A DNA stretch of 64,000 nucleotides from NCBI GenBank assembly GCA_963971285.1, contig OZ020244.1, positions 27,404,001-27,468,000 on the forward strand, read 5' to 3'. Numbering within the stretch: position 1 is the first letter of the stretch; each line of letters opens with the position of its first letter. This DNA is from Astropecten irregularis (taxonomy: Eukaryota > Echinodermata > Asteroidea > Paxillosida > Astropectinidae). The translations under genes and the position numbers were made by a program. The notes below the pieces were generated by a model. That model worked only from the letters and a program-made list of their open reading frames with translations, did no database searches and was not told the origin of the DNA. Below, piece after piece: positions 1 to 64,000 of the stretch.

Positions 1-1763
1 GCGGACTGATAAAACGGTGGGGACTATTTACACGATTCCCCCATCAGCCTCACCGGCCATCACTCGCCCCTCGTCAACAGGCATTGAGGACCTCTGTGGA
101 CCTAAGAAGACGAACTTTTGTCGGTTTTTGAGAATGGCATTCAGAGTCAATATTATAACTGTGCAAAGAGCTAACAAATGACGGGACAACATTAAACAAG
201 AGATTCTTCGTCTTGTGTGCACAAAGCTACAGCTGGCTTGGACTGAGAAAGTCTCATGCCTTTTGCGGTGAACAAACGTGGCGGGGTGTAGGGGAAATTC
301 GACCGGTGATCCATCCATAATTTCCTGGAGGTGAAATGAACTAGATGGTGATTATCATTGTCCATGGCCTCGAATCCAACTCGACTCAAATTCGCAGACG
401 TTTTCGTATCGAATACCAGATGAATTCCAGGTAAGGAAACAGATGTAGTTACAATAATCATTATAATTACTATAATAAATATAAATTGCTCACGACTTGA
501 AAAACTCACATAAAAACACATATGATGCATATTATTAGTTAATGTTTTAGATATTCGGTGTTGTATCTTATACATTCATGTTGTGTCCTGTGGTTAACGT
601 AAGTTGTGCTGTAAATTTTCGGCCAAAGTACTTAGGTCACTCGTTTAGTTCAATATGAACCCCTTGCCAACAGTAAACGCACCGCCGTACACCTTGCTTA
701 GATTTCGGGCAGGCGACACTTGTCTAGTCCCCGTCGTCCCTCACCGTGGCGTTCTCGCTTACCTGTACCGGACAGATTGACTTTGGCACGGTAGACCTAT
801 ACCCCGATCTCCAACCCCCAAGAAGCACTCCGACACTATACATTATATTAAAGTCCTTGCAGACATAGCATTATTTTTCCAATAAATCGACAATCGAAAC
901 CATTGTACTACTTCAATGTCTAAAATTAACGTGTGTGTGTTTATGTCTCAACTCTCAACAAATAAATCCTACAAATTCGTCTTGCTAGGCCCACTTGTTT
1001 TCGCTGTCGAATTTAGAAACCGGTTCAGTATATGTTGAGCCCTTTCTGACGAAAATGTTGGGAAGCCACAATAATTCCAATGGAATTTGAGAAATGTCGA
1101 ACATACGTATAAATGACTCCCAGTTATTATTTTAACTTCAGAATATTGTAATTTCAATTTTGTCCTTAATAGGAATATAAAAGTGGTTTTACAGGGACTC
1201 GATAATGCCACAATCGTGCGATTTTTCTCTGTAACTGCTAAACAAGACTTATGGGCAAACCATTCATAAACATAAATTTAAAATTATCTATTTGATGGTA
1301 CACAAAATATATACCCTACTGTAAAAAATGGCGTTGGGCGGCGAAACGTATTTTGTTTGTAAACATGTTGAGCGAAAACAAGGTGCCAAGACCTTCACAA
1401 TTAATGAGCTTTCACTATCTCGCTGATGTGCAGCTTGTTTGCGCACCCTTGTTGTTTCTCTGCCAGGCTTATTGCAAGTGTAAACGGACAATGCGGCGAG
1501 GAATTCTGTCTCTGTTGTGGCCTAATGTTGGAGAAAAATTTGTAAACTATTTGCCTTTTACAATCCGTCCCAATTGTTCTTATTTTGTTCCTGACCGAAG
1601 TGTCCGGGTTCGACCGGCATGTTCCCGGACTTGGTGACTTGCCCATTCAATGTGAGGAATCGCAATATTCCGATCACGTAATGTAGCCTTTGTGGGGTTT
1701 GTGTAATAAAAGAAGAAGATATATAGTTCACTGCGTGTAGCACAAGATCTCAAGGCAGTGATG
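1..1763. other. Non-genic stretch, nothing recognised
   Basis: Both strands carry only short open frames without family resemblance. I see no repeat end, no strong promoter and no tRNA box. It may be intergenic or intronic. Confidence 0.5.
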
Positions 1764-2127
1764 TTAAAGGTACTATCATACTATGGTAGCATACCTAAAC
1801 AGAAACCTTTACGGATTTACCTATAAATTACGGGGTGTAAAGATGGTGATACTAGAAATATACTGTTACATTTATTCTGCCTGAAATGCTGTATGTATCC
1901 AGAAATTAGTAAAACCAATGACCACAAACAATGTTGATCTTCGGAAGATCAAAAATGCTGGGAACAGATTTTAAAATACTATAGGCGTTTTTCACTGTCA
2001 GTATCTCAAAATGTGGGCACCTTATTAGACTGGGTATTTCACAGATGACTGTTACTGTATCTTTCTTGATATTTTTGCCCTTGAATCTGCATTTCTTTGA
2101 CAAAAGCAAAAGTATGAAATCACCTAT
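1764..2127 (+). mobile_element. TTAA-target MITE, subfamily A, copy A1
   Basis: The copy starts TTAAAGGTACTATCATACTA and ends in a decayed form of AAGTATGATATTACC. The consensus has TTAA at both edges and an inverted-repeat end AGGTA(C/A)TATCATACTTTGG, so it is about 360-410 bp, non-coding, and of piggyBac- or Kolobok-type target choice (superfamily is inference). An internal stem TTTTGATCT / AGATCAAAA sits at about 1942-1964. Confidence 0.75.
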
Positions 2128-2295
2128 GATAAGTCGTATTTGATTAGGCACTGATAAATTATCTAAGTTAGTTGCCTATGCTGTATCGAAGCTTTGCGGA
2201 GGGGTTCTCGTTGTGGCTTCGGACCATGAACAAGGAAAGTGGTACTAGTATTTGTGGAGATTACAGTGGGAACGAATGTACGCTATAACCCATCT

Positions 2296-2709
2296 GGGGC
2301 CAATTTCATAGAGCTGCTTAGCACAAAAAATTGCTTAGCACAAAAATAGCTTAGTAGTAGTAACATTTATTTCAATGATGTCATTCATTACAATTATGTA
2401 CAATCATGTATAAATTAAATAAGGTCAGTATAATAATATATATGACAGTACACAATGATTACTAATAAAGATTAATTAAATGACAACATTTAGGTATAAG
2501 GTTAAGCAGACCAATGAAACCAATGAAACCGAAAACCACCATTTAAAATTCCATTTGATATTCATGGTCAGTGAACAACTGCCAAAGAACAATTGCAAGT
2601 GATACACAATACACGGAAATTTGGTTGTTAATTCTGTTTTTACTAACTAAACGGACATAAATCTCATGCTTAGCGAATTTTGTGTGAAGCAGCTCTATGA
2701 AATTGGCCC
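2296..2709 (-). mobile_element. TIR MITE family D, copy D1, with a LINE tail inside
   Basis: The ends are GGGGCCAATTTCATAGAGCT and its mirror AGCTCTATGAAATTGGCCC, giving terminal inverted repeats of roughly 20 bp followed by GCTTA/TAAGC words. Orientation is opposite to copy D2. It is longer than its sisters because a LINE 3' tail is inserted. No coding capacity. Confidence 0.75.
2345..2515 (-). mobile_element. LINE 3'-tail fragment nested in MITE D1
   Basis: Read on the minus strand the segment runs into GAAATAAATGTTACTACTAC, an AATAAA signal followed by a short simple repeat, the usual 3' end of CR1/L2-like LINEs. Only the 3' end is present; the left edge is sharp and the right edge is approximate. 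Confidence 0.45.
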
Positions 2710-4820
2710 AAGGTTTGGGATACATTTTGTCGACAATTTCTTTGTCGAAAATCTTCGGCTGTGATCGGTGCCCATTTGAAGGGAGCCCTCTTGTGATCTC
2801 TTTTGTTTTGGCGTCATTATTTCTTACGGTTATTTGAAGGCCAATACTCAGTTATTATGAACATGTCACGTTTTTACCAGTTTCATTTTTGTTTTTCGCA
2901 AAATAGTTGAACTTGTTTGGTTTATATATAAATATAGACCTATCGTAAAAAATATATCAACGTTTGATTTTAATGGGAGATAGCCAAGATTTCCAAAACG
3001 CGTTTAAGTTTGTACCAATTTCACTATATACAGTGAGTCTACTTACTAGACAACATTTGAACTTTTTAGACGTGGTTCATGTAAAGGTTTAAGAAAAATA
3101 CTGGAAAATATAGCCACTTTGACTTGTACAACCAACCAACTACTAACCAACCGGTCCGTTTTTTTCTGCGGTCACTTACTTGTGGCAGAGAGCGAAATGT
3201 GTATAGCGCCCTCATGTGACACTCAAGTACTATCAAAATTGTTGGAGATTTAGGACTTGCACTAAGGCTCGATGCGTTTGATACCTGCCCTATTCAATAA
3301 TGTCTATTTCTTGAAAGGGCCTCTATCGGGAAGGGCATTCATTTCATTGTCAGAAATTATTATTATCAAATAAGTCATTATTGTAAGATATATATTTCGT
3401 TCCTATATCATTAAAATAGGAACATAAACCGACCAAATGCCCAGTAGAATATCCCCAGAATATCAACAGAAAGAACTGTATAACCTGTAGCATATCTTAG
3501 GTGATCAACCAAATATACGGTGGAATAGCTCCATAAATATTTCAACAGAATACCCGATTGAATGTCTCCAGGATATCAACAAGATATTGTTTCAAAAGTA
3601 AATTGCTTTGAGGAAAAGGGCCTTCTTGATCTAACCCCCCCCCCCTCCCCTATCCACCACCACATTGCTGCAGCTTTATCTCATGCGATGAACAGCCGTA
3701 TGGTCGTTGTATTCTTAACATGAAACAGGCGTATGTTACGTTTATTGAGTTGAGAATGTCCGTGGGCCGAGTTGACCTTCATTTTGTTTTCTGGCACGCG
3801 AAATCCGCCCCCTCTTATGTCACAGAAATAAAATATCTATTTCGGATAGGCATAAATGAACTCCTAACAACGAACTCCTAACAACACGAATCTTTTGTGG
3901 GTGAAAAGGTCACAGACGCCCCCAAGACACAATCAACAATAAACTGCTCAGCAAAGCAAGAAACATTGTAAAGTTGAGTGTTTTTCCTGCAACTGTTGTA
4001 ATAACAATATTCTGCATCGCTCCATCTGCGTGCAGTATCTAAACCGTCTAGCATCCGGATCACTATCGCGACGACTTGCAGAGCGTCTGGAGACTGTGAT
4101 CTTTTTAACCATGTCATTTTTCATAAATGTAAAGCTATACGCACTGTTATTCGATATGGCTCAGTTTCCCTGCTGTTTTGTATATAGATCCTCAGCGCGC
4201 AATGTATATAAAGCTAGCTCGTGATCAAAAATAGCTCCTTTTTATTTCGACGATTGTACTTGTACTGCGTCATTCACTGCATTTTTTGTTCTGCAACTTA
4301 CGTTCGGTCGGTGAAGCCCGCCCCCATTGTCTGGCAAATTCAGCGCACGGTGCCTGACGTCATAAAACGGTGGGAGTTATTTACTGCCTGGTGTATTATT
4401 TATTATTCATCATCACTCGATTTAGCCATTTGCTTTTTCTCCACCGAATGACGTCGGAATTGTCAAGTAAAATGTACCCTTCGAGGCTATAGAAACACGT
4501 GTGTATTGTAAACCTGCCCATGTGATCTTTAGGGATGAAACGAGAGGTTTTTATGGGGTAGTTTGGGGTTGTTTTCGTATAATTATGAAGACATGGCATA
4601 CGTATTTTTTTTTAGTCAAGGTGCAGTCATAGACCTAATTTAAATTCTTAGAGAAGAATTTAAAGAATTAGAATTTAAACTTTAGAGAATAAATATCTCC
4701 ATATACAGAATGATGTGCTCTCGTGCCAGCTTTTGGTGTTTTTTTTTCGCCAAATACAATGTATTGTAGCAGAACTATAATTTTACCGCCTGACAAATTA
4801 AAGTGAGCAACATTAATGCG
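2710..4820. other. Non-genic stretch with isolated promoter-like words
   Basis: No coding exon recognised. A C-rich tract lies at about 3637-3657. A TATATAAAG box at 4205-4213 and CRE-like TGACGTCA at about 4357 stand alone without an interpretable transcript. Confidence 0.4.
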
Positions 4821-5201
4821 TTAAATGTGCAGTGCAGGATTGGTAACATACCCAAACAGAAATGTTCACCAATTGTATGTATAACTTTCAGAATATGAAG
4901 ATGGTGCTGGTAGAAACATACCGTTAAAATATTTTCGCTTGAAATGGTGAAAATTATCCAGAAATTATTGAAACAAAGACCGAAAACAGTTTTGATCTCG
5001 GGGTAAGATCAAAACCATTCTTTGTGTTTTATAAGAAAAATTGAGTCGGGTTTTCGGTATTTTCTCGTGACTCAGATGTCCGATTGAGCTCTCAAAATAA
5101 TGTTCACTGGCAGGTTTATTATTTCATGTACATGTTAGATTCGACAAAGTGTGAGTGCTGTTCCGTGATTTCTTCCAATCATGTATTATTTATACCTTTA
5201 A
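4821..5201 (+). mobile_element. TTAA-target MITE, subfamily B, copy B1
   Basis: The copy is flanked by TTAA on both sides (4821-4824 and 5198-5201). Subfamily B shares the TTAA edges, the GGTAACATACC(C)AAACAGAAAT start and the internal stem TTTTGATCT...AGATCAAAA with subfamily A, but its right half is different and ends CCAATCATGTATTATACC. Confidence 0.8.
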
Positions 5202-5618
5202 GAAATCAAACTGTTGTCTTTGCCATGAATCGCACCATTAAAAGAGAAAGTTATGTATGATATTGTGATTCTTTTGAGGGTTATGTACTGACCCATTCCC
5301 ATAGAAAGCCCCCCATCCTGCCCTGCTCTGCCTCGTTTCTACCCGCCCAAGCCCCGCCCCTGCCACACTTTTGCCACACCCTGCCCGCCCACTTTTTATT
5401 AATGCCAACTTTGGGCTCTGTTTTCATGAATTCATTCACTAAGGCCAATTCGTCGCGAAATTAGTTGGGGACCAATGTGCAGATTCTGTTAATATCCAAT
5501 AATAATCATACATACTTAAATCAGCGACGCACATTTTGTAAAAATAATTATTTTGTTTTGCAAAACGTTGTTTATTTCTGAGTCTTATTGTAGTTATAAT
5601 TACAAATGGGGTATTGGG

Positions 5619-5634
5619 TTAGGGTTAGGGTTAG
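5619..5634 (+). repeat. Short interstitial telomere-like repeat
   Basis: Two to three units of TTAGGG sit at the edge of repeat E1, where the sister copies have unrelated sequence. Confidence 0.6.
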
Positions 5635-5811
5635 ATACCAGCTACCTTTTAAAGACATATTTTACCGTCCATATTTTAATAGAAGACAGAGAATGCTCTC
5701 AACATGAACATATGGCAATTTCATGTTCATTGGTTTGGAGTATGTTTAGAAATAGGTAAGTAAAGTATGTGCACGACCCTATGGGAAAGTCTCCCTAAGG
5801 TCCCATCCTCA
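5629..5811 (-). mobile_element. Repeat family E, copy E1
   Basis: Matches copies at 6958 and 42212 in reverse. Diagnostic words are AGGTAAGTAAAGT and GTGCACGACCCTATGGGAAA. The ends contain GGGAGACTTTCCC-like words. Non-coding; class unknown. Confidence 0.65.
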
Positions 5812-6598
5812 GAATGATAAAAAATTTAACCAAAAATGAATACCAAACTTTGCTTGCACGCAGTTGCTTATTCTATATTCCCCCTGCTGATAAAAAAAAT
5901 AAAATTGGGGAAAAATGATTTACTAAAGTTCATCATCCGCCGTTGGCCGGAAGATCTCCCTAGGTCCCCCGGTGCTGGCAGCGAGGAAATCCCGGTCATT
6001 GCATGGGGGGCTGTCCTGGGGGCATTCCCGCCTCATCGTCTGCCTGCATCTGCGCTCATAATGCCGCTTCCCCCCTGCCTTCGGAAGTGACCAATTCCAA
6101 CCAGCCGATGAAGGGGGGGGGGGGTGAGGTGGTTAGGGGGGAGGTCTTCAGAAGGGCCCCAGGATCAAAACTGGAGGAGGAGGGGGCATGAGAATCTCCT
6201 GAGGTGAATTTGAGATTTATTTGGGTTGAACTTTTAAAGACTAGAAAAGCTGGCGAGTTTAACCACAAACACCGTATCTTTCACTCAGAGCTTGCCACGG
6301 ATCCGTAGATTATGACCGTGTTGCCCCGACCCAATTGGGGGGGGGGGGCGGCGTTCAGAAACTCAAGGAAAAAGTTCCCTGGAAGTGCGTCCGTGGCATA
6401 GTCTTCAGCTTTTAGCGAAAATGTCCAGAAAACGGAGCAATAATGTATGATGGTGGCTATACCTTTCACTGCAAATGTTGAATATTGATGGGACTTTGAT
6501 AGTAAGACCTACTAGTAAACGCGAGAATAGATTCCTTCTGCAGTGGCTCGGTGAAATGGGATTGGGGCCAGTTTGTTTGGAGTAGAATGGTTGGCCAG
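5812..6598. other. Non-genic stretch with G-runs
   Basis: Contains long G tracts near 6113-6124 and 6339-6349 and no recognisable gene. Short open frames here are low-complexity. Confidence 0.45.
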
Positions 6599-6957
6599 GT
6601 AAAGGTACAGTACAGGATTGGTAACATACCCAAACAGAAATGTTCACAGATGTTTCAGGGTATGGGGATGGTGCTGATAGAAACTTACCGATAAAATATT
6701 TCCACGAGTCAAACGGTATATTTATTCAGAAATTAGGCAAACAAAGACTGAAGCCACTTTTGATCTCGGGGTAAGATCAAAACCGTTCTATTTGTTTTAT
6801 AATGAAATTTGAGTAGAGTTTCACTATTTCCTCGTGACTCAGATGTCCGATTGAGTTCAAATGTTCACAGGTTTATTATTTCATGTATACTATGTTTGAT
6901 CAGACAAAGTGTGAGCGCTGTTCTGTGACCTTTACCAATCATGTATTATACCTTTAA
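6599..6957 (+). mobile_element. TTAA-target MITE, subfamily B, copy B2
   Basis: Begins GTAAAGGTACAGTACAGG (the TTAA edge changed to GTAA) and ends with an intact TTAA at 6954-6957. The internal stem with loop CGGGGTA is the same as in B1. Repeat E2 follows directly. Confidence 0.8.
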
Positions 6958-7205
6958 GTATAAATACAACCGAGTACTTAATGAGACTTTCCTATAGGGT
7001 CGTGCACAAACTTTACTCACCTATTTCTAAACATCCTCCAAACCAATGAACTTGAAATTGACATGTTCATACTGGAGAGCATTATCTGCCTTCTATGAAA
7101 ATATGGACAATATAAAATGTCTTTAAAACGTAGCTGATACCTTATGGAGACATTTAATGTTCACTTTCAGACGCTAACTTGGGTCTCCCTAATACCCTAT
7201 AGGTC
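6958..7205 (+). mobile_element. Repeat family E, copy E2
   Basis: Starts GTATAAATACAACCGAG directly after MITE B2 and runs to CTCCCTAATACCC. About 85 percent similar by eye to E3 at 42212. Non-coding. Confidence 0.65.
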
Positions 7206-7715
7206 TATTTGTAATTTTATATCAACTCTAATCTTAAATCTATAGACCTCCATATATATCGATAAGGCCATGACTGCGTGCGATTGATGCCTCTGCCTGT
7301 GTAGGGTTATAGCACCCGTTTTGAAGAAAAAAAAATGACGGAAATGCGAATTCTGATTTGGAGGCATGGCTTCCCATCACACACCCCGAACTCTGTCATC
7401 ACCAGCTGGATCAAACAGAATCATGCGTGCGTATACGAGTGCATTCACCGGGCCATATCTAGAGCAATCGTCGCAAGCATCCTCGCATACACACATTAAT
7501 ACACACACACCTGCCAGTTTAATTTCTAACGGAAAATTGTGCGGTTTCCTCTAGGAATTAAAGCAAATTTCTGCCCCCCCCCCCTCTCTCTCTCTCATTT
7601 CGGTGTATATCTCGCGAGTTCTGTTGGTATTTTAGGAAGCAGCGTGTGTGAGAGAAAGTTGTGCGGGGAGAAAAGTCTCCATCACCTTAGGGGAAACAGT
7701 CTCTTGGTGCCGGGG
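7206..7715. other. Non-genic stretch upstream of a TATA box
   Basis: Contains a C/CT-rich tract near 7572-7597 and a CA-rich patch near 7490-7510. No exon recognised. Confidence 0.4.
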
Positions 7716-7722
7716 TATATAA
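7716..7722 (+). promoter_or_regulatory. Candidate TATA box of a small transcription unit
   Basis: TATATAA lies in a GC-rich setting (GGGGTATATAACGG). A start about 30 bp downstream (near 7745) would give a roughly 280-nt unit to the AATAAA at 8015-8020, with a first ATG at 7911 followed by only 13 codons. It could equally be the first exon of a longer gene. Inference only. Confidence 0.3.
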
Positions 7723-8014
7723 CGGTCCGGGGGTGACGGGGTTCTTGTCGCGTGCTTGTGCCTGGATACCATTAACCACACTTCCTGAGCGACACAGCTT
7801 TGGAATCATCACCCTGATTGGGAGCCCCGAATTATAAACCTATACCGGTATAATTCTTAAGCCGCCTCATCATCATCATCACCGCGAAGAGCGACAAGCC
7901 AACCGGGAACATGCTGTGTGGATTTCACGCACCAATGTATCAAGATTTTTAACTTGGGCAAATTGCACTGACATCAATCTACGGAAATAACAATTTGTGC
8001 TGGGATTTTGGACT

Positions 8015-8020
8015 AATAAA
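8015..8020 (+). terminator. Candidate polyadenylation signal
   Basis: AATAAA at the end of the short putative unit that begins with the TATA box at 7716; followed by a C-rich tract. No GU-rich element was confirmed. Confidence 0.2.
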
Positions 8021-8457
8021 AGCATCTTTTACACCCCCCCCCCCTCTCTCTTTCCCCTCCTCCGAAGAGGGCAAAGGGAAAGATTGAGAAGTTGCTAAAT
8101 GTCATGTACTTGTGAATATCCTCATGTTTGTCTTTTTTGCTTTGAATCACTAATACTTTCAACATGATGATAATTTGATCAACTCCTTTGCGGATTCATC
8201 TTCTGATTCTTGTCCCACGTTTGTCAGTGTATTCGTACTATTATAACGAAGTACGTAGTTTAAGTATACCCATGTGTTTTCTATTACTGCGGCATGAGTC
8301 GTCACCGACGTGTTTTTTTTTTTATGAACGGCATTGGACACTGTCGGTTCGGAATGACGATATATTTTGGTCAATCAAATCAAATCTGCACTATAGCAAA
8401 GCGTTTTGTTTTAGCGCTGTTTTATTACTGATCAGAAACAGCTAGCCGACTAGTCTA

Positions 8458-8501
8458 TGTGATAGACGCACTCGCCGTGCAGCGAGCGAGCGTCTATCAC
8501 A
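8458..8501. repeat. Hairpin, 44 bp
   Basis: Inverted arms TGTGATAGACGC and GCGTCTATCACA enclose a second small stem CTCGC/GCGAG. It starts an interval that also has a 20-bp perfect palindrome and two CCAAT boxes. Confidence 0.7.
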
Positions 8502-8567
8502 AAAATGCGTGCAGATTTCCTGATTAATTATGCAAGCCAACCCAACACCCACCGCTCTAAGTTTTGA

Positions 8568-8628
8568 CCAATCAACATCCTCCGTCACGATCGTGACGGA
8601 AAAATTCTCAAAACAAATTTGATTGGCT
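8568..8628. promoter_or_regulatory. Palindrome flanked by opposed CCAAT boxes
   Basis: A perfect 20-bp palindrome TCCGTCACGATCGTGACGGA (8581-8600) lies between GACCAATCAA and, on the other side, GATTGGCTGA. The symmetric layout resembles a bidirectional promoter or a TIR element core. Function is inference. Confidence 0.3.
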
Positions 8629-9093
8629 GATGTGCCGCGTTGCATACAATTTGAATGCACACATGTATCAGACGTTCGTAAGTGGCACGGAGTAGAATGG
8701 AGGATACTCAGACTACTATAGCCGACTGGATGACACTTTAAACTGACTAAACATTAGTTTGTGTTGTTCAGTTCGCATAATTAAACCATGCATATTATAG
8801 AGACCATTATTTATTCAACTATACTTATTATGTTCTATGATAATGATGTTCTATATGTCAAACTTAAGTCCAATGACCCATAATGCTATAGTATGTTATG
8901 AACTTTGAAACTAGATTGCACAACTACTAGAGCCGTGTGACCACCTGTAAAATGCACTTGGCGTAACAATGGCCCCCGCTTCGTCTCCGACTCACGACTC
9001 AGCGGCTCTGGCTTCAGCCCTTTTTGAAAGTAACAGGTATCAAAATAGAGGCTTCTGTTGAAATATACGTACATGCTCTGTTCGAGTTAAACA

Positions 9094-9316
9094 GGGGCCA
9101 ATTTTACGGTCCTGCTTACCAACAAAAAATTGCTAAGCATGACATAATGAAAACAGGATTAACAACCAAATTTCCATGCCTGTTGTGTATCGTTTGTGAT
9201 TGTTCTTTGGTTGTTGTCCACTGACCAGTGAACATCAAATGAAATGTTTAACTGTGGTTTTGTTTTATTGGGCAAGACGTGCTTTTTTGTGCTAAGCAGC
9301 GCCATGAAATTGTCCC
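9094..9316 (+). mobile_element. TIR MITE family D, copy D2
   Basis: Starts GGGGCCAATTTTACGG and ends GCCATGAAATTGTCCC. Inner words AATTGCTAAGCA and GTGCTAAGCAGC mark the inner edges of the inverted repeats. About 223 bp; non-coding. Confidence 0.7.
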
Positions 9317-9591
9317 AAAGACGGAAAGACGGTTTTCAGTTTCTACGACAAACAAGTTGATATGTAATTTCAGTTTTGGGGATGATGAAGACCAGAATAG
9401 ACCGGAGCCTGAGTCGCAACCGGAGCCGGAGCTCAATGCTTCAGGCGACAATGCCCTTGCCCTTTATCTTGGTCAACTTTTAACCTTGTAAATTCGTAAT
9501 CCCTATCTGTGTCACATGAGGCTAAACACAGTCAGCCAGTCCCAGGCAATCTCCAAGAAGAAGTAACATTCACTGTCTTGAAATATTTTTA

Positions 9592-9709
9592 TAGGGACTT
9601 GTGAGAAACTGCCAGGGAAGAGTCACTTTTGCTACCAAAAGTTTCTTTTTGTATATGTGGTATAGTTGGTTGCCTCCAAGTTGCCTGTGCTTCGTGTGAC
9701 ATGATGCGT
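9592..9709 (+). mobile_element. Decayed copy of MITE family I
   Basis: Shares GTTGGTTGCCTCCAAGTTGC and CGTGTGACATG with the better copy at 32708-32992; the left end (TAGGGACTTGTGAGAAACTG) is a poor match to the family end. Confidence 0.5.
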
Positions 9710-12312
9710 GGTGATAGCATGAGAGAGATTTTAGAAGCCGAGTCCAGGTTGGTCCTAGTATAAAGCCCATGCATCAAAGATGCATTCAAATATCCGGAAA
9801 CTCCACTTACGCCCGCTATAATCGCAGGCACCCTGTTCATGTTGCAGTCTTAAGGCCAAAGGGGCAAATACATGTAATGTGAAAAATCTGAAAAACTATT
9901 ATCCACTCTTCTCGGGGCCAGAATTGATGCATGGTGTGGCGTGGCATCGTATTAAGTGCCGGAGCTCCAAATTAAGGTATATGCTTTTCATTTCCACCAC
10001 AGCTTGGCGACCAGGGACGGTTTCTCTTTGCAAATTCACCCACTTTCTTTATACTTGTCCTCTTTGGGTGGATGGGGTTTTATTATTTTTTTCCCCGTTC
10101 AAGTGCAGCGGACTCCTTCGGGTCCACTATAAGGTCAGTCTCAGTCACACGTAGTTGGTTTCTTTTTTCACTTTTCACGGTGACTCAGGACGATGAGATG
10201 ACATGGCCCGTGCAGTCAACAGGTGTGGCCGTGACTTCGCCTTTTGTTGTGGCAGCCAGTGCTGTACTACCGAGTATCATGGGGAAGGGGGTTTGATATA
10301 AGCACAGCCGGTCAGACAGTTTACTGCGACGGCCAGGTGAGATCATGAAGGTGATGGTATAGGGCCTAAGTCATCATCAAAAGGCATGCCTGTCCCAACA
10401 TCACCAAGTTGCCGGCGCGTTATCTTTTCTGAGGAGTGTCATCAGAGGTTGTTTAGGTTGTTGGTGGGGATTGTTGCCACGGATCCACCGCGATTAAGCC
10501 ACAGTCATCTCTGATCCAGCTAGCCTATAGCTAGCTATACCTATATATCTTCAGTCAACCTTGTAAGCCGGTGACAGCTAAATATTACGCCAGTAATGGA
10601 CAATCAGTCGCAGACCCTTTGAGATCTTGTTTCAGTACCGACTTGGTGTTGCCGGTCGATGCCTGTTCTTGTGAAGTGCACTGGACAACAATTGTAACTC
10701 TGCAGCCTGATGTAAAGTGCCACTCTCCTCAGGACGAACAGAGCACACTGTTCGGAACGTCGAGATAATACCTACGGTTCTTCTCAGAACCACACACTCT
10801 CATAGAAGAGATTACATGGTGTCACCGCAAACCTACCTTCTTTTAGTACTTCCACCATGCATATAGCTTCAAGACTTACTCATCACTCCCCCGTTTCCCT
10901 ATGCTTGCTCTGGGAATAAATACACAGGACCAGTCCATATAGAGCTAGGTCTCTTCCTAGCTCTGTGTCAGGACCAAAGACTGAGAGGAAAACAAAAGGG
11001 CATAATTGAGAGCGTACAGTGGAACAGCAACACGTACACCAGACAAGGTTGGGATGACACGAGCTCATGGTTTTGGCATGGTGCCCAACAAGAATTGGGT
11101 GTAAAATAAGCAGTTATAAGCATGTATATAGCTTAGGATCTTAAGTTTAGCTTGCCTTCGATAAAGATCCTGCTATGAAACGCGTCAGGTCCTCCTAACT
11201 CCAAGCATTTTATAAATTTCAGGTCTTTATTTTGGTTGATGAACAGTGTACAAGTAGTTTTTTTTACTTGTATTGATCTTAAGTTTAAATTGTTTGGATA
11301 GGGCCTATGGGCTGTTGGTTGGAGATACACAGCATTAATTCTAGGAATTATGATTTACCCTTCCCCAAATCCTCCAGTGTTTTGGCCGATCACACACATT
11401 TTGACTGCTAATACAAACTAAGCCAAGGAAGGCTTGCAAGAGCAGGGCGTTAATTGCAATGATTTGATTATTGTTAACTTTTGGCGCGAACTATTATCTG
11501 CTATAAAGTTCAGGTCTTCACGGCTTCCAATTCTTCGTGTAGATTTGGTGACCTTCCAAAAGGAAATCAGGCGTATTACACACGTTAGATGAATTTGATT
11601 GGGCGGGGTGTGGTGGCATGGGGGTGTTTGTGGGAGGGAGAGAGGGGATGTTCTGGCGTGTGGCGTGCCTGCCAGCAGACCAGGGCGCGGGCGTCTTGTA
11701 ATCCGGTGGGTTTAGGTCGACTCTTATAGGGTTAATGCCTTTATCATCTCCCCGACCAATCATCGGCCGAAGGCCTGATCCGGGGTCTTATGCTGCCGTG
11801 TGAATGGAACAAATCCGAGTGATGTGGGATTTAACCGGTTTATACCCAGGACTGGAGGGAAGGGCGCCTCTAATTGGGCTGATTGGAGGAAATTTTGAAG
11901 TCGCACTAAGTTGGAGGAAAACTTTCGTGCGAGTGTGTTTGAGAGGGGAAGGGTCTGTAGAGATTTTGAAGTCTCGGGGGGGGGGGGGGGGGTGGGGGGG
12001 TAAGGATGTTCACCTGAGGAGGGTGTAGGCCCTAGGCCTAAAAGGATTCCAAGGAAGGAAAGCTCCGTGATCAGTTACGCTGCAGTTTCTTTTAAGGAGG
12101 TCTGATCCCTCCGTGTTTACTGGCGTTGATAAAGAAGAAGAAGAAAAACCTCTTCCGAACCAACCTGGTTCTCTATCAGAAAGAGGACACCGTATAAAAC
12201 GCGCTGTAAAGCCCGCTCCCTGTTCAGAGAGCTACTTAGGTATGATCATGTATATGCTTCTGGGATTAACGCCTTTTTACCTAAATTATCCGGGTCACCG
12301 AGTAGGACTTAA
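9710..12312. other. Non-genic stretch, nothing recognised
   Basis: About 2.6 kb with only short open frames. It contains a G tract at about 11976-11998. No conserved exon, repeat end or RNA gene seen. Confidence 0.45.
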
Positions 12313-12490
12313 GCAGAGTGTAACATTTTCGGTAACATGTTGCCCAGTTAGGGCAACACACCTGGGCAACACGACTTTGGGCCCTGTGTACACTTAATAT
12401 ATTGAGTAACATTTTCGGCAACAACGTACCTCGGCAACATAATTATTACCGAGATTGTTACCGAAAATATTGACAGTGTATACACTCTGC
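12313..12490. mobile_element. Foldback/TIR element, 178 bp
   Basis: Ends are GCAGAGTGTA and TACACTCTGC. Inside, ATTTTCGGTAACA (left) is mirrored by TGTTACCGAAAAT (right), and TTGCC/GGCAA words recur. No clear target duplication. It can fold on itself nearly end to end. Confidence 0.6.
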
Positions 12491-14229
12491 AAATTCATAG
12501 CTTGCTTCCTTATAAAGTATTACTCATTATTGGAACAGCTACATCACAGTTCCCTCTCCGTGTTTTTTTAAGCGAACATGCTATAATGCTTGAAATACTC
12601 AAATATGTTAGTATGAAGCCTGATAAGAGGCAAAGTTAGGACCGAAGATACGACATCTTACGATCGTTTGTACGACGGAATGAAATAGTCGTTGTCTTTC
12701 ATGTCATTAACATGTCATAACGTCTTGCTTCCGGTTTGTGCTATATACAAAGAGGAAAGTTGCCAAAAGTTGGTCATGATTTTGATGGAGGTACTTCGTG
12801 GTTGTGCCCAAAGTGTGGAGCTGAGAAAGAAATGCATGTGTGTCAAAAGTATAATTTTGGCAAATGCCAGGAATGGTTAAGTTGATCAGGAAATGTCCTC
12901 TGTAACAAGCTAGCCCTTTGTGCGTCTTGAGGACTTGAGCCCGTTCCACAAACATGACCCTGTTGAGCCCCCTTCTTGTGATCCAAGAGAGTTTAGGAAA
13001 ACCTTCCCTTCTGCACACACCATGTCAGCCGTCGTGCGCTGCACGCCGCGGCATTGATGATAATAATGCGATGAAACAGCTTCTTATTATGCAAATCCTC
13101 TTCTCAAAATTGAAGTTTTTGACGAGACACATCCCTCCCTTCTCCTCCATTGCCCGATAGACCCCCCTTCCTGACCGACCGCCATGGCGGTGTACCGCCC
13201 TGTCTGTTGAAGAGCTCTGCAAAGCCAACTTGACGCAGAGCGGTGTCAGTTCGGAGAAAAGGCAAACTGTAAATTGTGTGTCTCCTTCGGTAGGTCGGCC
13301 ACGGATCACGCAGGAAATGATGTATGAAACATCACGGCCAAACCTTTAGACATAAACCGATGCGTTATATACCCTGTGCGCGCGGCTAGAGAAACCTTTT
13401 TCTCCCAAAATATAATTTTGGCGCCTTTATTGGGAACCAACTTGGCCTGTTAAATTAATGGGTTCGTTTGGGGGTAGGCCTATGCCAGTATAATGTTTTG
13501 CTCCTTTCCACTTGCAAAACAATATAGGCCTAGTTTTGTTTTCATCATTACATACAATGAGGTCATCTTGAATATAAAATATATAAAAAATAATGGCAAT
13601 ATAGGCTCATATACAATCGCTTTGCATCACCTCAACGCGAATAACAATCACTGGTGAGATTCCCTCTTCCCCATACAGATCTGCTGTATCACCCCACAGT
13701 CCCCCCTCCCCTCCTACCCCCTACACCCCTTGCCGTATTTAGAAAGAGAAAAGTTCTGCCAGTGATTTATGGTTCGGATATTGACTCTAATTTCCCTCTC
13801 CTTTATTCAATCTCCGCGTATAATTCGTCCCTTAATGGATTGAAGGTGCAAAACCCTTCAGGGAATCAACTCAGTTGCTTGATCCAGGTTTTTTTCTTTT
13901 TGATCCAGAAAATGTTTGGCCAGTTTTTTCCATTTTTGAATTGTCGAATGAGTGGCCAAAACGGAGTTTGGTGGCTACACGGAAGTCGTCAATGGGGGGA
14001 TTTCTTTAATACGTCAGGACCGGTCATTGTTGTGAGAAATCAAATTGAAGCTTCCTTTGCAATCGTTTTTCGTTTGTTATATAGGTTATTATAATGATGC
14101 TAGAAACCCTTAGGTCTGGGCACTCGTTCTGAGGAGTTGCACAAAAAAGTCAGTTTGTTGTTTTGTTTTTCGACATTGCGGAAATTATGAAATGGTTCAA
14201 TTGAAATTATTATTTATTAGAAAATTACT
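12491..14229. other. Non-genic stretch, nothing recognised
   Basis: Several 90-150 codon open frames on both strands have no recognisable family, start context or splice frame. Probably intergenic or intronic. Confidence 0.45.
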
Positions 14230-14501
14230 GGTAATGAAACCAAGGATTCCTCAAAAGTGCCCTATATGCACTGTAGCTCGATTGTCTGATGAAACTTTTT
14301 TTCATGGAAAGATGATGAGAAGAAGATACAGTTTTAGAGGTGGGAGGAAAAACCAAGAGAAGTATCCTGGATTCCTGGGTAAAACCCACAGAATCAGGTA
14401 GGGACTGAAAACCCAATCCACTTGCGGACCGAGCCGGACTTGAACCCAGTCCACCAGAGGTGAAAGGCGAGGAAAGAACCGCTACGCCAACCTGACTCCC
14501 C
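14230..14501 (-). mobile_element. tRNA-derived SINE
   Basis: On the minus strand a tRNA-like head begins at about 14501 with A box TGGCGTAGCGG (14479-14489) and B box GGGTTCAAGTCC (14436-14447). The body GGGTTTTCAGTCCCTACCTG and a TTCCTCCCACC word follow. The spacing of the boxes fits an RNA polymerase III promoter. The 3' edge is approximate and no target duplication was found. Confidence 0.65.
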
Positions 14502-14753
14502 AATTTATTGAAACACTTACGCATGGGCTGGCACTCTATCTGATGCACTTGCCCGAAATTCCTTCTAAGATCTGCTCCCACGAGGGTAGGAAATGGTCTT
14601 TTCAACTTCAATTATGTTCACTTGGGTTTTGTCCTGCTGATGGGGAGCACTGGAACTACTTGCTGTTTTTCTTCTTGTTGAGAGGGGAAATATCGGCAGT
14701 TATTAATTACATCTTGTCGGTTTTCGAGGATTTTATTGGAGATTGAACTACAT

Positions 14754-14975
14754 GGGCCTTTATACTAAATGAGGCTTGAGGCTTGGGATTTGTTTTGCTA
14801 TACCGCCATTTTGTGTACTTAATGAAATGAAGGGCTTGAGATACATGGCGAAGCTGGAGCCATTCTTCGGCTTCGTCGTGTGGCCCAATCCCTTCGTTTC
14901 GTTTTGTGGGCATCAAATGGCGGTTTTGAAAAGTAAGTCCAAAGCCTAGCCTCAAGCCTGGATTCGTAAAGGCCC
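14754..14975 (+). mobile_element. TIR MITE family C, copy C1
   Basis: Left end GGGCCTTTATACTAAATGAG, right end CGTAAAGGCCC, with GGCTTGAGGCTTGGG mirrored by AAAGCCTAGCCTCAAGCCTG. About 222 bp, non-coding. Internal words GAAGGGCTTGAGATACATGG and CTTCGGCTTCGTC are shared by copies C3-C5. Confidence 0.75.
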
Positions 14976-15542
14976 TGTTATGCGAAAGTAGCTGGACACT
15001 AACGGCATATGAGTATTGTTATTCTGTGAACATCGAATGACCCCAGAATAGGATATGTCAGAGACGAATGTGAGTACACTTTTGGAGTCGGCATTACGAA
15101 AACCTTGCCATCCAAAATAAAACCTTCCAACCAAGGAGATAAAATAATCAGTCACAGGAACTGTGTTCTGGAAACAAACTGTCATCGGGCATTTCCCCCT
15201 CGGTTCTCCCCAAGAAAATTACAGTAAGCTCAGGCGAAAAAAAAAACATAAAGGAGTATAATGACAAGGGGAAGACGAGTAGAAATTGCCTAACGATCTA
15301 CTATGAAAGATTGGATTGGAAGCAGCTTGCTCACACCGTATCGGATAAAGCCTGGACTGGGTATACGGTACGGCCAAGCACGATGCCGCTACACACCAGA
15401 GTACTTCCTGCTGAAAGCAATCTACACAAATTGACTAGTTTTGCCCAATTACCGTGCGCTCAATGACGGAGTACAAAGCATTATAGGAGTGCAGGGAAAC
15501 TCCACCTTATACTATGGCGTGCAAAGTTAACATTTAATCGGG

Positions 15543-16075
15543 AATAGAGATATCTCTATTAACAATAGAGATATCTCTATTAACAATAGAGATATCTCTA
15601 TTACAAGACGTGCCAAGTTAACATTTAATCCCGAAATAGAGATATCTCTATTAATAATAGAGATATCTCTATTGTTAATAGAGATATCTCTATTGTTAAT
15701 AGAGATATCTCTATTATTAATAGAGATATCTCTATTAGTAATAGAGATATCTCTATTTCTAATAGAGATATCTCTATTATTAATAGAGATATCTCTATTA
15801 ACAATAGAGATATCTCTATTATTAATAGAGATATCTCTATTACTAATAGAGATATCTCTATTTCTAATAGAGATATCTCTATTAATAATAGAGATATCTC
15901 TATTACTAATAGAGATATCTCTATTTCTAATAGAGATATCTCTATTAATAATAGAGATATCTCTATTAATAATAGAGATATCTCTATTGTTAATAGAGAT
16001 ATCTCTATTTCGCAATAGAGATATCTCTATTGCACAATAGAGATATCTCTATTTCGCAATAGAGATATCTCTATT
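15543..16075. repeat. Palindrome array 1 (24 units)
   Basis: Three units start at 15543, 15564 and 15585. After the internal end-copy come 18 units every 21 bp from 15635 to 15992, then three more at 16014, 16036 and 16058 at 22-bp spacing. The 18-bp core is identical in every unit I read; the 3-bp spacers vary (AAC, AAT, GTT, ATT, AGT, TCT, ACT) and the last spacers are TCGC/GCAC. Confidence 0.95.
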
Positions 16076-16448
16076 ATAATCAGCTTTCGACGTCAGCAGG
16101 TCGCCCTCTACGTTTTGTTTTGTTTAAATTTCTATCATCTTGAGGGGTTTCAAGTCGCGTCTTAATACTGTACTCCCGCAGTTGTTTACGCTGGGAAGTT
16201 TATGTATCTTTTTATGGTACCAGTCTGTCGAGATGTCGCCTAATCTGGCGAATTTCGCTATGTATGCGACGTTCCAAAACGGTCCTTAATCCAGCCATTA
16301 TAAATTAATTGAAAGTGCCTGGGCATAATACATGTAATAACGAACATAATAAAATGACTTGATGCATGATGGGATATGATGCGCGTGCCCCCTGGCTCAC
16401 TGAAACTTTGTGCGTGACGTTACAACGACCACTCCGACCGGAAACATT

Positions 16449-16731
16449 AATAGAGATATCTCTATTAAAACCGGAAGTACACAATAGAGATATCTCTATT
16501 GTTAATAGAGATATCTCTATTGTTAATAGAGATATCTCTATTACTAATAGAGATATCTCTATTGCTAATAGAGATATCTCTATTGCTAATAGAGATATCT
16601 CTATTGCTAATAGAGATATCTCTATTCTTAATAGAGATATCTCTATTCTTAATAGAGATATCTCTATTTCCAATAGAGATATCTCTATTCTTAATAGAGA
16701 TATCTCTATTAACAATAGAGATATCTCTATT
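16449..16731. repeat. Palindrome array 2 (13 units)
   Basis: One isolated unit at 16449-16466 lies between ACCGGAAACATT and AAAACCGGAAGT. It is followed by twelve units every 21 bp from 16483 to 16714. Spacers are GTT, GTT, ACT, GCT x3, CTT x2, TCC, CTT and AAC. Cores match those of array 1 exactly. Confidence 0.95.
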
Positions 16732-16767
16732 CCCGATTAAATGTTAACTTTGCACGCCATATTATAC

Positions 16768-18020
16768 TAGTAGTCTGTGATTATACCTTGCAAACGATTG
16801 CTGTCGTTGACATTTTTCAGGTACGAGCTTCTAATGCCTGTGTGGAGAAATAATAATTGCACTTGCCTGTATTAAGAAGGGAGGAAGGAGTCTAGGGGTA
16901 GGGGATTCAACATCAAGGGGACTAAACATAGGGACCTGGAGGCCAGGGGAACATACTCTTGAAAAGTAGGCTGACGTACGTACCACACGCCTGGTTCTAT
17001 TTTTCTTTTACCGGAGCCCCAGAGAGCCTTTAAGTGGGCAGGCACACTAAAGGTGAACTCTGTAGTAAGAAAAATATTATCGTGGGAGTGATGCCGCGCG
17101 GTTTTCCGTGGCAAATCATGAAAAAAAAGCGGGCATTTTATTTATTTTTTTTTGGCGGGAACGAACAAAATGTTCAATGTGTTTTCGTCTGCTGAATGGG
17201 CGTAGGCTAGTAGCATTGTTGAAACCCTGAAAGAAAGCATCTTAAAGGCCAAGAAAATACCGTCTGAAACAAAGTTATTGATGAATTAAAATAAAATCGG
17301 GATGTTTTTCCTCCTCCGTGTGTGTGTGTGTGTGTGTTTTGTGTGTCCTCCGTCGCCGCCTGCATATTGACCGTAGGCCTATACGTGTAGTTTGCGCCTT
17401 TGGTTTTGGTTGACATTAAGTAACATTTACCAAGCCCGCCCTCGCTTCCAATACCCTACAGTATAAATATAGCTCTGCCGTCTAGATGACGCTTGAAATG
17501 GCAGAGATAGAAAAGACAATCAACCTCTGAAGGTGCTGGGCCAACCCACGCAGTGTAATCTCCTTGCTGTTTTGTTTTTCTTGAGATAATTGAAGAATTA
17601 AGCAGGAAAAGGTTTGTTGAGCATTGTGTGTGTATATACCCGGGGATTTGATGTAACTGTCAACCAAGTATAGGCCTACAAAACAACAAGCCGTGGGCAC
17701 CGTATGTGATTTTTTTTTGTATGAATAATGATTACATTTTCAAATCGGCAACACGAACTTACATCCAGCCAAATTTACATCTCATACTGTTTTCTTGGTA
17801 AAAAGTGCCTTAAATAATTATGACCCACGCGACTTTCTAAATTCAGACTTAAAACCGGGAAAAAGACCTGCTCTGTGGCACTATTGAAACCTTGACATCT
17901 CCTGCTCAGGCTCATGCATAAGCTCGACTTGGCCAATATGCGAATTCGACAAGCTGGTTGCAAGGCTTACTACGGTCACTTGCCACACGGAATTTGATTC
18001 GGCTCCGTCCCCAAAACTTC
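16768..18020. other. Non-genic stretch with a TG microsatellite
   Basis: A (TG)n tract sits at about 17317-17337. No gene recognised between the foldback element and the dyad-rich array. Confidence 0.5.
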
Positions 18021-18032
18021 TGTGATACTACT

Positions 18033-18800
18033 TCCACGGAAATTATTCAACCGTGACTTCACTAGCAAAAAAAAAAGAGAACGTGGCACTAAGGCTTCCG
18101 CGGACTCGGTATTCAACCGTGACTTAGCAACGCACGGAAAACAAGATATATTGAGGCACCAAAACATGATATTAAACATACCAGTACGGAAAATCTCGAC
18201 CGTGGCACAGCTGCATCCACGGAAATTATTCAACCGTGACTTAGCTGTGCACGGAAGCACCGAAGTAAGCGATGCATTAACTTGAAAAGGTCTTTAACGT
18301 AGGCTAACTCGAGAAAAATCGACCGTGGCACTGCATCCACGGAAATTATTCAAAAGTGACTTTGCCGCGCACGAAAAACAAGAAAGCAATTTTTAAAACA
18401 CGGTCTTTAACATAAGCACGGAAAAATGCGATCGGACGGTGGCACGGCATCCACGGAAATTATTCAAAAGTGAATTGGCTGTGCACGGAAAACAAACAAG
18501 CAATGTCTAAAACACGGTCTTTAACATACAAGCACGGGAAAACGCGACCGGACGGTGGCACCGCATCCACGGAAATTATTCAACCGTGACTTCGCCGTGC
18601 ACGGAAAAGGGTCTTTAATAAACATACTAGCACGGAAAAACTTGACCGTGGCACTCTATCAACGGAAATTATTCAATCGTGACTTCGCCGTGCACGGAAA
18701 AGGGTCTTTAATAAACATACTAGCACGGAAAAACTTGACCGTGGCACTCTATCAACGGAAATTATTCAATCGTGACTTTGCAACTATTACACGGAAAACA
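18033..18800. repeat. Diverged tandem array of CACGG/CCGTG dyads
   Basis: Eight units carry the word CGGAAATTATTCAA(C/A)(C/A)GTGA or a close relative, beginning near 18033, 18105, 18217, 18337, 18451, 18567, 18660 and 18753. Spacing is 114-120 bp in the middle and exactly 93 bp for the last two, which are nearly identical. Each unit holds several CACGG and CCGTG words able to pair, for example CCGTGG(CACTGCAT)CCACGG. The 93-bp period keeps open frames on both strands, but the peptides look incidental. Confidence 0.8.
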
Positions 18801-19436
18801 AGCAAAGCGATGCATCAACCCACCGTACACCTAGGCTTCCTATAGCTCTACTCTGTGATCAAACACAGTCTCCAGGACGGGAAAGCTCCTACGTACGTGC
18901 CCTCAGCTATGATACCCCACCCTCGCCTCCCAGCATCACGATTCCAAGATGGACAAAGATAGCATGCAAGTAACATTCGTCGGATGACCGTAGCTGAACT
19001 CCGCACTCGTGGAGAGAGAAAAAATCAACGCTGTTAAAAGCACTCGGTTTAAAAAAAGGCAAAATGAAGAAGAAACGAATACATTTCATGCAAGTATACT
19101 GAACGTGCAACTCGCAAAAACGTGTCGGGGTCACGTATGCCTGTGAAAGTCCTCCTAGACGTGATACCAGCACTATAGGTCTCAGAGCGGTTGTGGATGC
19201 ATGGGTCCCCCTTGGCTTCGCGTGTGGTATGAATAAAAGAAATCACAGAGGACCGGCTCTGGAAAGGGAAGGGAAAAAACGAGGAATGAATTTGAGGTCT
19301 GCGATGGTGCTGCTGTTAAAGTGTCGTCGAAAGCCATTTTGGTTTACGGATGTCATTTTATACGGTAGTTTAGCTCGTGCTGTAGCTTGGGTAGAATATA
19401 GAGGGCAATGGCAGGGATGGACTGAGCTGCTTAAAC
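18801..19436. other. Non-genic stretch, nothing recognised
   Basis: Only short open frames in overlapping, opposed directions. Confidence 0.45.
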
Positions 19437-20130
19437 TTAAAGGTAAAATGCATGATTGGTAAAGGTCACAGACCAGCACTCAAACTTGTACTAATTTGTC
19501 TGATCAAACGTGTGCATAAAAATTTGAGCTCAATCGAATTTCTGAGTCACGAGAAAATAGCGAAACTACCCGACTCAAATTTTCTTATAAAACATAAAGT
19601 ATATGGTTTTGATCTTACCCCGAGATCAAAACTGTTTTTGGTCTTTGTTTTACAAATTTCTGGATAAATACAGCATTTCAGTCGGAAATATTTTAACGCA
19701 ATGTTTCTACCAGCAGCATCTTCATATCTGAAAGTTATACGCAGGCGCGGTTCTAGAGCCAAAATTTTGGGGGGGCTTAGAGAGCCATTATTTTTATTTT
19801 ATTTTTTTTTGGGGGGCTAGAAGACCCAATATTTTGGGTTCTTCTAACACTCGCTTCTGCTATGTCTGATAAGGGGTCGAAAAACATGCACATTATAGCC
19901 CACACAACGCGTTTTTATGTAATTGGCGCTTAATAACTGAAAAAATCCAGTATTTTCAAGATTTTTGTTTTTCACTTTTTCATTTTTTTTTTTTGGGGGG
20001 GGGGGGGGGGCTAGACAACATTTTTGGGGGGGCTATAGCCCCCCTAGCCCCCCCGTAGAACCGCGCCTGGTTATACGTAAATCTGTGAAGATTTCTGTTT
20101 GGGTATGTTACCAATCATGTACTGTATTAA
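19437..20130 (-). mobile_element. TTAA-target MITE, subfamily B, copy B3, split by a hAT MITE
   Basis: TTAA at 19437-19440 and 20127-20130. The arms are separated by hAT element F1 with its target duplication at 19734-20077; without it the copy has normal family length. This orders the insertions: B3 is older than F1. Confidence 0.85.
19742..20069 (+). mobile_element. hAT MITE family F, copy F1
   Basis: Starts CAGGCGCGGTTCTA and ends TAGAACCGCGCCTG (14-bp perfect inverted ends). An exact 8-bp duplication GTTATACG lies at 19734-19741 and 20070-20077. G-rich runs lie inside both ends. No transposase; a non-autonomous hAT element by end sequence and duplication length. Confidence 0.92.
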
Positions 20131-20327
20131 GCACAACATTCGCTTAAGCATGAAAAGTCTTCCTTGATCAAACAGGATTACCAACCAAATGTTTATGCGA
20201 TATTTACTGCTTTTGACTTGATTTCGGCCATTGTTTGCTGAGCATAACATTCACAAGGAGTTTTGGCTGGCATACTGATTATATTTACCTAATTTTAGTG
20301 CTTAAGCAGCTCTATGAAATTGGCCCC
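20131..20327 (-). mobile_element. TIR MITE family D, copy D3, truncated
   Basis: Retains the right end GCAGCTCTATGAAATTGGCC and internal GCTTAAGCA words. The left end is missing where it abuts MITE B3. Confidence 0.6.
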
Positions 20328-21003
20328 TGCCCTTAGTAGATGTACTGCCTGTTCATTGCCGATGGACGAAACTGTATCTTTACATGATCTCTTGTTACTG
20401 TTGTGATGAGGTTAAACTAATGGCTTCCGTACTCAAAGACTTAAACCAGTGTGGATATTTCAGTTTGAAGAGCAATTTCGTAAAAATAATACTTTCTTCA
20501 CAAAATAGTGTAAAAGAAAATCCCGAGTCTCGCTTTAAAACCCCCCAAAGTGTTGGCAGCCCTTGCGGCTAACGATTGGACCGCGTGTGCAGATTGGCGG
20601 AGAGATTATGGCGCGCACGTACTTAATTCGAGAGTTGCTTTCTTATTAAATAAATTGTGAACAATTTTTTTATGCTGATATTATTATACAGTACTATCAA
20701 TTAAGCAGAATGTCGGAATTGCGTGACGAATCAGTAATTTTGAAGGCAATGCAACTGAGTTTAATGGAGTCATTCGTCGTCAAATGGAGTGGGGTCCGGG
20801 CCCCAGTGAAGGTCTGCCTTACAAGAGGTTCTTGGCCGTGTAGGATAATTGGCTTCTTTTCTTTCTGAGCAAAGTTCAGTCGTGACGACAATTTCACTTC
20901 TCACGAAGCATTCACAGTCATGAAGTATGACCTTCGACCATTTCGGATTCATAATTTCAAACAAAAAACTGTTCTGTGTAGTTTGATTTTATACAGAGTG
21001 ATA
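20328..21003. other. Non-genic stretch, nothing recognised
   Basis: No exon, RNA gene or repeat end identified between MITE D3 and hAT MITE F2. Confidence 0.4.
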
Positions 21004-21011
21004 TGGACGAG

Positions 21012-21310
21012 CAGGCGCGGTTCTAGAGTCAAAATTTTGGGGGGGCTAGAAGAGCCATTCTTTTTTGGGGGGGCTAGAAGACCCAATATTTTGGGTTATT
21101 CTAACACTCGCTTCTGCTATGTCTTATTAGGGGTCGAAAAACATGCACATTATAGCCCACACAACGCGTTTTTATGTAATTGGCGCTTAATAACTGAAAA
21201 AAATCCAGTATTTTCAATAAAAAAAATTTTTACTTGCATTTTTTTTGGGGGGCTAGACAAAATTTTTGGGGGGCTACAGCCCCCCTAGCCCCCCCGTAGA
21301 ACCGCGCCTG
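21012..21310 (+). mobile_element. hAT MITE family F, copy F2
   Basis: Same 14-bp ends as F1. Exact 8-bp duplication TGGACGAG at 21004-21011 and 21311-21318. About 150 bp of the centre is almost identical to F1 by eye, so both insertions look recent. They lie only about 0.9 kb apart in the same orientation. Confidence 0.93.
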
Positions 21311-21428
21311 TGGACGAGCAAGTTGTTATGTGTCACAACCAAAGTTATATTTCCATAAAATGATATCCGTCTCATGGATTGGTTTGCGGAAACACCATGT
21401 ATAAGAATCGTTCGCACTTCTCGTATAA

Positions 21429-21474
21429 GGTCTCAACGTTTCGACTAGCCTGCTCTAGTCATCATCAGGAGACC
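21429..21474. repeat. Hairpin with nested arms
   Basis: GGTCTC / GAGACC outside and GACTAG / CTAGTC inside, around ACGTTTCGA and ATCATCAGGAG. A similar ACGTTTCGA...CTTCAGGAG word pair appears at about 52217-52256, so this is probably the end motif of a dispersed repeat. Confidence 0.5.
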
Positions 21475-22023
21475 ATTCTCGTCTCGTTGAAAAATTTGGT
21501 TTATGAACATAAGCACTTGACAAAATCAGTCCGAATCTCTGTAAGGCCATCTTCCCGATTATCAAAACTATAGGCAGACAAAATCCTGGTCATCGTATAA
21601 TTTATTTCTTAGATCTGCTGGACCGCTTTGTAGAAAGGAGAAAACAAAATTGTTGTCAATATGTCAGTACCACGTCTCGGCGTGGATTTAGGCTTGTCAT
21701 TCTCCAGTTAGCGGCCGGGCTATCTTCGGCGCGACCCTGATGCCCGACCTCCTCAGCTATCGTCGTCTTAATCTAGCCGTGATTCTCTAGTCCCACGGTG
21801 GATGGGCTAGCCAGAGCTCCTGATGGATGGCTAGCCCGTGAACACGCCCAGGTAAATCCCATTCCCTCTCAATGGCCACCACTCACTCACTCAGTTCTCT
21901 CGCAATATTCGTCCACCGGTACGGTGAAGGATGATGCAGCCGGTGGCGCGCTTTCCGAGACGGTACGCGGTCTGACCCCGAACTTGCTCAAACCGTGGAG
22001 GTAGAAACAGATAATCTCCATGC
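21475..22023. other. Non-genic stretch, nothing recognised
   Basis: Contains a direct repetition of GATGG(G)CTAGCC words around 21801-21836; otherwise featureless. Confidence 0.4.
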
Positions 22024-22380
22024 TTAAAGGTTATTTCATACTTTGGTTTATGTCCAAGAAATGCAGATTCATGGGCAAAAATATCAAGAAAGATACAGTA
22101 ACAGTCATCTGTGAAATTCCCAGTCCCTGCCCACATTTTTTCTAGAAAACGGTGAAAAACGGCCACGGTATTTTAAAATCATTTCACATGATTTCTAATC
22201 TAGTCCGAAAATCAAATTTGTTTTTGGTCAATTGGTTAAACAATTTTCTGAATAAATACAGTATTCCAGGCGGAATAATTTTAACGGTATGTTTCTACCA
22301 TCATCATCTTTATACCCTGTAAGTTATAGGCAAATTTGTTTCGGTATGCTACCAAAATATGATAGTACATGTACCTTTAA
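22024..22380 (-). mobile_element. TTAA-target MITE, subfamily A, copy A2
   Basis: Intact TTAA at both edges (22024-22027, 22377-22380). The internal stem has decayed here (no intact TTTTGATCT). Confidence 0.8.
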
Positions 22381-22747
22381 ACGAAGACCAGCATCGCAGT
22401 ACTTAATACACACCCATCGAGGTTTTAAGTAATACAAGTCCTCTGATGCAGTAAATGAATGTTAAAATGATATGCATCTCGATGGATCATTGTGAATAAT
22501 GTATAAGACCAGTACCCATTCTCAGTGCCGTGATCGTGCTCGAATAAGTACTAGTGTGAATATATTATTTCACACCGGAACGGGTAGGGGTACTTCAGTA
22601 TGGTGAGTGTCGCTCGCCTTGTCCACTGATGGCCAGCATTTTAAGGGCATAGAGTTGCTGGAGGTCGGTATGCTATACCCCTTCATGATGGTTTAACCAT
22701 CTCCATGGTATAACCACGGACGGAACTGGTTTGATTTAACTTCGTGG

Positions 22748-23099
22748 TTAAATGTATAATGCATGATTGGTAAAGGTCACAGAACAGCACTCATACTTTG
22801 TCTGATCCAACGTGTATGGAATAATAAACCTAATGTGAAAAATTGAGCTCATTCGGACATAGTCATGAGAAAACAGCGAAAACCCGACTCAATTTATCTT
22901 ATAAAACAGAAAGAATGGTTTTGATCTATACCCCGAGATCAAAACTGTTTTCGGTCTTTGTTTGACTAATTTCTGGATAAATACACAATTTCAGGCAGGA
23001 AAGGTATGTTTCTACCAGGACCATCTTCATAATACCCTGAAAGTTATACGTAAATCTGTGAACATTTCCGTACCAATCCTGTATTAAATGTACCTTTAA
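22748..23099 (-). mobile_element. TTAA-target MITE, subfamily B, copy B4
   Basis: TTAA at 22748-22751 and 23096-23099. Internal stem TTTTGATCT / AGATCAAAA with loop ATACCCCG is kept. Confidence 0.8.
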
Positions 23100-24080
23100 C
23101 CTCACCGGTTTACCAACATAAGACGAAGAACATGCTATACTTGAAACCATAAAGCTGAATTCAATAGTAACTCGTGTAGTTTTATCCTTGCATTTACAAT
23201 ATTGACTGGTGACGATCAGAGAGAATTTATATTCATCTGCCCTATACCAGGTGAAGACTGAGATGGAGAAATACCGATACTGAATCTACTACAACTACAT
23301 CCGTTTACTTTCTGCATGCACCCGTTACAGGACACAAACTACCGGTCCCAACTACCTTTCAACTTTGGTAATGACCCCCTATTAACATACAATGTGACCG
23401 ACTCACAGAGTATAATCCGCCACAGGTTTACTCTATAGAATCAAAACTTCGTGTAAAAAGTGTATCCACCGGAGATGTCGATCTTTGTAGTGGGAAGTAT
23501 TCGAAATAAAGACCGTCATAAAGGAAGGCCGAGGTGCCGTGAAGTCCAACACAGGAACATTATTTCCGTCAACGCCCACGAAAGAATCTGACATTTTTGT
23601 TTGATAGCGTGACCTTAGTGTCGATTTCTAGAGGCGACCGGTGGTGCAGTGTGCATCGGGCAGGCATGCACACTCTGATAATCTTCTTTCTTCTTTTGCT
23701 CTGATTCAGGAAATCGACCTTCGTGATTGTAAACAAAAGTCACAAGGAGATTTGGTTGTAAACAAAATACAAATGTGGCGGCATTTGGAAGAACGGTAGG
23801 AAAGAGGCAGTGTTTAGAGGGGGCGTCATACCGTGGTACAACTTCCATCGTTCGGCGTGGGAGTCGTAACAAATCGCGTAAAAACAACCACGTCGTTTTG
23901 GACCTGTGAGGGCGCTCTACCAGGCGCCATATTGGTTATAAATATAAGCCAGAAATCGACTTTATCATTATTCGTTTATCATTGAATAGGCCTACATGTT
24001 TTACAAGAAAGATGAGAAAGGTTGTTTTGTGTCTTGGAAGAGATGATTTATTTAAATCATCCAGTTTTCACAACGTGACG
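23100..24080. other. Non-genic stretch, nothing recognised
   Basis: No exon or repeat end identified. A minus-strand 90-codon frame at 23615-23887 has no family resemblance. Confidence 0.4.
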
Positions 24081-24178
24081 GTTAGGGTTTAGCGTTATGG
24101 TTTAGAGTTAGGGGTTTAGGTTAGGGTTAAGGTTAGAGTTAGAGTTAGGGTTAGGATTAGTGTTATAGGGTTAGAGTT
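24081..24178 (+). repeat. Degenerate telomere-like tract
   Basis: About 100 bp of interrupted GGTTAG units (GGTTAGGGTTTAG, GAGTTAGGGTTAGG and variants). Probably an interstitial relic or a minisatellite that resembles TTAGGG repeats. Confidence 0.65.
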
Positions 24179-27100
24179 ATATTTGTGTATTTTTGTGCCG
24201 CTGCGGAAGTGGGCGAAAGCGTCAGTAGTCACGCTAGCTTTATGTATGAGACACGCTATTATTTGCAGCTGAATATTGTCCGTTTTACTTGTAAATAAAG
24301 CACGAAGGTTGACTGGAGAATCTGCTAAAGTTTCAACTTCCTCTCTGAAACAAAAACAAACCGTCCACCTACGTCATTTTTTTATGGAAAGTCTAATGTA
24401 CGCTTGGCCAGTAGATGGTTTTGTATTTTCAGAACGTTTCTGAATAAATTTGTAAGTCGGGAGTCTGTTCAAAATTGCATCCATAATGTATGACCATTTT
24501 GAAGATTACAGGACAAAAACATGACATGTTATTTTCAGGCCGCGTCTTCGTTTTACAGAAGCAACTCTTGTGCATCTTGAATTTATATTTTTGTCAACTG
24601 AAGTGAAAACAAAAATTGGCTACAGTTTTGTCCCGCTTCCTGAGTAGAACAAAATCTCGGCGCATGTAATGTGTAATACACGCACTGCCGAATACGACCG
24701 AGCAAGAAATGCGGCAAGCAGCAAGCTTAATTATTATAATCAGTATAGGGGGTGAAATGAGTCGGTTTGACGGGTCTGGCATATTTTCATAATCTCTACC
24801 TCAGGGGGTTTGTGCACTATTGTCATTCGTCTATGTAAGATTTAATAATGGCCACACTTTTTTTTCCTCTCCCCCCTTTTTTTTATCTAAATGCGAGCGT
24901 ATATAGCGGCCACGCGTGGGGCGATGCCGTATTAATACAATCATATGACTTGGACTGGACCGACAAAGGGTTTGTACTTTACAGTCCTGTGTGGACAGAC
25001 TGCGCATGATGTAATTACGGATGGAAATTGGGTAAAATATTGGTCTTCAATTTAATACTGATTTGGCATCACGGAGAGTGTTGGCACGCTATTTGAGGAT
25101 AGAAGACTCGGAAGCAGAAGCAGAAGAACGGTTCGGTTTGTGGCAAATTCCAGATCCGATCGTGTGAAGTAGACTGCAATGGAATCGCTAAGCTCAGCTT
25201 GTAGGAGGCAGGGCAGCCTTCACACGGAAGGGTTGATCCGATGTACTATGCATATAAGCCACGGTGGTTGTCAGCGGTGTACATGTAGCCAGTAGATGTT
25301 CGTGGTGTAGCAGGCGGTACACATCAAAAGGTGGAGTCACTGATTAGTGTACATGCCCCCGTCGTAAACGCACGGTAACAACGAACGTAGTTGGTCTGGC
25401 TTATGTTTCGAGAAGTGCTCCCTTTGGCGTAATACGCAGTCTGGTATAGGGCAGATTAGAAGTGTATTCCTATGCCTCAATACAAGCCAACCTCACGCAG
25501 GCCACTGTGGCCTGACTTAACTGCGGAACCTGCCTAAGTGTGAGTCTGGTCTGACCACCGGCTGAGCTCGATGATTCATAACCTAGATATTATATTAAAC
25601 ATTGGAGGCGTGGGTTAGAATCTGGACTCGGGCACCTGCGGGCCTCTCTTACCTCCACCAAATGGGCTCACGCAGTCGTGAGAATGATCATGGAGGAAGC
25701 CTAGGTCTTACCTTCCTAAGTAAAGTGGTCCAGGAGCTTCTAGACTTGACCGTCAAGCCTACATCACTTCAATGGAGGCCGATCTTGGGAGCTGACTGCC
25801 TGGGTTCCTCTTCAATGGTCTGGATTGGAACTTCGGTGTTTCACTGAATTTTGGTTGATGAGCAGTTTGCAGCAGTTTATTACTTGCAGTATCATTTTTA
25901 TTGAAACTTCGGTATTTTATATTCATTTTTCATTCTGAATCCACGACATATAGATGGATATGTACATGTACATGTATATTCATCATTGTATGTTCCACTG
26001 CCAACTCAGTAAATGGACGTTGCTAAAATAGAACGCAGTACATGTGTATTAAACTAAGTCGGGCCTGATGTAGTACGCTTTCCAAGAATCGTTAAGGTCG
26101 AGACGAACGCTTTCACAACTACCACAACATCAATCCTTTCCCTTCACCTGAACATGAATACACGCCAGTAAGTGGTATCACTTGCAACAGTCGGCCATTT
26201 TTTCCTCCTCTCCCCCTCTTTCCCGTTTGCTTTCATAATGCACGGAGGAGAGTTGACAAACTTGCCGTGCAGTGCAAAGCTAAACAAATTCACAGGCACG
26301 GTCCTGGGGAGCTCCCAACGCGCGGATGAGAGAGGTCAACTCCGAAACAGAATCAAGCGGAAGTGCCCGAGCACGTGCCCCAATATCCTTCTTGTACACT
26401 AGCGCGGTCCGTGTTGTAGGCCTACATTCTTTTATTCATAACATGTTCGTTCCTGGGTACTGGGAATCTGACGACCTACAGGCGATAAGGAGGGCAGTTG
26501 CTTCAAGATGCTTAGCTTCAAGATGCTTATTTCTGCTTAGATTATTGGCTTTCAGTTCTTCTTTGGAAAATATTGGGAGGTATGGCATAATTATATTGGT
26601 ATATCCATCAGTTAGACGTCTGTCAAAGCGGCACACGTGGTCGACTGACATTGAATTTGCAGGAGTCGAACCGACGACCATGACCAGAAAGACTCGCTGA
26701 CCATTTTGTCACCAAAACCAAAACCATAATTTCAACTGTCGGCCAGTTTATAAAACAGGACTTGCAGCTTTAGTAAGGAAAACACCCCCCACTCCAACAT
26801 CCTGTTTACGTATTCTGTACCGAATCGACCGATTAAGGGCAAAAAATAAGAATACAATATACCCAAAACTTGAATGCCCCAAAATTCGGACGTTTCCAGC
26901 CTTGCCTTGCATCGTCTAGTCTAGGCCTACACACCCCTAGAACCACTGGCCGGGGCAGCGCTGACCGAGAACACGCATTATACACCGAGAACCGTGCGGT
27001 CATTTCCTCCGGTCTCTTCCCCTCCCATCTCTCAGGGCTGGCCGTCATTTTTATTGATCCAACAATTTTCCCGTGTCTCAGGGCAAAAAAAGAAAAGAAA

Positions 27101-28431
27101 AAGAAAACCCGCAGTTGAGCCGCTGATGGAGCCGGGCACGGCACGTCCTAGAGCCCTGACAGCTATCCCCTCGGGATCCCCAGGCGAACGTGAACTCCTA
27201 CATCCTGGAGCCGGTAGGATGAACTAAACTGCTAAACCGACCGAGGGACTAGCAGGAGATGTGCCATCCATTGAGACTGTTTACGTGCCATCCGGTTACT
27301 TCTCCCATGCATCTTCATATCGTTTGTAACGTCTACGGCTGTTCTATGACTCACTATATTACACCTTTACCTTTTTATATCAAGTGCTACTCTTTTCACT
27401 GGCCTAAAGCCCTGGCCTAAAGCCCTGGCCTAAAGCCCTGGCCTAAAGTTCTGGGATTGGTTTTTATGGCTTCTTTTAATTTAAAGGACTGCAAGGACTG
27501 CGTGTTATGGTAGAAGAAGGTGTGGTATGTTGGTAACAGCACCCACTTTACTGTGGACGGTGTCCGACACTCAACTCGGTTACATTACATTCAATGATAA
27601 TGCACCTCTGAACTCTTGGGCCGTCACTCTGACATCCGATCAGTGACAAGAAAATAACTACATTTTTACATACAATGTGTTGTAAATGGAAAAGAACACC
27701 TACATGTACTTGTTTCACTATTTCCAAACGTATAGACACACATTTCACATTTCAAGCAGCAATATTTCAACGAAAGGGTTCTGTGTGTATGCGCCATCTT
27801 TATACTGTACATGTATATGTAAACCCTATCAAATCATCAGCTTTGTATATTACAGTGTATAATGTACGTTGATTGCACTGCAGAATGGCCACGTGTTTTT
27901 ATGACGTTTTTGTACCAGAGAAGTGAACTTTGACCTGACTATGGGTCGTCAGAAGTTGCAGGACGTCACTGTAGTTTCGTTGTCAACGACTGTTTCAGTT
28001 TCATATTATTTATCTATTTTTATTCAGTTTCAATTTCTGAGAACACGACTTTGTCGCTATTCATATCGCACCACCATTACTGCCTTATTCGTGTGGTCGA
28101 TCTACGGCTGTTCCATGCATGACATTATGTGAAAAATGCGTGAGATGCCATTGGCATGACAACGTAAGTCGTCTGGAGGCGACTGTTTGAATATTGATGA
28201 AAGCTGCGTATTGTCTTGGGTGTCGTTGCTGATCATAGTCAATTCCTCGTTGTGATCCCGTTTGGACTATAGATTGTTCCTTTTGCTTCCTCTGTGACTG
28301 ACACTCGTATTTTAAAAACCAGATAAATCTGCCTTGTAGTGTACATTTTGATGGGAAGACTAAGCTTGTAAACATACTGAAAGGAAAGCTGTTTAGAAAG
28401 TTGTATAGAAACATCAAACAAACAGTTTGTG
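24179..28431. other. Long non-genic stretch
   Basis: About 4.2 kb without a recognisable exon. It holds a 13-bp tandem repeat at 27399-27450, a tRNA-like word at about 26660 and ACATGTACATGTA words near 25967. Several 60-120 codon frames occur on opposed strands and look accidental. Confidence 0.45.
27399..27450 (+). repeat. 13-bp tandem repeat, 4 units
   Basis: Unit CTGGCCTAAAGCC repeated four times, the last ending in GTT instead of GCC. Confidence 0.85.
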
Positions 28432-28600
28432 TTGATTTGATTTGAAATGGTTTATTCGGTTAAAAAATGTAATCGCGGCCAAAGGCCGAATTAAAACATT
28501 TGTACATGAACATGGTTAGAAACATGACTTAGAAAATAGTTAAGGTACATAGACAACATTAAAGAGAAATAAAAAAAAAATATAAAAAAATGGCTATTTA
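28432..28600 (-). mobile_element. LINE 3'-end fragment
   Basis: On the minus strand the segment carries ATTCGGCCTTTGGCCG and then AATAAACCATTTCAAATCAA, an AATAAA signal followed by a short (TCAAA) tail typical of a non-LTR retrotransposon 3' end. No reverse transcriptase remains. The upstream edge is approximate. Confidence 0.5.
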
Positions 28601-29967
28601 AACACACCCAAAAGTTTTTTAACAAGAAACATTTAAAAGATAAACCAGAGATTATTTCAAAATAAAGGAATTGCAATTTGGGCTAAAACAGTGTGTCAGT
28701 TAAAAAGGAAAAATAGGCATAGTGTTAATATCATACATGATACATGGATCATGAAGGAAGGAAAAGAAAATCATCAATAGTCTTGTTCAATTCTGTTTCG
28801 TGTATCAATTACACTCTGCTGAAATATTCAGAGGAAAGTCTTAGAGCCATTTATTGACATCGACTGAATTATTTTCAAGACTTAATTTTTCATCAGGCAA
28901 TGATAACATATGCCTACTTGCTGACATGATTCATTGTGTTCATGACTCTTGGAGTGAATCCAACCAACTTTAAAGTCTGTTCATTGTCAAGCTGTTTCAT
29001 TGTCCCAAGTCCCAAGCAGGGGGCCTCCCAAGTCTGAAGTTCACTTTATTTCTCTCGATGTTTGCGTTCTGGTCTAAGAACGCAGACTAAACCGTTCCTT
29101 AACTTCATTATACGTATTAAGGTCCCGAGATAATTTTTGTTAAAAGTTTCGACAGCACCAAGCCCACGTCGCACCCTCTCTAGGCCCCCTCTCTGAGTTC
29201 ACGTCGTCAGCATGACAATAAGCTCCCTTGTTCGCTGCGAATTTCAGAGCGAAGGGTGGTATTTCACTACTTATTATTCAGCTACGTTCGAACATGGAGC
29301 TATTTCTTTTTATACAACTCCGTGGTTTGGAATGAGCGTGAATGGTGAAAGCCTAACGGTCGGTGTTAGGCCGCGCCGCACCCCTGAGGCTAGGACGTGG
29401 CCCTGGCACCAAGCAAGACGGGTGGGTGACGCGGAATGTGCACTATCTGATCCCAAATTACAAGGTCACGTACACGAGACCCAAGCTGAAAATCAGGCGA
29501 GGCTACAAAATATGACAGCGAGTAGACTCGAATCAAGCCGTTGTCTCATGCATGCTCCGTTGGCTTACAGTACTCTTGGTGATTTGCGGCAAGAAATATT
29601 GCTGCAAACGTGTAACTTAAATTAAGGTGTTGTTCCCATTAAATTCTCCATTGGGATTTGAGAATTACTCAAAGAGACTACACGACTAGGTGTTTTGTTT
29701 AATAAAATCAAACTTTAATATCAAAAGTCGCAATTTTAGAAAGAAACACACGAGCTACTGATATTAGACTTTTTCTCAAGACCGGCTTTCCTCCGATTTT
29801 TGTTAACACGAAATTCACACCGAACAAATCATAGTCATTTCTAATTTCTATTAGTCCGTGATACGGAGACTGTTGTGACGCCTTTTACAGTCTCGAAGCG
29901 AGTCTACACCCTATCCAACTCGTGAAGCTTACAATGTACGCGCGCAACCACACTACAGCCTTCGGGT
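28601..29967. other. Non-genic stretch, nothing recognised
   Basis: A 137-codon plus-strand frame at 29212-29625 has no detectable domain, and its composition gives no support for coding. Confidence 0.4.
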
Positions 29968-29975
29968 CTTGTGAC

Positions 29976-30174
29976 CAGTGGCGTCACCAAGGGGGGGCCA
30001 GGGGGGGCACGTGCCCCCCCTGGAAAACCTCGTGCCCCCCCGCGTGCCCCCCCCCCCCATTTGAGATTTGGGTTGGTGAAAAAAAATATAATATATATTG
30101 TAGCGGTGCCCCCCCAACAATTGCTAGTGCCCCCCTTGTGCCCCCCCAGACTCAAAAGTCTGGTGACGCCACTG
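29976..30174 (+). mobile_element. hAT MITE family G
   Basis: Ends CAGTGGCGTCACC and GGTGACGCCACTG. Exact 8-bp duplication CTTGTGAC at 29968-29975 and 30175-30182, fitting the hAT consensus with T at position 2 and A at position 7. The inside is mostly G-runs on the left and C-runs on the right, giving strong secondary structure. 199 bp, no coding. Confidence 0.95.
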
Positions 30175-30209
30175 CTTGTGACTTGCAACGGTAGAACGCA
30201 TAGTACACA

Positions 30210-30356
30210 CTGTACATGTACAATGTACCCTACAGTACATGTACATCGTACACGTACATTATGTACATGTACAATCCTACTGAAATTCTGAAATTGTGGC
30301 GAGTTATGTAAATCACATTCGCAGTCCATGATAATAATATACATGTACATGTACAT
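30210..30356. repeat. ACATGTAC-rich tract
   Basis: Clustered self-complementary ACATGTACATGTA and GTACATGTAC words between 30213 and 30356. It looks like a degenerate simple repeat able to form several hairpins. Confidence 0.5.
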
Positions 30357-30430
30357 GACTTATGAAACTGAAGGAAAAATATTTCCCGCCCAAAATCGAG
30401 GATACAGAGTTGGTATTCACCAAAATTCAT

Positions 30431-30668
30431 AGGCCTTCACAAACCAGGCTTGAGGCTAGGCTTGTGACTTACTTCGCTACCGCCATTTGAGGCACACAAA
30501 ACTAAATGGAGAGATTGGGTCGCCCATCACCTAAATGGTCACATCGACAAAGCCAGAGAAAGGCACGTATCGCTTCGCCATGTATCTCAAGCCCTTCATG
30601 TCATTCAGGACACAAAATGGCGCCAGTAGCAACATAAATCCCAGGCCTCATTTCGTTATTTAAGGCCC
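30431..30668 (-). mobile_element. TIR MITE family C, copy C2
   Basis: Inverted relative to C1. Starts AGGCCTTCACAAACCAGGCT and ends CATTTCGTTATTTAAGGCCC. More diverged in the middle than the other copies. Confidence 0.7.
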
Positions 30669-31155
30669 ATGAAAACGAAAATCGCTTTAATTTCATTCAA
30701 ACGAAAAACAGAGTCTTCAAAAGACGTTATCCATGAACCAAACATTTAGAGGAAAACCAACAACTAAAAACGAATGGGAATTACCCTAAACGACGGAAGT
30801 TCATGCACTGGTTTTACTTTCAGTCAATCTGCATTTAGGCCTATAGGGGATTTTATAAGACAATGTGGCGTTTCGTTGTCCACACGCAAGAGCTCCGGCC
30901 GGTTGAATGACACGGTCGTATATAGATTGGCAAGCAAGGACAAAACGTTAATGCATAATGTGTGCACAGTCTTCTCTGCTAATCAACTCTCAACGCATTC
31001 TATGCACAATCATTATCCAGACATAGCACACACGAAATTATACACGTACTGTACATGTACACGATGTACATATATATAAATATAGTTCATTAATCTCCGC
31101 TGCGCCATGGGGAGGGAATTTCAAATCCACTTTTATTTATAAAATCTAAACAATA

Positions 31156-31390
31156 GGGCCTTTACGAAATGAGGCTTGAAGATAGACTTGGAATTTATTT
31201 TGCTATATCAGGCGCCATTTCGTGTCCTGAATGAAATGAAGGGCTTGAGATACGTGGCGAAGCTGTGGAGCCTTTCTTCTGCTTCGTCTTGTGGCCCAAT
31301 CACTTCGTTTTGTTTTGTAGGCCTCAAAATATAGTGGCGGGTAGCGAACAAGTCCCAAGCCTAGCCTCAAGCCTGGTTTCGTAAAGGCCT
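31156..31390 (+). mobile_element. TIR MITE family C, copy C3
   Basis: Left end GGGCCTTTACGAAATGAGGC and right end TTTCGTAAAGGCC, with AGCCTAGCCTCAAGCCTGG before it. The best-preserved ends of the family. Confidence 0.8.
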
Positions 31391-32261
31391 TTAATTTCCC
31401 TAACGCATGGACTCAGGTCGCGTACGACCCTGCAGAATTGTCCTATACAATGGCATGGCGTATGATTTCGGTTTGGAAAACATTGCAAGCTAATTATGCC
31501 GTTACGAAGTTTCATGAAAGCAATACCAAAATAGCACAGGCAAAACTAAGTAAAATACATGTAGGCCTATACACAACCAACGCAACAGAAATATCGTGGG
31601 CAGCAAGATGAACTGTGTATGCACTGTATGTTTCATAATAATAAAATATAAATTTAAATATAAAAATCAGTTCGATAATTTTTCACTTTACACAGTTTCT
31701 AACTGTTTTTGTTTTGATTCCAGCCCATGCACGGTATTGTGCACTTTTTCAAAGTCGAAAAAAATTATAATGTCAACGAACTGAATTTTCATTTTCTAAT
31801 GTACTTGAGTTCCACATGAACATATGCCTATAAACATGTATACACGTATATAACATCGTACGTTTCTTTTTCTCTTTTCCTATACCCAGACACTTTAATC
31901 TTTAATGTTGGTAACCTCACGGGGCACCAGCCAAAGGGCAAAGCGAGGTAAGTGTGCAGCACCAGACGGCTGTTTAAGTTGTTGTTTTTCTTAGGACAAA
32001 ATGACAGAAGAAAACAAATGAAAATAGCACAGCACCGATCTCCATGGTTTTTTTCTCTTTTATTTAGGAAAATACTCTTCCAGCCATAGTTTAATAATAC
32101 ACATTCTTAAATCCGCTTCCGGTCCTCTCTGAAATAAAAACCGTATGTTTAAGCAAAATCTTTCGCGCCCATTTTGTTTGGCTTGGTACAAAAAAATGTG
32201 ATATTACATGTTTACTAAACAACACGCTATAGTTTAAGACTTGTAGAAAAGGCCTCACTTG
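31391..32261. other. Non-genic stretch between two family C copies
   Basis: AT-rich. No exon or further repeat end identified. Confidence 0.4.
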
Positions 32262-32464
32262 GGGCCTTTACGAAATGAGGCTTAAGACTAGGCTAGGGAT
32301 TTAATTTGCTATCGCCATTTTGTGTCCTAAATGAAATGAAGGGCTTCAGATACGTGGAGAAGCTGGAGCCTTTCTTTGGCTTCGTCATTTTGTGGCCCAA
32401 TCCCTTCGTTCCGTAGGCATCAAGCAAGTCCCAAGCCTAGCCTCAAGCCTGCTTTCGTAAAGGC
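32262..32464 (+). mobile_element. TIR MITE family C, copy C4
   Basis: Starts GGGCCTTTACGAAATGAGGC and ends GCTTTCGTAAAGGC. A few short deletions compared with C3. Confidence 0.75.
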
Positions 32465-32707
32465 TGTACGTTAGAAAACCCTGTTACAAATTTCAATAGG
32501 GGTTCTGTATAACCGAGCACTTGTGTACATGTGGTTTTTGAATTCAGCATGCATTTTAAGATGTGACGCTGGTACAGAGGAAAATATACACGTGTATGGT
32601 GACTATGGTCGGTCTGAAATTCTGAACAGGCACACAAGTCATTTTACCTTTCTCATCAAGAATTTTTGAACCATAATATACACACAGTAGATGCACTGTT
32701 AATTATC

Positions 32708-32992
32708 AAGGGACATGTCACACGAGGCAATTTACAGGCAATTACATTGTACAGGCAATTTTCAAGGAGAAGATAAAATGTCGTTCACCTCTCTATATTT
32801 TCCCACATCTTAAGGATATGTACATGTACCCCGGTAGATGTCGGAAGAAAATAAGTCTCTTGTGATACCAATATGCTCCTTTGGCATATTGTATACTCAT
32901 AGAGTTTGTAGCAATATGATAAACTGTACATGATTGTAGTTGGTTGCCTCCAAGTTGCCTGTTATTATCTTGCCTCGTGTGACATGGCCCTT
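32708..32992 (+). mobile_element. TIR MITE family I, 285 bp
   Basis: Inverted ends AAGGGACATGTCACACGAGG and CCTCGTGTGACATGGCCCTT, followed inside by CAGGCAA words and their mirror. No coding. A decayed relative lies at 9592. Confidence 0.8.
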
Positions 32993-33055
32993 GGAACCAC
33001 ATTCGGTCTTCCACCAAACCACTTTATATTGACTTGCATCCAAGCAGCATGGGAT

Positions 33056-33281
33056 ACTTTTGAGGCAGTGTCCCAATTCTCTGGCTGCGGCTGGCTTACG
33101 GACGTACGTACCTATGGCAGCCACTAGCCACTTACTGCAGCCATTTCCATAGACTTGGGTGTTATTTGCGGTCGCAGCCAGAGAATTGGGACACACCCTG
33201 AGAATCGGTCTTCATGTCAGCAGCGCATGCTCACAATTGCGTGCGCATGCGCTGTTGACATGAAGACCGATTCTCAAAAGT
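33056..33281. mobile_element. Near-perfect hairpin element interrupted by a MITE
   Basis: Once the inner MITE is set aside, the left arm (33056-33064 plus 33203-33230) pairs with the right arm (33245-33281) over 37 bp with one mismatch, around the 14-nt loop TCACAATTGCGTGC. The arm begins ACTTTTGAGAATCGGTCTTC. The near-perfect pairing suggests a young foldback element or a structured transcript source. Confidence 0.8.
33065..33199. mobile_element. MITE with GTGTCCCAATTCTC ends, 135 bp
   Basis: Inverted ends contain GTGTCCCAATTCTCTGGCTG and its mirror CAGCCAGAGAATTGGGACAC. It sits inside the left arm of the hairpin element and duplicates GAG (33062-33064 and 33200-33202). The intact right arm shows the sequence before insertion, so the 3-bp target duplication is well supported. 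Confidence 0.8.
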
Positions 33282-35742
33282 CTTCCATCCTTCAAATAGT
33301 GTGAGCCGGCTTAACGGTTCTTCAGTTGAGATGCAAATCACCTTTACTTTCTCTTAACAATATCCTTATGGAGCCAGATTATTCCTGCATGAACTTTTAC
33401 GAAAATACTCTTCAATTGTTTTCCTGTATGCACAGTTAATACATGTATTTATAAAAAAAGAAATTCCGACCATCAAATCATAATGAGAGTGAAAAAAAAG
33501 ATAAGACAGAAATGATTGTGAGACAGCAAATTAATTCACTTCAAATTAAAAACGCCAAGACATCATTTGAGGACCGAGTTCCGCGCTAGTTTTATCGAAC
33601 TGAACCTGTGTTGGGAGATCAATTTTGAATGGGTTTCCTTACAACTGCCTTGAGTGTGCCAACTTGAACCGCAGCTTAAGAAAAGTGAAGTTTCTTCACT
33701 TTGGCGTGTTGATGTGCTCGTGCCATCAAAAGTGGCTCACTTCAAGTTCAAAACAAGCCATACATTCACTTCGATTGTAAGAAAATAATTGACATTTAGC
33801 GTCCGGGGTGTATTTTCGAAAGGGGGGGGGGGGCATCCAAAAGGTTTAACATCATTTGATATGGACATATTAATTTCTGTCTATAGGCCTAAATTATAAC
33901 AAGAGGTCGGTCTCATCTTAGCTTTATCTCGATTCCAATCAATTATGACAATTGTATTCAGTAAAATAAAAATGAATACTCTAAAAAAAAATCCCCCAAT
34001 TCTCTATAGTGTTAATCACTTTAATTTAAAAACAAAACAACAAGCGGGTATGGGATTAAAATCGTCAAGGCGGTTTTGACATATTCACGCACGTGCAGTG
34101 CCAATAAGGCAATGTCATGGGCCAGTTCTCACAAAACAAAACAAAAAATCAGAATTACTTCAGTTTTTTGGCCCTTGGGGTATTTTCATTCGCGCAAGAG
34201 TTCACACCATCCCTTGTCTGTGTATACCAAATCAGCCAGATGGACGTTCTGGGGTTTTTTTTCTTTCTAAAAAAATGACTGCATGGAATGAAAATGAAAA
34301 TGCATTTGTGTTTTTCTTATACACGGGTGAGGATTTCGTGTGTAGATGACCCAGGAGCTGTTGTGGTAGGGTTAGGGTGATGGTGGTGGTAAGATGGATG
34401 AGGGAACGGGCGGGATGAGGCAGGGACGGGATGTGGCCCTGCAGGCCCAGTCCGGCAAACACCCACCGTGACTCGCGCACGAGCCTCGGGGGAGAACAGG
34501 GCCAGCCCTCCCGCCGCTGTAGGCATGCTCTCCGGAGTGCGCAAATTCGAACATCGCACTGTACTGAAGAAGTGGGACTTTGGCAAGCTGTTTTCTCCCC
34601 TCTTTTCTTCTTCAGTGCATGTTGTGCATGCTGCTTACTTGGGAGGGGGGGGGGCTTAATCCCCAGACTGATGGGCGACAAGGCGTTAAGAATGCCACCT
34701 CCCTCACACGCCCGTTGCCCCGTCTACCGTATCCGATTCTTATCACTACCATTTTGAATGGCCTGACCAAAATAAAAGATCTGATTCGGTACATTGCTCT
34801 CTTTCTTTCATTAATTTCTTCCAATCTTCAGTTAAAAAAAAATCATACACAAAAGCCTCCATATCAATCACTTAATCATTATTGCTTGTGTTTGCTTCCA
34901 CATTCTGAATATTTTAATTTCCAATCCATTAGGAGTCTTATAATTCCCAAACCGGGAATTTCCAGTATTATATACTAAATTATATCGGTGTATTATTAAT
35001 AATTTATCTACGGTTTTGTTAAAATAGGTCATCTTGGAATAAATTGGAACAAAATACGTCAACAAAAACCCGGTTTTGTCACTTGAAAAAACAACAACAA
35101 CAACAACAGTGGTTCGGTTGGTCTCGGAATATACATGTACATGTATTAAGATAGTACTTCGTTTAAGCAACTCGCAAAGTGTGGTCGTATATACCAAGTC
35201 AAATATGGCGGTTTTTCACCCCAATGCTGAAAAACCACCGCCTTTTGTCAAAAGGCAGGAAGTGCATAGAATTTGATCTTCAAAGGGAGTCCGATAATCC
35301 TTGGTTGTGTTTTAGTATATTGAAGGGAGAGAAGGGGGGGTTGAGAGAAAAAAAAAAGTGGGCTGCAAGGCCGTGCAAGCAGGGGAGTCAAAAGCATGAG
35401 CCCGGCCGGCCGGGGTTGAGGGGGGAGCACATGGCCGCGAGGGATTTTGTGGAAGTGACAATATGCAGACGACCTGTGTGCGCGTAACAGGAGCACCGTG
35501 CTTGCCGCATGTTGACCCCAGTGCATATTGTGTGACCGCAAGCCGCTCCAACACACGCCCGCTATTGAAATTCACACGGTTTCAAAGCCTCTTGCATGCG
35601 TTGGTTCACAATGCAAAGGCCTTGGTGTTCTGCAGAAATGTATATGAACACGTATTGTACATGTGTATAGGACTGCAGTGCAGCTTGAAACGAACAATAA
35701 CCAAAACAAAAAAAAAAGAAAAAAATAAGAGAGGAAAATGGG
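33282..35742. other. Stretch downstream of Fbxl14
   Basis: This lies 3' of Fbxl14 and should include its 3' UTR on the minus strand, but no convincing AATAAA close to the stop was found (an ATTAAA on the minus strand lies near 34914-34919). A (CAA)n tract sits at about 35088-35107 and a G-run at 33823-33833. Frames at 34232-34681 look accidental. Confidence 0.4.
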
Positions 35743-36930
35743 CTACCTCTTATGCCACAAGCCCAAATTCAGCACAGACAGGCATGGAAGCTGCATAATT
35801 CTTTCCAGTCCGACGGTCGTAATCTTAGTGCACCCATACAGATCGATACATCTGAGTTTGTGCAAGTGGTCGCCGATCAGTTTAAGTCCCCTGTCTGTGA
35901 CTTTCACACACTGTCCGATGTTAAGCGTAGTCAGGCCGTGTAGGTTGCGCACCAGACGGTCCAGTCCGTCGTCCGTCACATGGCAAGAGCTGAGACTCAC
36001 GTTCGTCAAATTGTACAATCCCTGAGATATGTGAGTCAGCGCCGCGTCGCCGATCTTGTCGCAGAAGCTGACGTCCAGCGTGGTGAAGTGACCGCCGCAC
36101 TCGGCCAGGTGGGCGATCCCGATGTCACTGATGTCGCAACTCCGAAGGTTCAGCTCCCGTAGGCTGGGCATGCGGGACAGGCTCACCATGCCGGAGTCTG
36201 TGACCCCACAGCAGAAGCTCAGGTTCAGACTCCGGAGTTGGAGGAGTCCCTGCGCCACGTTGCTGAGCGCGCTGTCGGTGATCTTCTGGCAGTCTTGAAG
36301 GACCAACTCCTCTAGGTTACAGACCCCCTTGGATGTCTCGCTGCATACGCCGGCCAGGTAGCCGATCCCTACATCGGTGACGTGCCGGCAACTCCGCAGG
36401 TTCAGAGACTTGAGTCTGGGCAGTCCTCTCGCGATGACAAGCAAGCCCGTGTTGTTGATGTTACAGCAACCGGCTAGGTCCAGAGACTCCAAGTTCTTCA
36501 GATACTGCGCTATCCTCCACAGACTGGTATCCGTGATCTGTTTGCACAGGCTGAGGTTAAGTACTGTCAGAGTGGGAATTTCGTGCATGAAGGCATGCGA
36601 GAGGCCAAAGTCGGTCAGGTTGTAGCATCCACTTAGATTCAGGCTCTGAATGTGTGGCATACCTTGTAAGACGTGACTGAGACTCCTCCGTAGGCTGAGA
36701 ATCTGTACCCGTCGTATCCCCCTGGCCGCTAGACTGGGAAACAAAGACGGGCTGGCACGACGGATGTGCAGTTTGGCCTCCACTCCCCGCCACACTGACC
36801 GGTGGTACGACGCGTCCCGCCATGCACGGCACACTGTGGCAACACGGCCCTTGTCTTTCACATCCAGATAGCTGAAAATGAGCGCCAATATTTCAGGGAA
36901 GAGGCAGGATATGTGGGCCTCACCTGACAT
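35743..36930 (-). CDS. FBXL14: F-box/LRR-repeat protein 14 (SCF ubiquitin ligase substrate receptor)
   Basis: The protein is the substrate-binding subunit of a Skp1-Cul1-F-box E3 ligase. In other animals it (Drosophila Ppa, vertebrate FBXL14) drives turnover of transcription factors such as Paired and Snail/Twist-type proteins. The 395-residue frame starts MSGEAHISCLFPE, close to the vertebrate METHISCLFPE start. The F-box covers about residues 5-52 (PEILALIF, CRAWRD, VWRGVEAKLH). From about residue 75 to the end run about a dozen AMN1-type leucine-rich repeats (LxSLNLxxCxxITDxGL pattern). It ends LNLGLWHKR then stop, near the usual 400 residues. The start at 36930 is chosen because homology begins there, although the frame stays open upstream to an ATG at 37248. 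A possible splice donor AAGAG/GTAGCC overlaps the stop, so an alternative short 3' exon as in vertebrates is possible. No frame break seen; one uninterrupted exon. Confidence 0.97.
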   Translation of the reverse strand: MSGEAHISCLFPEILALIFSYLDVKDKGRVATVCRAWRDASYHRSVWRGVEAKLHIRRASPSLFPSLAARGIRRVQILSLRRSLSHVLQGMPHIQSLNLSGCYNLTDFGLSHAFMHEIPTLTVLNLSLCKQITDTSLWRIAQYLKNLESLDLAGCCNINNTGLLVIARGLPRLKSLNLRSCRHVTDVGIGYLAGVCSETSKGVCNLEELVLQDCQKITDSALSNVAQGLLQLRSLNLSFCCGVTDSGMVSLSRMPSLRELNLRSCDISDIGIAHLAECGGHFTTLDVSFCDKIGDAALTHISQGLYNLTNVSLSSCHVTDDGLDRLVRNLHGLTTLNIGQCVKVTDRGLKLIGDHLHKLRCIDLYGCTKITTVGLERIMQLPCLSVLNLGLWHKR

Positions 36931-37411
36931 GTCGCCCTGCTGGCCTCTAGGGGTGGAACATCGTCGCTTTTTGGTCCTGCTCTTGTGGTGGGGGCCGTCG
37001 TTTTTCCGTTGGAAGCAGGGACATGAATACAGCGTGTACCATGAAGTGAAACTGCAATCACTGGCCATACACATTTGTCCAATACACGGCCAATGCATGG
37101 AGTACCGCGCTGCACCGTGTGATGGCTGGATGGACTCTGTGCTTGCCATGCCCGCGTTACGCGTTGCTGTTTTCAGCTGTACTGTACACGCCGTACGGTT
37201 CAATGGTGAATGATGTGTCACGTGATTGACATCTGCGGTTAGGCCCACGTGATCGATATGGACGGGCTTGATTGGCCAAGCGGTGTAGTGTTTCTTTGCC
37301 TGGCCGGGCTGCCACTGTGAATGGAATGCGACCGTGAGTCAACAACGTAAACACGATGAATGCGCTGCGAATCGAAAGGACCAAATAAAATGGCCAAGCG
37401 AACACTCTCTT

Positions 37412-37419
37412 CTTTTATA
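37412..37419 (-). promoter_or_regulatory. TATA box of Fbxl14 (candidate)
   Basis: On the minus strand TATAAAAG in CCCTATAAAAGAAG is a strong TATA match, about 480 bp before the conserved start codon. Initiation would fall near 37385 and give a roughly 455-nt leader, within which the upstream in-frame ATG at 37248 would also be transcribed. Confidence 0.5.
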
Positions 37420-38010
37420 GGGTTACCGTACAACACTACACGGAAAGAACTACATGTAGGCCTACATGTATCCCCCTGCAGCAAAAATAGACCCTCTTGT
37501 CTTGTACTACATTATTGTCCCTAATATGTTCTTAGTTATGGAGTTGCGTGGGGGTTTGAAAGACATTGAAATTATTCGTTTATTTTACAGTCACTTCGTC
37601 CTAGTACAGTATATTAATGATGTTTATCCGTCTCAGTAAATTATTCTCGGTTGTTGTTCTATCACAGAGTTTTGGGCATTTCTCGTTTTGATTTCTGAGT
37701 GAATGTTCTTCAATTGGTGTTTTATATTCAACTTCTTGTTTTCGTCTTTAGATTATGTGCAGTTTTTGTCTTTCATGTGTCGTAATGGGCTGCTGGAACC
37801 ATTGCCATAAATCGAATTAAATTAATCAAAATTGACAGTGATCAATTTGCATGAAGTTGAGTATTATAAACCACAATATTTCATTCCTGAAGATGTTCTG
37901 AATAAAGAACGAAATATAGAATCAAAAATGGCTTCCCTTCGTCTTTTTGGAGTATGTATAATATTGAGCCACAGTATTAGATCTTTCAAGAAAAACCACC
38001 TTTACAATAA

Positions 38011-38476
38011 GGGGGCCGTCCATAAAGTACGTACGCACGAAGGGGGGGGGGGGGTGTTACCGATGTGTACGCCATGCGTACGGTACGGGTGGGGGGGGGT
38101 TCAGGCCAATGCGTAAGCAAACGAAAAATTTCCATATATCTATCGCGCAAAAAAAAGAGGGGGAAAACGAGAAAAAAACACCGGCATTGTTTAGGTTTTT
38201 TTTCCTTTTTTGTCTTATTCAATATAATAAAAATTAGTAAAATACATCTGTAAATGTATAAAAACATGTTAAACTTTAGTCATTCATTTCAGAATCTGAA
38301 AGTGACGTCCCAATTACAGTGCCGGCCCCGATTACTGTGACATTTTAATGATGCTATAAAAGCAAGGTACCACGAGAAGTGAAAAACCTAATGTGGAATG
38401 CGTATATGCATACAGGGGGGGGGGGGGTAAAAAAAAAAGTCGGCATTTCGTGCGTACGTACTTTATGGACGGCCCC
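38011..38476 (+). mobile_element. Harbinger-like MITE family H, copy H1
   Basis: Starts GGGGGCCGTCCATAAAGTAC and ends GTACTTTATGGACGGCCCC, with GTACGCAC/GTGCGTAC continuing the inverted ends. G-runs lie inside both ends. Flanks are TAA on the left and TCA on the right, a decayed 3-bp duplication. Family assignment rests on the TWA-type duplication of copy H2. Confidence 0.8.
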
Positions 38477-40204
38477 TCAGTAAAATTATGAGGCTTTACT
38501 CTATAATCGTTAGGCCGACAAAGAGTCTTGGTAAAAAAGTGTAAAAATGTTGTTTTTGGCTTAAAACTTTGTGTCCAAACTAGAATTAGAGACGGCATTG
38601 GGTAGATTTTAGATTATTATGTGACTTCAAACTTCAGGTTTTCAAGTGGCACTGTAACAAATAAAATAATAATAATTCGCTTGCTTCATTTCTTAACTGA
38701 AGTTTCGATACTCACTGACTTCAAGTCATGTCGGCACGATTGTACTTTTGATTTATATTTAAACGCGGGGTAGGTTGTGATTAACATGGACGTGTATGGG
38801 AGTGGGCTGCCTGTATGTATAGGCTACGTTTCGTACATAGATCCAGGAAGAAAAAAAAAGGACTTTTTTATTCGATTTTTGTTAAACATTATTTTCTTAG
38901 AGAGGGTTCGTCATTCATGATTTGATTTATACGACGAAAGGCGCGCAGGTTCACCCTTCGTGCCCGACTTGCTGTAAACATGAGAGTTAGTTCCTATATA
39001 CGGCATGGACAATTTCCTGACATCACAGTGAAGCCTTACTTAGTGAGATCTCCTTGGTACTAATGTCAAGGTCATCCACAAGCTAGCAGTGTGTGTGTGT
39101 GTGCACATTTCATCCATATTCCATGTACTGTATACTGAACTGATGTTGAGAGAAATACCAGAACAAGCTCTTTAATATAAGCCCTGTACTTTCTTTCCGA
39201 GTCAGCTTTACCAATCAACTTTTTGATGAATCACGAAATAGTGATGCAGTTTGAAAAGTTTGTTTTTTTTTTATCCGCTTGAATACAAGCCCTTGATCCC
39301 TCCCCCGACTCTTTAGAGACACGCCCATGACCGATCGTGTGGGAATGAGGAGTTGCAAACTAGAGTTGGTACGGTCTGTGGAGATTTTTCAGTACGGCAT
39401 TTTGAGAAAGCAACACCTTGAGTTGCGACTAGCTGCACCAGGATTGCCTAGAGTTCCAATAGATGAATAATAGCTCTCCACAAGTGGCGCGCAGTATGAC
39501 GTTGGACCGTAGTCTCTTTTCATGGCACATTTATCTTGTTTTTTCGCCTATGTATGGATTCGTGGAGGCAGTTGGCATAGGCCCTATATTTCGCAGTACA
39601 CGCATACATTAATTTTATTCTCGTTATACGGTACGTGTCATGATCATTTCCGTCATTTTAGTCTTTTCCTGTCAAATCCCTAAAGGACGCCCCCATTGTC
39701 TCGGTGCATTCATTAACGTAGACTAGTCCCCCAGGGGGTATTTCGTATTCATATATTACTGCGTCACTTCCGCGTTGCTGCCGTCAAGTTTTTGTTTGGA
39801 CTGAAACGAAGGGAAAAATGATGGATTTGTTGAGTTTAAAATTGTCACGCTTCTCGTGCCAGTACCGCTTGCAGCCCGCTGTAAGCTGCCAGATTATTTG
39901 CCCATGGGTCTGTATTTGGGAACGTTTCTTTCATCCGCGTGGTATATTTTTCTCAGAAATGTGGTTCCTTCCGAAAAGATGATAAAAATAGTCGACTCTT
40001 CAGGTCTAGAATTGATTAATTTACTTGATGCATAAACATGTTTCCTGTATACACACGTGCGTGTACATGTGCTGATGTTTGTTCGGTCGAAAACGGATTC
40101 CTGTTTTGGAAAAAGCTGGGCGACAAATTCCCAATGACGTTGGGCATCAAGATAGTAATTTTGGCGGTCATATATCGCATTGATTATAGGGTTATTAACC
40201 TAAG
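38477..40204. other. Fbxl14-Wnt intergenic stretch, part 1
   Basis: No exon recognised. A (GT)n tract at about 39091-39103. Otherwise AT-rich single-copy-looking DNA. Confidence 0.4.
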
Positions 40205-40516
40205 TTAAGGGTAATGTCATACTTTGCTTTTTGTCACAGAATTGACATGTAAATTAAAGGGCAAAAATATAAACGAAAGATACAATAACAGTCATCTGTG
40301 AAGTTTCCAGTCTCATACGGTGCCCACTTTGAGAACTTAATAGTGAGTTGTGATCTCCCTGAGATCAAACCTGTTTTTGTTCAATTGGTTTCGGGATAAA
40401 TACAGCATTTCAGACAGAAATATTTCATCTGTATGTTTCTACCATCACTATCTTCATACCCTGTACGTTAAAGGTATCTCTGTTTTGTATGCTATCCGAA
40501 GTATGATAGCTCCTTT
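40205..40516 (-). mobile_element. TTAA-target MITE, subfamily A, copy A3
   Basis: Left TTAA at 40205-40208; the right end is decayed to CCTTTACG. Central stem lost, sequence shortened there. Confidence 0.7.
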
Positions 40517-40847
40517 ACGATTCTCCTCAACCAACAAAAAAACTGAATGGTGAAACTTTGACAAAAACAATGGATGTCCCATGGTGACATCTGTATCGTG
40601 ACGTTTTCAGTGAATTCGAGCATCTTTTCTTAACATCCACTCATCAGTGCAGTTATAATCCTTGACATAAATTAACCTGACAATGTAGGTTTTCCTTCTT
40701 CTTTGTTAAAATGCGGTTTCCATCGTTACGGGAGCTTCCTTGGCACGATGCCAAAAATCTACATAGCCCTTATTGTTTTATGTGAGGCTTATGGAAGTGA
40801 AGTTCTGGAATGGGTCTAGGCTATTAGTAGACCATAGTGGGTATTTT

Positions 40848-40939
40848 CTCATCTCATTTGGTACAGATGCTGCTCTGTGCCAAAATGACCAAAACAAAAA
40901 TACCCACACGTGACTTATAGTACCACAATAAGTCACGTG
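40848..40939. repeat. Nested hairpins with E-box arms
   Basis: Arms CACGTGACTTAT (40907-40918) and ATAAGTCACGTG (40928-40939) are perfect 12-bp mirrors around a 9-nt loop, each holding the E-box CACGTG. Just before lies another inverted pair TGGGTATTTT / AAAATACCCA. It could be a decayed foldback element or a paired bHLH-site module. Confidence 0.6.
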
Positions 40940-41061
40940 ACGGCATGTAAACATTGATCGCGCGATCGGTCTAGAGTGCTGAATATTTTAGGAATAAAAA
41001 AACATTATTGTTTGTTTGTAATTTATTTTGTTTGTCTGTTTGTTTTTATTCTCTTGCAAAC

Positions 41062-41318
41062 ACGCCCCATACCGGTGAGCAAGAAAACAGTGAAAAACGC
41101 CCGTGCCATTTAAAACAAATTTCACCGTTTTGATCTTACGAAGATCAAAATTGTTTTTGGTCACTGGTTTTACTATTATCAGGATAGATACAACATTTCA
41201 GGTAGAAAACTTAAAACATTATGGTTTTACCATCACCATATTTATAAGTTATAAGTTATACGTAAATGTGTGAAGATTTCTGTTTTAGTATATTACCGAA
41301 GTATGATAGTACCTTTAA
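41062..41318 (-). mobile_element. TTAA-target MITE, subfamily A, copy A4, 5'-truncated
   Basis: Only about two thirds of the element remains, from the CCCATAC(C)GGTG region to an intact TTAA at 41315-41318. The stem TTTTGATCTTACGAAGATCA is preserved. Confidence 0.75.
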
Positions 41319-42007
41319 CAACTTATGCGAACCAATCCATTTGTATCTTTAAGTGACGCGTGAGTGCTTGAACATTCACCCACTTTTTACTTTCGCGTCT
41401 GTGCCATTTTCTTTTTCAATATAACTCGGTCTATTAAGGGAGAAAACATGGTTTGCTGCGACAGGTCACAACGCGATAATGGCTGCCCTTTCCCATAATC
41501 AAATAATTATATCAGTCTATAACGTGCTCCATCCCATTTCACATGTCCAGTTTAGTTTAGTTTATTTTCAGACCCCGAAGTGTCCCCAATTTCTATTTTT
41601 CGAGCACATTTTTTGTTTCGCATATACTGACAGACGAACTCGTAGGAGAAGAAAAGGGAGACTGAATTTACACCCTTTTATATGCCAGAATAAACTTTTT
41701 ATTGATTATTATGGGATGTTTCCAAAAAGAGGCATTTGCGTTGTCTTGATGATATAGGTTTTGGTATTTCCCGAACCCCATCATACAGCATTTCAGTGGG
41801 CGTATCGCGTGCATAAGATATCAATGTTGACATTTTCCGTTTTTAACAACACAATCATTTTGTTTTTGTTTATCTATTTTTTCCTCAAAGTTGTTTATGA
41901 CCTAGGGAAAATATGTAAAAAACGCATTTCGTTGTTTTGTTACAACCTACATTCAGTACATGAACGTCACATACCATGGATGTGGACCCGATAGGTTTGA
42001 TGCGCCA

Positions 42008-42037
42008 TGACGTCACACTGACGTCACACTGACGTCA
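42008..42037. promoter_or_regulatory. Three phased CRE (CREB/ATF) sites
   Basis: Three full palindromes TGACGTCA at 42008-42015, 42019-42026 and 42030-42037, spaced 11 bp, about one helical turn. They lie between Fbxl14 and the putative Wnt exon. Another TGACGTCA lies at 62472 near the Wnt exon. Functional role is inference. Confidence 0.45.
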
Positions 42038-42211
42038 TTCTTGGCATTGACAATTAGGAGAGCTTGACAATTATAGCAAACTAATGAGCTCATCAAGTTC
42101 ATTCGCTATGTTTCAATTGGCGAATGACATGTATCATGGTTAGAATAGGCAAGCTCACAGTAACCACTAGTGCAATTTTTTGGGTTCGCAGAACAAACCT
42201 ATAACGCACTT

Positions 42212-42492
42212 TTAAAGGTATGATATAAATAACCGAGGATGGGACCTTTAGGGAGACTTTCCCATAGGGTCGTGCACAAACTTTACTTACCTATTTCTAA
42301 ACATTCTCCAAACCAATGAACTTAAAATTGACATATGTTCATATTGGGAGCATTCTCTGTCTTCTATTTAGATATGAACAGTAAACATATGTCTTTAAAA
42401 GGTAGCTGGTACCTTAGGGAGACGTCGAAAAGTCTCACTAAGTCCCGATATTAGTCCACTTTTAGATGCTAAAGTGTCTCCCTAATACCCCA
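42212..42492 (+). mobile_element. Repeat family E, copy E3
   Basis: Begins TTAAAGGTATGATATAAAT, then GAGGATGGGACCTTTAGGGA and the diagnostic GGGTCGTGCACAAACTTTAC. It ends at CTCCCTAATACCCC and runs straight into MITE B5. The fullest copy in the window. Confidence 0.7.
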
Positions 42493-42863
42493 TCAATTAT
42501 ACAATGATTTGGTAACATAACCTAACAGAAATGTCCACATATTTACGTATAACTTTCAGGATATGAAGATGGTGCTGGGAGAAACATACTGTTAAAATAT
42601 CTCCGCCTAAAATGGTGTATTTATCCAGAAATGAGTAAAACAAAGTCCGAAAATAGTTTTGATCTCGGGGGAGGATCAAATCCACTCTTTATGTTTTATA
42701 AGGAAAACTCAGTCAGGTTTTCGCTGTTTTCATGTGACTCACAACGTCCGATTGAGCTCAAATTGTCACAATGTTTATCATTTTATGTACATGCTGGATC
42801 AGACAATGTGTGAGTGTTCTTCGATGACCTTTACCAATCACAATTATGTATTTATATATTTAA
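42493..42863 (+). mobile_element. TTAA-target MITE, subfamily B, copy B5
   Basis: Left edge decayed; right TTAA at 42860-42863. Internal stem present with one arm mutated (AGGATCAAAT). Abuts repeat E3. Confidence 0.7.
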
Positions 42864-43167
42864 GAGAAAAGGGGGATTGAGGAAGTAAAACGGGGTTTCA
42901 TTTCATTTGAAGAATGTTTGCTTTACGAGAAAAGCAGCACAGTGAAACCGACAGCAAGTATGATTTAAGATGCTATACAACAATTATGCCATTGTTATCA
43001 ATTCATTATTAATATTTATTATCACTGTCGTTTCAGTTTCAAATTTTATGGCATTTCAGTATCGGAGAATTTGCGTTTTTGTTTATGATTTTTTTTTTGC
43101 TTAGCGCCGAAATTCCTGTGCTAATCGAGTAATACGCAAGAAATGCTCAGTTGCTTACCATACGCCT

Positions 43168-43389
43168 GGGGCCAATTTCATAGTTAACTACTTGTTAAAG
43201 CACCAAACAAAACCTTGGTACGCCAACCAAAACACTTTGTGAATGTTATGCTCAGCAAAATAATGACCGATATAAGTCAAAAGAAGTAAACATCACATGA
43301 AAATTTGGTTGGTAATCCTTTTTGATCAAGAAAGACTTTTCGTGCTTAAGCAAATTTTTTTGCTTAAGCAGCTATCTGAATTTGGCACC
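43168..43389 (+). mobile_element. TIR MITE family D, copy D4
   Basis: Starts GGGGCCAATTTCATAGTTAA and ends GCAGCTATCTGAATTTGGCACC. Inner GCTTAAGCA words are present. Confidence 0.7.
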
Positions 43390-44529
43390 GTGCAGGTTTG
43401 GTACAACAACCATGCTGTGTGTCTGGCCGACGATACGCGAAATACGAAAATAAAACCATGTCACAATTACTTGTGCGGTAAACCATGAAATAAGAATCTG
43501 GTAACCTTAAAATTAGACGCTAAGCAGAGTCGTGAAAACGTCCTCGGGGAAAATTGTTAGGCCTAACGGTCAGTATACGTCAGTTTCTGTTGGTCGGTCA
43601 TCCAACTTTTCAATTTAATCTAGTTGCAGCATGGAAGCAGTTGAGGGTGGAGGGTTAACTGGGAAACAGGTTGAGTTCACTATCCCCCCACATAATTGTG
43701 TGCCCAGTCACTTGGCCGGCTCCCTTAGCAATACTCACTACCGGGAACAGTCAGCCTGTGTCCGGTTTAGTAGTCCGGATGTCTGTAAGGGTCACTACTA
43801 GTCATCCATATTATAGCTTGCTAGGTCTATGGTCATCCTCCGTTGACAAATACACACACACTGGGGTACGTCACAATCCCCCATGCAGAAACTAGAAGTG
43901 GCAAGTAGCTCCTCTATCGCATTTAAAATGTTGTCAAACATTACATCGTTAATTTTTATGAGATGAACACCCTCATAATGATAATGCTAACGGTTGAACA
44001 GTTGAACTTGAACCGGTGCACTTTCGTGAGACGTTAGGGTACCAGACATGGCTTGGTGATGACGCATGGAAACCAATGGACTTATGATTTGAAAACTATC
44101 CCAAATTGTAATGTACTGCAACGCACTTCAGCTTTCATTTCAGTGTATACTGAATCGTTGTCAGGTCTGGGTCTGATACGACCAAGGAAGTCGTGACGTG
44201 TTATACGTACGGACAAGATGTTCGGTCTATAGTCGGTATAGACTCATTTCCAGCAGTATGTGCGATTAAACGTCGCCTTTTTGACGAAGATTGCATGCCT
44301 GAAACCTCAGGTCAAGAGGACTGCATGCTAAACATTGAAGACATGGACCAAGTAAGCGCAGGTTACCAGTCAATCGCCCCATGTAATTATGCATTGCTTG
44401 TGACTGGTGTTCAGCTGATGTATGCTCAGGGCTGATTTTTGCTAAGCAATACAGTTCGTGAATGTTGACAGTACCATCAAGAATTTCTAACGCGTTGGGC
44501 TTACGAGAGAGCTGCCAGTTTCATATTGC
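43390..44529. other. Fbxl14-Wnt intergenic stretch, part 2
   Basis: No exon or repeat end identified. Confidence 0.4.
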
Positions 44530-44540
44530 ATGATGCAGAT

Positions 44541-44728
44541 TAGTCTTGGTTCACGACTATGTTATTACTCGAACGTACGAACCAATTACACGCACGCACG
44601 TACGTACATGTATACGTAAAGGCCTCTATGTTTAAGACAGGTCTCTAGGTACATGAACGTGCGTGCGGGTCAGTGCAGGGAATCGGCTCGTACGTTGAGT
44701 AATAACACAGTCGTGAATCAAGACTAGA
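44541..44728. mobile_element. Short TIR element with 11-bp direct flanks
   Basis: Inverted ends of about 38 bp begin TAGTCTTGGTTCACGACTAT and mirror at 44689-44726. The sequence ATGATGCAGAT flanks both sides (44530-44540 and 44729-44739). Inside, CACGCACGTACGTAC and GAACGTGCGTGCG words pair further. A small foldback transposon of unknown family. Confidence 0.7.
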
Positions 44729-44741
44729 ATGATGCAGATAA

Positions 44742-45280
44742 GGGGCCGTCCATAAAGTACGTACGCACGGAGGGGGGAGGGGGGGGGGGGGGGGTTGTTA
44801 CCGATGCGTACGCCATGCGTACAAGGGGGGGGAGGGGGTTCAGACCAATGCTTACCGTACGCAAACGAAAATTTTGCATAATCATTCCGCGCAAAAAGAG
44901 AGGGGGGGAAACGAGAAAAAGCACCGGTATTGTTTTGTTTTTTTCCTCTTTTTCTTATTCAACATAATAAAAAACAGTAAAATACATCTGTAAAATTTAC
45001 ATTTAATGTATAAAAACCTGTTACACTTTGGTCACCCATTTCAAAATTTGAAAGTGACGTCCCAATTACGGTACCGGCCCGGATTATTGTGACATATTAA
45101 TGATGCCAAAGCAAGGTACCACGAGAAGTGAAAAACCTAATGTGAAATTCGTATGCGTACAGGGGGGGAGGGGGGGTTGGGACCACTGCGTACGCCTTGC
45201 GTACAGAGGGGGAGGGGGGGGGGGGGGAGGGGGGTCAAAAAAGTCGGCATTTCGTGCGTACGTACTTTATGGACGGCCCC
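44742..45280 (+). mobile_element. Harbinger-like MITE family H, copy H2
   Basis: Ends GGGGCCGTCCATAAAGTACG and CGTACTTTATGGACGGCCCC are perfect mirrors. TAA at 44739-44741 and 45281-45283 is an exact 3-bp duplication. It inserted against the edge of the element at 44541. Contains long G-runs and shares about 250 bp of its middle with H1. Confidence 0.88.
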
Positions 45281-45654
45281 TAATGATTCTAATTATTTCT
45301 GCCCAGTTCTGCGGGAATATAATAAACTTATCATCACATGGATATGAAACATCCTTTTGTGCATTAATACATGTCTCTGCATCCAATGTAGCCTATCTGA
45401 TAGGAACATAAAGTTTTAACTTTAATTAAAATAGACGTCTCTCACTTTAACTGTTTGCCGACACACGAGCGCGCTGTTTGTGACCAATACGAGGACTTGC
45501 TACACAAAAATAGTTTGAAGCACGGTTGTGAAAAAGGAACTGAAATTGAGATGGAGAGGGTTTATGCCAATGCATATATGAGGAGAGAGACAGGAATCGA
45601 CTTCAGGAAAGCTGTACTTTTAGTGATTATTGTGTGCAACGTAACACAGCTCTG

Positions 45655-46018
45655 TTAAATGTAATATCATACTTTGGTTTTTGTCAAAGAAATGCAGATT
45701 CATGGGCCAAAATATCAAGGAAGATAGAGTAACAGTCATCTGTGAAAATTTCAGTCCCATACGATGCCCACTTTTTGAGAAAACAGTGAAAACAGCCACA
45801 GTATTTCTTAAGTCTTTTCTCTTTTATTTTTGATCTTTTAAAAGATCAAAAAGATTTTCGGTCGTTATTTTACAGATTTCTGGATAAATACACCATTTCA
45901 GGTGGAAAAATGTTAACGGTATGTTTCTACCAGCACTATTTCCATATCCTGTAAGTTATACGTAACTCTGTGGACATTTCTGTTTTGGTTTCTTACCAAA
46001 TTACGATACTACTTTTAA
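45655..46018 (-). mobile_element. TTAA-target MITE, subfamily A, copy A5
   Basis: TTAA at 45655-45658 and 46015-46018. The stem has become a longer perfect palindrome TTTTGATCTTTTAAAAGATC, as in A6. Confidence 0.82.
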
Positions 46019-46109
46019 TACACGACTCCGCTGCGCGTTGTCACGAATAATTATGGAAATTAATTTTGACACAAATAAAAAAAAAAAACATTTTACACAA
46101 CCTTACAAT

Positions 46110-47206
46110 GGTAATAATAATAATAATAAATAATAAAGGAAATTTATATAGCGCCGGCATCCGCCGCAAGCGGCGCTCATGGCACTGTACTGCTGTGCAA
46201 CTAAAAGAAAACCAATAAATCATAAACAATAAAGAATAAAGAAGCATCTGGTTGATTCCACCCCCGAGATGCAATGCCAAAACATGTACATGTATATCAA
46301 ACAAAATAAACAAATCAAGAAGCATCATCCAACAACACGCACAGATGAAATCAACCAAATGCTTCTCTATGCAGGTAAGACTTGAATATGCCAAGTGAAT
46401 CTGAAAGTTTCACAGTTTCTGGTAGTGAGTTCCAAAGCTTTGGTGCAGCGATTTGAAAGCTTCTCTCCCCCCATCGATGTTTTGCCATTTTTTCCAGAAG
46501 GAGTTTGTTGCGAAGATCGTAATCCCCGATGCCCCGGGGAGTAGAACTGGACAAGATCACTTAAGTAGGCTGGAGCGTCACCATGTAGGATCTTGAAGAT
46601 GATGAGGCACAGTTTGTATTTTATCCGTTGTTGAATTGGGAGCCAGTGCAAGTCGGCAAGCACAGGTGAGATGTGATCTGCTTTCTTGGTGAAGGTTATC
46701 ATCCTTGCTGCAATATTCTGTATCCGTTGGAGACGAGAGAGATGTACATTGTTTATTCCGTATAAAAGTGAGTTGCATGAGTCTATCTTAGATGTGATAA
46801 ATGCATGGACGATGGTTTCTGCGGCTTCCCTTGTGAGGTGATCCCGTATTCTGCCAATATTTCTTATTGACATGAAAGCAGACTTCGATATTGCTGTCAC
46901 CTGACTATCCATTTTCATAGTTGAGTCAAACATCACTCCCAGATTGCGAACATGAGTGGAAGGCTGAATGTGAGCGTCACCAACTCTGACATGATCAATT
47001 GTTACCTTCCTGATTTGCTGATTAGATCCTAAAATGATGAATTCGGTTTTTGCATTATTTAACTTGAGGTAATTTCGATTCATCCAAGCTCCAATATCGC
47101 CAATGCAGTCCTCGACTCTTTGAAGCGCTGAGCTAACGTCTGCCTGTATAGGTTTAACTGGTAATAGAGCAGCTGAAGTTGACGATGACGTCCAAGCACA
47201 ATTCCC
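46110..47206 (-). mobile_element. 5'-truncated LINE (CR1/L2-type) with reverse transcriptase C-terminus
   Basis: The minus-strand frame from about 47200 to 46490 encodes the C-terminal part of a non-LTR reverse transcriptase: WMNRNYLKLNNAKTEFIILG, then VRNLGVMFDSTM, LQRIQNIAARMI and LHWLPIQQRIKYKLCLIIFK. The family's LWNSLPETVK block continues in another frame at 46351-46560, so one frameshift lies between, likely in the A-run near 46487-46493. The catalytic YADD region falls at the broken 5' end near 47205. The 3' end is GGCGCTATATAAATTTCC followed by (TTA)n at about 46110-46135, as in CR1/L2 elements. A dead, old copy. Confidence 0.9.
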
Positions 47207-47504
47207 CTATTTTTTTTTTTATTTGAAGATATAAAATTCCCATTCCACGTTGACATTAATAATTAATAATACCTCTGCTGCTGTGCCTTTTCATTTATTG
47301 ACGATAGGGGGCGCTTTATTGACTATGCCAGTAGTGTCCGTATAACTATTATGCAGGCTCACTGAAAGATTGTATTTTTCCCCATGAAGTCTCTCTTGTT
47401 TTGTCACGTGCTCGTCTGATTATTATTTTTTTAATGTCCACGACTTTGCCTGCTGTAAAGCTGTGCGAGTGGCTTGTCTATGGGCTTGCCGGTGTGTGTG
47501 GTGC
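47207..47504. other. Short stretch between the LINE and a candidate promoter
   Basis: A T-run and AT-rich sequence near the LINE break; no exon seen. Confidence 0.4.
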
Positions 47505-47512
47505 TATATAAG
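47505..47512 (+). promoter_or_regulatory. Candidate TATA box upstream of a possible 5' exon
   Basis: TATATAAG within GTGCTATATAAGTACGG. A start near 47535 would give a short exon ending at the donor at 47598. The orientation matches the putative Wnt exon 15 kb downstream. Confidence 0.35.
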
Positions 47513-47534
47513 TACGGCAGAGATTGGCCCAGGG

Positions 47535-47597
47535 GAGACGGGAGTGGAGAGCTTTGGTTGCTGACCTACATGCAAGGAGGCATAGGCCTAATGGGCA
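47535..47597 (+). other. Candidate non-coding first exon with GTAAGT donor
   Basis: Between the TATA box and a consensus donor (CA/GTAAGT at 47598) lies about 60 nt with one ATG six bases before the donor. It could be an upstream leader exon of the putative Wnt gene or of an unseen gene. Purely by signal reading. Confidence 0.25.
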
Positions 47598-47603
47598 GTA
47601 AGT

Positions 47604-48957
47604 TTGAGTAAGTAATGTACGGCAGCTCGTCTTGATTTTGACTGTAGATCCAACCCCGAGGTTGTCTTATACTCTAGCTCGCTTCGTAGATCCATTCCCA
47701 ATATGCAATCTGCCCTGCTCTGTCCTCCACAAAGATACAGAAAATGATGAACATTGAGCAATGATCCGTTTCTCCCGTGGTTTGGTTGTCGTGGTATTAC
47801 CACAATAATGCCCAAGGGCTGCTGCAGAAGCTGTTCACTATAGTCTGGTTCCGCGACTGGATGCAGACGTGGTAGGGCATGCACTTATAATCACTAGTGT
47901 GGGTCTAGCAAAGCACGAATAGGCCTACATACGTACTTATTTCCTGTGATGTAATACTAACGAGCATCCTCATCAGCACATCTTGTATTTTGTGTCTGTC
48001 TTATGTATTACCTAATATCTTATGACACTTATACACTGATGGATACATGTATTTAAGTCTTTTCACAAAAGTCACGCTATGTAATGGGACCCATGCCAAG
48101 TCTAGAATCCTGTCATTTTAAAGTAAGCTATTAATATTATACATGATGTGTAATGAACTAATTATAAGGAATATCATGCTCAATATGGTATGTCATGGCA
48201 CAGTTTCTCGACCTATTCTTCTTGAACTTCAAAGACCCCCAACCAAAATTCACTCCTTCCGCACGAAACTTTGAGTTCCCACGACCGGTCGGGGGCTTGG
48301 CTGTGGAGCTCATCTTGTTGCTGTAGCTACAGTGGACTCTTTCTGAAGAAAACAAACATACCACCGGTTATTGGTCATCTGTGTGTTCACATTGGACTCG
48401 ACTGTTTTCTTCCTGTCTTATCCTGGGTTGGAGATCATGTGCTTCTTCTTAGTGCGAACGCTCCAATATGTTATGTCCATTATAGTACTACTTAGTGTGA
48501 CTATCGTAATGAGCTTGAATACATGAATGTATACTTCACGTTTCGTGCAAGAGTAACATTAAATAATGCTTCCATTCCTCTTCAATACTGCAATAATTAT
48601 GATAACGCAAAGAGATTTTCGTGAATACTAAATCAATTCCTACAGAGAATTGGTGGAACAAATCCACGTCTTTGTCATTGTTAGGCTAATTTGTCAATCT
48701 TAATAATAATGATTGCCAATGCAAATAATTATTTTTCCCAAGCTGAAAGTATACAGTTGTAACTATTCTGTTCGAAATACGGGATTGTTTCTCGACCATT
48801 CACATTCAAGCATAGTGAATTGCAAAATTATTCTACTGATCAGCACGTGGGTTACTTTCGCGTTCAAATTCATTCACGTGTTAAAGGCCGGTTCATCAAA
48901 CGACGTTACCAATGGTTGGAGAGGCAATAAGAAGGCTCCCACATTATTACAATCTGT
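47604..48957. other. Fbxl14-Wnt intergenic stretch, part 3
   Basis: No conserved exon or repeat end found; short open frames only. Confidence 0.4.
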
Positions 48958-49173
48958 GGGCCCTTACGGCGAAATAAGGCTTGAGGCTAGGATTGGGATT
49001 TATTTTGCTACCGCCATTTTGTGTCCTAAACGAAATGAAGGGCTTGAGATACATGGCGAAGCTGGAACCTTTCTTCGGCTTCGTCACGTGGCCCACTTCA
49101 TTTCGTTTCATGGGCCTCAGATGACGAAATAAGTCTAAAGCCTAAAGCCTCAAACGTGGCTCGTAAAAGGCCC
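48958..49173 (+). mobile_element. TIR MITE family C, copy C5
   Basis: Starts GGGCCCTTACGGCGAAATAA and ends CTCGTAAAAGGCCC. Internal GAAGGGCTTGAGATACATGG as in C1. Confidence 0.75.
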
Positions 49174-49551
49174 ATGAATATGGGTTAACGGAAATGGGGA
49201 GATATTGCCATTATAGCACGCTCTCAGAGAATTAACGGTCTGGCGAAAAAAACAGCATGCTGCCAAAGAGAGGGGGAGTCTTCTTCCTCGATCGGTCAGC
49301 ATCCCGGTCACGCATCTAGCGTCTGGGATCAGACGGGCTTAGCTTATAGCTCTGGCTTACCAGACCCGAGGCCATTTTCACGCCTCTGCTGGTCAGTGGG
49401 GCTTCTTGACCGGAAAGCCACGGCCATATTGCATTATCATCAGGCTGAGGTTTGCACTGTCATTTGAAATTGGGGCTGTCCGAGTGCCCGTTTCTTGCCT
49501 AGATAGGCTACTCATCGGACCGTGCTGTCCACCAAGCAGGACGATGCTACT

Positions 49552-49815
49552 AAATTTGTCACTTCATTCAAAGTATATATTCAGGCGATCTTATTGTTAT
49601 ATTTGTACCGTAAAGAGAGCAAAGGTATAGCGCCCTCACCTGATTGAGAAATCGTTTGAAAATTGGTGATTATTGTCTACAGCGCCCTCATAGGTCCATT
49701 TGTTTCACGCAGATTACGGATTTCGACCGGTGATTTCGATCACTGATCCGTACGTTGGTTCCCACACCAGATACTATGTGTTGGATTGAGAGAACCAGCG
49801 GCTATACGCCACTTA
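49552..49815 (+). repeat. Long inverted repeat, left arm
   Basis: Pairs with 52720-52985. Shared words include TATATTCAGGCGATCTTATT, AAGAGAGCAAAGGTATAGCG, ATCGTTTGAAAATTGG and GATCCGTACGTTGGTT. Identity is roughly 75 percent by eye. Either ends of a large (about 3.4 kb) decayed transposon or two opposed copies of one repeat. Confidence 0.6.
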
Positions 49816-50790
49816 TCGATATCAATAACCAATCGGTAGCAGGCATTTCAAATGCTGGTCTGAACATTGTAGTTTTTCTGGTGTTTCACAGCCTTGTTTT
49901 TTCTGGCTGCAATCCTAATAATTATAGACATTTCCTTTGCAACGTCATAGCCCGACTTTTTCAGTTTGCCAACCAAGATTGCGAAAACTATGACGAGCCA
50001 TCAAAGCCAGGCAAACAAACACGATTCGAACACAATTAGTGTACACAACATTTCATAAATATTAAAAGGTATTGCTGAATGTACTGGAAACAACACAAGC
50101 AGTGCTGGTATGTATTTTGTACAGCTATGGAAAGTTTGTAAAAAAAATTTGAATTTGGTCACGCCGTTTGCCAAGAAGACGAAATGATTTTCAACATTTG
50201 GCCGCCGATGCTAACCAGCAGCGAATATTTGTAAACAAAATTGGTCTATACCGAATACCAGTCAAAGTATAACATTGTTCAATTGCTACGATGTCCGATA
50301 ATCTGTCACGCCATTTTGAATCAGCCTTTCCTTCAAACGAGATTTCACAAGAGTGAGGACGGTACTGATTTGCCGCACCGGTAAATTAGATGCCGGACGC
50401 TGATCTTCTTGTGGTTCACTGTTACAGCGCCCTCTGTTGTTTGAATGGCCAAAGGTTCAGACCACGATAAACTTGGGCCGTGGCGAAACGGGCTTCCAGA
50501 GCTACGGCTATGTCTGTTGTTGACAGCATGGTTCCCATTTCCCAATGCTTTTGTAACGAGCGAGAGTATCTAGACCTATAGCTCTAGACGACTGGTTTTG
50601 GATGTAGCCTATGATAGGTCTTTCCTGGTAGATGACAATGGCATGATACAAACAGAGCTCTATGATATACTCATTGATTGGACGCAGTTAACTGCAGCTA
50701 ATGCCTTCATACCAAAGGAGCGGGTAATCGGAGTTGCGATTCTGTGACCTTTTTTCTGCCTGGAGCAAGAATGTCCGAAGAAATAGCCAT

Positions 50791-51188
50791 GCTCATGGGT
50801 GTTGATCCCGGGGATGGGGGATATCCCCCCCCCCCCTATATTTGAGGTGGGGGATGGCGTGTATTATCATCCCCCAATATTTCGAGGTTGAATGTCATTC
50901 AATTTTATTGTATAGAAATATTACATGATCCTTTTTGTTGTTGTTGTTTTTTTTTTTTTTAGTCTTCGCATGGAGTTTATACTATGTTAAATTCTTCTGA
51001 ACACCGTTTTTTAATGCTCTAAACTGTGACTTTTCGGCTCTCTTTTGATTAAAAAGTCCCTGGTTTGGGAGGGGAGTATCCCACCTCCCACAGCCTCCCC
51101 CGGCTCGGTCGCTTCGCTCCCTCGCATAGGACACCAAATCATTAATCATCCCCCCCCCCAATCATGAAAAGAAATCGACACCTATGGT
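50791..51188 (+). mobile_element. Probable TIR element with C/G-run interior
   Basis: Left CATGGGTGTTGATCCC and right ATCGACACCTATG are imperfect mirrors (about 12 bp). The inside has GGGGGATATCCCCCC-type runs and a CGGTCGCTTCGCTCCCTCG word. No target duplication was settled; about 400 bp, non-coding. Confidence 0.45.
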
Positions 51189-52719
51189 TATGCTTCATCG
51201 GGACTGCCCATGTAGTGTCCAGCCTCTCAATGAAATCCAAGAAAAGACTAGCGGAATGTCACATAATGTCATAACCACGACAATCCAGGATGCAGTATTA
51301 ATCTTATACCGAAGCGAGGCCCAAGCGGGCTCATCTCCCAGACAGGCAGTAATTAGAGATTTCGTCAGGTCTGCGGTGACCTTCCAACCTTGGTGTTCAC
51401 TGAAGAGATTCACCGCAAATCCACGATTACCGGATGTCATTGATGCATTTAATGAGCGGGTCTGCCGGCTTGCTGCTCCCCGAGTCCCAGAAGCTGTGGC
51501 TCGCCTACGCCAGCCTGCGGTTTGTGGGACTAGCACTAGAGGGACTATATAGCTATCAGCCACAGACCGACTGACCGAGAGTTTTAAGTCTCCAAAATGT
51601 CAAATACCTCGCGAGCCGAGTGTAATCCAGTCGGGATGAAACGATGAAAGCATAAGCCTGTCTAAGGAGGTTGATCCATGTTCAAACCAGCGTACTGTAC
51701 GGAGTAGCTTTGGTGGGTATTAGGAAAAGACAGGCTTGCTTCAAGAGGAAGATAGATGGCACGATTCAATTAGTGTACCTTAATTGGTCTGTGTCCTGCA
51801 TGATTTAAAGAGTGGGCCACCAAAAGACAGTTTGCGTAGGTTTCTGGTAACATGTCAGGTTCTTTCTCTTGCCGTTCCAAGCCTGAACCCGTTCCCTGCT
51901 TCAATTCTTCGCTGCATCATTATTTTGTTTACAGTAATGGTTACGTTGCACCGTGTGTGTAGCCCTTCTGGGAAGATCGTGTTGCCCTTAAAGTACTGTT
52001 CTGGAAGGTACCTCCACGTGCTGGCCAGGATGAGGCCGTCTTCAAAGCAGTGGATGTACTGCAGTGAGACAGCAATTCTACAACGTCGTGCTCAGCACTT
52101 TCTCAACGGGGACGATGGATGTGGTGCGAAAAAGGCTTGGATTGGCACCGTGTGAAATTGTTCCTTCCTTTGGGTTGAGTAAGAAGTGTGGATCATCTGA
52201 AAAGAACGGAGGCTCGACGTTTCGAATCAGTATGTTGTGCTCGTCTTCAGGAGACTGCAGGTCTGGAGGCTAGGATGGACTTGAATGTACATCTTCCCGG
52301 AACGGTGTGCCAATGGTTGATCATGGAACATGAAAGGGCCTATACGGCCACATTTTTTCCTCAAGCCTTAAGATCCGCATAAATGTGTCGATCAGCCAAG
52401 TTGCATATAAGATTTCCAAGCAGTACCGAAACAAAGAAGATTTTCTGTAGATTTGCGGGACTTTTGCGGTAAACCCTTCCAAGCTTATACACTGTTATTC
52501 CTGTCTATGCAATTTTCACGTAGCTAGATGGCCGTGACCAGCTGAAAGCCAGTTTCTCAATCTAGGTTCGATCTGGCCGTATCGTCAGTATAGCGCCACC
52601 AATGTTTAACAGATTGCCAACTCTACGTGAAAGCCAGACGAGCTGATTGCCGAATGTATAATAACAATTCATACGAAAATGAAACACCCCTCTGTCTTCG
52701 CAGCGCCCATCCGGGTGTC
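51189..52719. other. Stretch between the arms of the long inverted repeat
   Basis: Opposed 122-codon frames at 51184-51563 occupy the same DNA on both strands, and a 123-codon frame lies at 51784-52155. None shows a known transposase or other domain. If the flanking arms are transposon ends, this is where a remnant would lie. Confidence 0.35.
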
Positions 52720-52985
52720 GATCAGTGACGTAGCCGCTGGTTCTCTCCATCCAACAAGAATAATCTGGTATGGTAACCAACGTACGGATCATTGATCAAA
52801 ATGTATCTCAGTAGGCCCATGGACTTAATTTATTTCGAAAGGCCCTACAGACAATGATCGCCAATTTTCAAACGATGTCTTGTCAACGGTGAGGGCGCTA
52901 AATCTTTGCACTCTTTTTAGGTACAAAATCAGACAATACGATCCCCTGAATATACGTTAAATGAAGTTAATTGACAAAATTGAGT
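52720..52985 (-). repeat. Long inverted repeat, right arm
   Basis: Mirror of 49552-49815. On its minus strand AGAGAACCAGCGGCTACG matches AGAGAACCAGCGGCTATACG of the left arm. Confidence 0.6.
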
Positions 52986-53051
52986 GAATTCAATTCAAAC
53001 TAATTCAAGTGCATTCAATAATTTAAATGTGATATATTCTGGCAATGTAAT

Positions 53052-53555
53052 GTGTTCCCCTAAGGGTGCACTACACTAAATAGCTCAAAAATCAATGCGC
53101 CGAGCTAATAATCATATTCTGTGTATCCTCAAATGTTTTTAAAATATGTAATTGGGGGGGGGGGGGTGCAATTAATATATTGTGTAATTATGACTGGTTA
53201 TGACAACCTGGGGGTTCAGTGCTTCATCAGCCTGTTGTGGAGACTTGAGAAATACTGGCTCAAAATGTGGCTCTACATTGTTTTGAACGTGGAGGGTTGC
53301 TCCATGAAAACCGGCTGCAAGTTGGTTTGGGAAAATTGACATTTTGGGGGTGTTTTTTTCTTGGGGCAATTAGCAAAACATCTGATCGGTGACCTAACTA
53401 AAAATTAAAAAGAATCATGTAGATGAGGGTCCAAACTACGATGTGCATTATTGCGCCAAACACTGAGAGACTTCCGGATGATATATTTTGAACTGTGAAG
53501 TTGAGGTATTTTACATTAAAGTCAATGGGACACTATAGTGTGGTGTTCCCCTAAG
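53052..53555. repeat. 13-bp direct repeats bracketing about 480 bp
   Basis: GTGTTCCCCTAAG occurs at 53052-53064 and 53543-53555 exactly. CACTA/TAGTG words sit just inside both copies. May be a target duplication of an unrecognised insertion, or chance within related repeats. A G-run lies at about 53155-53166. Confidence 0.35.
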
Positions 53556-53960
53556 TCTTCGTAAGTGCGCCCTCAGTAGGCCAGAAATGACGTATTTCTG
53601 CTGCATCCCTTTTCCCTCCTTAAATACTCGACATCCAAATACAGTGTACATCCCAATCAAACAACCCAGGGCAGTGTTTTACCAAAAACTTACCCGAATG
53701 TCAACTGGTCAATAAGTTGGGTAATAATTACCCAAGCTGTGGTCGGGCGCTATTGGTCAGTTCCCACCCAAACCCCCACAACATTTCATTGCAACGGGTG
53801 AAATGACCTTTTTGCCGTCAAACGGTTGCCTATTATAGATTTTACATTGTTTCCCACGGGTATTTTTCGCATTGATTTATCATTAGAGAAGAGTAAAGGG
53901 AAACACAAAAAGTGTAAGATAGAGGCACAGAGCTGGAAATGTGTGAAACAACCTGTTGGC

Positions 53961-54327
53961 TTAAAGGTCGTATCATACTTTGGTAAGAAATCAAAACAGA
54001 CATTTTCACAGATTTACGTATTACTTACAGGGTATGAAGATGGTGGTGGTAGAAACATACCGTTAAATTTGTTTCAGCCTGAAATGGTGTATTTATTCAG
54101 AAAAGATTAAAACCAGTGACCGAAAAACTTTTTGATCTTTTAAAAGATCAAAAATAAAAGAGAAATGACTTCGGAAATGCTGTGTCTGTTTTTCACTGTT
54201 TTCTTTAAAAGTGGGCACCGTATGGGACTGAAATTTTCACAGATGATTGTTACTGTATCTGTCTTGATATTTTGAATATGAATATGTATTTCTTTGACAA
54301 AATCCAAAGTATGATATTACCTTTCAA
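53961..54327 (+). mobile_element. TTAA-target MITE, subfamily A, copy A6
   Basis: Left TTAA at 53961-53964; the right edge is mutated to TCAA. The stem has the long form TTTTGATCTTTTAAAAGATC, identical to A5. Confidence 0.8.
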
Positions 54328-54931
54328 CAATAATCCAAACGTTCGAACCACCGCCATTATAGGCCCATTCCTGCATTTTTGTCATGAAGAAATATCTCCA
54401 TGATTTTATCAAACCAACCAGAATGGCCCCACGCTAATTTCAGTTTGATTCAGCCATGTTTGTTATTCTTAAACAACAACAAAAATGGAGGACCAAAGAG
54501 TTTGGGGGACAAACTCGTTTCACAGTAGCAATTTTTCTCTCCCATTGAGGTCGCACAAAAACAGGTTGTTTACAAGACTTGGGGCTATGTTCCCGCCTGA
54601 TCTGGCCAATTGAATTAACTCTACAGTGACTGTCAATCAATCAACTAACTGCGCTCTTCGAGCGGAGGCATGGATTTCTTCAAAATGCAAAAAGCACGGC
54701 ATTACGGCCGAGAAAAAGACCAAAATTGAAGAGTTAAAACTGTTGCTATGCCGTCTAAAATACGGTAATAAAAAACACCAAGGCCTGCTATTACTTTCTC
54801 CTTATTTGTTAGTTTCCTTTTCCACTTGGTTTTGTTTTGTTTGTCTTTTTTAAACAATGGCATTGTTAGATTATATGAACTCGCCATTGGAGGGCACGGG
54901 ATTGATTTCACCAAACACTATGAGATTAATC
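54328..54931. other. Non-genic stretch between MITE copies
   Basis: No exon or repeat end identified. Confidence 0.4.
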
Positions 54932-55340
54932 TTAAAGGTAATATCATACTTTGGTTTTTGTCATAAGAAATGCAGATTCATGGGGGCAAGCCTAATTTGC
55001 ATATTATCGATTTCCCGACCAAAAATCATCAATATTCATGGGCAATAGTATCAAGAAAGATACAGTTAACAGTCATCTGTGAAATTCTCAGTCCCATACG
55101 GTGCCCACTTTTTGAGAAAACAGTGAAAAACGGCCACAGTATCTTCTTAAAATCGTTTCACCGTTATTTTTGATCTTCCGAGGATCAAAACTGTGTCTCA
55201 GCCATTGGTTTTACTCGCTTTTGGATAAATACAGCATTTCAGGCGGAACTTTTTAAAGGCATGTTTCTACCATCACCATCTTCATACCTGTAAGTTATAA
55301 ATCTGTGCAGATTTCTGTTCTAGTACGATAGTACCTTTAA
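54932..55340 (-). mobile_element. TTAA-target MITE, subfamily A, copy A7
   Basis: TTAA at both edges. Near 54975-55045 the words ATTCATGGG and (A)TATCAAGAAAG are separated by an extra segment of about 50 bp, an insertion or partial duplication. Stem TTTTGATCTTCCGAGGATCA kept, with compensating loop-proximal change. Confidence 0.8.
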
Positions 55341-56111
55341 CTGGGATCGTCTCTATTAAGATTATTATTATTTTCAAATCAATTCGATTTGTCTTACGGT
55401 ACTCATCAGCATGGAATTCGCAAGGAGGTAGCCGTATCTTATTGTTCTGTTTAAGTTCAACTTCAGCCTTTTATTTGTTCGTAACTTGACTTCCGTATAT
55501 CGATTGACAAGCAATTAACTCCGTGCATTTTCCCTTGATTCATAATATGCTCCAAATAATATCCTGTTTGGCACCCAGTAGTCCAGCATTTCATTTTCAC
55601 TTTGAAGTGAATTAAGTTATAGGCCTATTAAGTTATACTACTTCCGCTTTTGGTAATTTTTATTCCTCAAGACTTTATTTTTTTTTTTTCTCCAGAATCA
55701 GTCTCTTGACGAAAACAACAAATTACTGGACTTTTAGTGGCTTCATTTCACGCCTGGCGACAGTCACTTTACACCTTGTAACCGCCAACAGGAAATTTAG
55801 GTTTTTTTCTACCCCAAGATAGAGAGAGGGGGTGAAAGATGAAATGATCAAACTTAATTTTTTTTTCGTCATCGTGCGTAGATATTTCTTTAACTGCGTC
55901 TCAAGTCTGAATGACACTGACTATAGCCTTGGGTTTATCGAACTCAAGGGCTGATTTTAGGTTCTCCTGGTTTCACACGGGCCAGGATCGGGGATCAGTT
56001 AAGTGATTGACCCTTGTCTTAGTTCCCACATAGGATACCGTGTGAACAAGCAGTCGGATCACTGGCTCAGTCTGAATCGGACATCACAGTGATGCCAAAC
56101 GCGCCACGTAC
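55341..56111. other. Non-genic stretch, nothing recognised
   Basis: AT-rich, T-run at about 55678-55689. No exon or repeat end identified. Confidence 0.4.
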
Positions 56112-56545
56112 CGGCGTTATATCATACTTTGTTTTATGTGAAAGAAATACATATTAATGGGCATAAATATCAAGGAAGATACAGTAACAGTCATCTGTGA
56201 AAATGTCAGTCCCATACGGTGCCTGTTTTTTTTAAAACAGTGAAAAACGGCCACAGTATTATTATTCATGGTTTATCTATTATTCACATAGCAGCTGATG
56301 AGCTGAATTGCGTGGAATTTTATTTCTTAAGTCTTTTCTCTTTTATTTTAAATCTTTATAAAAAGATGTAAAATATATTTGGTCGCTGGTTTTACTGTTT
56401 TCTGGATAAAATACAGCATTTCAGGCAGAACAATTTTAACGGTATGCGGTTTCTACCATCACCATCTTTATACCATGTATATTAAAAGGTAAATCTGTGA
56501 AGATTTCTGTTTCGGTATGCTACTAAAGTATGATACTACCTTTAA
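56112..56545 (-). mobile_element. TTAA-target MITE, subfamily A, copy A8, with insertion
   Basis: Left end decayed (CGTTATATCATACTTTG), right TTAA at 56542-56545. An extra segment of roughly 70 bp sits at about 56260-56330. The stem is weakened. Confidence 0.72.
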
Positions 56546-57346
56546 GTCTGACCGTGTTTTGAACTTGTCCTCACACCGTGCTGACCCCCGGGCACGTCTC
56601 TCTCGAAAACACGGCCAGTATTTTTTTAAATGCTGTTCAGTGCTCCCCGCACACGCACGGCGCGGGGAAGGCGACTTCCCGGCGTTCCCCTCCCCTCTTG
56701 TCGAGATTTTGAAAATTGCGAAGTGTCGCCACCGTTTGGCGTTAATGGTCGTCATGCCGTCAGTTTAAGGTGCAATGCCCCGGCCTTACCCCGCCACCCA
56801 AGCCTCGCCACTCCGGTGACCCGAGTCGGTAACAGTCGCGTCCCGCTAATGAACTTAGCACATGGACGGCACCCATCTATACCACCGTCTAAAAACCCGA
56901 TACAAATACTGAATATGCTGTTGGTATTTTGATGAATCAAGGAACTTGTTTTGGGAGAAAACAAACCGTCTCGTTGAATTTTCTCTCTTCAGTTTTATGT
57001 TGGACAGACACAAATTATTACAGGTCTAATTCGACTGGCACACCGTGTGTATGTGTGGGGCAATAGCTGAGACCTCCGTGACCGTACAAGAGTTCAAACT
57101 CGACCTCAAAGTATACATGGACTGAATATCCCTATTATGATGATAAATCTGTCTGATAATTTTTGAAGACTTTTCCTTTCTTCGCTTTTTCTCTGGCAAA
57201 ATAATATCCATACAGAATGTTCGGCCGACACCAGAGAAGGAATGAGAATGTCGCGATGTGTCCATGGATTGTATTGCATTCCAAAGCAAAACTTTTCTCT
57301 CGCTAAATCGTGCTGTGCTTCAACGAGCAGACGAATATTGCACTTA

Positions 57347-57695
57347 AACTGCACTATTATACTCTAGTAGTAAGCCTATACCGAAACAGAAATCTCCACA
57401 GATTTATACCTATAACTTACAAGGCATAACGATGGTGATGTTAGAAACACACAGTTAAAATATTTCTGCTTAAAAATGTCGTATTTATCCGAAATGAGTA
57501 CAACCATAGACAAAAAAGTTTAGATCAGAACTCATGCGAATAAATTTGAAAATACCTTGAGCGTTTTTCATTGTTTTCCCAAAACGTGGACACAGTATGG
57601 GACTGAAATTTCACAGATTACTGTTCTTCCTTGATATTTTTGCCCGTTAATCTGCATCATTCTTTGACAAAAACCAAACTTTGATATCCCTTTAA
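57347..57695 (+). mobile_element. TTAA-target MITE, subfamily A, copy A9
   Basis: Left edge decayed; right TTAA at 57692-57695. The stem arms have largely gone. One of the older copies. Confidence 0.7.
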
Positions 57696-58226
57696 GTTAG
57701 CTTAGTCATTCAAAAAAGTATTATTGGTGAGTATCAAAAATATCATTTTTGGTTTCGGTTTAAAAATTTTAAGCAATTTGTGATTAAAATAATTGCTCGA
57801 TAATTTGTCAGAGTATAAGTGATTATTAAGTGGCTGGGAATTAATACTGCATGTGTCCTTGTTGTGTGGCCGCGGGCTGTACAGTGGGGAGACTGCGAAC
57901 ATGTCTAATTATTTATGTTACGGAGCTCATGAGTTGCCAATTATTTTATTTCTAATTTGTTTTTTCGAAGTGTCATTTTACATGTGACCATGTTGAATCG
58001 CCCGATCTGTGTAACATCGCCAAACTGCCTGCGGCCACGGTCGTGCTTTTGAACGAAAGCAGTGCATTGCCACCATGCAGTGCCGTGTCTCGCCTTGCTA
58101 ATTAACCACTTAGGGCCTACATTCTGGTATAACTCACCGTCCTTGATGGCTAAGCGGCTAGTCTGGTTCACTCCAGGGTCTGTCTATCGCCTGTATGATG
58201 CAGCCTCAAAATGATCGAAATATTCT
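57696..58226. other. Non-genic stretch, nothing recognised
   Basis: No exon or repeat end identified. Confidence 0.4.
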
Positions 58227-58603
58227 TTAAAGGTTTAGGCCTACAGTACAGGATTGGTAACATACCCAAACAGAAATGTTCAAAAATTTACATAACTTTC
58301 AAGATTTGAAGATGGTGCTGGTAGAAACATACCGTTCAAAAATGTCCGCCTGGAATGGTGTATTTTATCCAGAAAGAGTTAAACCAAACCATCAACAATG
58401 TTGATCTTGGCAAGATCAAAAATCCTTCTTTATGTTTTATAAGAAAATTTGAGAATTTTTTTTCGCCATTTGCACGGGACTCAGATGTCCGATTGAGCTC
58501 AAATTATTTTTCACAAGCTTATTACTTTTTCATGTACATGCTGGATTTGACAAAGTGTGATTGCTGTTCTGTCACTTTTACCAATCATGCATTATACCTT
58601 TAA
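58227..58603 (+). mobile_element. TTAA-target MITE, subfamily B, copy B6
   Basis: TTAA at 58227-58230 and 58600-58603. The stem is TGTTGATCTTGGCAAGATCA, closer to subfamily A in its loop. A short TTAGGCC-type insert lies just inside the left end. Confidence 0.8.
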
Positions 58604-61600
58604 TAGACAAGACTTGGGCAGCCTGTGATCAATGTTAGAAGGAAATGTACCAAGAAGCAAGATGATATGATTATGAATTCCCGTTTTCGTTTCGTTTTAC
58701 AGTGTGTGGTGAAGTGAAGGCGCATTATAATGCAGTTCAGGGTACCGGACTATGTGTCAGAATATTAAGACATCAGTCTTTATTGAAGTTCTGTGGTGAC
58801 TTTCTTACTCGGTTACACGATCTTCTAACCCCTGATTCTCTGGCACTTGAAGGGGGTTGGCAAGCAAAGGTTAGCAACAATTTCAAGACAGCCAACTTTA
58901 AAAAACAGCAACAGCTGATTTTGGATTTACCAGCGGGCTGTGCACTTGCCCGACCGACTCTGGATATCAAATGGCAGTTGTGTCGGCAGACAGGACCTGC
59001 TAGTAGTCACGCTGTAGCACTTCCTGTAGACCTGTAATGTTCCGTAACTGGCCGTCAGCGGTTCGCCGCCCGATGTCACCGCAGTTTGGTATACTACACC
59101 ACCTCCCTTCCGGGGGCATCCGTGACTCCATCGTCCGGCCGCCCGTTAACTCGACATAATCTGCCCGTGGTTTGCAGCAAACAACACCCACGGACCTAGG
59201 TGCCAGACCGGACTTTTGATTTGTTTTCCGCCGGCAAAATACATTAATTTCTGGCAAGAATGGTAAATGTATCAACCGCACAGCGTTATAGGAACAAATT
59301 CTAGTCGACTTGGCCAGCCAAACTTGTGCCTATTTATTACTGATACTAAAAGGCCTCAGTTGACGGGAACACAAAGCTAGACCTAAGTTGAAATCGGTGT
59401 TCCCTGGATTGACTCTTCATTATTAGTCAACATCGAGTGAATTGGTATAGAAGTTTACCTTTGAGGCCACCGTGAATGAGGGACATCTTTTTTCCAAAGC
59501 TCGTATACTTAGCACTGCAAAGTCTGATACTTCCTTTAAGATTGAAAACGTACCGGTTCGAGTCAATTTCAGTTCGTTTGTCAGATGATAAAAGCCCATG
59601 ATTTCATGTGAGATAAGTCTAGAACGCCATTTTTAACACCGTCGAGTCTTGGCAAAAAAAATTGACTCATTTATACGTTTTGCTTGGTCGGGTTTTTTGG
59701 GGGCCACTTTACAAAATAAGAAAAGGTTATTAAACTGACAACTGTATTCGGTGATCAATACAATCATGCAGTCGAGTGTCCGAGGCCAACATTTTGGTTG
59801 CCGGTCGCCGTTGGTCGCCGACCCGATGCTCGTACCAGTCGTGTAGGGGTACCATGTGTGCAACGATGCCAGTAGTACATGTAGTACGAGCAGGGAGTAT
59901 AGTAGTCTGGTATCGGCTCAATGTGGTGTCGGTCATTTTCCTTTCTTACCCCGGGAGTCTTTAATAACCACAAATTGATGTTTGTATTGCTATTAAGCCC
60001 TTCCACACTGCAGGGCAACGATCCCTCAAAGCACAGGGGGCAAGCCGACGGAGCTAGGAGGCCATGCAATTGTCCAAAATGGCCGACTCAATGCCAGCTT
60101 CCCCTCTCCAAAAAAAGAAGGACTTAGCCTTGTGGGGCTTCCGTGGCAAGTCCCATACAATCACTATGCAATCAAGACGACTATTATTGTATTGCCTCGA
60201 CTTGCTCGACTGGGTTCAGCACGTTAACATGACGGTAACGAGTCACGTCTGATAAATATCTACCCTCCCGATCCAAAAGAGATGACTTTTTAATTAATGA
60301 AATCCTCTCTGGGAAGAAAAAAACGAAGAAGAAGAAGGAGAAGACTGAGATGAAGAAGCACACGGTCTTAAGGTTTCCAATTTTCCCCGTTTTCCCGCCT
60401 AAATGCCACAATATGTTCCCGCCTTGTTGCCCCGGCGACAGCACTGCAGATGATCGGACCATATATCGGACGCAGGGGGCAATTTACGATGGCTTTACAG
60501 CAATGTGCTCAACGGTTGAACCCAAGACTGGTACACCGTGATTGTGCAAGGTTTTACTGTCGCACTCAACTTCGGAGACTTAAAAAAGTTGTCCGTCGTT
60601 TGATTTCAACCGGAAGTAATATTTTTTGTGAATCAGATGAAAGAGATAGCATAGAAAGCCTGCAGATTTGCAGCTCATCTGGCCGTTCTGCAGATTATTA
60701 TACAGAAAGCGTATTTATAATACGCGATAGGATTGCACGCTATACTCATTGAAGATTGACGTGTTGATTCAAGCTTGAGATTGGGAAAAGGCAACCACTG
60801 GACTTTAAACCATGGAGGAATGTTCCTACTGTCAAGCGATATCAGTAAACCATTCGGATAATTATTGTTCAATGAACAATGTTCATAAACAGTCCCTATT
60901 AAGGCTTATTTTTGGAAAGTACAGTAACTTAACAAATCGTCTTTTGTTTGCCATAATCACATCGGGGATAGCTACTTGAGACTTCATCTTGTGTCTGCAA
61001 AGGAAACTGGCTGTTTTGCTCGTAATATGTAGGCATATCCAGTTCACTTCAGCTTTGTTTGAGCATGGAGGTAGGTTTGAGCAGCCTACTTTCGAGCCAT
61101 TTTCCCCTCGGTTTTGCGGCGACCAAAATGTCACCCATTTTGAGTGAAATCTTCGCCTGTCTTGTGAGTTGTTTTAGTAGTTGCAAGAACAAGCTCAACC
61201 TGCCAAAATGTAGGCTTCTCTTAGAAATTCAATTTGAAAATTCCGATCACTTTTCAAGGGTTTAACTGTAAAATGTGAATTGATGGAGCATTAATGAAAA
61301 AAGACGGGCTAGAACTTATACAAGCTGTAATCTTTGAGAAGCCCTACATTGGATTCAAGGTTTTTCTATTAGAACAACACACTGAACGATTATCATGGAG
61401 CTTATAATGTTAGTGATATCGATAACACATTGACGTGATAGGTGACACCGTGGCAAGGCGATGCGTTTGATATAATTATTTTTACACACATTGATACGGT
61501 TTTGCATAACGGTGGGCATGCTGTCAGTATCGTCATCATATCTCCGTCCGCCATCTTGAACAAGTTATACGCTTTACCACGGCCTGACTTGGATGAAATG

Positions 61601-62389
61601 AAAATGATTATGAATGAATATAGAATATGCGCGCGCATGTTTCACGAACGCTCACTTTTTCTCCTCGACCAATCAGGGCTCGCCAAAGTCTAGCAGCAAT
61701 CACTGCATGCGGCAAGCAGCCTGCCACACTCGGTATAATCAGTATACTGTGTTTGGCATCGCACATATTTCATCATAAAAACTGTAATCTATGCCGTACG
61801 TGGTGTCAACGGGATCAGGTTTTTCCTTTTTTGTGGGGGGAACTGTTCAGCGATTCGAGCTCCTGTCAGTCGCCGGGGGATTCTCTGATTCTCCCCGCAT
61901 TCTGTTCGTCTCCGATCGCCCGGTTGCCTGGTCGCCTCTCCCCCATGCCTAAGAATCACGCCAGCAGACCGCGCGGGCGAGCTTCAAAAGCATTCCGTGG
62001 AAACCCTTGACGATGATGTGCACGATTCGCCTTATGTATTATACTATTAATCCTATATCACACAACAAATCGTGTACACACACTAGATCTACATCACAGG
62101 TATAATATTGGATGTTTTTTTGTGATAGGACAAGAAGTTCGTGTTTTAGCCTAACGCTGGTCTTATGCAACAGTTTTTTTATTTTCTTGTAAAAGAGTTG
62201 TTGCTGGGTTTTTTTTCTTGTCAATAAAATTTATTTGAATCTTGGTTGTTGTTTTTATACCCAAACATTATTTCCTGTGACAACAATCAATCAGCCAAGC
62301 CCACACACTACTCTATTCCGGCACCACCACCCAGAGTTAAGCATTGTTCCTTTCTTCCACAATAACTGCGGGGGGAATGACGGCTCGAC
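58604..62389. other. Fbxl14-Wnt intergenic stretch, part 4, upstream of the Wnt exon
   Basis: About 3.8 kb without recognised repeats, the longest such interval in the right half. A good 3' splice-site-like tract (TTTCGTTTTACAG) ends at about 58700 but no matching exon could be argued. Short frames at 58702-59037 and 60450-60752 show no domain. Confidence 0.4.
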
Positions 62390-62479
62390 TATATATATTT
62401 CCCTTCCCTCCCCCCCCCCCCCCCCCCCCTCCCTCCTCCCCACGACCACTGATCTCACACCTCTAACTCGGTGACGTCA
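62390..62479 (+). promoter_or_regulatory. Possible proximal promoter of the putative Wnt gene
   Basis: TATATATAT at 62390-62398, a 20-C tract at 62410-62429 and a CRE TGACGTCA at 62472-62479 lie 520-640 bp before the signal-peptide exon. No defined start site; inference. Confidence 0.3.
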
Positions 62480-63032
62480 CTATTTTCTTTTGTGCAGCCG
62501 GAGGTCTAGGTGTTTGGTTTTGAAGCAAGGAGGTGATAAGATATCGGCATTTCGGACTGTACAGCGCTGGCAGGCAAGTCGCACGACGACCGAACCGGAC
62601 CAGTCACGTCACGCTCTCGCTGCAAGGAACAGCTCCTTATACTCCACGGGGTCTTTGAACAGTATGAGCGGACTTGGATTATACGTGTAAAGAGACCTGT
62701 ATCACCACAGAGCGTGCATCACCTTGACAAGAGTGATCGTAAGCCAGTGACAGCATCAGAGAATATTGTCTACCTGCTACAATCTGCTGGTATTGACACA
62801 AAAAGGGGGAAACTCTTAGTGTGGTGCACTCGCTATTTTCTGACAGTTGCACCGTTTCGAGGTGAAGCCTTCACTTATTGCAGTGTAAGATTTCTACGCC
62901 GTTTTTTGAGTGGTATACCGGGTGCAAGTGTCGCCACCTCGACGCACCGAAGCAGCGATAAGCTAGCTTGAGCTAGGACATAGGACATCCATCGGGCCGA
63001 TGACGCTGGCCACTTCACGCTTGACCGTCAGA

Positions 63033-63103
63033 ATGATGAGGAGTTTGTGGATAGTTATCGGCATGGCACTCGCTGCCTGTCATGCTCAAGATGTTACGTG
63101 GTG
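63033..63103 (+). CDS. Wnt5: Putative Wnt5-type ligand, first coding exon (signal peptide), partial
   Basis: The exon encodes a secretory signal peptide, MMRSLWIVIGMALAACHA, followed by a mature start QDVTWW. It ends TGG TG at a consensus donor GTAAGT (63104), so the final Trp codon would be completed by the next exon (phase 2). A short leader then Ser/Thr-Trp-Trp is the usual N-terminus of Wnt5 and Wnt2 proteins (ANSWWSLG, SSWWYM). Wnts are lipidated secreted morphogens acting through Frizzled/Ror receptors. The start at 63033 has A at -3; an in-frame ATG at 63000 would add 11 residues, and a stop at 62964 closes the frame. The rest of the gene would lie beyond 64000; no second exon is visible. 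The Fbxl14 neighbour, transcribed away from it as in human, supports Wnt5. Another secreted protein cannot be excluded. Confidence 0.55.
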
Positions 63104-64000
63104 GTAAGTAAAGCACTCTAGTTTCTGTTCTCAGTCCATTTCCCCATCGCACATTTATTTTGGTACATGCTAAAATCCCTCGCAGCCATTTTTCCTAGCC
63201 CATTCAGCATGTGCGCGTGTTCGTGCAAAACGTGAACGGTAAAATAAACTGCACATTGCACCTCTGTGTGAACCAGCTCAAAGCGAAAATGTAAGCGTTA
63301 ATTCGGGCATTATTTTGCGTGCATAATGCAGAGCTTCACTGGTCAATGTGTCCGTCCAGTGACCATTAATAATTTCAGTGTCTGACCATGGATAAAGTCT
63401 GACCATGAGTAGATGCTAGATAAAAGAATATACAGCAACATGACTTGCAATGGCCTCGAAACGGTCAGGAGACGCGCGCTGTATACTGATAGTGATAGTG
63501 ATAGCAATTTATGGTGCACAAAGCGAGGCGAGCATTGTTTTTTTTTAATGGAAGACACTTAGCCTAGCCCAACATTCAAATCAAAGATTTCATTCTTAAT
63601 TCTGACTTCATGTGTTCCCGTTAGTTTGTTTTAGCTGAGCTGCTTTCAATATTATTATTCTGTGTTTGTTGTAATATTTTCAAAGAAAAGCAAACATGCC
63701 AAATTGGCCCACATTAGGATTTAGTGTATACTAGATGTGACTTCATACGGGGTATAGATTTAAGCGTGCACACTCCAACAAAGGAAAGGCTTGAAAGGCT
63801 AACAAAAAAAACTACCAATGGGTTTTATTGATTGATCGCTTCAGAAGGAGTTATAACCGAAACTGTTACGTTGTGCTACATGCCTTATGTGTCTAATTTT
63901 TCTCAACTGGCAATATTTGAACAATCTGGGTTGTAACTGGTAGGATACAACCGTGAACAATTTGTGTCGTTTGATATTTGGTCAGCGGTTCGCCCATGCG
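63104..64000 (+). other. Start of the putative Wnt intron 1
   Basis: Begins GTAAGTA. No acceptor followed by a Wnt-like reading frame is visible before the window ends. AT-rich with no recognised repeat. Confidence 0.45.

Follow-up and report, generated by a model that had tools for sequence, protein, structure and literature searches.

Tn7 and phage Mu, both bacterial elements, have several transposase sites at each end, which build a synaptic complex with a transposase resembling retroviral integrases; these end sites are few and non-palindromic. Polintons, which like the element described below make 6-bp target duplications, have termini of the type AG... IS3EU/GingerRoot elements are marked by TA..TA termini and by target duplications that are usually 6 bp long (PMC10045372), the fungal ones ending in TAYGG..CCRTA (PMC12730594), and they have an integrase-like transposase and, in some cases, cargo genes (PMC10045372, PMC12730594). 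The portions of these two papers on which we draw mention neither subterminal palindrome arrays nor a HECT gene, and the one mention of a palindrome in the portion of PMC12730594 concerns the borders of a TET gene. Similarly, a literature search that covered papers rather than Repbase entries returned, in the text it reached, no report of such arrays in IS3EU elements, and a search linking HECT with elements of this kind gave nothing on point among the papers listed.

Transposase sites in ends made of tandem repeats do have a precedent in Galileo, a Foldback-like element of the P superfamily, in which the THAP domain of the transposase binds several sites in the long ends and the extra sites are proposed to add specificity (PMC3688188). 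Galileo differs from the family described here in its P-type THAP transposase and, as far as that account goes, in having two extra sites rather than tens of phased palindromes (PMC3688188). In Muta1, a mosquito MULE, each end contains a 12-bp subterminal repeat in 9 copies, separated by 3-4 bp spacers, and derivatives of this element vary in repeat number and are in some cases gene-less (PMC5225508). It differs in its MULE transposase and its 8-9 bp duplications, and its unit is not described as a palindrome in the part of the paper that we cite (PMC5225508).

A short transposon with palindromic cores at both ends

The locus studied here lies in a stretch of 64,000 nucleotides of contig OZ020244.1 of Astropecten irregularis, which we call the window. 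Between positions 15543 and 16731 the 18-bp palindrome AATAGAGATATCTCTATT, hereafter the core, occurs 37 times. Every copy is exact: a search of the window with up to 3 mismatches allowed found no imperfect ones, and shuffled sequence gave a mean of only 0.03 matches. The preliminary description had reported 37 identical palindromes and about ten versions of a 3-bp spacer, and both statements were confirmed, the spacers comprising ten 3-bp types plus TCGC and GCAC. It had also proposed a 21-bp period that puts all the cores on one face of the helix. This holds for 30 of the 36 core-to-core steps (3 others are 22 bp), but the remaining three intervals are breaks of 50, 391 and 34 bp, so there are three blocks (3 + 21 + 13 cores) and not one continuous phased array. 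The left bounding sequence of the array is TATGGCGTGCAAAGTTAACATTTAATCGGG and the right one is its exact reverse complement; a 30-bp perfect inverted repeat, and then a 6-bp direct duplication, enclose the whole. The element is a non-autonomous DNA transposon of 1,249 bp (15513-16761), whose two ends are filled by the cores; its termini, TATGGCG..CGCCATA, are perfectly inverted, and its target duplication is TTATAC. Its parts are:

15507-15512: left target-site duplication TTATAC, the same as 16762-16767
15513-15542, + strand: 30-bp inverted repeat of the left terminus (TATGGCG..CGGG), matching 16732-16761 exactly in reverse complement
15543-15602: outer left block, 3 palindromic cores, from the core search
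15604-15634, + strand: degenerate second terminal repeat within the left array, a 27-bp match with 4 mismatches
15635-16075: inner left block, 21 palindromic cores, mainly 21-bp period
16076-16448: unique internal DNA, 373 bp, with 37 genomic matches
16226/16227, within the internal DNA: deletion junction, fusing both end regions of a 13.8-kb relative
16449-16731: right block of 13 palindromic cores, with a 21-bp period after a single 34-bp step
16732-16761, - strand: right terminal inverted repeat, 30 bp
16762-16767: right target-site duplication TTATAC

The same palindrome-array structure recurs at many other loci. There are 843 exact cores in the genome, 743 of them within the window and the other stretches analysed. 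The first 27 bp of the terminal repeat has 97 genomic matches with up to 3 mismatches, and the 57 exact ones include 19 pairs (hand count) that face each other at distances of 1.0-1.3 kb. Both ends were present in 27 of the copies analysed; the 6-bp duplication is exact in 20 of these and has one mismatch in another, and the flanks of the other 6 do not match. The degenerate inner terminal repeat is seen in most full-length short copies. Eighteen short copies have between 27 and 37 cores, so a fixed number is not required. Two copies of only 80 bp, L056 (C23:1556242-1556321) and L084 (C28:454750-454829), consist of two termini and one core, exact in L056 and with a single change in L084, and both have an exact 6-bp duplication. 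Long arrays are therefore not needed, or were lost after insertion; these copies are either mobile in this very small form or what is left of longer copies that collapsed.

The family also has long members. Contigs 15 and 18 each carry a 13.8-kb copy, with 99.6% identity between the two along 13.8 kb. The target duplication is exact for the copy on contig 18; the contig 15 copy has no exact one, and the remains of another copy come after it. Contig 1 carries a longer copy, of 24 kb, which other DNA interrupts and whose duplication is exact. The integrase core domain PF24764 of Pfam is matched by frames of the contig 15 copy (E = 7.9e-44 and 6.8e-18), from which the 13.8-kb relative is predicted to encode an integrase-type transposase. 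Another of its frames (L045 6476-7540, - strand) matches the HECT domain (Pfam E = 5e-9) and is perhaps cargo acting on ubiquitin pathways. Six frames of the 13.8-kb element were scanned, and none matched a capsid or polymerase family. In the contig 18 element, positions 501-651 and 13280-13501 correspond exactly to the two parts that are joined in the 373-bp internal DNA of the window element. The window element is thus a derivative formed by internal deletion.

Judged by its termini, its duplications and the Pfam match, the window element appears to fit the IS3EU superfamily. TA..TA termini are found both here and in four other families, described below, that begin TATGGGG, TACGGTG, TATGAAG and TACGGAA; the 6-bp duplication of the window copy is exact; and the PF24764 matches provide an integrase-type DDE core. 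Other classes were considered and rejected. The TA termini set Polintons aside, inverted termini and duplications set aside Helitrons and Helentrons, and a free-standing satellite is ruled out by the terminal repeats and target duplications. The duplications are 6 bp in 20 of 27 copies, as against 8-9 bp in MULEs, and membership of the Galileo/P superfamily is contradicted by the finding of PF24764 and by the lack of any Pfam match to a THAP domain in the frames scanned.

Two features of individual copies were also seen. Some spacers are reverse-complemented, both in the contig 15 element (L045/L046) and in L071, L069, L060 and L066–for example, L071 reads gcga gtgc gcga where the usual order is tcgc gcac tcgc–and strand switching at palindromic cores may flip blocks of units. 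The contig 15 element (C15:18262792 onward) and L062, about 1 Mb from it, have a right flank in common for at least 150 bp, owing either to segmental duplication or to insertions into repeats of one kind.

Arrays in other PF24764 families

We scored at least 61 PF24764 matches in the genome. Tandem arrays lie near the gene at 7 of the 9 PF24764 loci examined (window family included), and in five of these seven the period is about 21-22 bp. No array was found in the stretch examined around the gene at L086 or L091. The seven arrays are:

Window family: 18-bp palindrome, 21-bp period
L085: CATGGTTTATAAACCATG, irregular spacing, in which 14 and 37-39 bp recur
L087: two opposed blocks of a 31-bp unit
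L088: 21-bp unit
L089: 22-bp palindrome TTAGGGCGTTATAACGCCCTAA, 20-23 bp spacing
L090: period of about 21-22 bp
L092: TCACGTACGTACGTGA, 21-22 bp spacing

By eye the unit sequences look unrelated; the arrays of different families could share an ancestor. When compared with shuffles, palindromicity is strong in the window family, L085 and L089 (fraction at most 0.001) and borderline for the consensus units of L090 (0.046) and L092 (0.053), and the units of L087 and L088 are no more palindromic than shuffles (0.37 and 0.23). As a control we searched 112,582 bp outside the elements, which contained one array (at least 5 copies, period 15-60). It is at the L074 locus and derives from the window-family core.

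Comparison of copies placed the left edges of three of these families at TATGGGG (L085), TACGGTG (L089) and TATGAAG (L088). The L089, L088 and L092 families have inverted terminus pairs that are long (about 11 kb and more) as well as short (about 1-1.8 kb, some shorter); L085 has long pairs only, and each of its ends has, about 0.7 kb further in, another inverted copy of the terminus. Exact 6-bp duplications flank 11 of the 13 terminus pairs tested in four families, including all 7 long ones, and of the other two pairs a short one has a duplication with one mismatch and the second has three mismatches. In the three families checked, the far ends carry arrays too, with 16 units in L089, 9 in L092 and about 18 in L088. 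Seven of the 9 far-end units of L092 are exact 16-bp palindromes, with TAGTT or TAAGTT as the spacer, which repeats the pattern of constant core and variable spacer seen in the window. In all, at least five families in this genome have located termini and a PF24764 gene; in 4 of these five the array period is near two helical turns, and 4 of the five have short derivatives beside long copies. The general array design is already known from Muta1, and what seems to be new is its use across IS3EU families in the form of differently spelled, often phased palindromes.

PF24764 was matched by Pfam in frames of L085 and L087-L092. The transposases of six families align with each other, with 39-49% identity to the L089 protein, and their N-terminal region is helix-turn-helix (HTH)-like. 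A resolvase-type HTH scores above the Pfam cut-off in the L085 transposase (32.6 versus 23.8 bits), and L087 and L091 have HTH_21 matches that do not reach it. Pfam found no HTH in the window-family transposase, in which an HTH-like stretch aligns weakly (E = 9e-4 in one comparison). The core of HTLV-2 integrase gave a weak match (E = 0.003). IS3EU/GingerRoot transposases are characterised by having no HHCC zinc motif upstream of the core; the Pfam matches of six single-frame transposases included no integrase zinc-binding family.

We think it likely that the window element is a young non-autonomous transposon of IS3EU type, and that its palindromic 18-mers, phased at 21 bp, are docking sites for dimers of the family's transposase. 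The palindromic unit suggests binding by a dimer, and the period near two turns suggests that the dimers are on one face. Transposase dimers of the family would dock on the subterminal 18-mers, the 21-bp period would set successive dimers on one face of the DNA, and the many short sites would jointly build one specific end complex. Several results stand against this reading: the one-core copies of 80 bp and the variable number of cores, the two loci at which no array was found in the stretch examined, the units of L087 and L088, which are not palindromic, and those of L090 and L092, which are borderline, the spacing in L085, which is off two turns, the weak HTH match in the window family's own transposase, the slower decay of old cores, which is modest and biased by the mismatch cut-off, and the 7 of 27 window-family copies that have no exact duplication. 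One of two explanations offered in the preliminary description was that the core is a constrained site for a dimeric protein; what survives of this is a set of probable transposase sites at transposon ends, not a free-standing array. A docking role would turn a puzzling palindrome array into a testable rule for end recognition in a little-studied transposon superfamily.

More generally, the ends of IS3EU elements may serve as an address, a phased and often palindromic array that is read by lined-up dimers, with each family's word co-evolving with its HTH. We regard this wider proposal as possible rather than probable. Among six transposases, identity averages 0.45 over the N-terminal region and 0.53 over the catalytic region, a gap and a sample too small for co-evolution to be demonstrable. 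If the address reading were true, several families could be active in one nucleus without cross-mobilising each other, and a lineage would keep its core and period while spacers and unit number turned over freely. Differently spelled units in families of one genome are a natural experiment on how protein-DNA recognition diversifies.

The arrays might instead be sites for a host protein, such as a transcription factor, that drives the element or keeps it silent, as would suit the position of the array shortly upstream of the transposase frame in several families. We consider this unlikely, because arrays are present at both ends in the three families checked and in gene-less copies, and because the spelling of the unit differs by family within one genome, as is more easily understood if each family has a binder of its own than if a single host factor binds them all.

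Substitutions in cores, spacers and internal DNA

From the exactness of the cores it had been concluded in the preliminary description that they must be constrained or repaired in place. To compare rates we used 22 copies, hand-picked for youth and good arrays (L052, L056, L073-L084 and the 24-kb contig 1 element were excluded). We counted 22 substitutions in their 712 cores, which amount to 12,816 bp (0.17%), and 10 in 6,660 bp of unique internal DNA from 18 of these copies (0.15%), the latter rate leaving out L054, L055 and both 13.8-kb elements, whose internal DNA is short or split. The two rates do not differ significantly (Fisher P = 0.85), and perfect cores reflect the youth of the insertions, not repair, so that the earlier conclusion does not follow. 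The core substitutions fall in 18 cores. Three of these have more than one change (two or three) and are possibly the edges of rearrangements; when they are set aside, the count is 15 in 12,816 bp (P = 0.53). One more core, in L061, has an insertion and is outside the substitution count. For spacers we counted at least 5 new variants in about 1,934 bp (0.26%); this is a lower bound, since a change that yields an existing spacer type escapes notice. These variants (TTT, GAT, TCC, CCGC and TAGC, with length variants excluded) were read by hand. Their frequency is not significantly different from that of core changes (P = 0.39). As regards protection of cores within a copy, this is the outcome that the preliminary description had itself named as refuting its view.

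In L052, an old copy, 25 of the 39 cores are mutated, with 32 changes. The consensus core is nevertheless unchanged in L052, L081, L080 and L083 (39, 10, 3 and 4 cores), and it is altered in L074 at one position and in L082 (one core only). Spacers in older copies do differ: 14 of the 27 three-base spacers of L052 (hand count) are agg or cct, neither of which occurs among 554 young-copy spacers. The ratio of core to internal divergence is 0.5-0.9 in L052, L081, L080, L083 and L082, a modest gap (in L052, 4.6% in cores versus 7.3% in internal DNA), with old-core divergence biased low because cores beyond four mismatches are uncounted. It is suggestive, though not conclusive, that constraint acts on the transposing lineage and not on single insertions.

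L074 (C11:1008700-1010500) has 46 cores next to one terminus, 36 of which share a T-to-C change at position 9, and is a local satellite-like expansion of a variant core. This expansion, and the wide variation in unit number among near-identical copies, would be expected of a neutral minisatellite, formed when slippage expanded a palindrome in a transposon end that has no binding role. Such an origin is quite unlikely in our view, given that arrays occur at 7 of 9 PF24764 loci with different units and, in five, a similar period, that the control contained no unrelated array, and that older copies keep the consensus core while their spacers differ. Very improbable is the self-templated hairpin repair suggested in the preliminary description, by which palindromes would stay perfect without having any function: it would suit cores that are perfectly palindromic and, in young copies, mostly without change, the six symmetric pairs of changes found among ten old arrays (4 in L074, 2 in L081 and none in the other eight), and the inverted spacer order of some copies, which suggests strand switching at palindromes, but we reject it on the mutation rates and the asymmetry of the changes, since young cores and internal DNA substitute equally, the 32 changes in L052 include no symmetric pair, and the units of other families are not all palindromic. 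Transposition of a young element with transposase sites in its ends would explain the rise and dispersal of palindromic minisatellite-like arrays without special repair.

Elsewhere in the window, a tandem array of 114-bp and 93-bp units (18196-18778) is located 1.4 kb to the right of the transposon, and degenerate GGTTAG repeats, which are telomere-like, are found at 24080-24178. Two frames on the - strand were also noted by eye, one of 501 amino acids (35743-37248) that is F-box/leucine-rich-repeat-like and one of 238 amino acids (46367-47083) that resembles the end of a LINE reverse transcriptase.
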